The notes under the pieces: generated by a model | Told to the model about the DNA's origin: nothing | Databases searched by the model: none | Seen by the model: the letters and a program-made list of their open reading frames with translations, nothing else | Made by a program: the position numbers and the translations under genes | From: Oerskovia merdavium | Lineage (GTDB): Bacteria; Actinomycetota; Actinomycetes; Actinomycetales; Cellulomonadaceae | Assembly: GCF_014836755.1 (NCBI RefSeq) | Contig: NZ_JACSQF010000002.1 | Location: 279,770-343,769, forward strand | Direction: 5' to 3' | Length of the DNA stretch: 64,000 nt | Part shown: piece by piece, positions 1 through 64,000 of the stretch | Numbering within the stretch: position 1 is the stretch's first letter | Layout of the letters: every line of letters starts with the position of its first letter

Positions 1-2152
<2,152 letters not shown>

Positions 2153-2204
2153 GGGGTCTCCGGTACTTCTGGGGTCTGGGTCTACCTGGATCAACGCGAC
2201 CAAA

Positions 2205-2225
2205 CTTGAGCCTATTCCACTCAAG
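2205..2225 (-). promoter_or_regulatory. HAIR operator (HspR-binding inverted repeat) upstream of clpB
   Basis: The sequence is CTTGAGC-CTATTCC-ACTCAAG, a 7-7-7 inverted repeat with one mismatch to the known HAIR consensus CTTGAGT-N7-ACTCAAG. This is the binding site of the actinobacterial heat-shock repressor HspR, which controls dnaK and clpB operons. Its position just upstream of clpB fits direct repression. No hspR gene is in the window. Confidence 0.9.
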
Positions 2226-2437
2226 TCTGTCCGTCATGTCGGCAGCCGGGCACGACGGCTGCCGTCCCAACGGGTGGTTCCCCTTTTCTCGTCCCGTGAT
2301 CCACGGGATGCTGGGGGCGTGACTACACGACGGCTCGAACCTTCTGCCACCCTCGCACCGGACCGCGGCGACCGCACCACGGCACCGGCGCGCACGGGTG
2401 GCCAGCGTCCCTCCGACCTCACCGCCGGGGGTGCCCT

Positions 2438-2998
2438 GTGAACCTCGTCCTCGTCGCGATCGTGGTGATCGTGCTCCTCGGGCTCGTCGTCATCGGGCTC
2501 GTCACCTGGCTGCTCCTGCGCCCCCGCAAGGCGCCGGTCGCCCAGCCGTACGGGTACGGCGCGCCCGTCGAGGGCTATCCGGCACAGCCTCCGTACCCTG
2601 GGCAGCCTGCGTACCCGGCGCAGCCGCCGTACCCGGCGCAGCCCCCGCACGAGGTCGGGACCCAGGCCGTCCCGGTCGACCAGTACGCACCGCAGCAGAC
2701 CCCGCCGGCACCTCCGGCGCCGCCCGCACCGGCTGCCGGTCAGCAGTTCGCCCCGCCGCACGCACCCGCTCCGCAGGTTCCCGACGCGCCCGCGCAGCAC
2801 GCACCTCCGGCCGCCTCTCCGCAGCCCGCGCAGACCTGGACGGCAGAGGTCACCGAGCCCGGGACCGAGCAGGCCGACGACTCCGAGCTCGACGAGACCA
2901 CGCGCCTGCGCGAGGACCTGCGTCCGGCCCCGGCCGCGGCACCCCCGGCCCCCGCCGGCCCTCCCGCTCCTCCCGCGAGCCCTGCACCTCCCGCCTGA
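2438..2998 (+). CDS. Small membrane-anchored proline-rich protein
   Basis: This 186-residue protein has one N-terminal membrane helix (about residues 2-27, nearly all V, I and L) followed by Arg-Pro-Arg-Lys. The rest is a long cytoplasmic tail rich in Pro, Ala, Gln and Tyr, with repeats of the type YPxQPPYPAQPP. The GTG start has a G-rich stretch about 8 bases upstream. I do not recognise a family beyond low-complexity actinobacterial membrane proteins, and no catalytic motif is visible. It stands alone between clpB (divergent) and a hydrolase gene, and a perfect palindrome at 3082-3113 probably ends its transcript. Confidence 0.7.
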   Translation: MNLVLVAIVVIVLLGLVVIGLVTWLLLRPRKAPVAQPYGYGAPVEGYPAQPPYPGQPAYPAQPPYPAQPPHEVGTQAVPVDQYAPQQTPPAPPAPPAPAAGQQFAPPHAPAPQVPDAPAQHAPPAASPQPAQTWTAEVTEPGTEQADDSELDETTRLREDLRPAPAAAPPAPAGPPAPPASPAPPA

Positions 2999-3081
2999 TC
3001 GGCGGTCCTCGCCCGCTCGGCAGGGTGAGCGAGCCGACGGGGCCCCGCGCGCGACGGCGCGGTGACCACCCGGCCGTGCCG

Positions 3082-3113
3082 GGACGAGCGGGACCTCGAG
3101 GTCCCGCTCGTCC
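3082..3113 (+). terminator. Perfect 32-bp palindrome, likely terminator
   Basis: The two 16-base arms (GGACGAGCGGGACCTC and its exact complement) meet without a spacer, so the folded tip would use the central bases. It lies 84 bp after the stop of the proline-rich protein and upstream of the hydrolase. There is no T-tract, as is common in high-GC actinobacteria. Confidence 0.6.
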
Positions 3114-3187
3114 TGACAGGCCTCCCCGCGGGGGGCACAATGGCGGCACCGCGATACCGCCCGAGTACGCGGGCGAAGGGCTGCACC

Positions 3188-4147
3188 ATGACGAACGGCT
3201 GGCACCAGGACGTCCTCGGCCCCGAGTGGGTCGCCCGCACGCTCGACCTCCCCGACGGCGACACCGCGACGCTCGTCCGCAAGGCGACGCCCCCCGCGGG
3301 AGGCGAGCGACGCCGTCGGGCCGTGCTGTACGTCCACGGGTTCGTCGACTACTTCTTCCAGGCCCATCTCGGGGACGCGTTCGAGGACCACGGCTACGCG
3401 TTCTACGCGATCGACCTGCGGGGCTACGGCCGCTCGCTCGCGCACTGGACCGAGGCGGGCAAGGACCCCAACATGGTCGACGACCTGAGCGTCTACGCAC
3501 AGGACCTCGACGCCGCGGCCGCCACGATCCGGGCCGAGGGGCACGACGAGCTCGTCGTGGTGGGGCACTCGACGGGAGGCCTCGTCACGAGCCTGTGGGC
3601 CAACGCACGGCCGGGTAAGGTCGCCGCCCTCGTCCTCAACAGCCCGTGGTTCGACCTCAACTCGAGCTGGTTCGACCGCGTGGTCTCGACCCGGGTGATC
3701 GACGTCGTCGGGCGCTTCGCCCCTCGCCTGAAGGTCGGGTCGCTCGACGACGCCTACGGGCAGGCGCTGCACGCCGGGACCGGGGGCGAGTGGGACTACG
3801 AGCTCGGCTGGAAGCCCCACGAGGGCTTCCCCGTCCGGGCCGGCTGGCTGCGCGAGATCCGTCGCGGGCACGCGCAGGTCGCGCGCGGTCTGCACATCGA
3901 GTGCCCCGTGCTCGTCCTGACCTCGACGCGGTCCGGACCGAACAAGGGCTGGCACCCCGAGGTCATCACGACGGACAGCGTCCTGGACGTCCAGCACATC
4001 AAGGACCGCGCCCCCGGGCTCGGTGACGACGTGACGCTCGTGGAGATCGAGGGCGGCGCGCACGACCTGGTGCTGTCTCCCGAGCCCGCGCGCAGCGTGT
4101 TCCTCGACGAGGTGCTCGGCTGGCTGGACGCGCGGCTGCCCGCCTGA
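3188..4147 (+). CDS. Alpha/beta hydrolase (serine aminopeptidase S33 / Hydrolase_4 type)
   Basis: A 319-residue cytosolic hydrolase. It shows the YVHGF oxyanion-region motif and the nucleophile elbow GHSTGG, with the predicted catalytic serine at residue 128. A late His in GGAHD near the C-terminus would complete the triad. The fold resembles monoacylglycerol-lipase or lysophospholipase-like S33 members, but the substrate cannot be read from sequence. The start MTNGWHQDV is chosen because GAAGGG lies just upstream. The open frame reaches back to 3062, but that stretch looks non-coding. It is convergent with the cation transporter gene, with a 25-bp gap. Confidence 0.85.
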   Translation: MTNGWHQDVLGPEWVARTLDLPDGDTATLVRKATPPAGGERRRRAVLYVHGFVDYFFQAHLGDAFEDHGYAFYAIDLRGYGRSLAHWTEAGKDPNMVDDLSVYAQDLDAAAATIRAEGHDELVVVGHSTGGLVTSLWANARPGKVAALVLNSPWFDLNSSWFDRVVSTRVIDVVGRFAPRLKVGSLDDAYGQALHAGTGGEWDYELGWKPHEGFPVRAGWLREIRRGHAQVARGLHIECPVLVLTSTRSGPNKGWHPEVITTDSVLDVQHIKDRAPGLGDDVTLVEIEGGAHDLVLSPEPARSVFLDEVLGWLDARLPA

Positions 4148-4172
4148 CGAGGCGCGCCGCGCGCCACCCGCG

Positions 4173-5183
4173 CTATCTCGGCTCGTCCGACGGCACGAGC
4201 GACGGCTCGCTCGCCGGGGACACCGAGATCACGGCCCCGGCGATCACCGGGGCCGCGGTCGCACGACGCTCGAGCGCGTCGATGCGCTCGGCGACCACGT
4301 GCTCGTCGGCGTCACCCACGAGGTCGACGCTCGCGACCAGGTAGAGCGAGCGCGGACCCACGTACTCCAGACGCAGGTAGGTCACCCGTTCGACCTCGGG
4401 GTCGGCGAGCAGCTCGCGCAGCGCCGCGTCGCGCGTCGCGGCCCCCGCAGGCTCGCCCACGAGGAAGCGGCGGTTGCGGTCGATGAGGATCCACGAGATG
4501 ACACCGAGGATCAGCCCGACGACGATCGAGCCGATCGCGTCCGGGACGGGCGACCCCGTGACCTGATGGAGGAAGATCCCGACGAACGCCACGACGAGCC
4601 CCATGAGCGCCGCGGCGTCCTCGGCGAACACGGCCCGCAACGTCGGGTCGGACGTGACCAGGACGTGCTGGAGCAGGTCGCGCTCGGCCGCCTTGGCCTC
4701 CTTGCGCGCCTGACGGTTCGCCTGGAGGAACGACGTCCCCTCGAGCACGAACGCGAGCGCCAGGACCGCGTAGGCGACCCCGAAGTCGTCGGCGGGCTCC
4801 GGGTGGACGAGCTCCTGGATGCCGTGCGTGATCGAGACTCCCGCGCCCACGGCGAACAGCCCGAGCGCCGCGAACATCGACCACACGTACGCCTCGCGCC
4901 CGAACCCCAGCGGGTGGTCGTGGTCCGCGGGCTTGCGCGAGCGCTTGTTCGCGAGGAGCAGGAACACCTCGTTGCCCGTGTCGGCCCACGAGTGCACCGC
5001 CTCGGCGACCATCGACGCCGAGCCCGTGATGACCGCAGCCCCCGACTTGGCCACCGCGATGAGCAGGTTCGCCCCGAACGCGACGATCACCGTGAGTGCG
5101 CTCTCGGCGTGCTCCTCGGTCTTGACGACGCGGGGACTGTCGGCGACGGGGGACGACGAGGGCGGCTGAGGCGACGAGGTCAT
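4173..5183 (-). CDS. Cation diffusion facilitator (CDF) family metal transporter
   Basis: A 336-residue membrane protein with the CDF layout. Transmembrane helices lie between about residues 28 and 250, followed by a cytoplasmic dimerisation domain. The metal site in helix 2 reads HSWADTGNE, giving H64 and D68 in the usual HxxxD pattern. DHDHPLGFGRE follows between helices 2 and 3. CDF proteins export Zn, Mn, Fe or related divalent ions against protons, and the metal here is not certain. The C-terminal region (about 250-330) contains the YLRLEYVGP strand typical of the ferredoxin-like domain. The gene is a single unit just downstream of the antiporter operon, in the same orientation. Confidence 0.88.
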   Translation of the reverse strand: MTSSPQPPSSSPVADSPRVVKTEEHAESALTVIVAFGANLLIAVAKSGAAVITGSASMVAEAVHSWADTGNEVFLLLANKRSRKPADHDHPLGFGREAYVWSMFAALGLFAVGAGVSITHGIQELVHPEPADDFGVAYAVLALAFVLEGTSFLQANRQARKEAKAAERDLLQHVLVTSDPTLRAVFAEDAAALMGLVVAFVGIFLHQVTGSPVPDAIGSIVVGLILGVISWILIDRNRRFLVGEPAGAATRDAALRELLADPEVERVTYLRLEYVGPRSLYLVASVDLVGDADEHVVAERIDALERRATAAPVIAGAVISVSPASEPSLVPSDEPR

Positions 5184-5248
5184 GTAGCGGGTCTATCACC
5201 GGACCCCGAGCAGCGCGCGGGGACGCCTCCCCTCGGCGGGCCGGTGCG

Positions 5249-5677
5249 TCACTCCCGGGGAGCGTTCCCCCCGGCGGGCGGGTCCGACGCGGCCCGGGCC
5301 GCGTCCCGGTCGGCCTCGTCCTTCTCGCGGTCGGCGGCCTCCTGGTCGGCCGTGAGGTCGTCGAGCACCAGCAGGTCCGGACGCACCTTCCCGGTCCGGT
5401 AGCCCGCGCGACCGACCATGTGCGCGGCGACGGGCGACGTCATGAGCTGGAAGATCACGACGAGCACGAGCATGCCCACGGCCGACCAGCTGCGCAGCCG
5501 CAGCGCGAGCGCGATGAGGACCAGGATCAGGCCCAGGACCTGGGGCTTGGTCGCGGCGTGCATGCGCGCCAGCAGGTCTGGGAACCGCACGACGCCGACT
5601 CCTGCGGCGAACGCCAGGAACGCCCCGCACAGGAGGAAGATCGCCGCCACGACGTCGGCCACCACGGTCCAGCTCAT
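5249..5677 (-). CDS. mnhG: Na+/H+ antiporter subunit G (Mrp/Mnh type)
   Basis: A 142-residue last subunit of the multisubunit monovalent-cation/proton antiporter. Three hydrophobic helices lie in about residues 5-95. They carry the family motif RFPDLLARMHAATKPQ, where the RFPD...RMHAATK stretch is diagnostic for MnhG. The C-terminal 45 residues are a highly charged Asp/Glu/Arg tail that is longer than usual and probably cytoplasmic. The ATG overlaps the TGA of mnhF by 4 bp, so the two are translationally coupled. Confidence 0.93.
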   Translation of the reverse strand: MSWTVVADVVAAIFLLCGAFLAFAAGVGVVRFPDLLARMHAATKPQVLGLILVLIALALRLRSWSAVGMLVLVVIFQLMTSPVAAHMVGRAGYRTGKVRPDLLVLDDLTADQEAADREKDEADRDAARAASDPPAGGNAPRE

Positions 5678-6129
5678 GAGCGTGCCTCCTCGGGTCCGGT
5701 CGTGCCGTCGACCTCGGGGGCCGCGGCGGCATCTGCCTCCGCGGGATCGTCGGGCTCGTGCTCCGCGCCGTGCTCGGGGTCGGCGGCCTTGTCCCGCTCG
5801 TCGTCCTCGGCAGCGAGCCGCTCGGCCTCCTCGGCCGCGATCTCCTCGCGGGTCTTGATGCGCCGCTCGCCCTCGGGCTCGACGGACGCGAAGCGCGCGA
5901 TGGTCACGGACCCGACGAAGCCCACGAGCGAGAGCACGACGAGGATCGGGATGGTCTCGGTGCGCCGGGACCAGGCGGCCTCGAGCGCGATGGTCCCGAC
6001 GAGCGTGGTCGTGAAGACGTCGAGCGCGATGGTGCGGTCGAGCATCGACGGGCCCTTCTCGGCCCGGACGACGGCGAGCGTCGCGGCGGCGGCGAGGAGC
6101 ACTGCGCAGATCAGGACGACGACGATCAT
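5674..6129 (-). CDS. mnhF: Na+/H+ antiporter subunit F (Mrp/Mnh type)
   Basis: A 151-residue subunit with three membrane helices in the first 90 residues and the family segment RAEKGPSMLDRTIALDVF, close to the GPTxxDRxxAxD pattern of MnhF. An acidic tail of about 55 residues (Asp, Glu and Ala rich) extends beyond the usual 90-100 residue family length. The start MIVVVLICAV has GGAGGGG upstream and overlaps the stop of mnhE. It sits between mnhE and mnhG with 4-bp overlaps on both sides. Confidence 0.92.
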   Translation of the reverse strand: MIVVVLICAVLLAAAATLAVVRAEKGPSMLDRTIALDVFTTTLVGTIALEAAWSRRTETIPILVVLSLVGFVGSVTIARFASVEPEGERRIKTREEIAAEEAERLAAEDDERDKAADPEHGAEHEPDDPAEADAAAAPEVDGTTGPEEARS

Positions 6130-6809
6130 CGCTTCCCCTCCCGTCGGTCGGTGCGTCGGTCGGCTCGGCGCTCCCCGGGTCCCCCCGTGGTCGAGGTGCC
6201 CGACGGCGCCGCTCCCGCGGGCACGGGCGCCTCGCCCGGGAGGTGGTACAGCCCCGCGGACTGGAGCTCCTCGTTGGACGCGAACGCGCGCAGCACGCGC
6301 GCCTCGAGGTCGAGCGTGTCCTGACGCACCTTGTCGGCGCCTCCCGCGGCGTCGAGGTCGAGCACGTGCAGGTAGAGCATGCCCGTGAGCCGGTGCGCCT
6401 CGATGACGAGCGAGCCGGGCACGAGCGAGCTGAGCTCGGCCGTGATGGTCATGTAGATGTCCGAGGGGTTGCGGAGCCTGACCCCGACCACGGCCCCGTG
6501 CGGGGTGTGGTGGAACCGGAAGGCCTGCATGCTCACCTGGAACGAGGCGACCACGAGGTCGGCGACGAACCGGGACATCAGCACGAGCAGGGGCCAGGGA
6601 CGGACCGTCCCGCTCGTCGCGATGGACGGCAGCGGCATGAAGGTGATGAGCAGGCTCGCGATGATGACGCCCGCGATGACGTTGCCCCAGGACAGGTCGC
6701 CCCAGAGCATGACCCAGACGACGGTCAACCAGAGGACGGTGCGCCACTGCGCGGTGAGGCGGCCGAACCAGCCGCCCGCGAGCGGTCCTCTCCGACGGTG
6801 CAGGCTCAT
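6126..6809 (-). CDS. mnhE: Na+/H+ antiporter subunit E (Mrp/Mnh type)
   Basis: A 227-residue subunit. Early membrane helices (WLTVVWVMLWGDLSWGNVIAG) are followed by the MnhE segment with LTGMLYLHVLDLD and a soluble C-terminal domain. The last 40 residues are Pro/Gly/Arg rich and look like a disordered extension. In the Mrp complex MnhE belongs to the small-subunit module needed for assembly and ion exchange. It overlaps mnhF and mnhD by 4 bp each, consistent with one transcript. Confidence 0.92.
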   Translation of the reverse strand: MSLHRRRGPLAGGWFGRLTAQWRTVLWLTVVWVMLWGDLSWGNVIAGVIIASLLITFMPLPSIATSGTVRPWPLLVLMSRFVADLVVASFQVSMQAFRFHHTPHGAVVGVRLRNPSDIYMTITAELSSLVPGSLVIEAHRLTGMLYLHVLDLDAAGGADKVRQDTLDLEARVLRAFASNEELQSAGLYHLPGEAPVPAGAAPSGTSTTGGPGERRADRRTDRREGKR

Positions 6810-8383
6810 GAGTCGTCACCTCCCTGCTGCTGCTCCTCTTCGACGAGGTCGCTCGACACTCCCTGCCCGCGCCCCGAGTCGTCCGGGAAGACGGCGTCGA
6901 CGTACGTCGAGGGTTGCATGAGGTTCCCTGCGGCCCGTTCGGCGTACGAGTAGAGCGGGCCCGCGGCGAACGTGAGGGCCAGACCGAACGCGACGAGCGC
7001 CGTCGTGGGCCCGACCATGCCGCGCGGTGTGCCCGTCGACGGGAGCTCGACCGGGGCCGTCTGCCAGAACGCCTTGTTCCACGCCTTGACGATCGCGTAG
7101 AGCGTCAGGAGCGAGGTCACGACGCTGCCCACCACGAGCGCCCACGTGAGCGGCGTGCCCTGGGCCACGCCCTCCTGGAGCAGACCGACCTTGCCGAGGA
7201 AGCCCGACAACGGCGGGATGCCCGCGAGGTTCATCGCGGGGACGAAGAACAGGATCGCGAGCCCCGGCGCGATCTTCGCGAGGCCGCCCAGCTTGTCGAG
7301 CGACGTGGACCCGCCCCGCCGCTCGATGAGCCCGACGACGAGGAACAGCGTCGTCTGGACGGTGATGTGGTGCACGACGTAGAAGATCGACGCCGCCATC
7401 CCGGCCTCCGAGGCCATCGCGATGCCGAAGATCATGTACCCGATGTGGCTGACCAGGGTGAACGACAGCAGACGTTTGATGTCGTTCTGCGCCACGGCGC
7501 CCAGGATCCCGATCACCATGGTCGCCAGCGCGAGCCACATGAGCACGGTGTCGAGCCGGTTGTCCGGGAACAGGAGCGTCTGGGTGCGGATGATCGCGTA
7601 GACGCCCACCTTGGTGAGCAGCCCCGCGAACACCGCGGTGACCGGGGCCGGCGCGGTCGGGTAGGAGTCGGGGAGCCAGGCCGAGAGCGGGAAGATCGCC
7701 GCCTTGATCCCGAACGCGAGCAGCAGCAGGAGCTGCAGCGTCATGCGGACCCCGGGGTCCACGTCGGGGAGCCGCTCGGCGAGCTGCGCCAGGTTGACCG
7801 TGCCCGTCGCGGCGTAGGTGAGCGCGATCGCCACGAGGAAGATGACCGACGACAGCAGCGCGACGACCACGTAGATGGACCCCGCGCGGATGCGTTCCCC
7901 CGTCCCGCCCAGCGTCAGCAGGACGTAGGACGCGGCGAGCAGGATCTCGAAGCCCACGTACAGGTTGAAGAGGTCGCCCGACAGGAACGCGTTGGCGACG
8001 CCCGCGGCCAGGACCAGGTAGGTCGGGTGGTAGATCGAGACGGGAGCCTTGTCGTGCCCGTCGGCCACGCCCTGCCCCAACGAGTAGAGCAGGACGCACA
8101 GCAGCACGAAGCTCGAGACCGTGAGCATGAGCGCCGAGAGCCGGTCCGCGACCAGGTCGATGCCGACGGGCGCCGCCCACTCCCCGACGTCGACCACGAT
8201 GGGGCCGCTGTCGGCGCCGATGAGCAGGCCGATCGACGCGGCCAGCACCAGGGCCAGCGCGGCGACCGAGATGATGTGCTGGGCGCGCGGGTGGCGCCAC
8301 AGCGCCAGGGCGAGGCCTGCCGCGAAGAGCGGCAGGACGACCGGCAGCGGGACGAGGGTCGCGAAGCTGTAGGGGAAGCTCAT
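6806..8383 (-). CDS. mnhD: Na+/H+ antiporter subunit D (NADH-quinone oxidoreductase ND4/NuoN-like)
   Basis: A 525-residue polytopic membrane protein with about 14 helices, of the proton_antipo_M family shared with complex I. It has the expected segments: HPTYLVLAAGVANAFLSGDLFNLYVGFEILL (about residue 115-145) and KAAIFPLSAWLPDSYPTAPAPV, containing the helix-breaking Lys-Pro region. The Glu in GFEILL and the Lys in IKAAIFP are the usual proton-path residues. Together with MnhA it forms the ion-translocating pair of the complex. ATGA overlaps on both ends. Confidence 0.95.
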   Translation of the reverse strand: MSFPYSFATLVPLPVVLPLFAAGLALALWRHPRAQHIISVAALALVLAASIGLLIGADSGPIVVDVGEWAAPVGIDLVADRLSALMLTVSSFVLLCVLLYSLGQGVADGHDKAPVSIYHPTYLVLAAGVANAFLSGDLFNLYVGFEILLAASYVLLTLGGTGERIRAGSIYVVVALLSSVIFLVAIALTYAATGTVNLAQLAERLPDVDPGVRMTLQLLLLLAFGIKAAIFPLSAWLPDSYPTAPAPVTAVFAGLLTKVGVYAIIRTQTLLFPDNRLDTVLMWLALATMVIGILGAVAQNDIKRLLSFTLVSHIGYMIFGIAMASEAGMAASIFYVVHHITVQTTLFLVVGLIERRGGSTSLDKLGGLAKIAPGLAILFFVPAMNLAGIPPLSGFLGKVGLLQEGVAQGTPLTWALVVGSVVTSLLTLYAIVKAWNKAFWQTAPVELPSTGTPRGMVGPTTALVAFGLALTFAAGPLYSYAERAAGNLMQPSTYVDAVFPDDSGRGQGVSSDLVEEEQQQGGDDS

Positions 8384-9024
8384 CTGCCCTCACCTCCTCC
8401 GGTGCCGGGTCTGCGTGGTCTGCGTGCCTTGTCCGGCGCGGGTCGGTTCCCGTCGCGCGCGTCGGTCTCCCCGTCGCCGTCGCCGTCGGTCTCGTCGTAG
8501 ACCTCGGCGGCCTCGTCGTCCAGGGTTGCTCCGCTCTCCTCGGTGTCGCTGTCCTCGAACGCCGGGGCGTTGCGCGCGGCATGGCGCGCGACGCGGCGGT
8601 CCTCGAGGTCGTCCTGCACCTCGTCGTGGCCGTGCAGCTGCCACGACCGGTAGGCCATGGCGAGCACGAAGGCCGTGAGGCCCAGGGTGATGACGATCGC
8701 GGTCAGGACCATGGCCTGGACGAGCGGGTCGCTCATCTGGGCCGGCGCGGTCTGCCCGATGATCGGTGCGCCACCGGCGCGTCCCCCCGCGACGAGGAAC
8801 ATGAGGTTCGCGCCGTTGCCGATCAGGATGAAGCCGATGAGCACGCGCGTCAGGCTGCGCTCGAGGAGCAGGTAGACGCCCGTCGCGAACAGGACGCCGA
8901 TCGCCAGGACCAGGATGAGGCTGGGGGTCATGTCGATGCTGTCGGTGGTCCGTGCGACCTCTGCCGGGTCGATGTCGGCAGCCGGCAGCAGGAGCGGCGC
9001 GAGCAGGTGGTTCGTCGAGCTCAT
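8380..9024 (-). CDS. mnhC: Na+/H+ antiporter subunit C (NuoK-like)
   Basis: A 214-residue protein with the NuoK-like core from MTPSLILVLAIGVLFATGVY through LTAIVITLGLTAFVLAMAY, three helices, with the family motif RVLIGFILIGNGANLM. The chosen ATG (MSSTNHLL) overlaps the mnhA stop by 4 bp, as elsewhere in this operon. An internal ATG 34 residues later would give a protein that starts exactly where most homologues do. The C-terminal 80 residues are strongly acidic, and such tails recur in subunits C, F and G here. Confidence 0.92.
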   Translation of the reverse strand: MSSTNHLLAPLLLPAADIDPAEVARTTDSIDMTPSLILVLAIGVLFATGVYLLLERSLTRVLIGFILIGNGANLMFLVAGGRAGGAPIIGQTAPAQMSDPLVQAMVLTAIVITLGLTAFVLAMAYRSWQLHGHDEVQDDLEDRRVARHAARNAPAFEDSDTEESGATLDDEAAEVYDETDGDGDGETDARDGNRPAPDKARRPRRPGTGGGEGR

Positions 9025-12000
9025 CGTCGCCCCCCTCCGATCTGGTCCGGTTCCATCGCTTCCATGGGCCCCGCGTCCTCCCGGGCCGCGGCCTCGCCGT
9101 GGCGGTCGATCTCGGCACCGAGCGTGCGCAGGATGTCGAGGACCAGGCCGACGACCACGAGGAACACCCCGATGTCGAAGAACAGCGACGTGACCAGGTG
9201 GATCGTCCCGACGAGCGGGAGCGTCAGGTCGATCGCGACGCTCTGCAGCACGCTCCCGCCCATGATCAGGCCGATCAGCCCCACCCCCACGGACAGGAAC
9301 AGCCCCGTGCCCAGCAGCAGGCCCGGGTGGACCGGTGCGGCCTCGCCCAGCTCGTAGCGTCCGCCCGCGAGGTAGCGCACGATGAGCGCGATCCCGACCA
9401 CGAGGCCGGCCGCGAACCCGCCACCGGGGGCGTTGTGCCCCGAGAAGAGCAGGAAGATCGCGAACACGATCATCGAGTGGAAGAGCACGCGCGTGACGAC
9501 CTCGAAGATGACCGAGCGTCGCTGCGGAGCGAGCGTGCGCCCTGCGCTCAGCCACACGAGCATGCGTGGCTGCTTGCCCTCGGCGGCCGCCTCGTCGACG
9601 CCGCGGCGGCGCAGCGCGGCGCCCGGGTCCTCCTCGTTGGCCCAGATGCCGGGGGTCGCGGCGCCCGACGACGTCGCGTTGCGCTCGCGCAGGATCTCGC
9701 CGCTGCGGGTCCGCAGGAAGACCAGGGACGCGACACCGGTCGCCGCGACGAGCAGCACCGAGATCTCGCCCATGGTGTCCCAGGCGCGGATGTCCACGAG
9801 GGTCACGTTGACGATGTTCTTGCCGTAGCCGTGGATGAACGCCTCGGCCGGGAAGTCGAGCGAGATGGGGCTCGCCACGCGGGCGAGCGGGACCGTGAGG
9901 GCGAAGCCCATCATGACCACGCCCACCGCGACGCCCAGGACCAGCCGCACCCAGCGCGACGTCGCGAGCGGCCGGTTGGAGAAGTACGGGGGGAGCCTGC
10001 GGAGCACCAGGACCATGACCACGAGGGTGATGGTCTCGACGAGCACCTGCGTGAGCGCGAGGTCGGGGGCACCGTGCAGCAGGAACAGCATGGCGTTGCC
10101 GTAGCCCGCGATGCCCACGAGGATCACAGCCTTGAGGCGACGGCGCGAGCGCGCCGCGAGGATGGACGCGACGCAGATGGCCGCGACCGCGGCGACCTGG
10201 GCCGGGCGGTCCCACGCCTTGACCTGCTCGGGCCACTGCCCGCCGATGAACATCAGGAGGCCGGGCCCGACGACGAGCACGACGAGGATCGCGCCGAGGT
10301 AGAACGGCAGCGAACCACGCTGCGTGACCGCGGTGACGTCGGCCGCCACCTCGTCGAGGCGGCGCATGATCCGCCGGTAGGTGCGGTCGGCCTCCGGGCC
10401 GGTCCAGAGCGATGCCTGGAACCGCTCGACGGCCTTGCGCTGCCAGAACAGCAGGGCACCGACCGCGAGGATGAGGACCGTGAGCCCCAGCGCCGGCGTG
10501 AACCCGGCCCACAGGGTCAGGTGCCCCGGCTCACCCGCGGGATAGGTGTCGGCGTAGGGCGCGAGGAGGTTCTCCCCGAAGTGCGGGACGAGCGCGGCCG
10601 CGAGGCCGAGCAGCGCCAGCACGAGGGCGGGCCACACGAGGAGCGCGGGCTGGCGGTGGATGCGTGCGGGGTCGATCGGGGCTTCGTCCGGCAGCGGCAA
10701 CCCCGCGCCGCGTTGGGCGACGAGCTGCTTGCCGGTCGCGTTGAGGCGGACGTGCTCGTTGGCGCGGGCCACTGCCGCGGCGACGTGCTTCTTGGTCGCG
10801 AACGCTCCCCAGAAGAACCGGATGCCGTAGGCGACCGTGAACATCGAGCCCACGACCACACCGATCAGGACGACGGCGTCGACCCACGTGGGTCCCTCGC
10901 CGTGCAGGAGGGCCTCGAGCGCGGCCTCCTTGGCGACGTAGCCCGCGAGCGGCGGCAGCCCGATCATGGAGGCCGTCGCGAGGGCGCCGGCGAGCGCGGT
11001 CAGGGGCAGCGCTCGCCCGACGCCCGTCAACCGGCGCAGGTCACGGGTTCCCGTCGCGGCGTCGACCACGCCGACCACGAGGAAGAGCGAGGCCTTGAAC
11101 ATGGCGTGCGCGCCGATCATGGCCAGGCCGGCGAGCGCGGCGGACCGCGTCCCGAGCCCCACGAGCAGGACGATCAGGCCGAGCTGGCTCACGGTGCCGA
11201 ACGCCAGGACGAGCTTGAGGTCGTGCTGGCGCAGCGCCCGGTAACCGCCCACGAGCAGCGTGCCCACGCCCAGGACGATGACGATCGTGCGCCAGACCGT
11301 GGTGTCGGAGTACGCGGGGGCGAAGCGCGCGACGAGGTAGACGCCGGCCTTGACCATGGCTGCGGCGTGCAGGTAGGCGCTGACCGGGGTGGGCGCGGCC
11401 ATGGCCGCGGGGAGCCAGAAGTGCAGCGGGATGAGCGCGGCCTTGCTCGCCGCGCCTGCCAGGAGGCACACGATCGCGGCGGTCACCGCTCCGCCCGTCG
11501 GGGGGTCCGCGATGATCTCCGAGAGCCGGAAGGTGCCGCCCTGGACGCCCAGGATCACGACGCCCACGAGCATCGCCAGGCCGCCTGCGGTCGTGACGAT
11601 GATGGCCTGCATCGCGGCTCTTCGACTCGCCTTGCGGTCGGCGTAGTGGCCGATCAGCAGGTACGAGAAGACCGTCGTGAGCTCCCAGAAGATGAACAGG
11701 AGCAGCATGTCGTCGGCCGTGACGAGACCGACCATGGCCCCCGCGAACGCCGTGAGCACGGCGCCGAAGCGCCCGAGGCCCGAGGCGGTGGGAGAGAAGT
11801 AGGCCGAGCAGTAGACGAGGACCAGGGCGCCCACGCCGCCCACGAGCAGCAGCATGAGCCAGGACAGGGTGTCCATGCGGAAGGCGAGCTCGAGCCCCAG
11901 CCCGGGCACCCACTGGGTGACCTCGGTGGGGTGCACGCCGTCCATGACGCGCGTGGTCCAGCTGAGGGCGTAGACAGCGGCGGAGGCGGGCGCGAGGGCC

Positions 12001-12089
12001 ATCACCAAGAACGCCTTGCGGCCCAGCACCGAGACGAGTGCGGGCGCGCCGAGTGCCATTGCCAGATGCGCAACGAGCAGATAGAGCAC
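9021..12089 (-). CDS. mnhA: Na+/H+ antiporter subunits A and B fused in one polypeptide
   Basis: A 1022-residue membrane protein. Residues 1 to about 770 are MnhA: ND5-like, with KAALIPLHFWLPAAMAAPTPVSA and the ANEHVR linker, then the A-specific C-terminal helices. The last 170 residues are a complete MnhB domain (SMIVFAIFLLFSGHNAPGGGFAAGL, then LVTSLFFDIGVFLVVVG). No separate mnhB gene is present, so A and B are fused, as known for a number of Mrp systems. The GTG at 12089 (VLYLLVAHLAMAL) is chosen because GGACGGAG lies upstream. The open frame continues to 12203, but that extension is Arg/Pro-rich and unlike the family. Mrp antiporters expel Na+ using the proton gradient and support pH and salt tolerance. 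Confidence 0.93.
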   Translation of the reverse strand: MLYLLVAHLAMALGAPALVSVLGRKAFLVMALAPASAAVYALSWTTRVMDGVHPTEVTQWVPGLGLELAFRMDTLSWLMLLLVGGVGALVLVYCSAYFSPTASGLGRFGAVLTAFAGAMVGLVTADDMLLLFIFWELTTVFSYLLIGHYADRKASRRAAMQAIIVTTAGGLAMLVGVVILGVQGGTFRLSEIIADPPTGGAVTAAIVCLLAGAASKAALIPLHFWLPAAMAAPTPVSAYLHAAAMVKAGVYLVARFAPAYSDTTVWRTIVIVLGVGTLLVGGYRALRQHDLKLVLAFGTVSQLGLIVLLVGLGTRSAALAGLAMIGAHAMFKASLFLVVGVVDAATGTRDLRRLTGVGRALPLTALAGALATASMIGLPPLAGYVAKEAALEALLHGEGPTWVDAVVLIGVVVGSMFTVAYGIRFFWGAFATKKHVAAAVARANEHVRLNATGKQLVAQRGAGLPLPDEAPIDPARIHRQPALLVWPALVLALLGLAAALVPHFGENLLAPYADTYPAGEPGHLTLWAGFTPALGLTVLILAVGALLFWQRKAVERFQASLWTGPEADRTYRRIMRRLDEVAADVTAVTQRGSLPFYLGAILVVLVVGPGLLMFIGGQWPEQVKAWDRPAQVAAVAAICVASILAARSRRRLKAVILVGIAGYGNAMLFLLHGAPDLALTQVLVETITLVVMVLVLRRLPPYFSNRPLATSRWVRLVLGVAVGVVMMGFALTVPLARVASPISLDFPAEAFIHGYGKNIVNVTLVDIRAWDTMGEISVLLVAATGVASLVFLRTRSGEILRERNATSSGAATPGIWANEEDPGAALRRRGVDEAAAEGKQPRMLVWLSAGRTLAPQRRSVIFEVVTRVLFHSMIVFAIFLLFSGHNAPGGGFAAGLVVGIALIVRYLAGGRYELGEAAPVHPGLLLGTGLFLSVGVGLIGLIMGGSVLQSVAIDLTLPLVGTIHLVTSLFFDIGVFLVVVGLVLDILRTLGAEIDRHGEAAAREDAGPMEAMEPDQIGGGRR

Positions 12090-12209
12090 GTCCGCTCCGT
12101 CCTGGTCGGGGGCGGGTGGGCGAGAACGTGGACCAGGGACTGTCGCCAGGACCGACCAGGACGACGCGACAGCGCGCATGCAGAGGACGGCCCGGAGACA
12201 CACCGGGTC

Positions 12210-12226
12210 CGGTAAGTATTTTACCG
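12210..12226. promoter_or_regulatory. Inverted repeat CGGTAA-N5-TTACCG upstream of the antiporter operon
   Basis: A perfect 6-5-6 inverted repeat in an AT-rich island of an otherwise GC-rich gap, between the padR stop and the mnhA start. It has the size and symmetry of an operator. The neighbouring PadR-family regulator is the obvious but unproven candidate to bind it. It lies 121 bp upstream of mnhA. Confidence 0.4.
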
Positions 12227-12347
12227 TTCAACGAGGCCTTGGTGACCACTCGGCGCCCCGAGGATCGGTGGGTGATGTCACAGGTTCAGCGGGAACACAC
12301 GAGCGGACCACGACGCGGCGAGCCGCCGAACCCCTGCGGAGCGGCGG

Positions 12348-12983
12348 TCAGCGGGCCGCCGACCGCCACGCGTCGATCCCTCCGAGGGTCCCGTCGGTGA
12401 TGCGCCGCACGAGCACCTCGGTGTACGCGAGCTCGGCGCGCAGGATCGCCAGCTCGTAGCGCGAGTCTGCGACGGCGAGCTCGGACACCTCGGGCCGGTC
12501 CGTGCCGGAGATGTCCAGGTCCTCCAGGTCGTCCTCGATCCTGCGGACCTTGACCCGCAGCGCGACGAGACGGGTGCGCAGGAGGTCCGCGACGTCGTCG
12601 GGCCCCAGGAGCGGGAGGAAGCTGAGCGCCGCCATGAACTGCGGGTACTCCTTGACGGGCGCACCCAGCAGGGCGCGCATCCAGTCGTCTACCTCGGTGC
12701 GGCCCGCGCCGGTCAGCCGGTAGACGGTGCGCTGCGGACGGTTCCCGTCCTGCTCGGTGCCGGCGGGCTCGATGAACCCGTCACGGACGAGCGCCGTGAT
12801 GACCGAGTAGAGCGAGCCGTAGTTGAGCCGCACGGACTCGTCCTTGCGACGGTCCTTGAGCGTGCGCGCGATCTCGTACGGGTGCATGGGGCGCTCCGCG
12901 AGCTGCGCGAGGACCGCGAGCGCCAGGGCGTTCGCACGGCGCCGTGCGGTGGCGCCGTCGCCGGACGCTGCGTCGTCTGCCAT
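12348..12983 (-). CDS. PadR family transcriptional regulator
   Basis: A 211-residue cytosolic DNA-binding protein. The winged helix (about residues 15-100) contains LAERPMHPYEIARTLKDR, then LNYGSLYSVITALVRDGFIE and the wing RTVYRLTGAGR, all typical of PadR. A long C-terminal helical region with heptad-like Leu/Val spacing (about 120-200) is the dimerisation part of the long PadR-s2 class. The start MADDAASG is chosen over an upstream in-frame start at 13055 because the additional 24 residues are Arg-rich and unlike the family. It is transcribed toward the mnh operon, with a 258-bp gap holding an inverted repeat. Regulation of mnh is possible, not shown. Confidence 0.85.
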   Translation of the reverse strand: MADDAASGDGATARRRANALALAVLAQLAERPMHPYEIARTLKDRRKDESVRLNYGSLYSVITALVRDGFIEPAGTEQDGNRPQRTVYRLTGAGRTEVDDWMRALLGAPVKEYPQFMAALSFLPLLGPDDVADLLRTRLVALRVKVRRIEDDLEDLDISGTDRPEVSELAVADSRYELAILRAELAYTEVLVRRITDGTLGGIDAWRSAAR

Positions 12984-13091
12984 GTCCGCCTCGCCCGTTC
13001 TCGCCCGTCTTCGACTACTCGGCACAGAGTATTCGCGGCCCCTCTGGGAGCGCAACCACGCTCCGGGCCGGGGAGCGGGCGGGTCGGTGGC

Positions 13092-13120
13092 GGGGTGCGG
13101 GCCCGCCCGGCCCGCACCCC
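13092..13120 (-). terminator. Strong hairpin terminator after the 13125-14216 gene
   Basis: A perfect 12-bp stem GGGGTGCGGGCC / GGCCCGCACCCC with a 5-base loop, 4 bp past the stop codon of the upstream minus-strand gene. Confidence 0.8.
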
Positions 13121-13124
13121 CTGC

Positions 13125-14216
13125 TCAGATGTCCTGCGGGTCCACGAGGAAGTCGGCCTCGTCGGCGATCTCGCCACCGACCGCGGCGTAGAGCGCACGC
13201 GTCACGTTCGCGATCAGCTCGGCCGCGCGCTTGCGCGCGATCTTCAGCTCGAACGACGGCGACTCCGTCTGCGCCTCGACCAGGTCGCGCGGCTCCCAGC
13301 GCAACCGGTAGGCCACCGCGCCCTGCGAGGCCCACGGGAGGTTGCGCAGCAGGAGCGGGAGCTGCTCCTCGCCGCCGATCTCCACGGCCACCAGGCCGTC
13401 GACCCCCATGTCGATGATCAGGCCGTAGCCGTCGAGCACCTTGCCGCTCGTCAGCGCCGCGATGTCGATGTCATCGGCCTGGGCGTGCAGCGCGCGCCGC
13501 AGCTCGGGGTCCATCTTCTCGCCCCGGTACAGCGGCAGCTCGCCGATGCCCTGGGGCGGGCCCCCGTACGCGCGCCCCTCGGTCGCGAGCACCACGCGCG
13601 GGTGGACGTTCGAGACGACCGCGAGCGCGGCCTCAGGGTCGAGCCACACGTCCGAGAACACGGACATGTCGACAGCGACCCCCGGGTCCGGGGTCAGCAC
13701 GACCGCGGGCGCCGCCGGGTTGCCCGCGTCCACCCGGATCGAGCCGCCCAGGCGGCGTGCGACCTCGACGAGCCACGCGATGACGCGCTCCTCCTCGCGG
13801 GTGGGCAGGCCCGCGGGGAAAGCGCGCCCGACGCCGTCGCGGTCCCCACCACCGGGGAACGGGACGTCGCCCCGCTCGCGCGGGCACACGACGTCGTACA
13901 CCTGCTCCGTGCCGGGCGGCAGACCCGGGTTGCTCCCGTCCGCCGACCACGGCGAGTAGGGCCCCGTGAGCGTCGAGTGCCGCGAGGTGCGCAGGACACC
14001 GGGCTCCCCCGGCCTGGCCGTGCGGGGCGCCGGCGTCAGGGGATCCGTGCCCGACGGCGCCACGTCCCACCGCGCCCCGGCGAACCTGGACACGGCAAGG
14101 GTCTCGACCTCGTCGATCTCGACGTCCCCCGGCAGCGCGAGCAGGTGCCGCGCCTGGTGGCCCTGCGCCGACGACGCGGGGAACGGTTGGAGGGTCGAGC
14201 TGGGCGCCTGGGACAC
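13125..14216 (-). CDS. Hypothetical protein, no family recognised
   Basis: A 363-residue protein, probably cytosolic (no signal peptide or clear membrane helix). The composition is normal and globular. Features that can be read are a Pro/Asp/Gly-rich middle stretch (about 75-135), an AWLVEVARRLGGSIRVD helix-strand segment near 150, and a C-terminal region with YRLRWEPRDLVEAQ and FELKIARKRAAELIANVTRALYAAVGG. The start is set at GTG 14216, which has AGAGAGG upstream. It lies just downstream of dcd in the same direction, with a 65-bp gap. I cannot assign a function. Confidence 0.6.
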   Translation of the reverse strand: MSQAPSSTLQPFPASSAQGHQARHLLALPGDVEIDEVETLAVSRFAGARWDVAPSGTDPLTPAPRTARPGEPGVLRTSRHSTLTGPYSPWSADGSNPGLPPGTEQVYDVVCPRERGDVPFPGGGDRDGVGRAFPAGLPTREEERVIAWLVEVARRLGGSIRVDAGNPAAPAVVLTPDPGVAVDMSVFSDVWLDPEAALAVVSNVHPRVVLATEGRAYGGPPQGIGELPLYRGEKMDPELRRALHAQADDIDIAALTSGKVLDGYGLIIDMGVDGLVAVEIGGEEQLPLLLRNLPWASQGAVAYRLRWEPRDLVEAQTESPSFELKIARKRAAELIANVTRALYAAVGGEIADEADFLVDPQDI

Positions 14217-14281
14217 GGTGGTGTCAGCCTCTCTGCGGTGAGAACGTCCGATCTGGCGGGCTCGGGTGAGCCGGCTGGGGA

Positions 14282-14857
14282 TCACACGTCGGTGCGGTGG
14301 AAGTTCTGCCAGGAACGCGAGGCCGTGGGGCCCCGCTGACCCTGGTACCGAGAACCATAGATCGACGAGCCGTAGGGGTGCTCCGACGCCGACGACAGCC
14401 GGAAGAAGCACAGCTGGCCGATCTTCATGCCCGGCCACAACGTGATGGGGAGCGTCGCGACGTTGCTCAGCTCGAGCGTCACGTGACCGCTGAAACCAGG
14501 GTCGATGAAACCGGCCGTGGAGTGCGTGAGGAGCCCGAGGCGGCCCAGGGAGGACTTGCCCTCGAGGCGGGCCGCGACGTCGTCGGGCAGGGACACCTGC
14601 TCGTAGGTCGCGCCCAGGACGAACTCGCCCGGGTGCAGGATGAACGGCTCGCCCGGCTCGACCTCGACGAGGCGCGTCAGGTCCGGCTGGTCCGTCGACG
14701 GGTCGATGAACGGGTACTTGTGGTTGTCGAACAGCCGGAAGAACTTGTCCAGCCGCACGTCGATGCTCGACGGCTGGAGCATCGCGGGGTCGTAGGGGTC
14801 GAGGCGGACCCGCTGGGCGTCGATCTCGGCAGTGATGTCGCGGTCGGAGAGGAGCAC
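14282..14857 (-). CDS. dcd: dCTP deaminase, probably the bifunctional dCTP deaminase/dUTPase type
   Basis: A 191-residue enzyme of pyrimidine deoxynucleotide synthesis. Dcd deaminates dCTP to dUTP, and the bifunctional form also hydrolyses it to dUMP for thymidylate synthesis. Seen: [12 protein letters not shown] at the start, the nucleotide-binding segment [18 protein letters not shown] (about 100-116) and [16 protein letters not shown] with the catalytic Glu at 129. The [13 protein letters not shown] stretch closely resembles the mycobacterial enzyme known to be bifunctional, which is the basis for that call. The length matches the family, which forms homotrimers. Confidence 0.95.
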
Positions 14858-15021
14858 GGGGCAACGGTACTCCGCGCCGGGCGGGCGCCGGGAGGCGGTC
14901 CGGGGAGGTCTTCGGGGACGCGGTCGAGGGTCGGGCGGGCATGGGCCGGTACCCCGGAGGCCGGACCCGAGGCCGGTCGGTCAGACGTGCTGAGCCTGAC
15001 CGACCTCGGGTGGGCACGGCA

Positions 15022-15654
15022 TCAGCTCCGCAGCGGTCGGCCTGTCGAGTCGACCGAGTACTGCCCCGACTTGGACGTCAGGTAGAGGATGCCCTCGACG
15101 AGCCCCCAGATCGCGACGGCCCAGCTGAGGAAGCCCAGCGACAGCACCGAGATGAGCAGCATGGCCACGCCGACTCCCGTGTACCCGAGGTAGAAGCGGT
15201 GGATCCCGAGGCTGCCCAGGAAGATCCCGAGCAGACCCGCCGCGAGACGCGACTTGGCGTTCGGGTCCTCGTAGTAGCCGGTCTGCTGGGCACCGTACGC
15301 GCCGTAGGGCTGCTGGTAGCCGGGCTGCTGGCCGTACGGGTCCGTCGGGGCCCCGTAGCCGTAGCCGGGCTGCGTCTGCTGACCGTACGGGTCCGCGGGG
15401 GTGCCGTAACCAGGCTGGGCAGGCTGGCCGTAGCCGGGCTGCGCCTGGCCGTACGGGTCCGCGGGCGCGCCGTAGCCGTAGCCGCCCTGCTGGCCCGCGG
15501 CCGGGTCGACCGGCGGGTAGCCCTGCGCACCGGCTCCATCCGGTGTGCCGTAGCCCGGCTGGGCAGGCTGGCCGTACGCGGGCTGCTGCGCCGCGTACGG
15601 GTCCGCTCCAGCCGCAGGATCAGTGGGCTGCTGCTGGTACGGGTTCTCGGACAA
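15022..15654 (-). CDS. TM2-domain membrane protein with a Gly/Tyr/Gln/Pro-rich N-terminal tail
   Basis: A 210-residue protein. The first 130 residues are low-complexity repeats of the type DPYGQQ(T/A)QPGYGYGAP and are likely disordered. The TM2 domain follows at about 135-195: AKSRLAAGLLGIFLGSLGIHRFYLGY, a short loop, then the second hairpin helix WAVAIWGLVEGILYLTS. TM2 proteins are small membrane proteins of unclear function in bacteria. Adjacent copies of the repeat are similar at DNA level, so copy number may vary between strains. Confidence 0.88.
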   Translation of the reverse strand: MSENPYQQQPTDPAAGADPYAAQQPAYGQPAQPGYGTPDGAGAQGYPPVDPAAGQQGGYGYGAPADPYGQAQPGYGQPAQPGYGTPADPYGQQTQPGYGYGAPTDPYGQQPGYQQPYGAYGAQQTGYYEDPNAKSRLAAGLLGIFLGSLGIHRFYLGYTGVGVAMLLISVLSLGFLSWAVAIWGLVEGILYLTSKSGQYSVDSTGRPLRS

Positions 15655-15710
15655 GGCGCCTCCTCAGGCGTAGCGCGGGCATCGATGCTGGCATCATGGC
15701 CCGTGTTGGG

Positions 15711-15716
15711 TATGAT
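15711..15716 (+). promoter_or_regulatory. Candidate -10 box TATGAT for tRNA-Gly
   Basis: The TATGAT hexamer lies 75 bp upstream of the tRNA-Gly gene in a region with no open frame. I see no clear -35 partner. Confidence 0.35.
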
Positions 15717-15790
15717 CGTGGACGCACACCGGTTCCTGACCGGTTCGCACCGGCCGGGGACGGCCTGCGAGCTGCAGGGTTCCACGTCAT

Positions 15791-15864
15791 GCGGATGTAG
15801 TTCAATGGTAGAACTTCAGCTTCCCAAGCTGATAGCGCGGGTTCGATTCCCGTCATCCGCTCCA
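15791..15864 (+). tRNA. tRNA-Gly (anticodon CCC), 3' CCA encoded
   Basis: A complete cloverleaf. The acceptor GCGGATG pairs with CATCCGC. The anticodon stem TCAGC/GCTGA encloses loop TTCCCAA with anticodon CCC at its centre. The T arm is GCGGGTTCGATTCCCGT. The discriminator T is followed by an encoded CCA, which the other three tRNA genes here lack. It is followed directly by a hairpin terminator. Confidence 0.95.
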
Positions 15865-15867
15865 GCC

Positions 15868-15901
15868 GAGAGGCCCCGCACCAGCTGGTGTGGGGCCTCT
15901 C
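15868..15901 (+). terminator. Terminator after tRNA-Gly
   Basis: A 15-bp stem GAGAGGCCCCGCACC / GGTGTGGGGCCTCTC with one G-T pair and an AGCT loop, followed by GCGTTTCC. Confidence 0.85.
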
Positions 15902-15925
15902 GCGTTTCCCTGATGTGCGGGACCG

Positions 15926-16114
15926 TCAGGCGTCCCGTCGCGACCGCACCACGTAGCTCGCGACGCCCGCGACGACCGCGACCAGGCCGAGCACGACCCA
16001 GAGCATCGGCGATCCGGGTTCTTCGCCCCCCGCGATCGCCGTGACGGCTCCTCCGACGGCCCAGATCGCACCGATCACGACCAGCCCCAGCGAGCTCCAG
16101 TAGCGACTCACCAC
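15926..16114 (-). CDS. Small two-helix membrane protein
   Basis: A 62-residue hypothetical membrane protein with two hydrophobic segments (LGLVVIGAIWAVGGAVTAI and MLWVVLGLVAVVAGVASYVV) separated by a short GGEEPGSP loop, ending in RSRRDA. The GTG at 16114 is selected for its GGAGGAG site 7 bases upstream. A second GTG follows directly. Coding appearance and a good ribosome-binding site support it, but no function can be assigned. Confidence 0.6.
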   Translation of the reverse strand: MVSRYWSSLGLVVIGAIWAVGGAVTAIAGGEEPGSPMLWVVLGLVAVVAGVASYVVRSRRDA

Positions 16115-16253
16115 GAGTTCTCCTCCCGCGTCCCCGACGTGCGCGCCGCACGCCTCTCGGAGCATGCCACGCCCGCACCGCGGAATCAGTCATATCGCCG
16201 CCAAACGGCCCGTATCGTGACACCGTGTCGCAACAGCTCCGCATCTGCGGCAC

Positions 16254-16259
16254 TATGCT
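16254..16259 (+). promoter_or_regulatory. -10 box TATGCT placed for a leaderless mod transcript
   Basis: TATGCT ends 7 bases before the ATG at 16267, so the transcript would start at or next to the start codon. No ribosome-binding site is present, which agrees with a leaderless mRNA. Confidence 0.55.
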
Positions 16260-16266
16260 CGCTCTC

Positions 16267-16674
16267 ATGCCGCACTATCGGATACGCGAAGCCGCCGACC
16301 TGCTCGGCGTCAGTGACGACACCGTCCGCCGCTGGGTCGACGCGGGCGACCTCGACGTCGCCCTCGACGACTCGGGCCGCAAGGTCGTCGACGGCGCGCA
16401 GCTCGCGCGCTTCGCGACCCAGAACGCCCAGTCCCCCACGACCGACCCGTCCGGTGTGGCCCGCTCGGCGCGGAACCGGTTCGTCGGGATCGTGACCCAC
16501 GTCGTGAGCGACACGGTCATGTCCCAGGTCGAGATGCTGTGCGGCGGCCAGCGCGTCGTGTCGCTCATGAGCACCGAGGCGGTCCGGGAGCTCGGGCTCG
16601 AGCCCGGCAGCCTCGCCGTCGCCGTCGTCAAGGCCACCACCGTGATCGTCGAGACGCCAGGAGGCATCGCGTGA
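16267..16674 (+). CDS. Molybdate-responsive-type regulator: excisionase-like HTH fused to a TOBE (Mop) domain
   Basis: A 135-residue protein. Residues 3-50 form a MerR/excisionase-type helix-turn-helix (YRIREAADLLGVSDDTVRRWVDAGD). Residues 70-133 form a single TOBE/Mop domain (ARNRFVGIVTHVVSDTVMSQVEM, then LGLEPGSLAVAVVKATTVIVE) that in this family binds oxyanions such as molybdate. The stop overlaps the GTG start of modA, so it is the first gene of the mod operon and probably its sensor. The ATG at 16267 is chosen over an upstream ATG at 16225 because a -10 box fits a leaderless start there and the protein then begins at its domain. Confidence 0.88.
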   Translation: MPHYRIREAADLLGVSDDTVRRWVDAGDLDVALDDSGRKVVDGAQLARFATQNAQSPTTDPSGVARSARNRFVGIVTHVVSDTVMSQVEMLCGGQRVVSLMSTEAVRELGLEPGSLAVAVVKATTVIVETPGGIA

Positions 16675-17525
16675 ACAGCACCACCCCCGCTCCCAGGACC
16701 GCGCCGTCGACCGCCGCTCCCCGCACCCGAGCCGCGAGGCGCACGGTCGCCGTGATGACCACGGCCCTGCTGACGGTCGCCCTCGCGGCGTGCGGGACGT
16801 CGTCGGGCAGCGAGACCCCCGCCGCCGCCTCCTCACCGGACGTCGCCGTCGAGGAGCAGACCCTCACGGTCCTCGCCGCCGCGTCGCTGCGCGACGTGTT
16901 CGCCGAGCTCGCCGAGGGCTTCGAGGCAGAGCACGACGGCGTGACCGTCGCCCTGTCGTTCGCCGGGTCGGCCGACCTCGCCGACCAGCTCCTCGCCGGG
17001 AGCCCCGGCGACGTGTTCGCGTCGGCCGACACCAAGAACATGGACCGCGTCGTCGAGGGCGGCGACGCGACCGACCCCGTGGTCTTCGCGACCAACACGC
17101 TCACCGTCGTCGTCCCCGCCGGGAACCCCGGTGGCGTCACGTCGTTCGCCGACCTCTCGCGCGAGGACCTCAAGGTCGTCGTGTGCGCGGCCGAGGTGCC
17201 CTGCGGCTCCGCGACCGCCAAGGTCGAGGCCGCCGCCGGCACCACCGTCCACCGCGTGAGCGAGGAGGCGAGCGTGACCGACGTCCTCGCCAAGGTCACC
17301 GCCGGAGAGGCCGACGCCGGGCTCGTCTACGTGACCGACGCGACCCTCGCGGGCGACGACGTCGAGGTGATCGACGTCCCCGAGACCAAGACCGTCGTGA
17401 ACACCTACCCGATCGCGGTCACGTCGGGAGCCGCGGACACCGCGCTGGCCCAGGAGTGGCTCGATCTCGTGACCGGACCCGTCGGCCAGGCAGCGCTCGC
17501 GAAGGCGGGCTTCGGGGCACCGTGA
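16671..17525 (+). CDS. modA: Molybdate ABC transporter substrate-binding lipoprotein
   Basis: A 284-residue exported lipoprotein. A long Arg-containing n-region and a hydrophobic stretch lead to lipobox LAAC with the lipidated Cys at 41. The mature part shows the ModA pattern: [20 protein letters not shown], then [26 protein letters not shown], and near the end AGLVYVTDA and YPIAVT. The Ser residues in these segments coordinate the oxyanion in known ModA proteins. GTG start, with GGAGG upstream, overlapping the regulator stop. An 88-bp gap precedes the fused permease/ATPase gene. Confidence 0.95.
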
Positions 17526-17613
17526 GGCCGGGACGCGGGGGCGGGACCGTTCTCGGGTCGGTCCTCGACCGCGCCCGGGGCCGGAACCCCGTCGCGCCCC
17601 GGAAGACCGTCTG

Positions 17614-19758
17614 ATGCGCGGCCTCCCCCGCTGGGTGCTCGCGCCCGCGCTGCTCGGCGCCCTGTTCGTCGTCGTGCCCGTGGTCGCGATGGTCGCGCGA
17701 CTCGACGTGTCCGGAGGGCTCGGCGGGATCTGGGACCTGCTCACCTCGCCCACCGCGACCGACGCCCTGTGGCTCTCGGTGCGGACCTCGCTCGTCGCGA
17801 CCGTGTGCTGCGTGCTGCTCGGCGCGCCCATGGCCCTGGTCCTCGCACGGACCACGTTCCCCGGGCAGCGCGTGGCCCGTGCGCTCGTGCTGCTGCCGCT
17901 CGTCCTGCCGCCCGTCGTGGGGGGCATCGCGCTGCTCTACACGTTCGGGCGGCGCGGGCTGATCGGCCAGCACCTGTCCGTCCTGGGGATCGAGGTCGCG
18001 TTCACGACCACCGCGGTGGTCATGGCGCAGACCTTCGTCGCGCTGCCCTTCCTCGTGCTGAGCCTCGAGGGGTCGCTGCGGACGCACGACGCGCGCTACG
18101 AGGAGGTCGCCGCGACGCTCGGCGCCTCCCCCACGACCGTGCTGCGTCGCGTGACCCTGCCGCTCGTCCTGCCCGGGCTCGTGTCCGGTGCGGTGCTCGC
18201 GTTCGCGCGCGCCCTCGGGGAGTTCGGCGCGACCATCACGTTCGCCGGGGCGCTCCAGGGCGTCACGCAGACCCTGCCGCTCGAGATCTACCTGCAGCGC
18301 AGCGCCGACCCCGACGCCGCGGTCGCGCTCTCTCTCCTGCTGGTGGTCGTGGCCGTGATCGTCACGGCGGCCGTGCACGGGGGGCCGTTCGGGCGCACGG
18401 ACCCCCAGGTCCGGGGTGCGGGGTCGTCGGCCGAGGGCGACCGGGGGCTCGGGGGCGTCCGAGGACTCGCAGCGGGCGACCAGGTTCCCGCCGAGAGCGA
18501 CCGGGGCGGTCCCCCTCGGACACCGCGTGCCTCGCCCTCGGCGAGCGAGCCCGTCACGCTCGGCGTGCGCGTGCGCCTCGCCGAGCGCGGCGTCGACCTC
18601 GACCTCACGGTCGAGCCCGGCCAGGTCGTCGCGATCCTCGGGCCCAACGGCGCCGGGAAGTCGACCGTCCTCCAGGCCGTCACGGGCCTGCTCCCCCACC
18701 GCGCGCACCCCCCGCGTCGCGCGAGGTCCCGCCGCGACGCAGGGAGCCCCGGACCCGACGGCGCCGCTCCCGGTCCGCGGACGGGCGCGCCCGTGCCCGC
18801 GCGGGACGAGCTCCGTGTCACGGTCGGCGGCGAGATCCTGACCGACACGTCGCGCGGCCTCTCGGTCCCTCCGCGCCGACGCGGGGTCGGTTGGCTGACC
18901 CAACGTCCGCTGCTGTTCGGGCACCTCGACGCGGCGGACAACGTCGCGTTCGGCCTGCGCGCCCGTGGCGTGCCCCGCCGCGCGGCCCGGTCCGAGGCAC
19001 GCGAGCGCCTCGACGAGCTCGGTGCCGGCCCGCTCACGGCGCGGCGGCCCGGCGCGCTCTCCGGCGGCCAGGCCCAACGGGTCTCGATCACCCGTGCCCT
19101 CGCGACCGACCCGCGCGTCCTGCTGCTCGACGAGCCGCTCGCCTCGCTCGACGTCGGGGTCGCGCAGCAGGTGCGCCGGGTCCTGCACGACGCCCAGCGC
19201 GACCGCCCCCGCACGACCCTGCTCGTGACGCACGACCTGCTCGACGTCCTCCTGCTCGCCGACCGGGCGGTCGTGCTCGAGGGCGGCCGGGTCGTGGAGG
19301 ACGGGCCCGCGCGCGAGGTCCTGACCCGCCCCCGGTCCCGCTTCGCGGCACGGCTCGCGGGCATCAACCTCCTCGCGGGCGTCGCTACCGAGGACGGTGG
19401 GTTGCTGCTCGACGGACCGGGGCTCGCCGTCGCGGGCGTCGTCGCCGACGCGACGAGCCTCGTCGCCGGCGATCCCGCGGTCGCGGTGTTCGCACCCCGT
19501 GCGGTCGCGATCCACCGCGACGCGCCGTCGGGCAGCCCGCGGAACGCGTTCGCGGTGACCATCACCTCGATCGAGCCGCACGGCCAGCTCTTCCGGGCCT
19601 GGGGAGAGGTGACGGGTCCGCGCGAGGTGCGGGACGCCGTCGGGCACCTGGCCGCCGACCTGACCCCCCGCTCTGTCGCCGACCTGCGCCTCGCCCCGGA
19701 CGAGCACGTGTGGTTCGCCGTCAAGGCGGCCGAGGTGCAGGTCTACGGCACCCGCTGA
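17614..19758 (+). CDS. Molybdate ABC transporter permease and ATPase fused (ModB-ModC)
   Basis: A 714-residue inner-membrane protein. Residues 1-255 are ModB, with five or six helices and the EAA loop [22 protein letters not shown]. Residues 256-310 are a Gly/Asp/Arg/Pro-rich linker. From about 315 comes ModC: Walker [10 protein letters not shown] at 343-351, signature LSGGQ at 482-486, Walker B with D506 and E507, switch His540 and a C-terminal TOBE/Mop-like region (about 590-714). Between Walker A and the Q-loop lies an extra stretch of about 45 residues (roughly 362-405), rich in Arg, Pro and Gly, that ordinary ModC lacks. The frame is continuous, so no frameshift is needed to explain the fusion. 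Two copies would form the usual B2C2 importer. Confidence 0.93.
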
Positions 19759-19766
19759 GCGCGGGG

Positions 19767-19801
19767 CCCTCGTGCGACGCGCCGGGCATGTCGCACGAGG
19801 G
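19767..19801. terminator. Bidirectional terminator between modBC and the AGE isomerase gene
   Basis: A perfect 12-bp stem CCCTCGTGCGAC / GTCGCACGAGGG with an 11-base loop, in the 50-bp gap between two convergent genes. Confidence 0.8.
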
Positions 19802-19808
19802 TCCGCAC

Positions 19809-21059
19809 TCAGCGGGACGTCACTGCCTCGACCGACTCCGCGAGGCTCCCCGTCACGGGCACGTCGGCCAGGAGCAGCGCCTGACCCGCGTGGTAGATGT
19901 CGGGCTTGCCGTCCCACACGGCCCCCGAGGGGCGGTTGTGGACGTCGAGCTCGTGGTGCCACGAGCCGTGCTCGACGTCGACCAGGTGAGCCTGCGCGTA
20001 CGCCCACCACTCCTGGGCGAGCCGCGCGTACCGCTCCTCGCCCGTGACCTTGGCGAGGACCTCCGCGGCCCCGATCGCCTCGGCCGCGACCCAGTGGAAA
20101 CGGCGCTGCTCGATCGGTCGGCCGTGCCAGTTGACCGTGTAGACGAAGCCGCCCTCGACCGGGTCCCAGCCGTCGTCGAGCGCCCGGTCGAACAGGTGAC
20201 GTGCCGCGTCGAGCCGCGGCCCCGGGATGCCCGCGGACGCCCCCGACCCCGAGGAGTCGCTCGCGGCGTCGAGCTGCAGCAGGAGCCGCGCCCACTCGAA
20301 CCCGTGCCCCGGGGTCGAGCCGTACGGCTTGAACTGGTCGTTGGGGCGCTCGGCGTTGAGCTCGGGCTCCGGGTTCCAGGACGCGTCGAAGTGCTCGACG
20401 ACGCGCCACTCGCGCTCGGCCGCCCCCGCCACGACCCGGTCGGCGACGGCCGTCGCGCGTTCGAGCCAGAGCGGGTCGCCGGTCGCCGAGTGCGCGGCGA
20501 GCATCGCCTCGACGCCGTGCATGTTCGCGTTCGCACCGCGGTAGCGGACGCACCTCGTCCAGGCGCGGTCCCACTCGTCGCACAGCATCTGCTGGTCGGC
20601 CTCCCAGAACTCCTGGTCCAGGACCCGCAGCGCCTCGTCGAGCAGCTCGCGCGCTCCGGGCCGTCCGGCCACGGTCCCGCTCGACGCGGCGAGGACGACG
20701 AACGCGTGCGCGTAGGCGCTCTTGGTGTCGTCGACCGCGTCCCCCGGCCCTCGCGACGCGAACCAGCCGCCGTCAGCGGGGTCGGCGAGGTAGGTCCGCA
20801 GCCCCTCGAGCGCCAGGTCGGCGTGCTCGTCCGCGCCCGGGACGCCCAGCAGCGAACCGAGCGAGTACATGTGCGCCATGCGCGCCGTGATCCACGTGTG
20901 CACGGGCTCGCGGGGGTCCGGCGCGCCCTTGTCGTCGAGCCAGCGAGCCCCGCCGTCCGCTCCCAGCGACGCCTCCGCGAAGGTGAGCAGCCCGTCGAGC
21001 TGGCTCCGGCGCCACGTGGCAGCGTCCGGTGCTCCGGCTGCGTCGTCCCTGGTGGTCAT
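19809..21059 (-). CDS. AGE-family sugar isomerase/epimerase, probable mannose isomerase
   Basis: A 416-residue cytosolic enzyme of the N-acylglucosamine 2-epimerase superfamily, an (alpha/alpha)6 barrel. The catalytic-type histidines are visible: NANMHG with H181, STPGHGFEW with H252, and GSWHHELDV with H368/H369. These correspond to the His residues of the aldose-ketose isomerases YihS and mannose isomerase. Because the gene follows a secreted GH92 alpha-mannosidase and its regulator, conversion of mannose to fructose is the most likely reaction. Cellobiose epimerase or sulfoquinovose isomerase cannot be excluded. ATG start with GGAACGGGG upstream. A terminator separates it from the mannosidase gene. 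Confidence 0.82.
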   Translation of the reverse strand: MTTRDDAAGAPDAATWRRSQLDGLLTFAEASLGADGGARWLDDKGAPDPREPVHTWITARMAHMYSLGSLLGVPGADEHADLALEGLRTYLADPADGGWFASRGPGDAVDDTKSAYAHAFVVLAASSGTVAGRPGARELLDEALRVLDQEFWEADQQMLCDEWDRAWTRCVRYRGANANMHGVEAMLAAHSATGDPLWLERATAVADRVVAGAAEREWRVVEHFDASWNPEPELNAERPNDQFKPYGSTPGHGFEWARLLLQLDAASDSSGSGASAGIPGPRLDAARHLFDRALDDGWDPVEGGFVYTVNWHGRPIEQRRFHWVAAEAIGAAEVLAKVTGEERYARLAQEWWAYAQAHLVDVEHGSWHHELDVHNRPSGAVWDGKPDIYHAGQALLLADVPVTGSLAESVEAVTSR

Positions 21060-21100
21060 GGTTCCCCGTTCCTCGTACCTGTCAATGATGCTCCCCTGGG

Positions 21101-21140
21101 CGGGTGCCCCGCGGCCGGTCGTCCGACGGCGGGGCACCCG
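21101..21140 (-). terminator. Terminator after GH92 number 1
   Basis: A perfect 11-bp stem CGGGTGCCCCG / CGGGGCACCCG with an 18-base loop, 18 bp past the mannosidase stop and 41 bp before the isomerase start. Confidence 0.7.
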
Positions 21141-21158
21141 ATCAGGTACCTCTGGCGG

Positions 21159-24100
21159 CTAGCCGCAGGTGGCGGCCCCGTACGCGACCTCGCTGGTCAC
21201 GACGACCTCCTCACCGTCGACCGTCGCCGTGGCGGTCACCGTCGTGGTGCCGGCCTCGATCGAGCCCGCACGCGTCGCGAACGACTGGTGCGCGCTCTTG
21301 CCCGGCCCGACGTTCGTGAACGTCTTGGTGCCGAACGGGGTGACGACCTTGATCGTCACGGGGAAGGACTCCCCGTTGACCGCCGTGACGGACAGCGTGA
21401 CCTTCTTGGCCGTGCACTGCGTCTTGACGGTCGTGGCGACGTCGAGAGCCGGAGCGGCCTCGGTGACCGTGACGGTCACGGGGACGCTCGTGCTCGCGTA
21501 CCCGTCGTCGACCGTCACGTGCGCGGTGTAGGTCCCGGGCTGCGCGTAGGTGTGCGCCCCCTCGACCGTGACCGAGGTTCCACCGGGGACGACCGTCCCC
21601 GGGGCCACGTCGCTGCCGTCGCCCCACGTGATCGCCGCCCGCAGCGGCGCCTCGGCCGTCGCGCGTCCACCGGTCACGGTGGCGAGCGTGGCCTCGAGCG
21701 AGGTCCCGGCGGCGACGCTCACGCCCGCTGCCGCCTCGGCGGCCAGCGGAGCGTGCTCCACCGGGGTGCCGTCGGAGGCGATCACGAAGACGTGGATGCG
21801 CCCGTCGCTCGCGAGGGAGCCCGGCTGGTCCGGGAGCGTGATGCTCACGGGTCGCTTGCCCTCGGGGAGCGTGACCGGCGCCGTCGCGAAGACCGCGGCG
21901 GGGGTGCCGGTCTGCGGGCTGCCGCCGCGCAGACGGTGGTCGGTCACCGCGACCGCGATGTTGCCGGACACCGGGTTGCGGGCCGCGCCCGACCAGTCGC
22001 CGAAGCTCAGGTCGATGGGCTGCGACGAGCCGTCGTCGAACGTCAGCGTCCCGGAGGCCACCTGGTTCTTCTCCGTGCCCGTGCCGATCACCGAGAGCTG
22101 CTGCGCGTCCGCGGGGACGTCGACCTCGATGGTCTGGCCGTCGCCCGTCGCGTTGTCGGGCTGCCCGGCGGGGATCGCCGGGACGTCGAACCCGAGGTCC
22201 GTGCCCGGCACCGTGCCGCGCTGGCCCTGCACGAAGCCCTTGGCCGCGAGCTGTGCCCGGTCGAAGAACACGCCCTGGCCGTCACAGCTCCCGGACGTGG
22301 TCCCGACGTCGCCGATGCACACGTTGTCGTAGGCCGCGACGAGCGAACCCTCGCGGACCAGCTCGACGGACACGTCGAGCGAGGCCGTGACCGTCTTGTC
22401 GCCGCGCGTGACCGTGACCGTGACCGGGTAGACGCCCGGTGCGGCGAAGGTGTGCGGCGCGGTGACGGTGTACCCGCCGAGCTGGACCTTGGTGAGGGTC
22501 CCGGCGGCGGGCCCGCTGCCGTCCCCGAAGGTCACGGTCGCGCTGACGTCGCCTGCCGCGACCTCCTCGGGCGTGACCCCGACGAGCGTCGCGAGCGACG
22601 CCTTGACCTCGGTGCCGGTCGTGGTCGCCACGTCCTGACCGGCCGTGAGCGTGAGCTCGGCGCCGGTCGAGGCCTTGGGGTCGGCGAGCAGCTCGAGCTC
22701 GGCGAGCGCGAGCGCCCCCTCGCCCGAGGTCGCCGTGACCGCCACGCGGTACTGCGAGTACGCGGCGGGCTCGGCGAGCGTGAACGGCCGGGTCTGGACG
22801 GCCCAGCGGAACTGCTGGTCGGTGCGCTCGTCGAGCGTCGTCCAGGTCTGTCCGTCGTTCGACCCCTCGACCTTCCAGGCCTTGGGTGCTGCCGTGCCGG
22901 TCGCGCCCGAGGTCAGCGTGTAGGACGTGACCGTCGGCTGGAGGCCTGCGGCCTTCCAGGTGACGACGGGCGTGCCCGTCGTGAAGGTGGTGCGGGTCTG
23001 CGACGTGTTGTCGGTGAGCGACGCGAGCTGGGCGGCCGGCGTGCCGTCGGAGACGGTCACCGTCCCCAGGCCCGACGTCGTCACGTCCGTGTCGGACTCG
23101 GGCGCCTCGTCACCGGTGGTCAGGGACGGCGGTGCGTCGTCCTCGCCCGTGCCCCACGCGGAGGGCTCGGGGCCCATCTCGAAGTCGAGCGTGGTGCCGC
23201 CGACCAGGTCGGAGTGCTTGATCGACGTCGAGGTGTGCGCCTCGCCGTCGACCGTGAGCGACTGGACGTAGACGTTGTCGACGCTGTTCTGCGGGGCGTT
23301 GACGACCAGGTCGCCGCTCTCGAGGTGCACGGTCGCCTTGCTGAACTGCGGCGAGCCGATCGCGTACTCCTCCGAGCCGACCTGCAGGGGGTAGATGCCG
23401 AGCGAGGACAGGATCCACCACGACGACATCTCGCCGTTGTCCTCGTCACCGGGGTAGCCCTGGCCGATGTCGCTGCCCACGAACAGGCGGCGCAGCGACT
23501 CGCGGACCTTCTCCTGCGTCTTGGACGGGGCACCGGCCGCGTCGTAGAGGTAGGGGATGTGGTGCGAGACCTGGTTGCTCATGCCCCACTGGCCCATGCG
23601 GACGTCACGTGCTTCGAGACGCTCGTGGATGCCGCCGTTGGGTGCCTTCTCCGGGGTGCTGAAGAACAGGTCGAGCTTGGCCTCGAGTCCGTCCTGCCCG
23701 CCGTAGAGGTTGGCGAGGCCCTGACCGTCCTGGGGGGCGTGGAACGCGAAGTTCCAGCCGCTGGTCTCGGTGTAGGGACCGCCCCAGTCCTCGGGGTTGA
23801 ACGTCTCGGGCGACTTCTCGAACGTCCCGTCCGCGTTGCGGCCCTGGAAGAAGCCCGTGGCCGGGTCGAACAGGTTGACGTAGTGCGTCGCGCGCTCGAG
23901 GAAGTACTCGGACTCCTCGCGCAGCTGCTCGCGGCGCTCGTCGGGCGTGGCGGGGTCCTCGGCGAGGGCCGCAGCCATGTTGCCGATGCCGAAGTCGTTG
24001 ATGAGCCCCTCGAGGCCCCACGACACGGACTCGTGCGTGGACGCCTGGGTGTAGCCGAGGAACTGCGACGTGTCGAGGCCCTTGCGGCCCACGGCGTTGT

Positions 24101-26627
24101 TCGGCGGCAGGACGGTCGCGTTCTTGAGCGCGGCGTCGTACGTCGCGAGCGGGTCCGCGAGCGGGACGCCCTTGAGGTACGCGTCGGCGAAGGCCACGTC
24201 CGAGCTGGTGCCGGTCATGAGGTCCGCGTAGCCCGGGGAGGACCAGCGGGCGACCCAGCCGCCGTCACGGTACTGCTGGACGAACCCGTCGACGAGCTCG
24301 GCCGCCAGCTCCGGGTAGAGGAGCGAGTAGGCGGGCCAGGCCGTGCGGTAGGTGTCCCAGAAGCCGTTGTTGACGTAGATCTTGCCGTCGACGATCTTGG
24401 CGTTCGTCGTGGTGTCGCTCGCGCTGCCGGTCTTGGCCGCGACGGGGCTCGCGTACTGGAACTTCGGCGCCTCGGCCGTGCCCGTGTTCTCGAACTGCGA
24501 GTTGGGGTACAGGTTGAGGCGGTAGAGGTTGGAGTAGAGCGTCGTGAGCTTGTCCTCGTTGGCGCCCTCGACCTCGATGACCTTCAGGCGGTCGTTCCAG
24601 GAGGACTGCGCCGCGGAGCGCACGTCCTCGAAGGACCTGCCCGTGACCTCGAGGTCGAGGTTCTTGCGGGCCTGCGCCTGGCTGATGAAGGACGTGGCCA
24701 CGCGGAGCTCGACGGTCTTGTCCGACGAGGTGTCGAACGTCGCGAACCGGGCGTTGGCGCGGTTGCCCGCGGCGGTCCCGACCGCGCTGGGCAGGCGGTC
24801 GAACGTCCCGGAGATGAACATGCGCGACCGTCCGGCCGAGAGGCCGCTGCCGCCGTCGACCCAGCCGGAGAGCGTGCCGCTCGCGGCGTCGTAGGCCAGC
24901 TTGGCGTCGCCGCTCACGCTGTCGACGAGGACCTGGCCCTGGTCGGTCGCGTAGGAGAAGCGGAGCACCGCGCCGTGGTCGGTCGGGGTGACCTCGGCCT
25001 GGATGCCGTTGGTGAACCGCACCCCGTAGTAGTCGGGCTGCGCGGTCTCGTCGTCGTGCGTGAACTCGAGCGCGCGCGTGCCGAGCGTGGCGTTGGGCGT
25101 GCCGCCGCCCGCCGCGGGCAGGAACGCGAGCTGGTTGCGGTCGCCCATCCAGGGGCTGGGCTCGTGCGAGACGCCGATGCCCTGGAGCTGGGGCTTGTTG
25201 TTCGCGTTGTTCTGCTGCTGGTACGCGTAGAGCCAGCTCTGGGACGCCGCGTCGGTCATGGGCGTCCAGAAGTTGAAGCCGTTGGGCACCGCGGACGCGG
25301 GGATGTTGTTGCCGCGCGAGAACCCGCCGGTCGCGAACGTGCCACGGCGGGTGTCGACGTAGTTGGTCAGGCTCGACCCGTCGATCCGCTCGGGGCTCGC
25401 GGTGAGCGCGATGTCGTCGACCCAGCCCTGGAAGCGCGTCCCGGTCTTGCCCGTGGGGTTGTCGTAGCCGAGCAGGACCTCGTCGACCGTCTTGCCGGTC
25501 GCGACGCCGCCCAGGTCCACCTGGATCGAGTTCCACTGGTTGGCGTAGAGGATCTTGCCCGTGCCCTGGCCCTCGGGCGAGAACGGGGTGTCGTGCTGGT
25601 CGCGCGCGCCCAGCTCGGACAGGTAGGTCCCGTCGGTGAACTTCACGTCGACCGACGCGTACGTCGAGGGGTACGCGAGGTCGTTGAGGAGCTCGGGGAA
25701 GATCGTGTAGCTCAGGCGCGTGTCCTCGCCCACGGTGACGTCGACGTCGTCGTACAGGAGGTTGGTCGCGCTCGACGGCCCGTCGGCGAGCTGGCTGCCC
25801 GCGTAGCGCAGGGCCTTGGTGCCCGTGAAGCCGACGTTGGTCTTGATGGTCGGGCCGCTCGACGGGCCGGCGCCGACCTTGGTGACCATGGGCGTCTGCG
25901 CGGGGGCGGCGTTCAGGTCGGTCGAGAGGTTCCAGTCCGCGAGCTGGGTGAGCGGCTCGCCCGAGTTCGCGGTGACGTTGAGGCGGTAGTGCTGGTAGGT
26001 GCCGGGCGTCGTGACCTCGAAGACCCGTGCCTGCTTGCGCTGGGGGAAGTCCTCGTTGGTCCGCTGGTCGAGCGGGACCCACGTGGTGCCGTCCGTGGAC
26101 CCTTCCAGGGTCCAGCTCTTGGGGTCGCGTCCCTCGGCGTCGTCGCCCGACGTCATCGAGTAGCCCGTGATCCGTACGGGCTCGGTGAACGCGTAGGCGA
26201 CCCAGCCGGTCGTGGTCCGGGTGAGCCACTTGGTGCCCGAGTTGTCGTCGGCGAGCTTGGCCGCGCCCTCGTTGGGGAGGTTCTCGCCGCTCGCGGTCAC
26301 TCCCGCGAGCTTGCCGAGCGCGCTGCCGGGCAGCGTGGAGACGGGTCCGGTGACGTTGGACTGCCAGGGCGCGCCGTCGCGCTGGGCGACGGTCGTGTCG
26401 AGGGCTGCGGCGTCACCGGTCTCGAACGACGTCGAGAAGTCGCCGGGCTCGGGTGCGGCCGAGGCCGTCCCGACGCCCAGCGGGAGCATGGGCAGGGCGA
26501 GGCCGGCCGCGAGGACGCCCGCGATGCGGCGTCGGCCCTTGCCCGCGGGTGTGCCGGGAGAGGTGGGCTTGCTGCCCGACGGCGCATCCGCCGTCGGGCG
26601 TTCGTGCGTGGGTGGGTACCAGCTCAT
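21159..26627 (-). CDS. Secreted multidomain GH92 alpha-mannosidase (number 1)
   Basis: A 1822-residue exported enzyme. GH92 enzymes are Ca-dependent exo-alpha-mannosidases acting on N-glycan or yeast-mannan side chains. A long n-region with GRRR and a signal peptide end near AxA at 57. The modules are: a discoidin-like domain (about 100-225); a beta-sandwich region; the GH92 core (about 400-1160) with SRGNNIPASAVPNGFNFWTP, NGFWDTYRTAWPAY near 754 and the catalytic-base region GDEDNGEMSSWW near 1060; a second discoidin-like domain (about 1176-1320); a PKD-like domain; a module of about 190 residues shared with GH92 number 2; a second PKD-like domain; and a C-terminal module (about 1735-1822) ending TCG. 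No LPxTG or SLH motif. GAAGGAG precedes the ATG, and a LacI operator lies 119 bp upstream. Confidence 0.92.
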   Translation of the reverse strand: MSWYPPTHERPTADAPSGSKPTSPGTPAGKGRRRIAGVLAAGLALPMLPLGVGTASAAPEPGDFSTSFETGDAAALDTTVAQRDGAPWQSNVTGPVSTLPGSALGKLAGVTASGENLPNEGAAKLADDNSGTKWLTRTTTGWVAYAFTEPVRITGYSMTSGDDAEGRDPKSWTLEGSTDGTTWVPLDQRTNEDFPQRKQARVFEVTTPGTYQHYRLNVTANSGEPLTQLADWNLSTDLNAAPAQTPMVTKVGAGPSSGPTIKTNVGFTGTKALRYAGSQLADGPSSATNLLYDDVDVTVGEDTRLSYTIFPELLNDLAYPSTYASVDVKFTDGTYLSELGARDQHDTPFSPEGQGTGKILYANQWNSIQVDLGGVATGKTVDEVLLGYDNPTGKTGTRFQGWVDDIALTASPERIDGSSLTNYVDTRRGTFATGGFSRGNNIPASAVPNGFNFWTPMTDAASQSWLYAYQQQNNANNKPQLQGIGVSHEPSPWMGDRNQLAFLPAAGGGTPNATLGTRALEFTHDDETAQPDYYGVRFTNGIQAEVTPTDHGAVLRFSYATDQGQVLVDSVSGDAKLAYDAASGTLSGWVDGGSGLSAGRSRMFISGTFDRLPSAVGTAAGNRANARFATFDTSSDKTVELRVATSFISQAQARKNLDLEVTGRSFEDVRSAAQSSWNDRLKVIEVEGANEDKLTTLYSNLYRLNLYPNSQFENTGTAEAPKFQYASPVAAKTGSASDTTTNAKIVDGKIYVNNGFWDTYRTAWPAYSLLYPELAAELVDGFVQQYRDGGWVARWSSPGYADLMTGTSSDVAFADAYLKGVPLADPLATYDAALKNATVLPPNNAVGRKGLDTSQFLGYTQASTHESVSWGLEGLINDFGIGNMAAALAEDPATPDERREQLREESEYFLERATHYVNLFDPATGFFQGRNADGTFEKSPETFNPEDWGGPYTETSGWNFAFHAPQDGQGLANLYGGQDGLEAKLDLFFSTPEKAPNGGIHERLEARDVRMGQWGMSNQVSHHIPYLYDAAGAPSKTQEKVRESLRRLFVGSDIGQGYPGDEDNGEMSSWWILSSLGIYPLQVGSEEYAIGSPQFSKATVHLESGDLVVNAPQNSVDNVYVQSLTVDGEAHTSTSIKHSDLVGGTTLDFEMGPEPSAWGTGEDDAPPSLTTGDEAPESDTDVTTSGLGTVTVSDGTPAAQLASLTDNTSQTRTTFTTGTPVVTWKAAGLQPTVTSYTLTSGATGTAAPKAWKVEGSNDGQTWTTLDERTDQQFRWAVQTRPFTLAEPAAYSQYRVAVTATSGEGALALAELELLADPKASTGAELTLTAGQDVATTTGTEVKASLATLVGVTPEEVAAGDVSATVTFGDGSGPAAGTLTKVQLGGYTVTAPHTFAAPGVYPVTVTVTRGDKTVTASLDVSVELVREGSLVAAYDNVCIGDVGTTSGSCDGQGVFFDRAQLAAKGFVQGQRGTVPGTDLGFDVPAIPAGQPDNATGDGQTIEVDVPADAQQLSVIGTGTEKNQVASGTLTFDDGSSQPIDLSFGDWSGAARNPVSGNIAVAVTDHRLRGGSPQTGTPAAVFATAPVTLPEGKRPVSITLPDQPGSLASDGRIHVFVIASDGTPVEHAPLAAEAAAGVSVAAGTSLEATLATVTGGRATAEAPLRAAITWGDGSDVAPGTVVPGGTSVTVEGAHTYAQPGTYTAHVTVDDGYASTSVPVTVTVTEAAPALDVATTVKTQCTAKKVTLSVTAVNGESFPVTIKVVTPFGTKTFTNVGPGKSAHQSFATRAGSIEAGTTTVTATATVDGEEVVVTSEVAYGAATCG

Positions 26628-26745
26628 GTCGTGCGATCTCCTTCGATCGTTCCGGCCACAGTTGGTGCAGCGGGGTCTTCTTCCGTGCGGTGCGGGCCGC
26701 CGGGTGGCGGTCCGCGGGTCTCGGTCTCCCGTCCCCCCGGGAAAC

Positions 26746-26759
26746 CGACAGCGCTGTCA
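26746..26759. promoter_or_regulatory. LacI-type operator upstream of GH92 number 1
   Basis: CGACAGCGCTGTCA: the 12-bp core GACAGCGCTGTC (26747-26758) is a perfect palindrome identical to the cores at 30233 and 31683. Only the outermost base differs. It lies 119 bp before the mannosidase start codon. I see no convincing -35/-10 pair next to it. Confidence 0.85.
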
Positions 26760-26774
26760 GGTTGGTGCAAGCAA

Positions 26775-26812
26775 CTCCCTCGTCGACCCTTCTCAGAGGG
26801 TCGACGAGGGAG
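26775..26812 (-). terminator. Second of two tandem terminators after the sugar ABC operon
   Basis: A perfect 16-bp stem CTCCCTCGTCGACCCT / AGGGTCGACGAGGGAG with a 6-base loop, 100 bp past the permease stop and 16 bp before the operator of GH92 number 1. Confidence 0.85.
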
Positions 26813-26863
26813 CGCCGTTCCCCGGTGCACAGCGTCGGACACCGGAAGTCTGGGGCTCGGCGC

Positions 26864-26907
26864 GGCTGCCGGCCCGCCCCGGGGGTACCCGGGGCGGGCC
26901 GGCAGCC
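26864..26907 (-). terminator. First of two tandem terminators after the sugar ABC operon
   Basis: A perfect 20-bp stem, GGCTGCCGGCCCGCCCCGGG and its complement, with a 4-base loop GGTA, starting 5 bp past the permease stop codon. One of the strongest hairpins in the window. Confidence 0.9.
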
Positions 26908-26912
26908 GGACG

Positions 26913-27827
26913 TCAGCCCTTCACGGAGCCGGACATGAGCCCGCCCATGAAGTACTTGCCGAGCAGGATGTAGACGATGAGCGTCGGGAGCGAGGCGAAC
27001 AGGGCCCCCGCCATCGAGACGCCGTAGTTCTGCAGCAGGGCGCCGTTCGCGAGGTTGTTGAGCGCGAGCGTGACCGGGCCGTTCTGGCTCGAGGAGAAGA
27101 ACACCGCGAAGAGGAAGTCGTTCCACGCCGAGGTGAACTGCCAGATGAGCACGACCACGAAGCTCGGGATCGAGATCGGCAGGACGATCGACCAGTACGT
27201 GCGGAGCATGCCCGCGCCGTCGACGCGCGCGGCCTCGATGAGCTCGTTCGGCACGGTCTGGTAGTAGTTGCGGAAGATCAGGGTCGTGATCGGCAGGCCG
27301 TAGATCACGTGCAGCAGGATCAGCGTCGGGATGCCGCTCGGCAGGTTGAGGTCCTGGACCAGCTGGTTGAGCGGGATGATCACCGCCTGGTACGGGATGA
27401 ACATGCCGAACAGGATGAGCGTGAAGACGAGGTTCGCCCCGCGGAAGGTCCAGCGCGAGAGCACGAACCCGTTGAGCGACCCGAGGAACGCCGCGATGAT
27501 CGCCGAGGGGATCACCATCTGCAGCGTGCGCAGGATCGCCGGCGACAGCGCGGTCCAGGCCGCCTGCCAGTTCTCCGTGGTCCACACCTGGGGCAGGTTC
27601 CACGCGCGGCTCGGGGCCGCGTCACCGGCCCCCTTGAAGCTCGTCACGAACAGGACGTAGACGGGCACGAGGACGATCAGCACGAACAGGATGAGGATCG
27701 CGTAGCGCAGCGTGCGCCCCAGGGAGAAGCGCTGGACGGGCTTCTTCTGCCGGCGCGAGCCTGCCGCACCGGAGCCCGATCCCGAGCCGGGGGTCTGCGC
27801 CTCGACGGGCGTGGCGACGGCGGTCAT
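26913..27827 (-). CDS. Carbohydrate ABC transporter permease, MalG type
   Basis: A 304-residue inner-membrane permease. A 45-residue Gly/Ser/Lys-rich cytoplasmic N-terminus precedes six helices, the first being YAILILFVLIVLVPVYVLFV. The EAA loop reads ELIEAARVDGAGMLRTYWSIVLP, and the C-terminus ends MGGLMSGSVKG, the usual MalG-type ending. It overlaps the upstream MalF-type gene by 4 bp. With the solute-binding protein upstream it would import sugars, probably mannosides given the neighbouring GH92 genes. No ATPase gene is linked. Confidence 0.93.
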   Translation of the reverse strand: MTAVATPVEAQTPGSGSGSGAAGSRRQKKPVQRFSLGRTLRYAILILFVLIVLVPVYVLFVTSFKGAGDAAPSRAWNLPQVWTTENWQAAWTALSPAILRTLQMVIPSAIIAAFLGSLNGFVLSRWTFRGANLVFTLILFGMFIPYQAVIIPLNQLVQDLNLPSGIPTLILLHVIYGLPITTLIFRNYYQTVPNELIEAARVDGAGMLRTYWSIVLPISIPSFVVVLIWQFTSAWNDFLFAVFFSSSQNGPVTLALNNLANGALLQNYGVSMAGALFASLPTLIVYILLGKYFMGGLMSGSVKG

Positions 27828-28729
27828 CGGATCTTCTCCTTGCGGTTCAGGGAGATCAGGTAGGGCACGATCACGAAGGCCACGATGACCAGCAGGATCG
27901 CGCCGACGGCCGCAGCGTTCGCGTAGTCGAAGCTGGACTTGAAGACGTACATGTCGACGGCCGGAACCTTGGTCTGGTAGTTCGAGGGCTTGGAGATCGA
28001 CATGATGAGGTCGAACGCCTTGAGGGACATGTGGCCCACGATGATGAGGGCCGAGAGGGCGATCGGCGTGAGCTGCGGGAACAGCACGTGGCGGTAGAGC
28101 TTCCACTCGTTGGCGCCGTCCATGCGGGCCGCCTCGCGCAGCTCGTCCGGGATCCCGCGGAAGCCCGCGAGGAACAGTGCCATGACATAGCCGGAGAGCT
28201 GCCAGATCGCGGGGATCGCGATGGCGGCGATACCGAACGTGACGTTGTTCCACCAGTTGTTCTGGAGGGCGTCCAGACCGATCATCTGGAACAGCCGGTT
28301 GAGGCCGCTCGCGTTCTCCCCCTGGTTGGAGTTGAGGAGCCAGCGCCACACGACGCCCGAGGCGACGAACGAGACCGCCATGGGGAACAGGTAGACGGCG
28401 CGGAAGAACCCCTCGCCCTTGATGGGCTTGTCGAGGAGCCAGGCCCAGACGAAGCCGACGACCATGGTGCCGACCAGGAAGACCACGGTGTAGATCAGGA
28501 GGTTCATCAGCGAGTGCTGGAACTCCGGGCTCGCGAGCAGGTCGAGGTAGTTCTGGAAGCCGACCCGCGAGACGGGGGCCTGCCCCGTGGACTGCGCGGC
28601 CTTGTGCATGTCCGTGGTCGAGGTGGAGAAGTTGATCCCGATGAGGCCGTAGACGAAGACCCCCACCAAGATCAGTGACGGGGCGACGAGGAGCAGTGGC
28701 GGGCCCCATCGTCGAGCGGACTGGATCAC
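27824..28729 (-). CDS. Carbohydrate ABC transporter permease, MalF type
   Basis: A 301-residue six-helix permease. The first helix (PPLLLVAPSLILVGVFVYGLIGI) is followed by the large MalF-type periplasmic loop, and the EAA loop reads ELREAARMDGANEWKLYRHVLFPQL. The GTG at 28729 is chosen because GGGAGG stands 7 bases upstream. An in-frame TTG at 28744 would put the start inside that site. A 194-bp gap separates it from the binding-protein gene. Confidence 0.92.
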   Translation of the reverse strand: MIQSARRWGPPLLLVAPSLILVGVFVYGLIGINFSTSTTDMHKAAQSTGQAPVSRVGFQNYLDLLASPEFQHSLMNLLIYTVVFLVGTMVVGFVWAWLLDKPIKGEGFFRAVYLFPMAVSFVASGVVWRWLLNSNQGENASGLNRLFQMIGLDALQNNWWNNVTFGIAAIAIPAIWQLSGYVMALFLAGFRGIPDELREAARMDGANEWKLYRHVLFPQLTPIALSALIIVGHMSLKAFDLIMSISKPSNYQTKVPAVDMYVFKSSFDYANAAAVGAILLVIVAFVIVPYLISLNRKEKIR

Positions 28730-28862
28730 CGGTGATCCTCCCAAGGTGTGGGCACCTCCCGACGGCTCTCACGGCGCACAGAGGTGCGACGGGGCCCTGC
28801 CGGTGACGGTGCGTAGGAAACGAGCTGCGGGTACGGCGGGGTGGGGCGGGCCGTCCGGGGCC

Positions 28863-28894
28863 CGTCGCGGAGCTGCGCGAGCAGCACCGCGACG
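28863..28894 (-). terminator. Weak hairpin between the binding-protein and permease genes
   Basis: CGTCGCGG / CCGCGACG, an 8-bp stem with a 16-base loop, in the 194-bp gap. It may act as a partial terminator or mRNA stabiliser so that more binding protein than permease is made. This role is inferred from position only. Confidence 0.35.
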
Positions 28895-28923
28895 GACGAC
28901 CCCGGTCGACCGGTCAGGCGTCC

Positions 28924-30213
28924 TTACTCGGCGGCAGCGGCGGCCAGGTCGGCCTGGTACTGCGCGAGGTCGGAAGCACCCGAGGTGAACTTGCTCGTCG
29001 CGTCCGAGATGCCGTTCAGGACGGCGATCGAGGCAGCCGCACCGTGAGCGAGCGAGGGGACGATCGTGTCCTCCGCGAAGGACGTGATGGCGGTCTGCTG
29101 GTACTCCGAGAAGTCAGCAGGGTTCGCGTCGGTACGGGCCGGGATGGAGCCCTTGGCCTTGTTGAACGCCGTCTGGCCCTCGAGGCTGGACACGGTCTCG
29201 ATCCAGGCCTTGGCGCCGTCGGGGTTCTTGGCACCCACGGGGAGCGTGAACGAGTCGGCGAGGAAGCCGAACATGCCGTCCGTCCCGGGGACCGGGAAGT
29301 ACGTGAAGTCGGCACCGGCGGTCTTGCCGGCCTCTTCGAACGCGGCCACGGCCCAGTCACCCATGACGTTGAACGCTGCCTGGCCGTCCATGACGAGCTG
29401 CGTCGCCTCGGGCCAGTCCAGACCGTCACGGTCGGTGTTGGTGTAGCTCATGAGCTTCTGGAAGTCCTCGAGAGCTGCCGTGACCTCGGGGCTCTCCCAG
29501 TCGGTCGAACCGTCCCACAGGCCGTTGTAGGCCTCGGCACCCAGGTCGGCCATGAGGACCGTCTCGAGCAGGTTGACCTGGGTCCACGTCGTGGCGACCG
29601 AGAGCGGGGTCTTGCCCGTGGCCTTGACGGCGTCGAGGGCGACGAACCAGTCGTCCATGGTCTCGTACGTGGCCGCCGGGTCGAGGCCGGCCTCGGTCAG
29701 CACGGCCGGGTTGGCCCAGACCATGTTGGAGCGGTGGATGTTGGAGGGCATCGAGTAGATCTTGCCGTCCACCGTGAGGAGGTCGATCAGGTCTGCGGGG
29801 AAGACGTCCTTGACGCCGTACTGGTCGTACAGGTCCGAGATGTCCTCGAGCTGCGCGGCGTCGATGTAGTCCGTGAGCTCCTTGCCGGCGTGGGCCTGGA
29901 ACGTGTCCGGCGGGTCGTTGGCCTGGAGCCGGGTCTGGAGGAGGTCCTTCGCGGCCGAGCCGGCACCACCGGCGACCGCGCCGTTCTCGAAGGTGAAGTC
30001 GGGGTGCTGCTCGTCGAAGACCGTGACGAGGGCGTCGAGCCCTGCCTTCTCCGAACCGGCTGCCCACCAGGTGAAGACCTCGACGTTGCCGCCCGAGGCG
30101 GCGTCGGTGCCGCCCCCGGTCGAGTCGTTGCCGGAGTCTCCGCTGCAAGCTGCGAGGGCCAGGAGGGCAGCGGTGCCCACCAGTGCCCCAGCGACGCGCA
30201 ATCCGTTACGCAT
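28924..30213 (-). CDS. Sugar ABC transporter substrate-binding lipoprotein (extracellular family 1)
   Basis: A 429-residue lipoprotein. The signal peptide ends in lipobox LAAC with Cys23, followed by a Ser/Gly/Asp linker. The mature protein has the family-1 look: VEVFTWWAAGSEKAGLDALV near the start, PDTFQAHAGKELTDYI, YSMPSNIHRSNMVWANPAVL, and GDWAVAAFEEAG in the hinge region. Similar proteins bind mono- or oligosaccharides, and location next to GH92 genes points to mannose or manno-oligosaccharides. It is the first gene of the importer operon and has a near-consensus promoter overlain by a LacI operator. Confidence 0.93.
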   Translation of the reverse strand: MRNGLRVAGALVGTAALLALAACSGDSGNDSTGGGTDAASGGNVEVFTWWAAGSEKAGLDALVTVFDEQHPDFTFENGAVAGGAGSAAKDLLQTRLQANDPPDTFQAHAGKELTDYIDAAQLEDISDLYDQYGVKDVFPADLIDLLTVDGKIYSMPSNIHRSNMVWANPAVLTEAGLDPAATYETMDDWFVALDAVKATGKTPLSVATTWTQVNLLETVLMADLGAEAYNGLWDGSTDWESPEVTAALEDFQKLMSYTNTDRDGLDWPEATQLVMDGQAAFNVMGDWAVAAFEEAGKTAGADFTYFPVPGTDGMFGFLADSFTLPVGAKNPDGAKAWIETVSSLEGQTAFNKAKGSIPARTDANPADFSEYQQTAITSFAEDTIVPSLAHGAAASIAVLNGISDATSKFTSGASDLAQYQADLAAAAAE

Positions 30214-30231
30214 GGGATCCTACTTTCGTGT

Positions 30232-30245
30232 TGACAGCGCTGTCA
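30232..30245. promoter_or_regulatory. LacI-type operator at the importer operon promoter
   Basis: TGACAGCGCTGTCA, a perfect 14-bp palindrome, 18 bp before the start codon of the binding-protein gene. It lies just downstream of the expected transcription start, a classical road-block position. Confidence 0.92.
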
Positions 30246-30256
30246 GGAACAGGACG

Positions 30257-30286
30257 AACGTACGGCCGCTCAGCGGCACTTGTCAA
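30257..30286 (-). promoter_or_regulatory. Promoter of the sugar importer operon
   Basis: On the minus strand, -35 TTGACA (30286-30281) is followed after 18 bp by -10 TACGTT (30262-30257). The start point would be near 30250, right before the operator. The -35 is a perfect consensus for the housekeeping sigma factor. Confidence 0.7.
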
Positions 30287-30471
30287 AGAAGTGCGCCGAA
30301 TCGTTACCTGGGGGAGACCTCAGGTCGCCCCGAAGAGGACGACGACGACAAAGCGACCACTCGTGCGAGGCGCAGGATCGTGCGGATCCTCACGGCCGGA
30401 CGACGCGCGGGCACGGACACGGGGAACGCGGGGGGCAGGCGGACGCGGGGGCGGGACGGGGGGGTCGCGCC

Positions 30472-31542
30472 TCAGCCGACCGCCGGCACGCCCTCGAGAG
30501 GCGTCGCGAGCGCGATCTCGCCCGACCCGCGCGGGATCAGGACGGTGGGCACGACGCGCAGGTGCGCGGGCTCCCCGGGGGACTCGATGCGCGCCACGGC
30601 GAGCCGTGCGGCCTCCTGGCCCATCGCGGAGACCTCGTAGCCGACGACGCTGACCTCGAGGATGTCGGCGAGCTCGAAGTCGTCGAACCCGACGAGCGCG
30701 ACGTCTCGCCGTGCGCCGCGCGCCGCGGGGTGCAACGCCCGGAGCGCCCCCTGGGTGATCTTGTTGTTCGCCGTGAGTATCGCGGTGGGCGGCTCGTCGA
30801 GCGCGAGCAGCTCCTCGACCGCGAGGCGGGCCGTCTCGGCGTCGTGCAGCCCGTCGCGCACATAGCGTTCGGGATCCTCGATGCCCGCGTCCCGCAGGGC
30901 GTTGACGAAGCCCTCACGACGTTCCCGAAACGTCCAGAGCCGGGGCAGGTCCCCCGCGAGCGCGATCCTGCGGTGCCCTTGGTCGACGAGGTGGCGGGCG
31001 GCGGCCGCGGCCCCGGCCCGGTTGTCGAGCACCACGGTGTCCGCGTCGATCCCGCCCGGCGGGCGGTCGAGGAAGACGATCGGCACGCCGTCGGCGAGCT
31101 CGGAACGTAGGTACGAGTGATCGTCGGCCGTCGGGGCGATGAAGAGCGCGGCGACCCGCCGCTCGATGAGCGCGTCGATCAGCTCGCGCTCACGATCCGC
31201 GTCCTCGTCGGAGCTCGCGGTGATGAGCTGGAGCCCGTGCTTGCGCAGCTCGCGCTCGATCCCGCTCGCGAGGTCCGAGTAGAACGGGTTGGCGATGTCA
31301 CCGGTGACGAAGCCGACGAGCCGGGAGACGCCTCCGCGCGCGAGGTCCGCGGCCACGGCGTTGCGACGGAAGCCGAGCGCGTCGGCTGCCGCCCGGACCT
31401 TGAGCCGGGTGGGCTCGGAGACGCTCGGTTCGTTGTTGAGCACGCGAGAAGCGGTCTTGAGACTCACTCCTGCGGACTCGGCCACCGCCGCGAGGGTCGG
31501 GCGACCTCCACCGCGTGCAGCTCGGCCGTCCTTGGCCACCAC
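30472..31542 (-). CDS. LacI family transcriptional regulator of the mannosidase/importer locus
   Basis: A 356-residue regulator. The N-terminal helix-turn-helix reads PTLAAVAESAGVSLKTASRVLN and the hinge helix NAVAADLARGG. A periplasmic-binding-protein-like effector domain follows (LVGFVTGDIANPFYSDLASGIE to the end). Three GTG codons (31548, 31542, 31539) compete as starts. 31542 is taken for the spacing to GGGGG. It lies in the middle of the locus, between three copies of the same palindrome at 26746, 30232 and 31682, and is by far the best candidate to bind them. The inducer is probably mannose or a mannoside. Confidence 0.9.
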   Translation of the reverse strand: MVAKDGRAARGGGRPTLAAVAESAGVSLKTASRVLNNEPSVSEPTRLKVRAAADALGFRRNAVAADLARGGVSRLVGFVTGDIANPFYSDLASGIERELRKHGLQLITASSDEDADRERELIDALIERRVAALFIAPTADDHSYLRSELADGVPIVFLDRPPGGIDADTVVLDNRAGAAAAARHLVDQGHRRIALAGDLPRLWTFRERREGFVNALRDAGIEDPERYVRDGLHDAETARLAVEELLALDEPPTAILTANNKITQGALRALHPAARGARRDVALVGFDDFELADILEVSVVGYEVSAMGQEAARLAVARIESPGEPAHLRVVPTVLIPRGSGEIALATPLEGVPAVG

Positions 31543-31658
31543 ATCCACCCCCGCACGATCGACTGGCGGGATTCTTCCACACCCCAGCGCGTCCCGGCCC
31601 GGAGTGCCACCTGACCCACTCGTTGCGACGAGGGGCTGGTCAGGACGACTCCGGTGTG

Positions 31659-31695
31659 TATAGGGTGAGTACACCCGACCATGACAGCGCTGTCA
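31659..31695 (+). promoter_or_regulatory. LacI operator and likely -10 region for GH92 number 2
   Basis: TGACAGCGCTGTCA (31682-31695), identical to the copy at 30232, lies about 16 bp after a TATAGGGT stretch (31659-31666) that can serve as -10. The -35 is unclear. The 345-bp gap 31543-31887 separates the divergent lacI and GH92 genes. Besides this operator it holds a leader of about 200 bases in which I see no other feature. Confidence 0.8.
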
Positions 31696-31887
31696 AGTCG
31701 AGACGAGCACACAGACCGGACAGCGGACCCTCCTGCCGCTCACCTGCGGCGACCGACACGACACCCGCCCGACCCTCGCACCACCTGCCTCACTCCCGAA
31801 CCTGCCCGACGGCGCCGCGCACCCCCGCGCGACGCCGCTCCCGGGCGTGCACCGGGGGCGGGCAGCACCCCCGAGAGGACACGTCCC

Positions 31888-34800
31888 TTGCCCGTCCCAG
31901 CCTCCCCCTCCCGCATCCGCGGCCGTCTGCCCGCGCTGGTCGCGGCGACGGCCCTCGTCACAGGCCTCGGCCTCACCGCGCCGAGCGCCGCCACGGCCCA
32001 GCCCGTCGCCGGCGCCGACCTCGTGAACCTCGACCCCTTCGCTGCCGTCGATCCCTGGATCGGAACCGCCGAGGACTTCGCCCAGAACAAGGGGAACGCG
32101 GCCTACGGCAACACCTGGCCGGGCGCGACGGTGCCCTTCGGCATGGTGCAGTCGAGCCCCACGACCTTCCGCAGCAGCGACGGCGACATGCGAGGCGGCT
32201 ACGAGTACAGCGCCGACAAGATCCGCGGGTTCGGCATGAACCGCCTGTCCGGGACCGGGTGCGCCAACCGCAACGGCGCGTTCGACTTCCCCGTCCTGCC
32301 CTACGCGGGCAGCCTCACCGACCAGGGTGCTCTTCCGTCCTCCCCCGGCACCGACATCAAGCCCTACTACCTCGCGTTCGACCACGCGGACGAGGTCGGC
32401 GCGCCCGGGTACTACGCGGTCGACCTCGCGAACGGCGTGACCACCGAGCTCACCGCGACCAACCGCACCGCGATCAGCCGCTTCGACTTCCCCGCGGACG
32501 CCGACTCGTCGACCCTGATCTTCAACACCACGGGGTCGAACAACAGCGTGTTCGGCAGCGGCGTGACCATCGAGGGCAGCACGATCTCCGGCTGGGTCGA
32601 GACGGCGCCGGTCTGCGAGGGCGGCGGACGCTACAAGGCCTACTACTCGGCGACGTTCGACCAGCCGATCGTCTCGTCAGGCACCTGGACCGGCGGGGAC
32701 GTCACGGTCGGCTCGACCGGCGCGTCCGCCCAGAAGCGGCACGGCGCGGGCGTCTTCGTGACCTTCCCCGACGGGGCCGAGGTCACGGTCAAGGCAGGCC
32801 TGTCCTACGTGAGCATCGAGAACGCCGCGGAGAATGCAGCCTCCGAGTCCGCCGACGTGACGTTCGACGAGGCGCGCGCAGCGGCGGAGACCACCTGGCG
32901 CGACGCACTGAGCACGATCGACGTCGCGGGGGGCACGGAGGCCGAGCAGGTCACTCTCTACACGGCGCTCTACCACTCGCTGCTGCACCCGAACACCTAC
33001 GACGACGTCAACGGCGAGTACCTCGGCTACGACGGCGCGGTCCACCGGGTCGAGCCGGGGCGCCACCACTACGCGACGTACTCCGGCTGGGACATGTACC
33101 GCGGACAGGCGCAGCTCGTCGCGCTGCTCTTCCCGGACGTCGCGTCCGACATCAACCAGTCGATCGTCGACCTGGTCGACCAGTCGGGCTACTGGCCCAA
33201 CTGGCCGCACCTCGGCGTCGCCCAGCAGAAGATGAGCGGCGACTCGCTGCCCACCGTCCTCTCGGTCATCGACGCGTTCGGCAGCACCGACTACGACCGC
33301 GAGGCCGCGCTCGCGCACCTCGTGTCCTCGCAGGCGCTGCCCCAGGACAAGGCACAGAACAAGCGCGAGAACGGATACCAGTTCGCGGGCCTCGGGTTCG
33401 TCGAGAACGCGAAGAACGCCGTCTCGACCTCGACGACGCTCGAGTACGCGACCAACGACTTCTCGATCGCCCAGCTCGCCCAGCGTCTGGGTGACGACGC
33501 GGCGTACGGCCGGTTCATGCAGCGCGCACAGAACTGGCAGAACGTGTTCGACCCGGTCACGCGCGAGATCCGACCGCGCGGTCGCAACGGGTTCGACCGC
33601 GGGTTCAACCTCGGCGAGCGGGGCAACCAGTTCGACCAGGCGACCGGCTACCAGTACGGCTGGGCCGTCCCGCAGAACATGAGCACGCTCATCGCCAAGC
33701 GTGGCGGGGTCGAGAAGGTCACGGCCGACCTCGACACGCACCTCACGCGGCTCGACGCAGGCGTCTACAACACTCCGTACGCCTACATGAGCAACCAGCC
33801 CAGCACCTCGACGCCCTGGGTCTACCACTGGCTCCAGCAGCCTGCGAAGACCACGGACACCCTGGACCGGGCTCGGGCCGAGCTCTTCACGACCGCTCCC
33901 ACGGGCGTTCCCGGGAACGACGACCTGGGCTCGCTCTCGTCCTGGTTCGTCTGGTCCAACCTTGGCCTCTACCCGGCGATCTTCGGCCGCGCCGAGCTGC
34001 TCGTGTCCTCGCCCGCGTTCGACCAGGTCACCATCACGAGCCGGGTCGCCGACGGAGCGCCCCGGGTCATCTCGCTCACGGCGCCCGGCGCGTCGAGCGG
34101 ATCGCGCTACGTGGACTCGCTCCGGGTCGACGGCGTCCCGTCCTCGGCCACGTGGCTCCCGGAGTCCTTCACCCAGCAGGGCGGCACGCTCGACCTCACC
34201 ATGCGCTCGACCCCGGGCACCTGGGGCACCGGGGAAGCAGACGTCCCGCCGTCGTTCACCGACGGGAGCGACGTCTTCAACAACATCGGCACGACGATGG
34301 ACGGCAAGGGCGCGACCGGGTCGATCGACGCGTCCGACAACACCCTGTCCCGCGCCGACCTTGCCGCGGCCGGCGCGACTCCTGGCGCTCGCCTCCCCCT
34401 GGGGGCGACGGGAGTCACGTACACCTGGCCGGATGCCGCTCCGGGTGCACCCGACAACTGGATCCCCCACGGCCAGAGCGTCCCGATGGGCGTCCGGGTC
34501 GAGAAGATCTCGTTCCTCGGCCTGGCCACCAACGGGCCGGCCAAGGGCACGGCGACGGTCGTCTACACCGACGGCACCCGGCAGGACGTCCAGGTCGAGC
34601 TGACGGACTGGACCCCGGGGACCACCTACCAGTTCGGCAACGTCCCGGTCGTGACCACGACGGGTCGCAACAAGGCCAACGGCACCAAGGACACGACCCA
34701 GGCCAAGGTCTTCGGGACGGTGCCGGTGTCGGTCGACCCGACCCGCACCATCGCGTCGGTGATCCTGCCGCAGGGCACCGACAAGGGCGTGATGCACCTG

Positions 34801-35130
34801 TTCGCGGTCGGCACCTCGGAGCCGATCGTCGACCGGGGAGTCGAGGTCGTCGCGAGCACCAGGTCGCAGTGCACCGGCCGGACCGGCGCCGTCGTGGTCC
34901 GCGTGGTCAACGACGACACCGTCCCCCTCGACGTCGTCGTGGCGACGGCGTGGGGCACCAAGACCTTCTCGCAGGTCGCCCCCGGCAAGTCTGCCGCGCA
35001 GACCTTCTCGACCCGGTCCTCCGAGATCGAGGCCGGGAGGGCCACGGTGACCGCGCGTCCGAGCGATGCGCAGGACGTGCGGCAGACAGTCACCGACGTC
35101 GAGTACCCCGCGGTGACCTGCGGACAGTGA
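31888..35130 (+). CDS. Secreted GH92 alpha-mannosidase (number 2)
   Basis: A 1080-residue exported enzyme of a different GH92 subtype from number 1. A signal peptide occupies about 1-39 (RIRGRLPALVAATALVTGLG, then a cleavable ATA-type site). The GH92 N-domain has GNTWPGATVPFGMVQ near 74. The catalytic barrel has SGWDMYRG near 400 and GNDDLGSLSSWFVWSNLG near 676, where the Asp pair is the expected general base. A module of about 190 residues shared with number 1 spans about 793-980, and the C-terminal module about 985-1080 ends TCGQ. The TTG at 31888 is chosen with GAGAGG upstream. An ATG at 31681 opens the same frame but overlaps the operator and would precede the signal peptide by 69 odd residues. 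Confidence 0.9.
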   Translation: MPVPASPSRIRGRLPALVAATALVTGLGLTAPSAATAQPVAGADLVNLDPFAAVDPWIGTAEDFAQNKGNAAYGNTWPGATVPFGMVQSSPTTFRSSDGDMRGGYEYSADKIRGFGMNRLSGTGCANRNGAFDFPVLPYAGSLTDQGALPSSPGTDIKPYYLAFDHADEVGAPGYYAVDLANGVTTELTATNRTAISRFDFPADADSSTLIFNTTGSNNSVFGSGVTIEGSTISGWVETAPVCEGGGRYKAYYSATFDQPIVSSGTWTGGDVTVGSTGASAQKRHGAGVFVTFPDGAEVTVKAGLSYVSIENAAENAASESADVTFDEARAAAETTWRDALSTIDVAGGTEAEQVTLYTALYHSLLHPNTYDDVNGEYLGYDGAVHRVEPGRHHYATYSGWDMYRGQAQLVALLFPDVASDINQSIVDLVDQSGYWPNWPHLGVAQQKMSGDSLPTVLSVIDAFGSTDYDREAALAHLVSSQALPQDKAQNKRENGYQFAGLGFVENAKNAVSTSTTLEYATNDFSIAQLAQRLGDDAAYGRFMQRAQNWQNVFDPVTREIRPRGRNGFDRGFNLGERGNQFDQATGYQYGWAVPQNMSTLIAKRGGVEKVTADLDTHLTRLDAGVYNTPYAYMSNQPSTSTPWVYHWLQQPAKTTDTLDRARAELFTTAPTGVPGNDDLGSLSSWFVWSNLGLYPAIFGRAELLVSSPAFDQVTITSRVADGAPRVISLTAPGASSGSRYVDSLRVDGVPSSATWLPESFTQQGGTLDLTMRSTPGTWGTGEADVPPSFTDGSDVFNNIGTTMDGKGATGSIDASDNTLSRADLAAAGATPGARLPLGATGVTYTWPDAAPGAPDNWIPHGQSVPMGVRVEKISFLGLATNGPAKGTATVVYTDGTRQDVQVELTDWTPGTTYQFGNVPVVTTTGRNKANGTKDTTQAKVFGTVPVSVDPTRTIASVILPQGTDKGVMHLFAVGTSEPIVDRGVEVVASTRSQCTGRTGAVVVRVVNDDTVPLDVVVATAWGTKTFSQVAPGKSAAQTFSTRSSEIEAGRATVTARPSDAQDVRQTVTDVEYPAVTCGQ

Positions 35131-35137
35131 GCACGGC

Positions 35138-35169
35138 CCTGGGGGCGGGAGCGTCCTTCCGCCCCCAGG
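35138..35169 (+). terminator. Hairpin after GH92 number 2
   Basis: A perfect 11-bp stem CCTGGGGGCGG / CCGCCCCCAGG with a 10-base loop, 7 bp after the stop codon and 47 bp before the next start. The next gene runs in the same direction, so it may be a partial terminator inside an operon. Confidence 0.65.
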
Positions 35170-35216
35170 ACTCCACCCCTCCGATGCGTCGACGACGACG
35201 CAGGAAGCAGCCGACC

Positions 35217-38200
35217 ATGCATCGCACGTCCTTCCGCCCCCGGGCGGACCGCGCTCCCGAGCCCCGGGCCTCGCACCGGCCCGGTCGGCGCGCGCTCCGA
35301 ACCGCCGTCGTGGCCCTGACCTCGGGTTCGCTCCTTCTCGCCGGTCTCACGACCACGGCGTCGGCGACCGGGGTGCCCGCGACCACCGACCCGAGCGCAG
35401 CGTCCGTCGCGACCACCCCGGCCTACGGTGCCCCCGACGAGACGGCCGCCAAGTACTACGAGGCACTGCTCCGCCACACCCGGTGGGTCGAGTCGGTCTA
35501 CGACCCTGCCGCGGGCGTCTACCAGCTCAAGGACATGAACTTCGCCGTCGTGCTCGGCAACGCCGTGCTCGTGACCCAGGGAGAGTACGACGCCGAGCTC
35601 GCCGGCATCTCGCGCGCGGACCTCAAGGCGCACACGCTCTCGACGATCACGCACTACGCGGCGTCGAACCGCCTCGTGAACCCCCAGGGCACCTGGGGGC
35701 GCAAGCTGTTCTGGGAGTCGACCTTCCAGTCGTACTTCCTCGCCGCGGGCCGCCTCCTGTGGGACGACCTCGACGCGACGACGCGCGCGAACCTCACGAA
35801 GATCGCGACCGGGCAGTCGCGCTACGCGGCCGACCTGAACTTCGCCCAGGACCCGCTGTCGGGCGGCTGGAACGCCCACTGGCCCACCGGCGGGTACAAG
35901 GGCGACACCGCACAGGAGGAGGTCGGCGTCTACACGCAGGCCCTCGCTCCGGGTCTCGCCTGGGCGCCCGACGACCCCGACGCCGACCGCTGGGCCGACC
36001 AGCTCGCGACCTGGGGGCGCAACGCCGCGGGCCAGCCGACAGCCGACAGGAACAACCCCGCGGTCGTGGCAGGCGCTCCCGTCTCGGACAACACGATGCA
36101 GAACGTCTACGACACCTACATCGTGGAGAACCACGGATCGTTCGGCCCGCACTACCAGTCGGACGTGTGGCGCTCGGGGGCGCGCAACGCGATCCACTTC
36201 CTCCTGGCGGGCGAGCCCATCCCGGAGATCCTGCTCGAGCAGCCCAACTCCGCGGAGCTGTGGCGGTCCATCCAGCTCGTCATGTCGGAGCAGGGCGAGC
36301 CGTTCATGCCCATGGTCAACGACCGCGAGTTCCTCTACGGCCGCGACGTCCTGCCCGTGGCCTTCCTCGGTCAGGTCCTGCGCGACCCTGACGCGGCCCG
36401 CGCCGAGGCGAGCCTCGCGGACGCTCTCGCGGACTATCAGATGTATGCGCCCGTCTACCGCCTGACGAAGTTCTCGGGCGAGGCCAAGTACGAGCCCGAG
36501 GCGCGCGCCGAGATCGCGATCTCCTACCTCCTGCACGTCGCGAGCGCCGAGTCCCCCGAGGGGCCGGTGACCCCGACCCCTTCCGACGAGCTCTTCGACC
36601 GCCTCGCGGGCGTCCGTGACTTCGGCGCGGGGCCGGGACTCGTCGTCCAGCAGTCCGCGAACGCCTGGGCAGGTGCGGTCAGCCGCCAGGGCTTCGTCAA
36701 GTTCCCCTGGGTCCCCGAGCAGGACTCGTGGCTCTTCCACCTCTCCGGCAGCTCCCCCTTCCTCTACCCGAGCGCCTCGGCTCAGGTGAGCGCCCGGTCG
36801 GTCGACGTCTCGACCGCCGCGAGGGACGGGTTCGACGGGACCGCCTCGGTCTTCCGGATCGGCGACGGGTACGCGGGCCAGGTGACGCTCCCGACCGGGT
36901 CGGCGGTCTACGCCTCGACGGGCGCAGGCCCCACCGACGGGACCGTGACCGTCCGCAACCTCGACATGGGCGGGTACGACGGGCTCGACGGGTCGCGCAC
37001 CTACACGACGTCCGACGGAGAGGTCACCGCGGCCAACCCCGTCGTCCCGGCCGTCGACCCGGCCGACGCCAACGCCGCACGCGTCGACGACCTGGCGCTG
37101 GGTCAGGTCCAGGCCCGCTACGTGCGGATGAAGGGCATCCGCGGCAACGCGACGTACGGCTACTCGATGTACGCGTTCCACGCCTACGGCCCGGACGGGA
37201 CGGTCGACCTGGCCGCGAGGAAGCCCGCGACCGCGTCGAGCCAGGACACCGAGGGCGGCCGCACGGCCGTACGCGTCACGGACGGCAGCCCCACGACCCG
37301 GTGGGCGGTCTCCAAGGCCGACCGCACGCGCCCCGACTCGTGGGTCCAGGTGGACCTGGGCGCGGAGACGACGCTGGCCTCGGTGCGCCTGGCGTGGGAG
37401 GTCTCGGCCGGCGCCGAGTACACCGTGGAGACCTCGCTCGACGGCACGACCTGGACCGTCGCGTCCCGCTACGGGAAGTCGGCCCAGGACGCGAACGTCG
37501 CGCGCCTCGACACCGTGGACCTCACGGCGGCGGACGGCTCCTCCTCCGCCCCCGCCCGGTTCGTCCGCATGCAGGGCGTCCGCGGCAACGCCGACTACGG
37601 GTACTCGCTCTACCACCTGCGCGCGTTCGGTCCGCTGGGGGCGACGAACCTCGCGGCGGGCAGGCCCGCGACCGCGTCGAGCGCCGACGACGGCAAGCCC
37701 GCGACCGCGGTCACGGACGGCAAGGCCGACACCCGCTGGGCCGTCTCGCGCACCGACCGCACCCGGCCCGACTCCTGGGTGCAGATCGACCTCGGCACCG
37801 TCCAGGACGTGTCCCGGGTCGAGCTGGGCTGGGAGGCGTCGGCCGGTGACGTCTACGTGATCCAGACCTCGACCGACGGCACGACCTGGCACGACGCCGG
37901 ACGGCACGAGGAGAAGGGCGACGAGGTCCTGCGCTCGCAGGGCGGCTGGATCAACATCGAGGGCAAGGGCGGGTTCGTGGTCCGTGGCACGGACGCCCCG
38001 CTGACCGTCTCCCGCTCGGGCGACGCCAAGCACGTCGTGCGCCTGGCCGACGGCGCGTCGGGCCCCCGGCTCGTCGAGGCCGTGGTCGGCGACGCGGCGG
38101 CCACCGCGCAGCAGGCCGCGCGCGCCGTCCCGACGAGCAGCTCGCCCGGGACGCTCGTGAGCGCTCTGGACGGCTACCTGTCGGTCTTCAACCTCACCGG

Positions 38201-39221
38201 CGCGCCGGTCACCACGACGGTCACGGTGGCCCACGACGGCACGACGGCGACCCTGTACCCGGGCGCCCAGCGCGTGACGGCTGCCGGTTCCCAGGTCGAG
38301 GTGAGCGTCCCGGCCGGCAGCGCGGTCGTCCTGGCACCCCGCGCGACGCTCGACGTCTCGCAGGTCAGCGGGTCGTTCGACGCCGACGTCACCGACGCAC
38401 GCACCGTGCTCCTCACCTCGGCCGCGCCCGTCTCGCTCGTCCTCCGCAACGCCGAGACGGGCGACGCCCGCGAGGTCGCGGTCCCGGGCAAGGCGTCGCC
38501 CACGACGCTCCGCTTCCGGGGAGCGACCCCGTTCCCTGTCGCGGACCACGCCCTGAGCACCCTCACGTTCCCGGCGTCGGTGCTCCCGTCGGGCATGACG
38601 TCTCCGTCGCTCGCGGTCGACGGCGACGCGTCGACCGTCTGGTCGCCGGGTTCCGCCGAGGGGCGCATGGTCACCGACCTCGGTGCCCCGCAGGAGGTCG
38701 GCCGCGTCGTCACACGCTGGGACGGAGACGCCCCTGCGGCCACGGTCTCGGTCAGCGACGACGGTCTGACCTTCACGGACGTCGGCCGGATCGAGGGCGG
38801 ATCCGTCCGCGGCTCGCTCGACGTCGGAGCCACCACGCGCTACGTCGCCCTGACCGTCGACGGTTGGGCCGCGGGCGGGCCGGGGCTCTCGAGCCTCCGG
38901 GCCCTCGCCCCGGGGGCCGCCGACCCGGAGCTCGCGACCGACCTGTCGATCGGCACGACGGTCACCACGAGGTGCACGGCCGGGGTCCAGTACCTGTCCG
39001 TCCGCGTCGTGAACGGCGAGCCGGTCCCGCTCGACGTGGTCGTCCGGACGCCCGCGGGCACCAAGACGTTCGTCGGGGTCGCCCCGGGACGGTCCGCGTC
39101 CCAGACCTTCCGGGTACGCGACGCCGCTGACGCCACCGGCGTCGTCGAGACCACCGCCTCAGGGACCGACGGCGGCATCACCGTCGTCGAGTCCCCCTTC
39201 CAGCCGGCCACCTGCGGGTAG
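35217..39221 (+). CDS. Large secreted multidomain protein, probable new glycan-active enzyme with discoidin modules
   Basis: A 1334-residue exported protein. The signal peptide has RRALRTAVVALTSG and probably cleaves near ASA (about 50). Residues 60-440 are helix-rich, with aromatic and acidic residues (NAHWPTGGYKGDTAQEEVGVY, VENHGSFGPHYQSDVWRSG, GEPFMPMVNDREFLYGRD). This looks like an alpha/alpha toroid as in polysaccharide lyases and several glycosidases, but I cannot name the family. A beta-rich domain begins near 500. One half and two near-complete discoidin (F5/8 C) domains (about 624-900) appear inserted into it, since strands resume afterwards with GGWINIEGKGGFVVRG. A third discoidin-like domain lies at about 1117-1235 and the C-terminal module at 1245-1334 ends TCG. 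AGGAAG precedes the ATG. Confidence 0.75.
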   Translation: MHRTSFRPRADRAPEPRASHRPGRRALRTAVVALTSGSLLLAGLTTTASATGVPATTDPSAASVATTPAYGAPDETAAKYYEALLRHTRWVESVYDPAAGVYQLKDMNFAVVLGNAVLVTQGEYDAELAGISRADLKAHTLSTITHYAASNRLVNPQGTWGRKLFWESTFQSYFLAAGRLLWDDLDATTRANLTKIATGQSRYAADLNFAQDPLSGGWNAHWPTGGYKGDTAQEEVGVYTQALAPGLAWAPDDPDADRWADQLATWGRNAAGQPTADRNNPAVVAGAPVSDNTMQNVYDTYIVENHGSFGPHYQSDVWRSGARNAIHFLLAGEPIPEILLEQPNSAELWRSIQLVMSEQGEPFMPMVNDREFLYGRDVLPVAFLGQVLRDPDAARAEASLADALADYQMYAPVYRLTKFSGEAKYEPEARAEIAISYLLHVASAESPEGPVTPTPSDELFDRLAGVRDFGAGPGLVVQQSANAWAGAVSRQGFVKFPWVPEQDSWLFHLSGSSPFLYPSASAQVSARSVDVSTAARDGFDGTASVFRIGDGYAGQVTLPTGSAVYASTGAGPTDGTVTVRNLDMGGYDGLDGSRTYTTSDGEVTAANPVVPAVDPADANAARVDDLALGQVQARYVRMKGIRGNATYGYSMYAFHAYGPDGTVDLAARKPATASSQDTEGGRTAVRVTDGSPTTRWAVSKADRTRPDSWVQVDLGAETTLASVRLAWEVSAGAEYTVETSLDGTTWTVASRYGKSAQDANVARLDTVDLTAADGSSSAPARFVRMQGVRGNADYGYSLYHLRAFGPLGATNLAAGRPATASSADDGKPATAVTDGKADTRWAVSRTDRTRPDSWVQIDLGTVQDVSRVELGWEASAGDVYVIQTSTDGTTWHDAGRHEEKGDEVLRSQGGWINIEGKGGFVVRGTDAPLTVSRSGDAKHVVRLADGASGPRLVEAVVGDAAATAQQAARAVPTSSSPGTLVSALDGYLSVFNLTGAPVTTTVTVAHDGTTATLYPGAQRVTAAGSQVEVSVPAGSAVVLAPRATLDVSQVSGSFDADVTDARTVLLTSAAPVSLVLRNAETGDAREVAVPGKASPTTLRFRGATPFPVADHALSTLTFPASVLPSGMTSPSLAVDGDASTVWSPGSAEGRMVTDLGAPQEVGRVVTRWDGDAPAATVSVSDDGLTFTDVGRIEGGSVRGSLDVGATTRYVALTVDGWAAGGPGLSSLRALAPGAADPELATDLSIGTTVTTRCTAGVQYLSVRVVNGEPVPLDVVVRTPAGTKTFVGVAPGRSASQTFRVRDAADATGVVETTASGTDGGITVVESPFQPATCG

Positions 39222-39288
39222 CCCATCGCCGCCGCCGCGTCGTCCGTCCCCCCGGGCGGCGCGGCGGCCCCACCCCGAGGAGAAGTCC

Positions 39289-39657
39289 ATGTCGCGCTAC
39301 GCCTACGTCCCCGACCCGGAGAACGACGCGGTCCAGTCCGTCATCGACGAGCTCACGAGCCCGTTGACCCGTGCCGTGCTCCGGCAGCTCACCGCCCACG
39401 GCGGACTCATGAGCGGTCAGCTGGCCCTCGCGACGGGGGCCCACCAGCAGTCGGTCCTCCACGTCCTGGGCCGGCTCGAACGGCACGGCCTGGTACGCGC
39501 GGACCAGCCGCGAGAGTCCCGCCAGGGACGACGCGTGCGGTACTCCGCGGACGTCGAGCGGGTCGACCGGATGCTCGCCACGCTCCGCCGGTACCTGCTG
39601 GCTCCGGAGCCGGTGGCGGCACCGCGCGGCCCCGTCCAGGTGCCGGCCACGGCCTGA
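39289..39657 (+). CDS. Winged-helix DNA-binding protein (ArsR/MarR-like)
   Basis: A 122-residue protein. A helical lead-in (PENDAVQSVIDELTSPLTRAVLRQL) precedes a helix-turn-helix (MSGQLALATGAHQQSVLHVLGRLERHGLVRADQ) and a basic wing (RESRQGRRVRYSADV), then a short C-terminal helix with VDRMLATLRRYL. A probable transcription regulator. GGAGAAG stands 5 bases before the ATG. It follows the large secreted protein by 67 bp in the same direction, so it may belong to the mannosidase transcript or regulate something else. No operator can be tied to it. Confidence 0.75.
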   Translation: MSRYAYVPDPENDAVQSVIDELTSPLTRAVLRQLTAHGGLMSGQLALATGAHQQSVLHVLGRLERHGLVRADQPRESRQGRRVRYSADVERVDRMLATLRRYLLAPEPVAAPRGPVQVPATA

Positions 39658-39826
39658 GCATCGGCGCCCGTGCGACCAGGACGGGACGACCACCGGGGTG
39701 CGCTCCGCCGTCGGGCCTGAACGGATTCGTCGTCGTGCTCCACCCTCGGCTAATCTTCGATCGCCCTGCCGGTCCAGGACGCCGCCGGAGGGTTGCTCGC
39801 AGGCGGCCAGAGCAGCAGGAGGCCTG

Positions 39827-41344
39827 ATGGGTCGCACCGCTCCCGGGTGGTACCCGGATCCTTCGGCCGCCGGCACCGAGCGGTGGTTCGACGGCGACCG
39901 CTGGTCCCAGCACACGCGCCCCACTGCCCTGCCCGCGAGCACGCAGCGCCTGCCTCTCGGGGTGGGCGCGGCGCTCCCCCGCGAGGACCAGCCCGCGACC
40001 CCGTTCGCCGAGGTCAGACCATCGGTCGAGGAGCAGCCCGCCACGTACGCGCCGGCGTCCTCGGTACGCGCTCTCCCTCCCGTGCCGCTTCCGCCGGCGG
40101 CGGCCGTGAGGTCGGAGCACGCCGCAGGCCCGCAGCGGACCGGCCCGACGGCGCAGCGCACCCGAGCGCGTCGGCCCGCCCCTCAGCGGGGCCTTCTCTC
40201 CAAGCCCGCGCTCTGGGTCGGGGCCGCCGTGCTGGTCGTCGCGGTCGCCGGCAGCGCCGCAGCCCTCGCAGGACAGGGCGACGACCCGGCACCGCCGGCC
40301 GTGGTCGCCAGGCCGTCGACCGCCCCGACGCCCGTCGAGGAGCCGCCCGAGGACAGCACCCCGGACTACATCGAGGTCGCGAACTCGGCGGTCCTCGAGC
40401 TCGCGGCCCTCGACATCGCGACCGTGACGGCGGCCGCGCCGTCTCAGAGCGCTCTCGCGACGGTCGCGCTCCTCGAGGTCGGGGAGCCGAACCCGGTCGC
40501 CGGGTACTCGTCGGACGCGTTCGGCACACGCTTCGCGGACACCGACGGCAACGGCTGCGACACGCGCAACGACGCGCTCGCCCGGTCCCTGTCCGGGGTC
40601 TCGTTCAAGCCCGGGACGCGAGACTGCGTGGTCATGACGGGGCTCCTGACCGACCCGTACAGCGGCAAGGACATCGCGTTCGAGCGCGGACCCCTTTCTT
40701 CCGGCGCGGTCCAGGTGGACCACGTCGTGCCCCTGACCGACGCCTGGCGTCACGGCGCACAGTCGTGGGACGTGTCGCGCCGCGAGGCGTTCGCCAACGA
40801 CCCGCTCAACGTCCTGGTCGTCGACGGCACGCTCAACCAGCAGAAGGGCGACGGGAGCGCGTCGGCCTGGCTCCCGCCGGCCGAGTCCTTCCGGTGCGCC
40901 TACGTCGCCCGCCAGGTCGCGGTCAAGTACACGTACGGGCTGCGGGTCTCGGCCGCCGAGCAGGCGGCCATGGTCGCGGTCCTCTCGACGTGCCCCGGCG
41001 AACCGCTCCCCACCGGGTCGACCCTGCCCCCGCCGCGCGACCCCGTCGTCCCCGCACCGGTCAAGCCCAAGCCGACGCCGAGCCCGACACCGACGCCCGA
41101 GGCGCCGCCCGTCGCGGCCGAGCCCGCGCCTCCGGTGACGCCGGCACCGGCACCGACTCCGACCACCCGGCCCGTCCCGGAGGACTGCAAGGTCAAGGGG
41201 CTGTACGTCCGCCCGACCGACGGTGCCACGAACGTCTACTACGTGCGGGGCGAGGAGTGGAACTTCAAGGAGGTCGTGGCCGACGTGTGCTTCGACAACC
41301 GCAAGGAGGCAGAGGCCGCGGGGTTCAAGCGGGCCTGGTGGTGA
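39827..41344 (+). CDS. Membrane-anchored HNH (DUF1524) nuclease-like protein with DUF2510
   Basis: A 505-residue protein with a mosaic layout. It has an N-terminal DUF2510 motif (PGWYPDPSAAGTERWFDGDRW), a disordered Pro/Arg-rich stretch, one membrane helix near 130-150 (ALWVGAAVLVVAVAGSAAAL) and an outside domain at about 195-400 of the DUF1524/HNH type. That domain contains DTDGNGCDTRNDAL and the HNH core VDHVVPL near 297-303, then FANDPLNVLVVDGTLNQQKGD. A Pro/Thr-rich spacer follows, then a C-terminal Cys-containing motif (CKVKG, YYVRGEEWNFKEV, then CFDNRKEAEAAGFKRAWW) resembling the sunset/excalibur-type ends of secreted nucleases. AGGAGG precedes the ATG. Likely an extracellular nuclease, on the family's precedent. 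Confidence 0.85.
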   Translation: MGRTAPGWYPDPSAAGTERWFDGDRWSQHTRPTALPASTQRLPLGVGAALPREDQPATPFAEVRPSVEEQPATYAPASSVRALPPVPLPPAAAVRSEHAAGPQRTGPTAQRTRARRPAPQRGLLSKPALWVGAAVLVVAVAGSAAALAGQGDDPAPPAVVARPSTAPTPVEEPPEDSTPDYIEVANSAVLELAALDIATVTAAAPSQSALATVALLEVGEPNPVAGYSSDAFGTRFADTDGNGCDTRNDALARSLSGVSFKPGTRDCVVMTGLLTDPYSGKDIAFERGPLSSGAVQVDHVVPLTDAWRHGAQSWDVSRREAFANDPLNVLVVDGTLNQQKGDGSASAWLPPAESFRCAYVARQVAVKYTYGLRVSAAEQAAMVAVLSTCPGEPLPTGSTLPPPRDPVVPAPVKPKPTPSPTPTPEAPPVAAEPAPPVTPAPAPTPTTRPVPEDCKVKGLYVRPTDGATNVYYVRGEEWNFKEVVADVCFDNRKEAEAAGFKRAWW

Positions 41345-41420
41345 CCTGAGGATCGGCGAGCCGTCGCACGCTCCCTCAATTGCCTTGCCGCCGTCGCGCC
41401 GGTTCGGGTGCACTGATCCG

Positions 41421-41820
41421 ATGGACACCACCCTACGGGAGCTCTTCCCCGACTTCACCGTGGTCGAGCGCCTCGACACCTCACCCGAGGTCCTCGACCA
41501 CGCGGGGATCATGAGCGGACCGTGGACGGCCGCGTCCTGGATCCGCGCCACGGACGTCAGGAGCAGCTCCGACCTGCTAGCGGACACCTCGTCCGGGGTG
41601 CGCACCGCGGTCAAACTCGAGCAGTACAAGGCCACGGCCAAGGTCGGCTTCACGCAACTCGGTGTCGCGGACCATTGGCCGCATACGCCGCCCCGCTCGA
41701 CAACGGGTGCACCTGGCGATGGTCTCGGACGGCGCCGCCATCGCGGTCTACGCGTACGGTACGCAGGTCTCGACCGTGCCGGGAGGGCGACGCTCGGGCT
41801 GGCCCAGCTTGGACGGCTGA
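41421..41820 (+). pseudogene. Frameshifted hypothetical gene
   Basis: The ATG at 41421 begins MDTTLRELFPDFTVVERLD and reads well to about 41675 (KVGFTQLGVADHW). The sensible continuation then moves to a second frame (AAYAAPLDNG, about 41682-41706) and to a third (VHLAMVSDGAAIAVYAYGTQ to the stop at 41818-41820). The last step is what loss of one G from a GGGG run near 41705 would cause. I do not recognise the family. About 133 residues if repaired. Either a decayed gene or sequencing/assembly errors. Confidence 0.6.
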
Positions 41821-41839
41821 CCGAGACACCAGCGAAAAG

Positions 41840-41877
41840 CACGAAGGCCAGGAACCTTGCGGTTCCTGGCCTTCGTG
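41840..41877. terminator. Bidirectional terminator between the broken gene and tRNA-Arg
   Basis: A perfect 17-bp stem CACGAAGGCCAGGAACC / GGTTCCTGGCCTTCGTG with a TTGC loop, preceded by GAAAAG and followed by TTC. On the minus strand it ends the tRNA-Arg transcript with a CTTTTC tract. Confidence 0.9.
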
Positions 41878-41882
41878 TTCTG

Positions 41883-41955
41883 TGCGCCCGGAGGGATTCG
41901 AACCCCCAACCTTCTGATCCGTAGTCAGATGCTCTATCCGTTGAGCTACGGGCGC
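41883..41955 (-). tRNA. tRNA-Arg (anticodon ACG)
   Basis: On the minus strand the acceptor GCGCCCG pairs with CGGGCGC. The D arm is GCTCAACGGATAGAGC. The anticodon stem TCTGA/TCAGA encloses loop CTACGGA with anticodon ACG, read as ICG after editing in bacteria. The T arm GGGGGTTCGAATCCCT is normal. Discriminator A, no encoded CCA. Length 73. Confidence 0.96.
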
Positions 41956-42210
41956 CCGGCTGTTCGTGATTTCTCTTGAGCAGCCGTCGAGAAGACTACA
42001 ACGGTTTTCGCCGGATACTCAAACCGATACGTCCTGACCAGCCGCTTCGTGACGCACGACACCTTCCGAAGGAGGGCGCGGGCGGGCCGTCGCCGCTCTC
42101 GCCTCCCGTCACGATACAGACGCTCCGTCACCACATCGGACGTCATACCTCCTGTAGTCTCACGTGCAGCCGGCCCGCTCGCGCCGACACCGCAGACGGA
42201 GGAACCCACC

Positions 42211-42954
42211 GTGAGACTCGCTCGGATCGACACCCCCACCGGCCCGCGCCCCGTCGTCCAGGACGGCGACGTCTGGGCCGTGGTCGTGGACCACCACGCC
42301 CCCGACCTCGAGCGCACGGGTGAGACCCACCCCGTCGACGGTGCGCGCCTCCTGGCCCCGTGCGAGCCGCGCGTCGTGCTCGGGATGGCGCACAACAGCG
42401 GTCCGGCCGACCGGCTGGTCCCGCCGCAGGCGTTCACCAAGTCGGCGCGCACCGTGGTCGGGCCGGGCGAGCCCGTCCGGCTGGACCCCGCGGCGGGCAA
42501 GGTCGTGGTCGAGGGCGAGCTCGCGATCGTCATCGGCCGCACCGCCCGGCACCTCACGCCCGAGCAGGTCCCCGGCGTGATCCTCGGCTGGACCGTCGGC
42601 AACGACGTCACGGCGTACGAGCAGAGCGCGCTCGACGACAAGTTCACGCAGTCCAAGAACGGCGACGGCTTCACGCCGCTCGGCCCGTGGATCGAGAGCG
42701 ACCTCGCCGTGGCAGGCGTCGCGGACCTCGCGATCGACGTCCAGGTCGACGGCGCCACCGAGGCCAAGGCGTCGACGTCGGGTCTCGCGTGGGACGTCGT
42801 CGAACAGCTCGTCTACCTGACCTCGCACCTGACCCTCGGACCGGGCGACGTGGTCCTCACCGGGTCGCCCAGCACGTCGGCGCACGTCGTCCCGGGCCAG
42901 ACCTCGACCATCACGATCGAGGGCGTCGGGACGCTGACCAACCCGATCGTCTGA
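42211..42954 (+). CDS. Fumarylacetoacetate hydrolase (FAH) family protein
   Basis: A 247-residue cytosolic enzyme. FAH-family members cleave or decarboxylate 2,4-diketo acids and related compounds using a divalent metal. The metal ligands are visible in VVVEGELAIVIGR (the E-x-E pattern) and GWTVGNDVTAYEQS (the Asp). FTQSKNGDGFTPLGPWI, the catalytic-loop segment, is well conserved, and LGPGDVVLTGSP is the C-terminal signature. Probably a 2-hydroxyhepta-2,4-diene-1,7-dioate isomerase-like or acylpyruvase enzyme, exact substrate unknown. GTG start with GGAGGAA upstream. A TAGTCT -10-like box lies at 42155-42160. Confidence 0.92.
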   Translation: MRLARIDTPTGPRPVVQDGDVWAVVVDHHAPDLERTGETHPVDGARLLAPCEPRVVLGMAHNSGPADRLVPPQAFTKSARTVVGPGEPVRLDPAAGKVVVEGELAIVIGRTARHLTPEQVPGVILGWTVGNDVTAYEQSALDDKFTQSKNGDGFTPLGPWIESDLAVAGVADLAIDVQVDGATEAKASTSGLAWDVVEQLVYLTSHLTLGPGDVVLTGSPSTSAHVVPGQTSTITIEGVGTLTNPIV

Positions 42955-42962
42955 GCCGCGGG

Positions 42963-42996
42963 CCGTGGTGGCCGCCGGTGCAGGCGGCCACCACGG
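42963..42996 (+). terminator. Terminator after the FAH-family gene
   Basis: A perfect 14-bp stem CCGTGGTGGCCGCC / GGCGGCCACCACGG with a 6-base loop, 9 bp past the stop. Confidence 0.85.
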
Positions 42997-43135
42997 GAGC
43001 CACCGGTCCAGCACCCGCCCGCGGCCCGTACGCCGCGAGGACGGCGACCGGTCCCCCCTGGGCATGACACGCCGTCGGGCAGGTCCCCACCGTGGCCGGA
43101 CGCGGCGAGCACCGTCCCCGCCGAAGGATGGAAGC

Positions 43136-43981
43136 ATGACGAACCTCGGCCCTGTCCCCTCGACCGGCTCGCCCCTCGTCGCCTCCGGGCTGACGAAGGT
43201 CTACGGCACCGACCACACCGCCACGCACGCCCTCGCAGGCGTCTCCCTCACGGTCTCGCCCGGCGAGTCCGTCGCCATCATGGGTCCCTCGGGCTCGGGC
43301 AAGACGACCCTGCTGCACTGCCTCGCGGGCATCATCAAGCCCACGTCGGGCGCGGTGTCCTGGCGGGGCGAGGACCTCACGACGCTCAGCGAGGGCCGCC
43401 GCACGGCCCTGCGTCGCCAGGACTTCGGCTTCGTGTTCCAGTCGGGCCAGCTCCTGCCCGAGCTCCCCGCGGTCGAGAACGCGGCCCTGCCCCTCATGCT
43501 CGCTGGCGTCTCGCGCACCGAGGCCACGCAGGTCGCCGCGCGCTGGCTCGCGCACCTGGGCCTGGCCGGCATGGAGCAGCGCCGCCCGGGCGAGCTCTCG
43601 GGCGGGCAGGCGCAGCGCGTCGCCATCGCACGCGCGCTCGTCGGGTCGCCCGGCGTCGTCTTCGCCGACGAGCCGACCGGGGCGCTCGACCAGGCCACGG
43701 GCGCCGAGGTGCTCTCGGTCCTCACAGGGGCCGTCCAGGCGTCCGGCGCGGCCCTCGTGGTCGTGACGCACGACGCGGGCGTGGCCCGCTACTGCTCGCG
43801 CACCGTCACCATGCGCGACGGGCGCGTCTCGGGCGAGTTCTTCGCGGGATCCCCCGCGCAGCAGGCGCCTGCCCAGACGCACGTGCCCGACGCCGCCACG
43901 CGGGCCGCCATGGCCGCTCACCCCGCGAACGGTGTCCCGTCCGCAGCGCAGGCCGCCACGACGCGCGAGGCGACCCGATGA
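43136..43981 (+). CDS. ABC transporter ATP-binding protein (LolD/MacB type)
   Basis: A 281-residue cytosolic ATPase. Walker A GPSGSGKT at 50-57, Q-loop FVFQSGQLLPELPAVEN, signature LSGGQ within [18 protein letters not shown], Walker B GVVFADEPTGALD and switch VVTHD. The pattern with DEPTGALD and a TxxVEN-like segment is the MacB/LolD/FtsE class that pairs with FtsX-like permeases. A 50-residue Ala/Pro-rich tail follows. The ATG has AAGGATGG upstream. Its stop overlaps the permease start by 4 bp. Possible roles are antibiotic or peptide export, or cell-envelope stress. Nothing nearby decides. Confidence 0.94.
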   Translation: MTNLGPVPSTGSPLVASGLTKVYGTDHTATHALAGVSLTVSPGESVAIMGPSGSGKTTLLHCLAGIIKPTSGAVSWRGEDLTTLSEGRRTALRRQDFGFVFQSGQLLPELPAVENAALPLMLAGVSRTEATQVAARWLAHLGLAGMEQRRPGELSGGQAQRVAIARALVGSPGVVFADEPTGALDQATGAEVLSVLTGAVQASGAALVVVTHDAGVARYCSRTVTMRDGRVSGEFFAGSPAQQAPAQTHVPDAATRAAMAAHPANGVPSAAQAATTREATR

Positions 43982-45342
43982 GGGCCACTCTCGACCTGTG
44001 GTGGCTCCTGCGCCGGCGCAGCTCCGACAGCCGCGACCCGCAGGGCCTGACCAACGTCCTGGCGATCATCGCGTTCGCCGCGACGACCGCGATCCTGCTC
44101 GTCGTCGTCGGCGGCGTGGGCGCGTTCCTGGCCCGTGCGGGCGGGATCGACGGCATGAAGGACGGGACCGCGGCCGACGTCACCTCGTACGACGTCCAGT
44201 ACCCGATCTTCGCGTCCATCGCCGCGCTCCTGCTCCTCATCCCGCTCGTGACGCTGGGAGGCGCCGCAGCGCGCCTCGCGGTCGCCCGGCGCGACGCGCG
44301 CCTCGCGTCGCTGCGCCTGGCGGGAGCGACCACGGGGCAGGTCGCGACGCTCACGGTGCTCGACGCGGCCGCACAGGCCCTCGTGGGGGCCCTCGCGGGC
44401 CTGGTCGGCTACGCGGCCCTCCTGCCCCTCGTGGCGCAGCTCCGCTTCCAGGGCAGCACGTTCGCACTCTCCGAGCTCTGGGTGGGGGTCCCGGCGATGC
44501 TGGTCGCGGTCGTCGGGGTCGTGCTCGTCGCGCTCGTCTCTGCGGCCGTGTCGCTGCGACGCGTCGCGATCACGCCGCTGGGCGTCGCAGCGCGCGTGAC
44601 CCCTCCCGGTCTCAAGGCCGTGCGCCTGGTCAGCACGGGCGTCGCCTTCCTCGCCATGATCGTCGTGACCAACGTGTCGCTCGGGAGCGAGGCCGTGGCG
44701 ATCACGGTCCTGGTGCTCGTCCTCGTCGCGGGGTTCGCGACGCTCAACGTCGTCGGGCCGTTCGTCATCTGGGTCGTCGGCCGGATCACGGCGCACCGTG
44801 CGCGGACCGTCCCGACGCTCCTCGCCGGGCGCCGCATCGTCGACTCGCCCAAGACCGCGTGGCGCTCGGTCGGTGGCGTCGCCCTCGCGACGTTCATCGC
44901 CGGCATGACGAGCATCTTCGCGCTGTTCGACCCGGGCATGGGCGCCGACCCCGGCGAGGCCCAGTTCCTCACCGACCTCACGACGGGCGGCTTCCTGACC
45001 CTCGCGATCGCGGGCGTGCTCGCCGCGGTCTCGACCGGGGTCATGCAGGCGGGCCGCGTGATCGACCAGCGGGGCGAGTACCGCACGCTGACCCTCGCGG
45101 GCACCGACCTCAAGACGCTCGACAAGGCGCGGCTGCGCGAGACGGTCATCCCGCTCGTCGCGAGCGTGGGCGTGGCCACGACGGGCGCCCTGATGTTCAT
45201 GGCGCCGATCGTCGGCCTCAACGCGTTCGCCAACGTCGACGTGGTGGTGCAGTTCCTGCTGTGCGTCGTGGGGGCGTCGGCGCTCGTCCTGGCCGGGGCG
45301 GCCGCGTCGCGGTTCGTGGTCCGGTCCGCGATGGCGGCCTGA
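43978..45342 (+). CDS. FtsX-like ABC permease
   Basis: A 454-residue membrane protein with eight or so helices, in two FtsX-like halves: early helix LTNVLAIIAFAATTAILLVVVGG, then IAALLLLIPLVTLGGAAARLAVARRDARLASLRLAGAT with the family LRLxGAT motif. A second copy is near 365-390 (RVIDQRGEYRTLTLAGTDLKTL). It has only a short extracytoplasmic domain, unlike MacB, and matches two-repeat permeases of Gram-positive peptide-sensing/export systems. It is coupled to the ATPase gene by an ATGA overlap. Confidence 0.9.
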   Translation: MRATLDLWWLLRRRSSDSRDPQGLTNVLAIIAFAATTAILLVVVGGVGAFLARAGGIDGMKDGTAADVTSYDVQYPIFASIAALLLLIPLVTLGGAAARLAVARRDARLASLRLAGATTGQVATLTVLDAAAQALVGALAGLVGYAALLPLVAQLRFQGSTFALSELWVGVPAMLVAVVGVVLVALVSAAVSLRRVAITPLGVAARVTPPGLKAVRLVSTGVAFLAMIVVTNVSLGSEAVAITVLVLVLVAGFATLNVVGPFVIWVVGRITAHRARTVPTLLAGRRIVDSPKTAWRSVGGVALATFIAGMTSIFALFDPGMGADPGEAQFLTDLTTGGFLTLAIAGVLAAVSTGVMQAGRVIDQRGEYRTLTLAGTDLKTLDKARLRETVIPLVASVGVATTGALMFMAPIVGLNAFANVDVVVQFLLCVVGASALVLAGAAASRFVVRSAMAA

Positions 45343-45480
45343 GCAGGGCTGCACCTGCAGGTGCCCGACGGCGTGGCGTGGGCTGCGTCGTCGGGCTTCG
45401 GCATGCAGGGGTGCGGAGGGCGCGCGGGCCACGTTGTGTGCCTCTGCGCGCTGGGCGCACGGTCGCATCACGGGCAACAG

Positions 45481-45513
45481 AAAAGGCCCCGGGCCTGACG
45501 CAGCCGGGACCTT
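45481..45513 (-). terminator. Terminator after tRNA-Ser(GCU)
   Basis: On the minus strand the stem GGTCCCGG / CCGGGGCC (one mismatch against a perfect pairing) is followed by a TTTT tract. It lies just 3' of the tRNA gene. Confidence 0.7.
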
Positions 45514-45519
45514 CCTGAG

Positions 45520-45608
45520 CGGAGACGGAGGGATTCGAACCCTCGAACGGGTTGCCCCGTTACCACCTTAGCAGGGTGGCGCACTAGACCTGGCTATGCG
45601 ACGTCTCC
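45520..45608 (-). tRNA. tRNA-Ser (anticodon GCT)
   Basis: On the minus strand the acceptor GGAGACG pairs with CGTCTCC. The anticodon stem CCACC/GGTGG encloses CTGCTAA with anticodon GCT. The long variable arm AACGGGGCAACCCGTT is typical of tRNA-Ser. T arm GAGGGTTCGAATCCCTC. Discriminator G, no encoded CCA. Length 89. Confidence 0.96.
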
Positions 45609-45744
45609 TTGCTCGGATGCTAGGCACCGAGCGTCGCAAGGCTACCTTCTCCCGGCACCGCGGAGCAAAACGCGGGCGCCGAGACCGTGCCGGGCGCGTG
45701 CCGGGCGCCCCACCCGGCCCGCTCCACGCGGGCTGCGGGGACGG

Positions 45745-45783
45745 CCGGAGCCGCCCTCCTCGTCACGAGGAGAGCGGCTCCGG
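45745..45783 (-). terminator. Terminator after the MMPL transporter gene
   Basis: An 18-bp stem with one mismatch (CCGGAGCCGCCCTCCTCG against CGAGGAGAGCGGCTCCGG), 3-base loop, 18 bp past the stop. Confidence 0.8.
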
Positions 45784-45801
45784 CGCCGTGGCGACGAGGC
45801 G

Positions 45802-48402
45802 TCAGCCCCGCGCGGGCACCTCGTCCTTCTCGACGTCGCCGTCCCGGTCGGCGCCCTCGACGGGGCCCTCCGCTGCGGGGTGCGCGTGCGGGTGGCGCCG
45901 CTCGAGCGAGGCCCCCTCGACGTCGACGTCGGGCAGGATCTTGTCGAGCCAGCGCGGCAGCCACCACGCCTTGTCGCCCGCGAGGTGCATGAGCGCGGGC
46001 ACGAGCATCATCCGCACGACGAACGCGTCCACGAGCACGCCGAACGCGAGCGCGAACCCGATCGGCCGGATCATCGCGCTGTGCGAGAAGATGAACCCGC
46101 CGAACACCGCGATCATGATGATCGCCGCCGCGGTCACGACCGAGCGTCCGGCCCGGACACCCTGCACGACCGCGATCCGCGCGGGCGCCCCGTGGGCGTA
46201 CGCCTCACGCATGCCCGAGCCGAGGAAGAGCATGTAGTCCATCGCGAGCCCGAACAGGATGCCGACGAGGATGGTCGGCAGGAAGTTCAGGATCGGGCCC
46301 GGGCTCTCGACGCCGAACACACCGCTCAGCCAGCCCCACTGGTAGATCGCGACGACCCCACCGAGCGCCGCGAAGTACGACAGGATGAAGCCCAGCGTCG
46401 CGATGACCGGCACGAAGATCGACCGGAACACCAGCACCAGGATGATGAGCGACAGGCCGACCACGACCGCGAGGTAGACCGGCAGCGCGGACTCGAGCTT
46501 CTCCGAGATGTCGACGTTGCCGCTCGCCGAGCCGGCCACACCGATCTCGTACGTCCCGTCGATGGGAGACAGGTCGCGCAGCGTGTGCACGAGCTCCTCG
46601 GTCGACTCGCTCGTGGGGCCCTCGCGAGGAACCACCTGGAACGCCGCGACCGTGCCGTCCTCGGACGTACCGATCGGCGCGACCGCCACGACGTCCTCCT
46701 GGTCGAACAGCACCTGGGCGATCTCCACCTGGGCCGTCATGGACTCGGCCTCGGTCTCGGAGGCGGGCAGGTCGGCCACCACGAGCAGCGTCCCGTTCTG
46801 GCCCTCGCCGAACTTCTCGGCCAGGGTCGCGTACGCCTGGTACTGCGACGAGTCGTGCGGCTCGGTCGACCCGTCGGGCAGGTTCACCCGGAGGTCGAGC
46901 GCAGGCAGCGCGACGAGCAGGAGCGCCGCGATGCCGACGACGACACGCACGACGGCCCACCCGGTCGACATGGGGCGGAGGGGCGCGGCGGACGCGGCGG
47001 CGGGGGCCGCAGCGACCTCTCCCCCGGTCCCCGCGCCGGCCTCGAGCTGAGCGCGCTCCTTCTTGCTGAGGATGCGCAGGCCCACGAGCCCCAGCAGGGC
47101 AGGCGTGAGCGTGACCGCGATGAGCACCGCGATCGCGATGCACAGCGCACCGACCGTACCCATGAGCCCCAGGAACGGGATGCCCGTGACGTTGAGTGCC
47201 AGCAGCGCGACGAGCACCGTGGTCCCCGCGAACACCACGGCGTTGCCCGAGGTCCCGTTCGCGAGCGCGATCGACTCGTGCAGCTCGTCGCCCGCCTTGA
47301 GCTGGCGACGGTGCCGGTTGACGATGAAGAGCGAGTAGTCGATCCCGACGGCCAGGCCCAGCATGAGGCCGAGCACGGGGGTCACGGACGCCATCTCCAC
47401 GACGCCGGACAGGGACAGCGCACCCAGCGCGCCGATGCCCACACCGATGAGAGCCGTGAGGATCGGCAGGCCTGCACCGATGAGCGTGCCGAGCATGATC
47501 ACCAGGACGACCGCGGCGACCAGGAGGCCCACGATCTCTCCGGCACCGATGATGCTCGGGGCTCCCATGGTCATGTCGGACGAGAGGTCGATCTGCAGCC
47601 CCTCGAGAGCGTCCGCGAAGACGTCGACGAGCGCGTCCTTGGTCTCCTGCGGGATCTCCATCTGCGGGTCGGCGAACGAGACCATGACGATCGCCGCGGT
47701 GCCGTCCTCCGAGACCATGCGGATCTCCGAGGCCATGTCGAGGAGAGTTGCCCCCTGCTCGAGCTGGGCCTCCTGCTCCTCGAGCGTCGCGCGGCCGTCG
47801 TCGAGGGTCGTCTGCTGGGCGTCGAGCGCCGCGAGCCCCTCGTCGAGCGCGGCCTGCTGCGCGTCGAGCTGAGGCTGGACCTGCGCGAGCATGCCCGCGG
47901 CCTCCGCCTGGGCCCGCGCGGCGTCGAGCTGCGCCTGACCCGCCTCGAGCTGCTCACGACCCGCGTCCAGCTGGGCCTGTCCCGCGTCGAGCTGCGCCCG
48001 ACCGTCCTCGATCTGGGTACGGCCCGACTCGACCTGCTGCGCCTGGGCGGCGCGGTCCGCCTCGGTCTGGAACGGGTCCATGACCGCGGTGACGCCGTCG
48101 ACCGCGGCGGCCTCGGCCACGAGCCCGGCGACGGCCTCCTCCTGCTCGGCCGTGAACGGCTCGCCGTCCTCGGTCTGGACGACGACGGTGCCCGTACCGC
48201 CCGAGGCGTCGGGGAAGTCGCTCTGGAGACGGTCGGTCACCTCGGCGGTCGGGGTGCCGGGGATCGAGAACGTGGTCGCGAGCGTGCCCGCGCCGAGCGC
48301 GAACGCGACGCCCGCCGCGACGAGGACCGCGAGCCACGCGACGAGGACCGTCCGTGCTCGGCGCGCCGACCAGCGGCCGACGCGATAGAGGAATTCAGCC
48401 AT
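45802..48402 (-). CDS. MMPL-family RND transporter with a heptad-repeat insert in its first outside loop
   Basis: An 866-residue inner-membrane exporter. Two similar halves each have one helix, a large outside domain, then five helices with the MMPL signature (GLMLGLAVGIDYSLFIVNRHRRQ near 355, FGLAMDYMLFLGSGMREAY near 720). These proteins move lipids, peptides or drugs using the proton gradient. Oddly, residues about 120-230 contain repeats of the type QLDAGQA, QLDAGRE, QLEAGQA, QLDAARA with Leu at fixed 7-residue spacing, predicted to be a long coiled coil. Such segments occur in YhgE-like proteins. It is co-transcribed with the TetR gene 41 bp upstream, which probably represses it. Confidence 0.92.
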   Translation of the reverse strand: MAEFLYRVGRWSARRARTVLVAWLAVLVAAGVAFALGAGTLATTFSIPGTPTAEVTDRLQSDFPDASGGTGTVVVQTEDGEPFTAEQEEAVAGLVAEAAAVDGVTAVMDPFQTEADRAAQAQQVESGRTQIEDGRAQLDAGQAQLDAGREQLEAGQAQLDAARAQAEAAGMLAQVQPQLDAQQAALDEGLAALDAQQTTLDDGRATLEEQEAQLEQGATLLDMASEIRMVSEDGTAAIVMVSFADPQMEIPQETKDALVDVFADALEGLQIDLSSDMTMGAPSIIGAGEIVGLLVAAVVLVIMLGTLIGAGLPILTALIGVGIGALGALSLSGVVEMASVTPVLGLMLGLAVGIDYSLFIVNRHRRQLKAGDELHESIALANGTSGNAVVFAGTTVLVALLALNVTGIPFLGLMGTVGALCIAIAVLIAVTLTPALLGLVGLRILSKKERAQLEAGAGTGGEVAAAPAAASAAPLRPMSTGWAVVRVVVGIAALLLVALPALDLRVNLPDGSTEPHDSSQYQAYATLAEKFGEGQNGTLLVVADLPASETEAESMTAQVEIAQVLFDQEDVVAVAPIGTSEDGTVAAFQVVPREGPTSESTEELVHTLRDLSPIDGTYEIGVAGSASGNVDISEKLESALPVYLAVVVGLSLIILVLVFRSIFVPVIATLGFILSYFAALGGVVAIYQWGWLSGVFGVESPGPILNFLPTILVGILFGLAMDYMLFLGSGMREAYAHGAPARIAVVQGVRAGRSVVTAAAIIMIAVFGGFIFSHSAMIRPIGFALAFGVLVDAFVVRMMLVPALMHLAGDKAWWLPRWLDKILPDVDVEGASLERRHPHAHPAAEGPVEGADRDGDVEKDEVPARG

Positions 48403-48443
48403 GGGAGTCCTTCGGTTGCGCGCGAGTACGCGATGAGCAGGGT

Positions 48444-49100
48444 TCAGGGGGCCCGGCGGGACGACGCGACCGAGGCGTGCCCGGTCCGTGTCGCGTCGAG
48501 GAGTCGTTCGAGCAGGGCCGACCAGGTCTCGCGGGAGTCGACGTCGTCGACCGCCCCCGTGACCTCGACCCAGTGGAGATAGATCACGATGAGCCCGCTC
48601 ATGGTCGAGCCGACGAACAGCTCGATGTCGAACGGGTCGGCGTCGGGATGGCTCGTGGCCAGGCCCGCGGTGAGGCGCGTGCTGACCTCGGCGAAGACCT
48701 TGATCAGCGTCAGGGCTCTGCGAGGCGAGGGTCCCCCCTCGCCCCCGAGCACCCGGGTCAGGTACGTCAGCGGTGTCACGAAGTCGGTCGCGCGCAGGGC
48801 GTCCGCGACCTCGTCGAACAGGCCCGCGTCCGCCTGCACGGGGTCCGCGCTCGTCGAGAGCGCGTCGAGACGACCGAGCGCCGCACCGACGACCTCGCTG
48901 CAGACCTCGGTCACGACGTCGTCGAGCGACGCGAAGTGGTTGAAGACCGTGCGCCGCGAGACGTCGGCACGGTCCGCGAGCACGTCGACCGAGAAGTCCG
49001 TGCCGCCCGACTCGCCGATCAGGGCCGACGCGGCGTCCACGATCGCACGCCGGTGGCGCGCCTTGAGCGCAGCACGACGATCTCCGGTGACGAGGGACAT
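48444..49100 (-). CDS. TetR family regulator of the MMPL transporter
   Basis: A 218-residue regulator. The N-terminal TetR helix-turn-helix reads IVDAASALIGESGGTDFSVDVLADRADVSRRTVFNHFASLDD. The C-terminal ligand domain is helical. It lies directly upstream of and codirectional with the MMPL gene. A palindrome at 49121-49137 lies 20 bp before its ATG, so autoregulation of the two-gene operon is likely. TetR/MMPL pairs commonly respond to the exported compound. Confidence 0.92.
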   Translation of the reverse strand: MSLVTGDRRAALKARHRRAIVDAASALIGESGGTDFSVDVLADRADVSRRTVFNHFASLDDVVTEVCSEVVGAALGRLDALSTSADPVQADAGLFDEVADALRATDFVTPLTYLTRVLGGEGGPSPRRALTLIKVFAEVSTRLTAGLATSHPDADPFDIELFVGSTMSGLIVIYLHWVEVTGAVDDVDSRETWSALLERLLDATRTGHASVASSRRAP

Positions 49101-49120
49101 GCTCCTACGCTAGGCACGTC

Positions 49121-49137
49121 GCTGCACTCGGTGCAAC
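49121..49137. promoter_or_regulatory. Candidate TetR operator
   Basis: The TGCAC-TCG-GTGCA core (49123-49135) is a perfect 5-3-5 inverted repeat with a further G/C pair outside one mismatch, located just upstream of tetR. Size and place suit a TetR operator. Confidence 0.5.
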
Positions 49138-49182
49138 TAGCTTGGTGAGGGGTCTGTGAAGCAATCGCGCCGACCCTGGTAC

Positions 49183-50454
49183 CTACCGCTCGAACGTCCA
49201 GTTCTTGTCGGTGAGCATGCGGGCGACCGCGAGCCCGATCGACAGCGCGATGATCACGAGCCCCGCCTCGACGGTCGACGCCAGCGCGTCGACCGTGGCC
49301 CCGCTGTTGAACTGGTAGACGGCCCGGTACGCCGTGACCCCCGGCACCATGATGACGACGGCAGGCACCGAGAGGGTGATGCGAGGAACGTTCATCGCGG
49401 GGGCGATGTAGGCCGCCAGGACACCGACGACGAGCGCGGTCGCCGCAGCAGCGGCCTGCGACGCGAACCCCGCGTCGATCATCAGGAGACGACCCACGTT
49501 GGCGATCATGCCGATCGACGCGGCACCGACCGCCATCTTCCACGGGCTGTTGAACATCAGCGCGAAGCCCAGGACGCCCGCGAAGCTGGCCAGCAGCCGG
49601 AGCGCGAGGAACAGGGTGTCGTCGAGCGCGGGCGGCGGCAGCCGGTCCGGCTGGAGACCCGCGATCGCGGACACGGCCCACACCGCGAGGGCCGCCGACG
49701 CCAGGATCATCAGCGCGTAGGTCATGCGCGCGATCCCGGCCGAGAAGTCCAGCTTGGCCAGGTCCAGGGCCGCCGTCACGAGCGCGAACCCCGGCACCAG
49801 GAACAGGACCGCGGACACGTAGCCGGCCTCGTGCCCGCCGGAGAGACCCAGCACGTTCTCGAAGGCCAGGACGACCAGCAGGTACGCGGACGCCGCCACG
49901 GTCGCCGCGAGCATCGTGGTCCCGAACTGGTTGATCCCCTTGTGCAGCATGGCCCGACGCACCATCTGCCCCAGGAACGCACCGACGAACACCGCGCCGC
50001 ACTCGATCACGCCGCCGTTGTTCAGGAAAGCGAACGCCGCACACGCGATCGCGGCCCACAGGGCGTTGAGGAACGCTCCGTAGAGCAGGGGCTTGGCGGC
50101 GATCCTCTCGAGCTCCGCGTCGACGTCGGCGGCCGTGACGTGCTCGGGCAGGTCCCCCACGTACGACTCGAGCTCCGACAGACGGTCCGAGTTGATGCCG
50201 ACCGCGCGGACCTCGGAGACCTCGGTGCGGAAGTTCCGGTCACGGTAGGACGTCGCGGTGATCTCGGTGAGCGTCACGTGCGCGGCGGTACGGTCCAGGC
50301 CCAGCGCCCGGCCCACGCGTGTCATGTGCGACTTCACGCGGTAGCTGCCGGTCCCCGCAGAGAGCGCGAGGCGCCCGACCCGCAGGACCGTCCCGGACTG
50401 TCGGACGAGCTCGCTCGGGCCCAGGCCCGGCTCGTCGGTCGCTTCTGCTGTCAC
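49183..50454 (-). CDS. ThrE-type threonine/serine exporter (DUF1212 + DUF3815)
   Basis: A 423-residue membrane protein. The N-terminal domain (about 15-250) is the ThrE_1 part: SGTGSYRVKSHMTRVGRALGL with the Sx(Y/S)R...M..A motif, then helices from LYGAFLNALWAAIACAAFAF. The C-terminal ThrE_2 part (about 290-420) includes FALMFNSPWK and VPGVTAYRAVYQF. The Corynebacterium ThrE protein exports threonine and serine by proton antiport, and the fused arrangement and length match. GTG 50454 is the most likely start. The frame extends upstream into tRNA-Ser, which cannot be coding. Confidence 0.88.
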   Translation of the reverse strand: MTAEATDEPGLGPSELVRQSGTVLRVGRLALSAGTGSYRVKSHMTRVGRALGLDRTAAHVTLTEITATSYRDRNFRTEVSEVRAVGINSDRLSELESYVGDLPEHVTAADVDAELERIAAKPLLYGAFLNALWAAIACAAFAFLNNGGVIECGAVFVGAFLGQMVRRAMLHKGINQFGTTMLAATVAASAYLLVVLAFENVLGLSGGHEAGYVSAVLFLVPGFALVTAALDLAKLDFSAGIARMTYALMILASAALAVWAVSAIAGLQPDRLPPPALDDTLFLALRLLASFAGVLGFALMFNSPWKMAVGAASIGMIANVGRLLMIDAGFASQAAAAATALVVGVLAAYIAPAMNVPRITLSVPAVVIMVPGVTAYRAVYQFNSGATVDALASTVEAGLVIIALSIGLAVARMLTDKNWTFER

Positions 50455-50555
50455 CCCGTCATGATGTCCCGTCCGTCCCCCCGGTGCACCCACGGGCGAC
50501 CCGGTGAGACGGTCCGGTCCACGCGTCCGGCGTGCCGCGGATCCCGCGCCACGCG

Positions 50556-50593
50556 GAGAGGCCCCGGTCCACCTGGGTGGTCCGGGGCCTCTC
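50556..50593 (-). terminator. Terminator after tRNA-Ser(UGA)
   Basis: A perfect 12-bp stem GAGAGGCCCCGG / CCGGGGCCTCTC with a 14-base loop that itself contains a small CACC/GGTG pairing. It begins 7 bp past the 3' end of the tRNA. Confidence 0.85.
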
Positions 50594-50600
50594 GTGAGGG

Positions 50601-50685
50601 CGGAGGGCGAGGGATTCGAACCCCCGGTTGCTTGCGCAACAACGGTTTTCAAGACCGTCACATTAGGCCGCTCTGTCAGCCCTCC
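50601..50685 (-). tRNA. tRNA-Ser (anticodon TGA)
   Basis: On the minus strand the acceptor GGAGGGC pairs with GCCCTCC. The anticodon stem ACGGT/ACCGT encloses CTTGAAA with anticodon TGA. The long variable arm TTGTTGCGCAAGCAA marks tRNA-Ser. T arm GGGGGTTCGAATCCCTC. Discriminator G, no CCA. Length 85. Confidence 0.96.
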
Positions 50686-50807
50686 TGGGATGCTCCGACG
50701 CACATTCTGGCACGTCGGGGCAGGAACTGGCGCCGACGGGCGCCGTGCGGGCCCCGACCGACCGTCCGGCGTGGGGAGGTGCCGTCGACCGGCACGGAGC
50801 CGGCACG

Positions 50808-50845
50808 ACGACGGCGGGTCACCCGTGGAGGGGACCCGCCGTCGT
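50808..50845 (-). terminator. Terminator of the conservon operon
   Basis: A perfect 13-bp stem ACGACGGCGGGTC / GACCCGCCGTCGT with a 12-base loop, 47 bp past the cvnD stop. It also lies upstream of tRNA-Ser. Confidence 0.8.
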
Positions 50846-50892
50846 GCCGTGGTCGTCGAGCAGCGGGCTGCCCGGCCAGCACGAGGTACGCG

Positions 50893-51819
50893 TCAGGCCG
50901 CGCCCGAGCGCAGCTGGCGCATCGCGAGCTGGACGAGCGAGATCAGCGTCTGCTTGGTCGCCGCACGCGAACGCGCGTCGGTGTAGAGCATGGGCACGTG
51001 CGCCGGGATCTGCAGCGCCTCACGGACGTCCTCGAGCTTGTGCTTGGCGACGCCGTCGAAGCAGTTGACGCCCACGACGAACGGGATGCCGCGCGACTCG
51101 AAGTAGTCGATCGCCGGGAAGCACTGCTCCAGGCGGTCGGTGTCCACCAGCACGACGGCACCGATCGCACCGCGCACCAGGTCGTCCCACATGAACAGGA
51201 AGCGGTCCTGTCCCGGGGTGCCGAACAGGTAGAGCCACAGCGAGCCCGGGAGCTCGATACGACCGAAGTCCATCGCGACCGTGGTCGTCATCTTGCGGTC
51301 GCTCACGCCACCCGCGTCGTCGACCCCCACCGAGTGCTCCGTCATCGCGGCCTCGGTGTTGAGCGGCTCGATGTCCGAGATGGACCCGATGAACGTCGTC
51401 TTGCCCACGGCGAAGCCACCGGCGACGACGATCTTGACGACCGTCGGCGCGGTCCGCGTCGCCTGGGGAGCAGAAGCCGGAGCCGCTGCGGGCTGAGCGG
51501 GTGCCGGCTGCTGTGGCTGCGGAGCCGCAGCGGCGGCCGGGGCAGGCGTCTGCTGCACGGGCGGCGTCTGGTGGACCGTCGGGGCCTGCTGCGCAGCGAC
51601 CGGGGCGGGGTGGTGCTGCGCGGCCGCCGGAGCGGCTGCACCCTGGGGGCTCAGGACGCTCTGCCGGACCGGGGCCGGCGCCTGCACGGCAGGAGCCTGC
51701 ACGGTGGGCGCACCTCCGCCGACGGGCGCGACCGGAGCCCAGGACGGGCCCGTGACGGCCGGACCGGCGCCGGGCTGCGGCTGACCGGCCGAGGCAGCGT
51801 CAGAGGGTGGAAATGCCAT
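50893..51819 (-). CDS. cvnD: Conservon GTPase (CvnD-like, MglA-type small GTP-binding protein)
   Basis: A 308-residue protein. Residues 1-125 are Pro/Ala/Gln-rich low complexity, an addition not found in ordinary CvnD of about 190-200 residues. The GTPase domain follows: P-loop GGFAVGKTTF (about 134-143), switch region with TTTVAMDFGRIELPGSLWLYLFGTPGQDRF (the Gly-Thr-Pro-Gly-Gln switch II), and VVGVNCFDGV in place of NKxD. It is the last gene of cvnABCD, overlaps cvnC by 20 bp (ATG 51819), and likely switches a membrane complex in response to the CvnA sensor. The P450 gene seen after some conservons is absent. Confidence 0.92.
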   Translation of the reverse strand: MAFPPSDAASAGQPQPGAGPAVTGPSWAPVAPVGGGAPTVQAPAVQAPAPVRQSVLSPQGAAAPAAAQHHPAPVAAQQAPTVHQTPPVQQTPAPAAAAAPQPQQPAPAQPAAAPASAPQATRTAPTVVKIVVAGGFAVGKTTFIGSISDIEPLNTEAAMTEHSVGVDDAGGVSDRKMTTTVAMDFGRIELPGSLWLYLFGTPGQDRFLFMWDDLVRGAIGAVVLVDTDRLEQCFPAIDYFESRGIPFVVGVNCFDGVAKHKLEDVREALQIPAHVPMLYTDARSRAATKQTLISLVQLAMRQLRSGAA

Positions 51820-52216
51820 TGAGAACACTCTCCAAGATGCTCAGGGACAGTCCCGAGTTGCTGCCGCCGTGGCCGGTGTGGACGTTCAACGGTGTCGACG
51901 TGTGAACCGTCAGGTAGTTGTCCTCGGCGAGGTCGGCGACGAGGATGCGGGTGACGCCGAGGGGCATCCGCAGCAGCGCTGAGAGCTCGGCGATCGACAC
52001 GTAGTTGTGAGCAGCGTGCTGGAGGATCGCGCGCTTCTCAGGAGGAAGGCCGTAGCTGTTCACAGCACCCGGCATCACCTCGACGAGGGCCTCGAGCGGA
52101 AGGTCCGAGGTCGCCGAACGGACACGTCCGCCGGTGACCGCGTACGGACGGACCGTCGCGGCCTCGTACGAGTCCGAGCTGTGGGCTCCCAAGCTGCCAA
52201 AAGGTGCGTTCGTCAT
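51800..52216 (-). CDS. cvnC: Conservon DUF742 protein (CvnC-like)
   Basis: A 138-residue protein of the DUF742 family. It contains TVRPYAVTGGRV, LPLEALVEV, and a winged-helix-like core LPPEKRAILQHAAHNYVSIAELSALLRMPLGVTRILVADLAEDNYLTVH. In the conservon it is thought to bridge the roadblock protein and the GTPase. ATG 52216 is chosen with GAGG 8 bases upstream, leaving a 10-bp gap to cvnB. A TTG at 52258 would overlap cvnB. Confidence 0.92.
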   Translation of the reverse strand: MTNAPFGSLGAHSSDSYEAATVRPYAVTGGRVRSATSDLPLEALVEVMPGAVNSYGLPPEKRAILQHAAHNYVSIAELSALLRMPLGVTRILVADLAEDNYLTVHTSTPLNVHTGHGGSNSGLSLSILESVLNGISTL

Positions 52217-52226
52217 CGACCTAACC

Positions 52227-52676
52227 TCATCCCACCGGGGCTCGTGTTGCTCCGTCAACAGGCAGGCTACCGCGCATCTCCGAGATCAGCTGAGGCGTCA
52301 GCGTGGCCTCGGTACGGGAGACGAGAAGTGCCATCTCGTAGCCGATCAGTCCGATGTCGCACGTCGACTCCGCGACGACGCCGAGGACCGATCCGTTCGA
52401 CACGTTCATGAGGAAGAGGAAGCCGTTGTCCATCTCGACGATCGACTGCCGGACGTTGCCACCGTTGAGCTGGCGTGCCGCCCCACGGGTCAGGCTGGAC
52501 ATGCCGGACACGATCGCGGCGAGCTGGTCACCGCTCGTGCGGTCCAGCTGGTCGGACATCGCCATGAGCAGGCCGTCCGCCGACACCACCAGGGTGTGCC
52601 GACTTCCCGGGACGGTCCGCACGAAGTTGTCGAGCAACCACCCGAAATTGGTTGCTTCGGTGCTGAGCGCGTTCAC
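52227..52676 (-). CDS. cvnB: Roadblock/LC7 domain protein (CvnB-like)
   Basis: A 149-residue cytosolic protein with the roadblock/LC7 fold over most of its length: NFGWLLDNFVRTVPGSRHTLVVSADGLLMAMS, then QLAAIVSGMSSLTRGAARQLN and LVSRTEATLTPQLISEMR. Roadblock proteins act as regulators or scaffolds for MglA-like GTPases, here CvnD. GTG start. 40 bp after cvnA. Confidence 0.94.
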   Translation of the reverse strand: MNALSTEATNFGWLLDNFVRTVPGSRHTLVVSADGLLMAMSDQLDRTSGDQLAAIVSGMSSLTRGAARQLNGGNVRQSIVEMDNGFLFLMNVSNGSVLGVVAESTCDIGLIGYEMALLVSRTEATLTPQLISEMRGSLPVDGATRAPVG

Positions 52677-52716
52677 ACTTCCTCCTTGTCAGTTGCCACA
52701 GACGGCGAGCTGTTCG

Positions 52717-55700
52717 TTACCGCGACTGCGGCGCTGAGTCAGGGACATCATTCCCGTGCGAGGACAGATCCGTCGACCCCGTCTCGTCGTCGGCCTCGAC
52801 CCGTCCCCGGGCCGTCGCCGACTGGAAGGCCGCGAGACGGGCTCGCAGCTGCTCAGGGTCGCGATCGATCTTCGCGGTGAACCGGTCGACGTACTCCTCG
52901 CGGTTCACCGTCCGTGCGCGCCGCGTCAGTCCGGACGCCGTGACGTCGGACTGGGCCTGGGGGCTGTAGGTGCCCGCGGACTCCGCGAACGCCTTGCCCT
53001 GGACCTCGGGCCCGTTGCGCAGCAGCGTGGACATCTCCTCGTAGAGCACGGCCGAGGCGATCCAGTCGGACCGCGCCTCGACCGAGTCCGACACGTAGGT
53101 CGGGTCGAGGGGCTCGATCGGCTCCTGGGCCGGTCGGCGGACCAGCGGTGCCGAGGCCGTGGGCGCGGCGACCTGCGGCTGTGCCGCGGTCGGCGGCGCG
53201 AACGAGGTCGGCGCGGCCGGGGCAGCGAAGGCGACGGGCTGCGGCTGCTGGTAGGCGACCGGCGCGGCCTGGGGCTGCTGGTACCCGACGGCAGCGGGCT
53301 GCTGCACGGCAGGAGCCTGCGGCTGCTGGTACGTGGCCGCGGGAGCCTGCTGGTCCGTGCCGGCGGGCTGCGAGGCGAGCGCTGCCGACGACGGCCGGAT
53401 GACGGGCAGGGTGCCCGTCCGCGGGCGACGGTTGAAGATCCCGCGCTTGCGCGCCTGGCTCTCACGCAGCGACCGGCGCGTCGGCAGGTCGGCCATGAGG
53501 TCCTCGAACTTCGGCAGAGCCTCGAACGAGAGCTCCTCGGGGATCTCCTCCCGGTGCAGCGGCGCGACGGGCGCGGCCTGCGCGGCGGGAGCCGCGAACG
53601 GCGGAGCCGCCTGCACGACCGGGGGCTCGAAGCTCGCCGCAGGAGCCGCGACCGGAGCCTCGTACGCCACGACGGGCGGAGCCGCCTGCACGACCGGGGG
53701 CTCGAAGCTCGCCGCAGGAGGCGCGACCGGAGCCTCGTACGCCACGACGGGCGGGGCGAACTGCTGGACCGGGGCCTCGGCCGCCGCCGGCGCGTTGCGC
53801 TGCGGAAGGTCGGGTACGGGAGCCTGCGGCTCCACGGCCTGGACTTCCCGCGCAGCGGCAGGAGCGTCGGCGACGGGAGCCTCCGCGACCGGCGCGACGG
53901 GTGCTACGGCGATCGGCTGTTCCGCGGGCGCCGCGTCGGCCTCGGACGCACCGAGCGGCTCGATCGCGAACTGCGGGGCCCAGGTGCCGTCGTCGGGCAC
54001 GAAGTCCGGGACGGAGATGTCGGTCGCCGAGACGTCCGGGGCTGCGTCGAGCTCGACGGCCTGCTGCTCGGCGGTGCTCGGGTCGGTCGTGCCCAGGGCC
54101 CGGAAGCTCGAGAACATCGCGGACCGCGTGCTCACGTCCAGGACGGGGATCTCGGCGGAAGCAGGCTGGACGGGCGGCATGACGCCGGTCGTCTCCGCAG
54201 GGCTCGAGGCGCGAGCGCGGCTCGGCAGCGAGTTGCCCGTGGCAGCGACACCCTCCGGCGGTGACCACGCGTCGGGGGCCGCGGGCAGGTCCAGGGGCAG
54301 CGACGGGGTGGCCAACGGCGGCAGGATGATCGAGCCGGTCTGCGGACCGGGGACGAACGAGGCGCTGGGTGCAGACCCGGCGGGGTCCATGCCGCGCGAA
54401 CGGCGGCGGGGCATGCCCGTGGACGTGGCACCGTCGGTCAGCGCGGCGAGGTCGACGGCCACGGCGACCGGGGCCTCGTGGTCGATCTGCGGCGTCGAGG
54501 TCGTGGCCGGTCCCGAGTACACGGGTGCGGTCGGCTGCGGAGCGGGCGCCGAGATCTGGTCCGCCGCGACCTGCGTGCGGTTGTCCAGCGGGTCCGTCGG
54601 CATCGGCAGCGGCACGTTGGAGTCGGGCACGAACAGGACGTTCGGGAAGCTCACCGTGACGAGCGTCCCCGCACCCTCGGGGGCGCGCTCGAACGTGACG
54701 CGCGCACCCAGGCGGTCGGAGATGCGTCCGACCACGTACAGGCCCAGACGCTGCGACCCGACGACGTCCGACGCGGCGTGCGCGTTGACCTTGCGGTTCG
54801 CCTCGCCGATCTCCTCGGGAGTCATGCCGAGCCCGTGGTCGCGGATGATGATCTTGACGAAGCGCTCGTCGCGCCCCGTGCTGACCTCGACCGGGGTGTG
54901 CGGCTCCGAGAACATGGTCGCGTTCTCGAGGAGCTCGGCGATGAGGTGTGCCGCGTTGAGGGCGTTGTGCCCCAGCATGAGCGGGTCGACGACCAGGTTC
55001 AGGCGGACGCGGTCGTACAGCTCGATCTCGGACGACGCCGTACGGATGACGTCGGAGGCCGGCATGGGCTGGCGCACGCGTCGGCCCGAGTCGATGCCCG
55101 CGAGGACCAGGAGCGACTCGGCGTTACGACGCATCCGCGTCGCGAGGTGGTCGAGGCGGAACAGGTTCGACAGCGTGTTCGCGTCTTCCTCGGACCGCTC
55201 GAGGTCGTCGAGGAACGCGAGCTGACGGTTGAGGAGGACCTGGTCACGGCGCGCGACGTTGACGAACATCTCGGCGATCGAGCCACGGAGAGCGGCCTGC
55301 TCCCTCGCGACCTGGATGGTCGTGGAGTTCACGTCGTTGAACGCGTTGGCGAGCTGGCCGACCTCGTCGGTCGACTCGATCTCGATCGGCTGGATGCTGA
55401 TGCCAGGCCCCTGACCGGGGATCGACACCTGCTCGACGAGGCGGGGCAGCTGGTCACGCACGTCCTGGGCTGCGTCGGTCAGACGACGCAGCGGGTTCAC
55501 GATCTGGCGGGCGATGGCACCGGCCACCGCGATCGTGGCGCCGAAGGCGAGCAGGGTCACGAGGATCGTGATCACGGCTCGCGTCACCGCGGCCGTCGCG
55601 TTGTCCGACGCGATCTCGCCCGTCTCCGCGAGGACCTTGTCTCGGACCGGGGTGATGCCCTCGAGGTCCTTGGTCGACGCGCTGGCCCAGTCCTGCTTGC

Positions 55701-56493
55701 CGGTCACGCCGTACGCACCGTTTCCGGCGAGCCCGGTACGCAGCGTGACGTAGGTGCCGATGGGGGACGGGATGGTCGTCTCGGGGATGCGCAGCTCACG
55801 GACGGACTTGCGCGCCTGGTCAGCCTTGGTGTCACCCTCACCGATCAGTCGGGCGACGCGGAGCGAGTCGTTCGCGGCGTTCTCACCGGCGGCGATGTCG
55901 TTGAAGAGGAACTGGACCACGGGGAGCTCGAGCGCGACCTGGCTCATGAGCACGTCGGCGTCGACGTACGCGTCGAGGAACTGGGCGAGACGGCGGTCGT
56001 CGGACGTGTCCGCGAGGACTCGGGGGACGTCGAGGGCGTCGTCGATCAGGGCGTTGTACTTGGCCGTGAACCCGAGCTCCTGGTGAGCGTTGGTGTCCGA
56101 CTTCTTGCGGATGTCCGCGAGCTCGGCCCGGTCCTTGACCGTCGCGTCGACGGCGTCACGCACGCGCTGGTCGAGCATCGACAGGTTGAGGCCGGAGTAC
56201 ACGGCGTCGCGGCGGTCGAGAGCCTTGTTCGTCGCGAGGCGGGCCTCCTCGACCAGGGCGGCACCGTTCTCGACCCCGCGGACGCGCTGGATCTCGGCGG
56301 CTCGCTCGGCGGCGACGGCCTTGCCGGCGACGTCCTGGGTCGCGAACGCCTTGACCAGTGCCTGTGTCTGCTGGGCGACCCGCGCCTCGTTGATCGCCTG
56401 GACCGAGAAGATCGTCGCGGCCAGGAACAGGACGAGGACAGGCAGCGCGAGTGCCGCAAGGATCTTCCCGCGAACGCTCAACCTGCGGAGCAT
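52717..56493 (-). CDS. cvnA: Conservon sensor kinase with nitrate/nitrite-type (NIT) sensor domain and very long C-terminal tail (CvnA-like)
   Basis: A 1258-residue membrane protein. Membrane helix 1 (about 9-31), an outside NIT-type all-helical sensor (about 45-300), membrane helix 2 (VTRAVITILVTLLAFGATIAVAGAI), HAMP (about 325-395), a dimerisation-like segment (NLFRLDHLATRMRRNAESLLVLAG) and an HATPase_c domain (about 500-620) with HLIAELLENATMFS and DHGLGM. The expected phospho-acceptor His region is degenerate, as in known CvnA proteins. The last 600 residues are Pro/Ala/Val/Gln-rich and probably disordered, with a 25-residue unit repeated almost exactly. It is the first gene of cvnABCD. 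Confidence 0.92.
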   Translation of the reverse strand: MLRRLSVRGKILAALALPVLVLFLAATIFSVQAINEARVAQQTQALVKAFATQDVAGKAVAAERAAEIQRVRGVENGAALVEEARLATNKALDRRDAVYSGLNLSMLDQRVRDAVDATVKDRAELADIRKKSDTNAHQELGFTAKYNALIDDALDVPRVLADTSDDRRLAQFLDAYVDADVLMSQVALELPVVQFLFNDIAAGENAANDSLRVARLIGEGDTKADQARKSVRELRIPETTIPSPIGTYVTLRTGLAGNGAYGVTGKQDWASASTKDLEGITPVRDKVLAETGEIASDNATAAVTRAVITILVTLLAFGATIAVAGAIARQIVNPLRRLTDAAQDVRDQLPRLVEQVSIPGQGPGISIQPIEIESTDEVGQLANAFNDVNSTTIQVAREQAALRGSIAEMFVNVARRDQVLLNRQLAFLDDLERSEEDANTLSNLFRLDHLATRMRRNAESLLVLAGIDSGRRVRQPMPASDVIRTASSEIELYDRVRLNLVVDPLMLGHNALNAAHLIAELLENATMFSEPHTPVEVSTGRDERFVKIIIRDHGLGMTPEEIGEANRKVNAHAASDVVGSQRLGLYVVGRISDRLGARVTFERAPEGAGTLVTVSFPNVLFVPDSNVPLPMPTDPLDNRTQVAADQISAPAPQPTAPVYSGPATTSTPQIDHEAPVAVAVDLAALTDGATSTGMPRRRSRGMDPAGSAPSASFVPGPQTGSIILPPLATPSLPLDLPAAPDAWSPPEGVAATGNSLPSRARASSPAETTGVMPPVQPASAEIPVLDVSTRSAMFSSFRALGTTDPSTAEQQAVELDAAPDVSATDISVPDFVPDDGTWAPQFAIEPLGASEADAAPAEQPIAVAPVAPVAEAPVADAPAAAREVQAVEPQAPVPDLPQRNAPAAAEAPVQQFAPPVVAYEAPVAPPAASFEPPVVQAAPPVVAYEAPVAAPAASFEPPVVQAAPPFAAPAAQAAPVAPLHREEIPEELSFEALPKFEDLMADLPTRRSLRESQARKRGIFNRRPRTGTLPVIRPSSAALASQPAGTDQQAPAATYQQPQAPAVQQPAAVGYQQPQAAPVAYQQPQPVAFAAPAAPTSFAPPTAAQPQVAAPTASAPLVRRPAQEPIEPLDPTYVSDSVEARSDWIASAVLYEEMSTLLRNGPEVQGKAFAESAGTYSPQAQSDVTASGLTRRARTVNREEYVDRFTAKIDRDPEQLRARLAAFQSATARGRVEADDETGSTDLSSHGNDVPDSAPQSR
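53601..53750 (-). repeat. Two near-identical 75-bp tandem repeats inside cvnA
   Basis: Units 53601-53675 and 53676-53750 differ at a single visible base (GGAGCCGCG against GGAGGCGCG). They encode the 25-residue unit running PPVVAYEAPVA..PAASFEPPVVQAA. The period is a multiple of three, so copy number can change without breaking the frame. Confidence 0.85.
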
Positions 56494-56689
56494 ACGAACC
56501 TCTCTCCAAACCCTGTAACCAGCGGAAGTTCGTGGGTCCCGATCGCCTCCGACCGTCCCCCACGCGCCAGACGTGCGTACTAACTATCGGTGCACTTGCC
56601 CCGCAGACCTAATCCGGTCATCCGGGGCAAGGTGGTACGTCGAGCCTCGGCTCTCCGCTGACCGACACGAATCCTCGCCGACGAGGACG

Positions 56690-56695
56690 TAGTGT
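56690..56695 (+). promoter_or_regulatory. -10 box TAGTGT for a leaderless quinone oxidoreductase mRNA
   Basis: TAGTGT fits the actinobacterial TANNNT -10 pattern and ends 7 bases before the GTG at 56703. No ribosome-binding site stands before that GTG, consistent with transcription starting at the start codon. Confidence 0.5.
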
Positions 56696-56702
56696 CTTTT
56701 GT

Positions 56703-57680
56703 GTGCGAGCCGTCACGATAGCGGCCCCGGGCGGGCCAGAGAAACTCACCATGTCCACACTCCCCGACCCCGAACCGGGTCCTGGGGAGGTCGTGATCGA
56801 CGTCGCTTCGAGTGGCGTGAACCCTGCTGACCTGCTACAACGCGCCGGACACTACCCTCCGCCGCCGGGCGCCCCGGTATGGCCGGGTCTCGAGGTCTCT
56901 GGGGTGATTTCTGCCGTTGGCCCGCGTCTCACAGAGTGGGACGTCGGCGACGAGGTCGTCGCCCTCCTCGACGGGGGAGGCTACGCGGAGAAGGTCTGCG
57001 TCCGGGCGTCCCAGGTGCTCCCACTGCCCGACGGCGTCGCGCTCGTCGACGGGGCCGCCCTGCCGGAGGCGGTCTGCACCGCGTGGAGCAACCTGGTCGA
57101 CGTCGGGCGCCTCGCCCGGGGCGAGGTCCTGCTGGTGCACGGCGGCTCAGGGGGCGTCGGGTCGGTCGCCACGCAGATCGGTGCGGCCCTCGGCGCCCGG
57201 GTGATCGCGACCGCGGGCGGTCCCGAGCGCACGGCACGCTGCCTCACGCTCGGCGCGGAGGCCGCCGTCGATCATCGGGCCGAGGACTTCGTCGCGGCCG
57301 TGCGCGACGCCTCCGGGGGCGCCGGCGCGGACGTGGTGCTCGACGTCGTCGGGGCCGCCTATCTCCCCGACAACCTCCGGGTGCTCGCGACGGGCGGACG
57401 GCTGGTCGTGATCGGGATGCAGAGGGGACGTCGCGGTGAGCTCGACCTGGCGATGCTGCTCGCCAAGCGCGCCCAGGTGAGCGGCACGACCCTGCGTGCG
57501 CGGCCCGCCGAGGAGAAGGCCCGGCTCGTCCGCGACGTGCTCGAGCACGTCTGGCCCCTGGTCGCCGACGGGCGCGTACGGCCCGTCGTGCACGCGAGGC
57601 TGCCCCTGGAGCGTGCCGCGGACGCGCACCGGCTCCTGGAGTCGGGCGAGGTGTTCGGCAAGGTTCTCCTGCTTCCCTGA
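56703..57680 (+). CDS. Zinc-independent quinone oxidoreductase (medium-chain dehydrogenase family, QOR/TP53I3 type)
   Basis: A 325-residue NADPH-dependent enzyme. The N-terminal GroES-like domain contains VDVASSGVNPADLLQRAGHYPPPPGAP and WPGLEVSGVI. The nucleotide-binding Rossmann fold (about 125-270) has VLLVHGGSGGVGSVATQ. The NPADLLQRxGxYPPPPG segment is the fingerprint of the TP53I3/PIG3-like quinone reductases, which reduce quinones by one electron. The catalytic zinc ligands of alcohol dehydrogenases are absent. GTG start. Probably single, with bpa following after 55 bp. Confidence 0.93.
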   Translation: MRAVTIAAPGGPEKLTMSTLPDPEPGPGEVVIDVASSGVNPADLLQRAGHYPPPPGAPVWPGLEVSGVISAVGPRLTEWDVGDEVVALLDGGGYAEKVCVRASQVLPLPDGVALVDGAALPEAVCTAWSNLVDVGRLARGEVLLVHGGSGGVGSVATQIGAALGARVIATAGGPERTARCLTLGAEAAVDHRAEDFVAAVRDASGGAGADVVLDVVGAAYLPDNLRVLATGGRLVVIGMQRGRRGELDLAMLLAKRAQVSGTTLRARPAEEKARLVRDVLEHVWPLVADGRVRPVVHARLPLERAADAHRLLESGEVFGKVLLLP

Positions 57681-57735
57681 CGCAAGGTTCGCCCCGACCG
57701 TCGCGCCGGGCGCCTGTTCGGGTCAGACTGGGGCG

Positions 57736-58404
57736 ATGAGCGACGAGCCGCGCACCGACCAGACCTCTGACCCGAACGAGCCCGGAGAGCAGGCTCCCCC
57801 GGAGAGCGCGCCGGAGAGCGCCGAGGGCGCCCCGACGACCGAGGGCGAGACCCAGCGCGTCACGGTCGTCGGGCCGGACGGGACGAGGGTCTCGGTCGTC
57901 GCGAGCGACGACTCGACCGACGAGGACCGCAACCCGAGCGCGGTCATCGAGGAACCCGCGAAGGTCATGCGGATCGGCGGCATGATCAAGCGTCTGCTCG
58001 AGGAGGTCCGCGACGCACCGCTCGACGAGGCAGCACGCAGCCGCCTCGCGGAGATCCACGAGAGGTCCCTCAAGGAGCTCGAGGAGGGGCTCTCCCCCGA
58101 CCTCGTCGCCGAGCTCCACCGCATCTCGCTGCCGTTCACCGACGACGCGGTGCCGTCCGACGCGGAGCTCCGCGTGGCACAGGCCCAGCTCGTGGGCTGG
58201 CTCGAGGGACTGTTCCACGGCATCCAGACGGCCCTCGTGGCCCAGCAGATGGCGGCGCAGGCCCAGCTCTCGCAGATCCGCCGTGCGCTGCCGCCCGGCA
58301 CGATCCCTGTCCCGGGCATGCCCGGGCACCCCGGACAGCCCCCGCAGCCGGGCGTTCCGCGCGAGGGCGACGACGGGCGCCCCTCGCCCGGCCAGTACCT
58401 CTGA
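57736..58404 (+). CDS. bpa: Bacterial proteasome activator Bpa
   Basis: A 222-residue cytosolic protein. A disordered acidic N-terminus (1-70) is followed by a four-helix region (about 75-180): KVMRIGGMIKRLLEEVRDAPLDEAARSRL, SLKELEEGLSPDLVAELHRISLPF and AQLVGWLEGLFHGIQTALVAQQ. A Pro/Gly-rich tail ends in GQYL. Bpa of mycobacteria (Rv3780) forms a 12-mer ring, and its C-terminal GQYL docks into the 20S proteasome to open it without ATP. The ending and the core match here, so a functional 20S proteasome is predicted in this organism. No proteasome gene lies in the window. Confidence 0.95.
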   Translation: MSDEPRTDQTSDPNEPGEQAPPESAPESAEGAPTTEGETQRVTVVGPDGTRVSVVASDDSTDEDRNPSAVIEEPAKVMRIGGMIKRLLEEVRDAPLDEAARSRLAEIHERSLKELEEGLSPDLVAELHRISLPFTDDAVPSDAELRVAQAQLVGWLEGLFHGIQTALVAQQMAAQAQLSQIRRALPPGTIPVPGMPGHPGQPPQPGVPREGDDGRPSPGQYL

Positions 58405-58461
58405 GGTCCGGGATCCGAGGTGCAGCGGCTGCTGCGCGGGACCTGGTCGCGTGCGTGCGAC

Positions 58462-59355
58462 CTACGCGGGTGGCGGGTCCGTGCGCTGAGCCGTCATCGC
58501 GATGGCTCCCGAGACCAGGAGCAGGCCGACGAGCTCGAGCCACGAGGGGACCTGCTGGAGCACGACGGCGCCGATCACCACCGCGGTCGCGGGCAGCATC
58601 GCGAGGAGCACCGAGAACGTCGCCGCGCTGACCCTGCGCAGGATGAGCTGTTCGAGCACGTACGGGACGACCGACGAGCAGACGGCGATCCCGACGACCG
58701 CGAGGAGCAGCTGCCAGTCCTCGAGCACGGCCCCTGACGACGGCGCGAGGAACGGCGCGAAGACGAGGGCACCCGCGGCCATCGCGACAGAGAGCGACGT
58801 GACGCCGGACCCGGCCAGTGCCACACGACGGCCCAGCAGGATGTACGCGGCCCAGCAGGCCGCCGCCAGGGCGATCGCGACGAGCCCGATCACGACGTCC
58901 TCGCGAGGCAGGTCGGACGTGAGCGTGACGCCCGCGAGGAGCACCACACCCGCCGCAGCAACCGCGATGCCCCCGCGCTCACGCCAGCCCCGCCCGGTGA
59001 TCGCCGCGACCGCCACGGGACCGATGAACTCGATCGCGACCGCCGAACCGAGAGGCAGGTGGTCGATCGCGACGTAGAACGTCACGTTCATGGCGGCCAG
59101 GGCCACACCGAACACCGCGGCCCATGCGAGGGTGCGCCACGTCCAGCGCTGCCGCCACGGGCGACGCCACGCGAGGAGCAGCACGGCCGCCACGACGATG
59201 CGCAGCCAGGCGACCTCGGGCGCGCCGACGACCGCGAACAGCCCCACCGCGATCGCGGCGCCGAGGTACTGGGTCAGCCCGGAGACGACGAAGAGGGCGG
59301 GCGGCGGGACCCGCCCCGCAGCGGAAGCCAGCGCACGGCTGGGGCCAGAGAGCAC
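58462..59355 (-). CDS. EamA/DMT family transporter (RhtA-like)
   Basis: A 297-residue membrane protein with ten helices in two EamA repeats (about 20-150 and 160-290). Typical segments are FVVSGLTQYLGAAIAVGLF, NVTFYVAIDHLPLGSAVAIEFIGPVAVA and SVVPYVLEQLILRRVSAATFSVLLAMLPATAVVIGAVVL. The AIDHLPLGxAVAIEFxGP motif is that of the RhtA threonine/homoserine exporter group. GTG start. Convergent with bpa, and it lies beyond an inverted repeat from the sugar operon. Confidence 0.9.
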   Translation of the reverse strand: MLSGPSRALASAAGRVPPPALFVVSGLTQYLGAAIAVGLFAVVGAPEVAWLRIVVAAVLLLAWRRPWRQRWTWRTLAWAAVFGVALAAMNVTFYVAIDHLPLGSAVAIEFIGPVAVAAITGRGWRERGGIAVAAAGVVLLAGVTLTSDLPREDVVIGLVAIALAAACWAAYILLGRRVALAGSGVTSLSVAMAAGALVFAPFLAPSSGAVLEDWQLLLAVVGIAVCSSVVPYVLEQLILRRVSAATFSVLLAMLPATAVVIGAVVLQQVPSWLELVGLLLVSGAIAMTAQRTDPPPA

Positions 59356-59425
59356 CCGACGACCCTACGTCGGCCCCTGCCGACCACGGGACCAGCAGCA
59401 CCCGACGTGGTGTGACGCGCGACGT

Positions 59426-59523
59426 CGTCGGGCGGAGTTGTTCGCGCGGCCGTGGCCGGGCCTGGCAGGGGCCCGAGGAACGAGGGGCCGGATGGAAGGC
59501 CGTGCGAACAACCCCGCCCGACG
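59426..59523 (-). repeat. Inverted repeat with 20-bp arms, 58-bp spacer
   Basis: Arms 59426-59445 and 59504-59523 pair at 19 of 20 positions. They lie between the stop of the MalG-type permease and the start of the EamA gene, so the element may act as operon terminator with a large loop or be the remnant of a small mobile repeat. Confidence 0.6.
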
Positions 59524-59538
59524 GCGGAGCACCGAGAC

Positions 59539-60477
59539 TCACCCCTTGACGGAACCTGCCAGGAGACCTCGCACGAAGTACCGCTGCAACGCCAGGAAGA
59601 CGATGACCGGCACGATGATCGCGATGAAAGCCCCTGCCGGCAGCAGGTGCCAGCTGGCGCCCCTGGACCCGGAGAGCTCGGCGAGACGGACCGTGATCGG
59701 AGCGACGTCGCGCGCCGACCCGAACGTCAGGGCGACGAGCAGGTCGTTCCACACCCACAAGAACTGGAAGATCCCGAATGCCGCGATGGCCGGGACCAGC
59801 AGCGGCATGAGGACCGTGAAGAAGATCCGCACGTGGCCCGCACCGTCGACCCGGGCCGCCTCGACGAGCTCGCGCGGGATGTCCTTCATGAAGTTGTGCA
59901 GAAGGAAGATCGCGAGCGGCAGCGCGAAGATCGAGTGCGAGAGCCAGATGGGCCAGAACGAGCCGTCGATCCCCCAGTTCACGTACTGCGAGAGCAGCGG
60001 GACGAGCGTCACCTGGATGGGGACGATCTGCAGTGCGAACACCGCGACGAACAGGATGTTCCGGCCCCGGAAGTCGATCCACGCGAACGCATAGGCCGCG
60101 AGGAGCGCCAGGGTGATGGGGATGATGACCGCGGGCAGGGTGATCACGAACGAGTTGACCAGGTAGCTGGCGAAGTCGGTCGAGCTGCCGTACAGGGCGT
60201 CCGAGTAGTTCTCGAGCGTGAACTCGGGGTTGCTGAACGCGGTCCACCACCCGGTGCGACGGATCTCGCGTGCCGGTCGGAAGGACGTGACGAGCAGCCC
60301 GAAGGTCGGGATGGTCCAGAGAACCGCCAGGACGATCGCGATGATCGACGCGCTCTTCGAGCTCGTCGTGCGTCGCAGGGCCCCGGCCCGACGGTCGAGC
60401 CGGTCGAGCTTGCCGACGCCCTTGCCCTGCTCGGGCGTCTCGTCGACGATCGTGGTGTCGGGGATCGGGATACTCAT
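59539..60477 (-). CDS. Sugar ABC transporter permease, MalG/AglG type
   Basis: A 312-residue six-helix permease. The cytoplasmic N-terminus (about 40 residues) is charged. EAA loop ELVEAARVDGAGHVRIFFTVLMPL, and the ending FVRGLLAGSVKG is the usual MalG type. The segment GLLVTSFRPAREIRRTGWWTAF resembles alpha-glucoside AglG permeases, where RP..EI...GWW recurs. It overlaps the MalF-type gene by 4 bp and closes the operon. No ATPase gene is linked. Confidence 0.92.
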   Translation of the reverse strand: MSIPIPDTTIVDETPEQGKGVGKLDRLDRRAGALRRTTSSKSASIIAIVLAVLWTIPTFGLLVTSFRPAREIRRTGWWTAFSNPEFTLENYSDALYGSSTDFASYLVNSFVITLPAVIIPITLALLAAYAFAWIDFRGRNILFVAVFALQIVPIQVTLVPLLSQYVNWGIDGSFWPIWLSHSIFALPLAIFLLHNFMKDIPRELVEAARVDGAGHVRIFFTVLMPLLVPAIAAFGIFQFLWVWNDLLVALTFGSARDVAPITVRLAELSGSRGASWHLLPAGAFIAIIVPVIVFLALQRYFVRGLLAGSVKG

Positions 60478-61457
60478 CGGATGTCCTCCGACGCCCGGAG
60501 CTGACGGACGTTGTAGATGATGATCGGGATGACCAGGACGAAGAGGATGACGGCGAGCGCGGCGCCGAGCCCCTTCTCACCCTGTCGGAGCGCCTGCGTG
60601 TAGAACTCGTTGGCCACGACCGACGTCTCGAAGCGTCCACCCGTCATGGTCCGGACGATGTCGAAGACCTTGAGGGTGCCGATCGCGATGGTCGTGAGCA
60701 CCACGATCAGCGCGGGACGGATGCTCGGGACGGTGATGTACCGGAACATCCTGGTCCCGGAGACGCCGTCGAGACGCGCGGCCTCCACGATGTCGTCAGG
60801 GATGCCCCGGATCGCCGCGGCGAGGATCGTCATGGCGAATCCCGCCTGGATCCAGATCATGACGACGATGAGGAAGAACGTGTTCCAGGGGGCGTCGAGC
60901 AGGAACTTCTGTGGTTCGAGCCCCACCCAGACGAGTATCTGGTTCAGCAGACCGATCTGGTCGAAGTTCGCCGCCTTGTACTCGTACATGAACTTCCAGA
61001 TGATGCCCGCGCCGACCATCGAGATGGCCATGGGGAGGAAGATCAGCGACTTGGCGAACTTCTCGAAGCGCGAACGGTCCACGACCACCGCGTACAGGAG
61101 CCCGAGGAACGTGGAGACGATGGGGACGACGATGACCCAGACCGCCGTGTTGCGCAGGACGATCTGGAACTCGTCCCGCGTCAGCGCCGTGACGTAGTTG
61201 TCGAGCCCGACGAACTCCGTGCTGGTGCGGTTGTAGAAGGAGTCCCGGACGGTCTTGAGGCCGGGATAGAGAAGGCCGAATCCTATGAGCAGGAGAGCCG
61301 GCCCGGCGAAGACGGCGGCGATCACCCAGTTGGGCACCCGTTTGGGGAGGTCCGCCAGAAGGAGGATCACCCCCATCACGACGACGAACAGCAGGATCGC
61401 GACGATCATGACCGCGAACTTCCCACCCGTCCCCTCGGGGTTCAGTAACCAGTCCAT
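60474..61457 (-). CDS. Sugar ABC transporter permease, MalF/AglF type
   Basis: A 327-residue permease with one additional N-terminal helix (GKFAVMIVAILLFVVVMGVILLL) before the six MalF-type helices. This is a trait of AglF-like subunits. EAA loop DIVEAARLDGVSGTRMFRYITVP, then the ending NVRQLRASEDIR. ATG 61457 with GAAGGAG upstream is chosen over in-frame codons farther up that lie within a hairpin. Confidence 0.92.
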   Translation of the reverse strand: MDWLLNPEGTGGKFAVMIVAILLFVVVMGVILLLADLPKRVPNWVIAAVFAGPALLLIGFGLLYPGLKTVRDSFYNRTSTEFVGLDNYVTALTRDEFQIVLRNTAVWVIVVPIVSTFLGLLYAVVVDRSRFEKFAKSLIFLPMAISMVGAGIIWKFMYEYKAANFDQIGLLNQILVWVGLEPQKFLLDAPWNTFFLIVVMIWIQAGFAMTILAAAIRGIPDDIVEAARLDGVSGTRMFRYITVPSIRPALIVVLTTIAIGTLKVFDIVRTMTGGRFETSVVANEFYTQALRQGEKGLGAALAVILFVLVIPIIIYNVRQLRASEDIR

Positions 61458-61475
61458 GGAGCACTCCTTCGTGCG

Positions 61476-61506
61476 ATGGGGGCCCGCCATGGTGGCGGGC
61501 CCCCAT
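61476..61506 (-). terminator. Intra-operon hairpin between binding-protein and permease genes
   Basis: A perfect 14-bp stem ATGGGGGCCCGCCA / TGGCGGGCCCCCAT with a 3-base loop, in the 81-bp gap. It probably works as a partial terminator or 3' mRNA stabiliser that raises the binding-protein to permease ratio. Confidence 0.65.
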
Positions 61507-61538
61507 CTGTGGATCGTAGGTCAGGAATCAGCAGGTGG

Positions 61539-62942
61539 TCAGGACGTCGGCCACGATGCTTCGATCGCGTCGAGCACCGCGGTGTCCGACTTGTTGCTCG
61601 CGATCCACTCCGTCATCTCGGTCCAGAAGGATCCGGCTCCCACGGCGGCGGGCATCATGTCCGACCCGTCGAAGCGGAACACGTAGCTGTCGTCCGTCAG
61701 CAGCTCGTACGAGAGCTGGTCGATGGGCGACTGAAGGAGGCTCTTGTCGAGCTCCTTGTTGGCGCTGAGCCATCCCTGGGGGGTGGCGGTCGCCTTGGCG
61801 TTGGACCACTCGGGGCTCGTGAGGTAGGCCTGGAAGGCCTGGACCTCGGGGCGGTCGGCGAACGAGACGACGAACTCGCCGCCACCGAGCAGGGGCTTCT
61901 CGGCGTCGGCCGACTCACCCGGGAAGTAGAACGCGAAGACGTCGCCGTCCTCGGCGACCTTCAGGTCGGGGTCGAGGGTGCTCCAGTTGGCCTGGTAGAA
62001 CGATGCCTGACGGTGCATGTAGCAGAGACCGTCGACGATCGGGTAGCCACCCTCGGTGAACTCGGTCGTCGCGATCGACGAGACGTCGCCGATGCCGCCG
62101 TTCACGTAGTTCTCGTTCTTCAGCACCGAGCCGACCGAGGCGAGTGCGTCGGCGATCTGCGGGTCGTTGAAGGGGATCTCGTGGTTGACCCACTGGTCGT
62201 AGACCTCGGGGCCGGCCGTGCGGAGGACGACGTCCTCCATCCAGTCGGTCGCGGGCCAGCCCGTGGCCTCGCCCGATCCGATGCCGGCGCACCAGGGCTT
62301 CACGTCGCCCTCGGGGTTGTCCTCGACGATCTGGTCGGAGAGCGCGACGAGCTCGTCCCAGGTGGTCGGGATCTCGTAGCCGGCCTCCTCGAACATCGAC
62401 GGGGAGTACCAGACGAACGACTTCACGTTGGCGCCGAGCGGGGTCGCGTACAGGGTTCCGTCGACGGTCCCGTAGTCGCGCCACGACTCGGTGTAGTACG
62501 TGTCGACGTTCTCCGACGCGGCGTCCCCGACGGGCAGGATCGCGTCCGGGTAGTCCTGGACGAGGCTCTTGAGGAAGCCCGGCTGGGGGATGTAGGCGAT
62601 GTCCGGCGCGCTGCCGGACTGGATGCGCACGGGCAGCTGTGCCTCGAACTCCTTGGAGCCCTCGTACTCGATCGTCGCGCCGGTGCACTCCTCGAACGGC
62701 TCGTACGACTGCTGCTGCTGGTCCGCCTCGGTGTCGACGATCGTCGTGTAGACCGTGACCGTCTTCCCCTCGAGGTCGCCGTACTGCTCGTACGCGGCGC
62801 AGTCGACCGGCGCGGCCTCCGTGTCGCCTTCCCCGCCTCCGTCGTCGCTGCCGCCGCAGGCGGTCAGGACGATCGCGAGCGCTGCTCCGCCTGCGACTGC
62901 CGCAAGTGTGCGGCGCTTGACTGACAGTGTGCTTCTTGCCAT
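61539..62942 (-). CDS. Sugar ABC transporter substrate-binding lipoprotein (AglE-like)
   Basis: A 467-residue lipoprotein. The signal peptide (KRR n-region, then AAVAGGAALAIVL) ends in LTAC with Cys29. The mature protein starts with a Gly/Asp linker, then CAAYEQYGDLEGKTVTVYTT and AQLPVRIQSGSAPDIAYIPQPGF, a pattern I associate with alpha-glucoside binding proteins (AglE). Substrate by analogy: maltose, trehalose or other alpha-glucosides, not proven. ATG with GGAGG upstream. It is the first gene of the operon and has palindromic operators in front of it. Confidence 0.9.
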   Translation of the reverse strand: MARSTLSVKRRTLAAVAGGAALAIVLTACGGSDDGGGEGDTEAAPVDCAAYEQYGDLEGKTVTVYTTIVDTEADQQQQSYEPFEECTGATIEYEGSKEFEAQLPVRIQSGSAPDIAYIPQPGFLKSLVQDYPDAILPVGDAASENVDTYYTESWRDYGTVDGTLYATPLGANVKSFVWYSPSMFEEAGYEIPTTWDELVALSDQIVEDNPEGDVKPWCAGIGSGEATGWPATDWMEDVVLRTAGPEVYDQWVNHEIPFNDPQIADALASVGSVLKNENYVNGGIGDVSSIATTEFTEGGYPIVDGLCYMHRQASFYQANWSTLDPDLKVAEDGDVFAFYFPGESADAEKPLLGGGEFVVSFADRPEVQAFQAYLTSPEWSNAKATATPQGWLSANKELDKSLLQSPIDQLSYELLTDDSYVFRFDGSDMMPAAVGAGSFWTEMTEWIASNKSDTAVLDAIEASWPTS

Positions 62943-62952
62943 GACATTTCCT

Positions 62953-62966
62953 CCACAACGTTGTGG
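62953..62966. promoter_or_regulatory. Palindrome CCACAACGTTGTGG at the second sugar operon
   Basis: A perfect 14-bp palindrome, 10 bp upstream of the start codon of the AglE-like gene, touching its ribosome-binding site. It has the central CG and symmetry usual for LacI-family operators. Confidence 0.6.
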
Positions 62967-63032
62967 TGCTGACATCGCGGTCGGCCCGCAAGTGTCGCGG
63001 CGCATCGTCCGACGCGACCGCCCCACTGCTCA

Positions 63033-63046
63033 TGCAAGCGTTTACA
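63033..63046. promoter_or_regulatory. LacI-family-type operator TGCAAGCGTTTACA
   Basis: It reads TGTAAACGCTTGCA on the other strand and fits the general LacI/cre-like pattern TGNAANCGNTTNCA. It lies 90 bp upstream of the AglE-like start, in the gap after the LacI-type gene. Confidence 0.6.
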
Positions 63047-63080
63047 TCGTCGTTGCGCAAGCACAAGCAGGGGTCACTTC

Positions 63081-63098
63081 AGTAACGATTCCGTTACT
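63081..63098. promoter_or_regulatory. Inverted repeat AGTAACG-N4-CGTTACT
   Basis: A perfect 7-4-7 inverted repeat in the same gap. The half-site GTAACG is common in LacI-family operators. It may be a second regulator site or the main one. Confidence 0.5.
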
Positions 63099-63179
63099 CA
63101 TGACGCCTCGCAACCGCCCAGAGTGGTCGCGCTCCCACCACCGTGACCTGCGAAAGCCCGGAACGCTGCGGAACCGGGG

Positions 63180-64000
63180 TCAGCGAGGACGGGCGGTCGA
63201 GGCCCGTCGGACCAGGTGCGTCGGGTACGTCAGGCTCTCCGGGACGGGCGCGCCGTTGATCATCTCCATGAGCAGCATCGAGGCATCGGCACCCTGCTGG
63301 TACGCGTCCTGCCCGATCGTCGTGAGCCCGACCAGCTCGCCCAGGTCGTGCCCGTCCACCCCGATGACCGACAGGTCTCCCGGCACGTCCAGGCCCAGGT
63401 CTCGGGCCGCGAGGATCGCTCCCATCGCCATCTCGTCCGAGGCCGCGAAGATCGCCGTGACGTCGGGCCTGCGGCGCAGCAGCTCCCTGGTCGACGACCG
63501 TCCGCCCTCGACGTCGAACCCCCCGTTGGCCACGAGCCCGGCCGAGACCTCCAGGCCCGCGGCGACCAGCGCGCGCTCGTAGCCCGTCGAGCGCCCGACG
63601 GGCGGCGACCACGACGAGACCAGGTCAGGCATGCCCGTGACGTGCCCGATCACGCGGTGGCCCAGGTCGATCAGGTGCCACGTCGCGAGGGAGCCCGTGC
63701 GGACGTCGTCGAGGCGGACCGTGACCTGGTCCGCAGGGCCCGAGCCCACGAACGCGAGCGGGGTGCCCAGGTCGACGAGCGAGCGGACCTCGTCGTCGTC
63801 GAGCGGGAGCCCCACCACCAGGGTCCCGTCGACGCGCCGCCGCAGCACCGTGGGGTCGACCTTGCGCCGCGGCCGGTCCTCCCCCACCTCGAACGTGTAG
63901 AGCAGCACGTCGTAGCCCACCGAGCGCAGCGCCCGCTCGGCGCCCTCGATCACGTTGGCGAAGAACCAGCGGCTGACCCACGGGGTGATCACGCCGATCG
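63180..64000 (-). CDS. LacI family regulator, N-terminus beyond the window
   Basis: The visible 272 residues are the effector-binding domain of a LacI-type repressor: IGVITPWVSRWFFANVIEGAERAL at the edge, RRRVDGTLVVGLPLD, VTAIFAASDEMAMGAILAARDLGLDVPGDLSVIGVDGHDLG and a C-terminal TYPTHLVRRAST. The DNA-binding headpiece lies past base 64000. It is transcribed toward the AglE-like operon, with a 237-bp gap holding three palindromes, so it is the likely regulator of that operon. Confidence 0.92.
   Translation of the reverse strand, partial: IGVITPWVSRWFFANVIEGAERALRSVGYDVLLYTFEVGEDRPRRKVDPTVLRRRVDGTLVVGLPLDDDEVRSLVDLGTPLAFVGSGPADQVTVRLDDVRTGSLATWHLIDLGHRVIGHVTGMPDLVSSWSPPVGRSTGYERALVAAGLEVSAGLVANGGFDVEGGRSSTRELLRRRPDVTAIFAASDEMAMGAILAARDLGLDVPGDLSVIGVDGHDLGELVGLTTIGQDAYQQGADASMLLMEMINGAPVPESLTYPTHLVRRASTARPR

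Follow-up and report, generated by a model that had tools for sequence, protein, structure and literature searches.

A discoidin-permuted family of large secreted-type actinobacterial proteins with a predicted polysaccharide lyase fold

The gene considered here encodes a 1334-residue protein in an Oerskovia-type genome (Oerskovia merdavium, contig NZ_JACSQF010000002.1), within an analyzed stretch of 64,000 nucleotides referred to as the window (Table 1). An in-frame ATG at 35184, 33 nt upstream of the assigned start, is a possible alternative. Homologues with 67-97% identity over about 570 residues are present in 25 other genome records, so the protein is more than a chance reading frame, and the gene is real. 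The carriers of this discoidin-permuted family are soil actinobacteria, and its product is a large, apparently secreted protein. A tblastn search with the protein found no match in plasmid and phage records, and profiles of the toroid and of the sister family described below found no relatives in viral contigs. The target clade comprises 26 sequences, the window protein and its 25 homologues. All except L007, whose sequence includes a masked stretch and a frame break, form the target-clade alignment (A3).

Table 1. Features of the 1334-residue protein gene and its surroundings (positions in the window)
Feature	Position	Strand	Basis
Whole gene, 1334 aa, stop included	35217-39221	+	Open reading frame from ATG to stop; homologues
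AGGAAG, ribosome-binding-like, 9 nt 5' of ATG	35202-35207	+	By eye
Signal-peptide-like N-terminus, residues 1-51	35217-35369	+	By eye
Helical (alpha/alpha) toroid, residues 70-465	35424-36611	+	Predicted model
Beta module, first part, residues 466-606	36612-37034	+	Predicted model, profile comparison
Circularly permuted discoidin repeat 1, residues 617-757	37065-37487	+	
Circularly permuted discoidin repeat 2, residues 758-902	37488-37922	+	
Beta module, second part with PL8-like stretch, residues 903-1049	37923-38363	+	
Third discoidin-like domain, approximate borders, residues 1113-1230	38553-38906	+	AlyQ match
C-terminal module, residues 1243-1334, common to many large open frames	38943-39218	+	
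14-pair hairpin, no T run, between GH92 gene and 1334-aa gene	35138-35169	+	
GH92 glycosidase, 1149 aa, open frame before 1334-aa gene	31681-35130	+	Pfam, E 1.6e-123
LacI-type regulator	30472-31674	-	Pfam
Extracellular solute-binding protein	28924-30213	-	Pfam
Two transporter permeases	26913-28744	-	Pfam
Second GH92 glycosidase with discoidin and PKD domains, 1822 aa	21159-26627	-	Pfam

The original prediction, made from the sequence, described a signal peptide, a helix-rich N-terminal region, probably an alpha/alpha toroid, and a beta domain interrupted by discoidin modules. The observation holds, and the architecture is recovered in two AlphaFold models of moderate confidence (pLDDT 71.3 and 69.7), in which residues 70-465 are helical and the predicted toroid precedes the beta module; the N-terminus is signal-peptide-like by eye. 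Confidence is lowest, below 50, around the N-H-x4-P-x-Y motif discussed below. The interruption of the beta module is confirmed, and the discoidins inside it are moreover circularly permuted, with the C-terminal half first and the N-terminal half second. Repeats 1 and 2 share 78 of 139 aligned residues, and the number of permuted copies varies, with two in the Oerskovia window protein and one in Promicromonospora (24 of the 25 homologues were counted, all but L007). Pfam counts three discoidin stretches in the protein and places only the best. The third discoidin-like domain that had been proposed corresponds to a weak match of residues 1129-1216 to AlyQ in a PDB sequence search (E 0.012). The C-terminal module is, as predicted, shared with both GH92 neighbors. 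The genome carries it at 29 sites, its own copy included (28 at E below 1e-9), and the module is generic.

For the part of the protein that precedes the discoidins, Pfam, NCBIfam and PDB sequences yield no significant match, and thus no strong match to a characterized family was found. Profile searches of the PDB gave no hits with a family profile (A2) or with a joint profile (A6, which combines seven of the 26 target-clade sequences with L037, L038 and five sisters). The profile of the sister set (A7, five of six loci; L040, which scores like L039, was left out) retrieved three unrelated hits with E between 0.58 and 1.9. Neither Lyase_8, Lyase_8_N nor PF09093 appears in the family listings of 25 members, which extend to E 10, a range in which HMMER filters drop most matches above 0.1. 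Judged by these searches, the family has no Pfam or NCBIfam model.

The original prediction placed the protein on the same glycan as its neighbors, a claim that finds no support here. Pfam assignments of neighboring genes cover nine window proteins and, at other loci, sets of 8, 10 and 10. A GH92 gene directly precedes the 1334-residue gene in the window and its homologue in Oerskovia enterophila, and lies elsewhere in the flank in O. flava, which would suit an alpha-mannan-specific enzyme of either catalytic type serving the GH92 locus. However, these two Oerskovia species are the only ones among 25 loci with GH92 in the fetched flanks; it is missing from the other 23 (up to 9 kb a side, some shorter). 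A hairpin also parts the two genes (folding energy -33.4 kcal/mol over 58 nt, z -3.43, with one of 200 shuffles as good). Since GH92 is near so few loci and the C-terminal module is so widespread, neither ties the protein to mannan, and the alpha-mannan reading is improbable. The protein itself has the C-terminal module in common with the GH92 alpha-mannosidases of the locus, yet no Pfam match to GH92 (PF07971/PF17678), in line with the original observation that GH92 motifs are absent. Sugar transporter genes are recurring neighbors in nine of the 25 loci, while in Cellulosimicrobium and Isoptericola cucumis the neighboring enzymes fall in clusters whose scanned member (one per cluster under Pfam) is GH97 or GH2. 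Three large open frames near homologues that have no Pfam match (in L098, L011 and L015) were rejected as spurious by sequence and codon-position GC.

Comparison of the predicted structure points to polysaccharide lyases once the beta module is included. A Foldseek search with the modeled residues 70-1049 returns seven matches at E <= 0.001, and every one is a polysaccharide lyase: three are hyaluronate lyase chains, two belong to PL39 and two to PL15. Their TM-scores, normalized to the query, are nevertheless low (0.13-0.22). The first 20 rows also hold chondroitin ABC lyase I (E 0.0056 and 0.012, probabilities 0.41 and 0.25), the heparan sulfate lyase HepC and a PL33 lyase. Interspersed with the lyases and below them are complement, AprG and designed proteins. 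In VIA, the same model aligns over 413 residues with chondroitinase 9o3q (Z 18.8, rmsd 8.2, model 1-897) and over 424 with GAGase VII (Z 16.8, rmsd 8.9, model 1-920), and both alignments span toroid and beta module. The fold search thus supports a toroid-plus-beta-module lyase fold at the level of a predicted model, and the protein is predicted to belong to the fold group that includes PL8, PL12, PL15, PL17, PL35, PL39 and others.

The toroid alone is less discriminating. Foldseek ranks xanthan lyase first (E 0.014), places GH154 and transcobalamin within the first four rows and returns no match at E <= 0.001. In VIA, lyases (Z 18.0) are followed by cellobiose 2-epimerases (17.4), unsaturated glucuronyl hydrolase (16.3) and complement C3b (15.3), such that the modeled toroid by itself fits epimerases about as well as lyases. 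An enzyme of this fold could modify uronates without depolymerization, for example as an epimerase or dehydratase. Human dermatan sulfate epimerase scores Z 18.3 and 17.3 in VIA, beta-D-glucuronate dehydratase is among the VIA and Foldseek matches, and the abstract of PMC12269599 on the former GH154 fits such a role. This is nevertheless very improbable for a secreted-type protein with several binding modules, and in some genera degradative enzymes and sugar-uptake genes lie close by.

Profile comparison adds a link between the beta module and PL8, the family of hyaluronate, chondroitin AC and xanthan lyases (PF08124), whose toroid-then-beta-module order the modeled protein appears to share and which provides the best Foldseek matches. 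The PL8 profile contains 14 PF08124 proteins, drawn from 16 matches of which two had no locus. Against it, the beta module scores 25.7 globally, where the best of 60 column shuffles reaches 9.3, and 33.4 locally, where the best shuffle reaches 25.8, so that the signal exceeds all 60 shuffles; by HHalign it is weak, with a probability of 10-24%. The target-clade toroid is beaten by five of 60 local and all 60 global shuffles, and for the joint-set toroid (A6) none of 60 local and 34 of 60 global shuffles score as high. PL8 is absent among the 50 VIA matches listed for the toroid and for residues 70-1049, though it ranks high in Foldseek. Unlike PL8, the 1334-residue protein has discoidins inserted in its beta module. 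Comparisons of the toroid with two PF09093 proteins do not stand out from the shuffles, of which 44, 49 and 55 in 60 reach at least the same score, and that of the beta module with the same proteins (22.1, best shuffle 21.6) was too slight to use. In control comparisons (PF05426 proteins from nine of 12 loci, an SBP set and a GH97 set), the only signal was a stretch of 10 residues around NHGSF that matched a PF05426 protein pair.

Trp, His and acidic residues, of the kind noted originally, are invariant in all 26 target-clade sequences, and the homologues thus retain conserved polar residues. The toroid bears N305-H306-x4-P311-x-Y313, D230-T231-x2-E234-E235, R370 and R376. The first motif is kept throughout the target clade and in a distant sister family, which has about 23% identity to the discoidin-permuted family and carries LamG or GH43_C2-type domains. 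The shorter form H-x4-P-x-Y is found in 26/26 target-clade members, 5/5 sisters and 2/2 PF09093 (chondroitinase ABC) proteins, but in none of 14 PF08124 proteins and none of 185 flank open frames (chosen by length and codon-position GC, and possibly including a few false genes); two chance-like occurrences turned up in the motif search. Conversely, DG[ST]x3H is present in 13 of 14 PF08124 proteins and four of five sisters, a PL8 likeness of the sister family, and in none of the 185 flank frames or the 26 target-clade sequences. His and Tyr are nine positions apart in PL8 and seven apart in both the target clade and the sister family. The latter spacing, with Pro two before Tyr, is that of His501 and Tyr508 in the chondroitinase ABC type, though Asn rather than Arg precedes His in the 1334-residue protein and the accessory domains differ. 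Over toroid and beta module, the predicted fold is also shared with PL35 GAGases, PL17, PL15 and PL39, at large rmsd and low TM-score. According to a table in PMC12088678, Asn and His are adjacent in PL17 and PL39, as here; Tyr follows Asn by about 53-57 residues in PL35, PL17, PL15 and PL39, with a further His about 150-170 after Tyr, whereas in the 1334-residue protein Tyr stands eight residues after Asn. In the alignment of the target-clade toroid, no invariant Tyr lies 50-58 residues after N305.

The acidic residues of the toroid could instead serve a glycoside hydrolase of the same fold, with D230, E234, E235, D369 and E428 as catalytic candidates and a neutral or amino-sugar glycan as substrate. 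All 14 sequences compared, sister family included, keep D369, E234, E235 and E428, and 13 keep D230. Unsaturated glucuronyl hydrolase, GH105, GH48, GH76 and MmpH match the toroid in VIA at Z 14-16, the neighbors include GH92, GH97 and GH2, and an alpha-N-acetylglucosaminidase adjoins one sister protein. The genome also has no match to PF07470 (GH88), a candidate pathway partner of a lyase; across 24 source genomes that bear the gene (the full 26 without L017 and L028), 12 have a match and six have one over the cut-off. This reading is rather unlikely, as the best Foldseek matches are lyases once the beta module is included, and an invariant N-H-x4-P-x-Y motif beside a PL8-like beta module would be unexpected in a hydrolase.

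The best explanation, held with slightly better than even confidence, is that the protein is a secreted enzyme and represents a new family of polysaccharide lyases with a toroid and a beta-sandwich. The original proposal is supported in its predicted toroid, in a family that lacks a Pfam or NCBIfam model and in the glycosidase/lyase class, and the evidence now leans to a lyase. We infer that it would cleave a uronate glycan by beta-elimination. N305, together with R370 and R376, would neutralize the uronate carboxylate, H306 would take the C5 proton and Y313 would donate a proton to the leaving oxygen. These roles are modeled on Arg500, His501, Tyr508 and Arg560 of chondroitinase ABC I, for which catalytic roles are proposed in PMC8684500. 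The permuted discoidins and C-terminal modules may keep the enzyme on its substrate, and in species with transporter genes the products would enter via that transporter.

A more specific proposal, offered tentatively and possible rather than probable, is that the discoidin-permuted family and its sister family form a new actinobacterial lyase branch. Such a branch would combine chondroitinase-ABC-like spacing with Asp-x3-Glu-Glu where PL8 has Asn (Asp230 seems to stand at the position of the PL8 Asn neutralizer), target a uronate glycan without a known lyase and do without a downstream GH88. The literature on PL38 and glucuronomannan offered no link to the discoidin-permuted family.

The family is a well-conserved, apparently secreted enzyme family lacking a curated Pfam or NCBIfam model. 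It also offers a clear example of a binding domain that is circularly permuted and inserted within a catalytic module, and its one-copy and two-copy forms show domain borders shifting by tandem duplication. If the lyase reading is true, annotation based on Pfam and NCBIfam overlooks a set of polysaccharide lyases that common soil bacteria carry, and their substrate may be a glycan that has no known lyase.

Relatives of P0001, the protein studied here, occur in 25 genome records when residues 52–621 are searched, with 67–97% identity across the region. The carriers belong to Oerskovia, Cellulosimicrobium, Isoptericola, Promicromonospora, Agromyces, Microbacterium, Luteimicrobium, Cellulomonas, Herbiconiux and Schumannella, plus one Microbacteriaceae member, all of them Micrococcales. 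Counting its own genome, P0001 finds a match in 5 of 59 sampled genomes among relatives, in 14 of 396 from the order (eight near full length, six weak and partial) and in 1 of 396 from the phylum. The plasmid and phage records searched contained no relatives.

Pfam assigns to whole P0001 a discoidin domain (F5/8 type C) above cut-off and two weak families below theirs, while NCBIfam gives no match above cut-off. Among PDB sequences, the whole protein matches discoidin-type binding domains and the N-terminal profile of its clade finds nothing. When 25 clade members were each scanned with Pfam to E 10, discoidin models and scattered weak families were listed, none of them a lyase or a glycosidase. 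The original prediction of a new or little-described family is borne out as far as Pfam and NCBIfam models go. Nor was any description of this family found in the open-access literature, covered as listings and the starts of abstracts, with subscription journals mostly outside.

Features in and around the gene of P0001 (nucleotide positions in the window unless residues are stated)
Feature	Position	Strand	Remarks
GH92 gene, preceding	31681–35130	+	Pfam
Hairpin between GH92 gene and gene of P0001	35138–35169		14 pairs, without T run
Gene of P0001	35217–39221	+	Single open frame, 1334 aa
Discoidin repeat 1	residues 617–757		C-terminal half, then N-terminal half
Discoidin repeat 2	residues 758–902		C-terminal half, then N-terminal half
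C-terminal module	38943–39218		About 90 residues; 29 places in the genome, including both GH92 neighbours
Downstream protein	39698–41344		DUF2510 and GmrSD C-terminal domain
Divergent neighbours			LacI regulator, solute-binding protein, two permeases, second GH92

Six weak matches represent a sister family. The five that were scanned (L040–L044) carry LamG-like or GH43_C2-type domains ahead of a core without Pfam match; the sixth, L039, scores similarly to L040. Five of the six sister loci join the target clade in a profile-profile comparison (342 columns, probability 97.3, E 1.9e-11), and the sister profile recovers P0001 in its own genome (E 2.5e-9). In a joint alignment of 14 sequences, the sisters are 22–24% identical to P0001, and W166, W182, E234, E235, W259, D277, N305, H306, P311, Y313, D369, G375, Y425 and E428 are invariant. 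D230 is replaced by Asn in one sequence. R370 and R376, present in all 26 target-clade sequences, occur in 9 of the 14 and are missing from the sisters. One sister gene (L042/L097) adjoins a gene for alpha-N-acetylglucosaminidase (NAGLU). Near this sister gene lies a frame for a 1032-residue protein (L097:1–3096, minus strand) with the third-position GC of a real gene and no Pfam match, which by eye looks like a secreted glycosidase.

AlphaFold2 models were obtained for residues 70–1049 (25 sequences; mean pLDDT 71.3, pTM 0.46) and for the toroid, residues 70–465, alone (26 sequences; pLDDT 69.7, pTM 0.79). Both are mostly helical in the N-terminal part, consistent with the helix-rich toroid originally predicted, and both fall below pLDDT 50 in the motif-bearing stretch. 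At E ≤ 0.001 the long model has seven Foldseek matches, of which three are Cutibacterium hyaluronate lyase chains (PL8), two are chains of alginate lyase Dp0100 and two of an Agrobacterium alginate lyase. With query TM-scores of 0.13–0.22 and rmsd above 20 Å, these matches reflect likeness along the chain and no tight superposition. PMC12088678 places Dp0100 in PL39 and the Agrobacterium enzyme in PL15. Later ranks include chondroitin ABC lyase I (9 and 11), the heparan sulfate lyase HepC (14 and 15) and a PL33 lyase (20), interspersed with complement, AprG, galactanase, a designed protein and glucuronate dehydratase. In VIA, chondroitinase 9o3q (Z 18.8) and GAGase VII (Z 16.8) each align with the long model over more than 400 residues that span both toroid and beta module; between them rank DS-epimerase (18.3) and N-acylglucosamine 2-epimerase (17.1), both on the toroid.

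The toroid by itself, as modelled, does not discriminate in VIA, where it matches 9o3q (Z 18.0), cellobiose 2-epimerase (17.4), DS-epimerase (17.3), unsaturated glucuronyl hydrolase (16.3) and complement C3b (15.3). In Foldseek nothing matches it at E ≤ 0.001; the list is headed by xanthan lyase (E 0.014), with a GH154 protein in second place and transcobalamin in fourth. The chief competing reading, less likely than the lyase, is a hydrolase built on this fold. The genome gives no match to PF07470, PF08124, PF05426 or PF09093, and in the absence of PF07470 the usual step following a uronate lyase was not found there.

A remote signal points to PL8, for which 14 PF08124 proteins belonging to the same order were combined in one profile. 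With the discoidin insert removed by script, the beta module scores 25.7 globally (best of 60 column shuffles 9.3, reversed profile 3.8) and 33.4 locally (25.8 and 19.6, respectively). The HHalign probability is just 10% (local) to 24% (global); PF05426, solute-binding protein and GH97 controls reach at most 0.3% on this module. The joint toroid profile scores 25.5 locally (best of 60 shuffles 22.2), the target-clade toroid is outscored by 5 of 60 shuffles, and global toroid scores are at noise level.

The motif NHGSFGPHY or a variant is found in all 26 target-clade sequences, and NHNLMHPIY or a variant in all five sisters. Its core, H-x4-P-x-Y, is shared with the chondroitinase ABC type, the corresponding stretches of two PF09093 proteins being HMGHYPAY and HVGPYPLY. 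Toroid profile scores against these two proteins do not exceed shuffles. The core is absent from 185 flank open frames (88,259 aa) and from the 14 PF08124 proteins, and is also met twice at apparently unrelated places. DG[ST]x3H precedes the motif in 4 of 5 sisters and is also present in 13 of 14 PF08124 proteins and 1 of 2 PF09093 proteins, but in none of the 26 target-clade proteins. For chondroitinase ABC I, PMC8684500 gives the proposal that Arg500 acts on the carboxylate, His501 in proton abstraction, and Tyr508 and Arg560 in proton donation. The motif supports, without proving, a catalytic pair of H306 and Y313 with N305 as neutraliser. From order and spacing, D230 (in GDTxxEE) may occupy the place of the PL8 Asn; an Asp is given as neutraliser of chondroitinase ABC lyase II in PMC12088678.

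The beta domain is broken up by discoidin modules, as originally predicted, and these modules are circularly permuted. The two repeats share 78 of 139 aligned residues. Their half order recurs in 24 of 24 homologues examined, with one copy in L010 and L016 (Promicromonospora) and two in the other 22, at the same place in the catalytic module. In the PDB, the discoidin of a Paenibacillus-type glucanase matches the single L016 copy with the halves in swapped order (query 56–134 to chain 9–85, E 3e-10; query 23–48 to chain 110–135, short and alone not significant at E 1.8). The same C-terminal half lies within a whole-domain PDB match of P0001 (residues 664–805 to chain 8–137). Together, these alignments indicate that the insert is a discoidin circularly permuted, once or twice. 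The "whole" discoidin that Pfam marks in two-copy proteins straddles the border between repeats. The best 8 of 239 literature matches held nothing on point about permuted discoidin or CBM32 domains.

The original prediction also had P0001 acting on the same glycan as its GH92 neighbours, which the wider context does not uphold. Within the flanks covered, which reach 9 kb at most and less at some loci, GH92 occurs at 2 of 25 loci, both Oerskovia, and mannan as substrate is not supported outside this genus. The C-terminal module, for which Pfam names nothing, recurs in numerous large open frames, several on contigs C4, C11, C33 and C43; its recurrence marks a common kind of large protein and is no sign of a shared glycan. 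The module may serve to anchor these proteins to the cell surface or to a substrate. Transporter genes lie nearby in 9 of 25 loci (solute-binding protein 71–98%, first permease 82–97% identical), and two additional loci have a permease at just 27% identity. A GH97-cluster gene is nearby in four Cellulosimicrobium loci and one Isoptericola locus, and a GH2-cluster gene in three Cellulosimicrobium loci, each by Pfam on one cluster member. In Agromyces and Microbacterium, where few neighbours were scanned, these include proteases and transporters and no glycosidase. The hairpin upstream of the gene is strong and G+C-rich, and 1 of 200 shuffles folds equally well. The downstream protein is 92% identical in Oerskovia enterophila, where it also follows the homologue; inspection by eye hints at a membrane anchor.

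P0001 is likely a beta-eliminating lyase. The best-supported statement concerns fold and family: it represents a new family whose predicted fold falls among polysaccharide lyases of the toroid-plus-beta-sandwich type, and PL8 shows the nearest traces of it.
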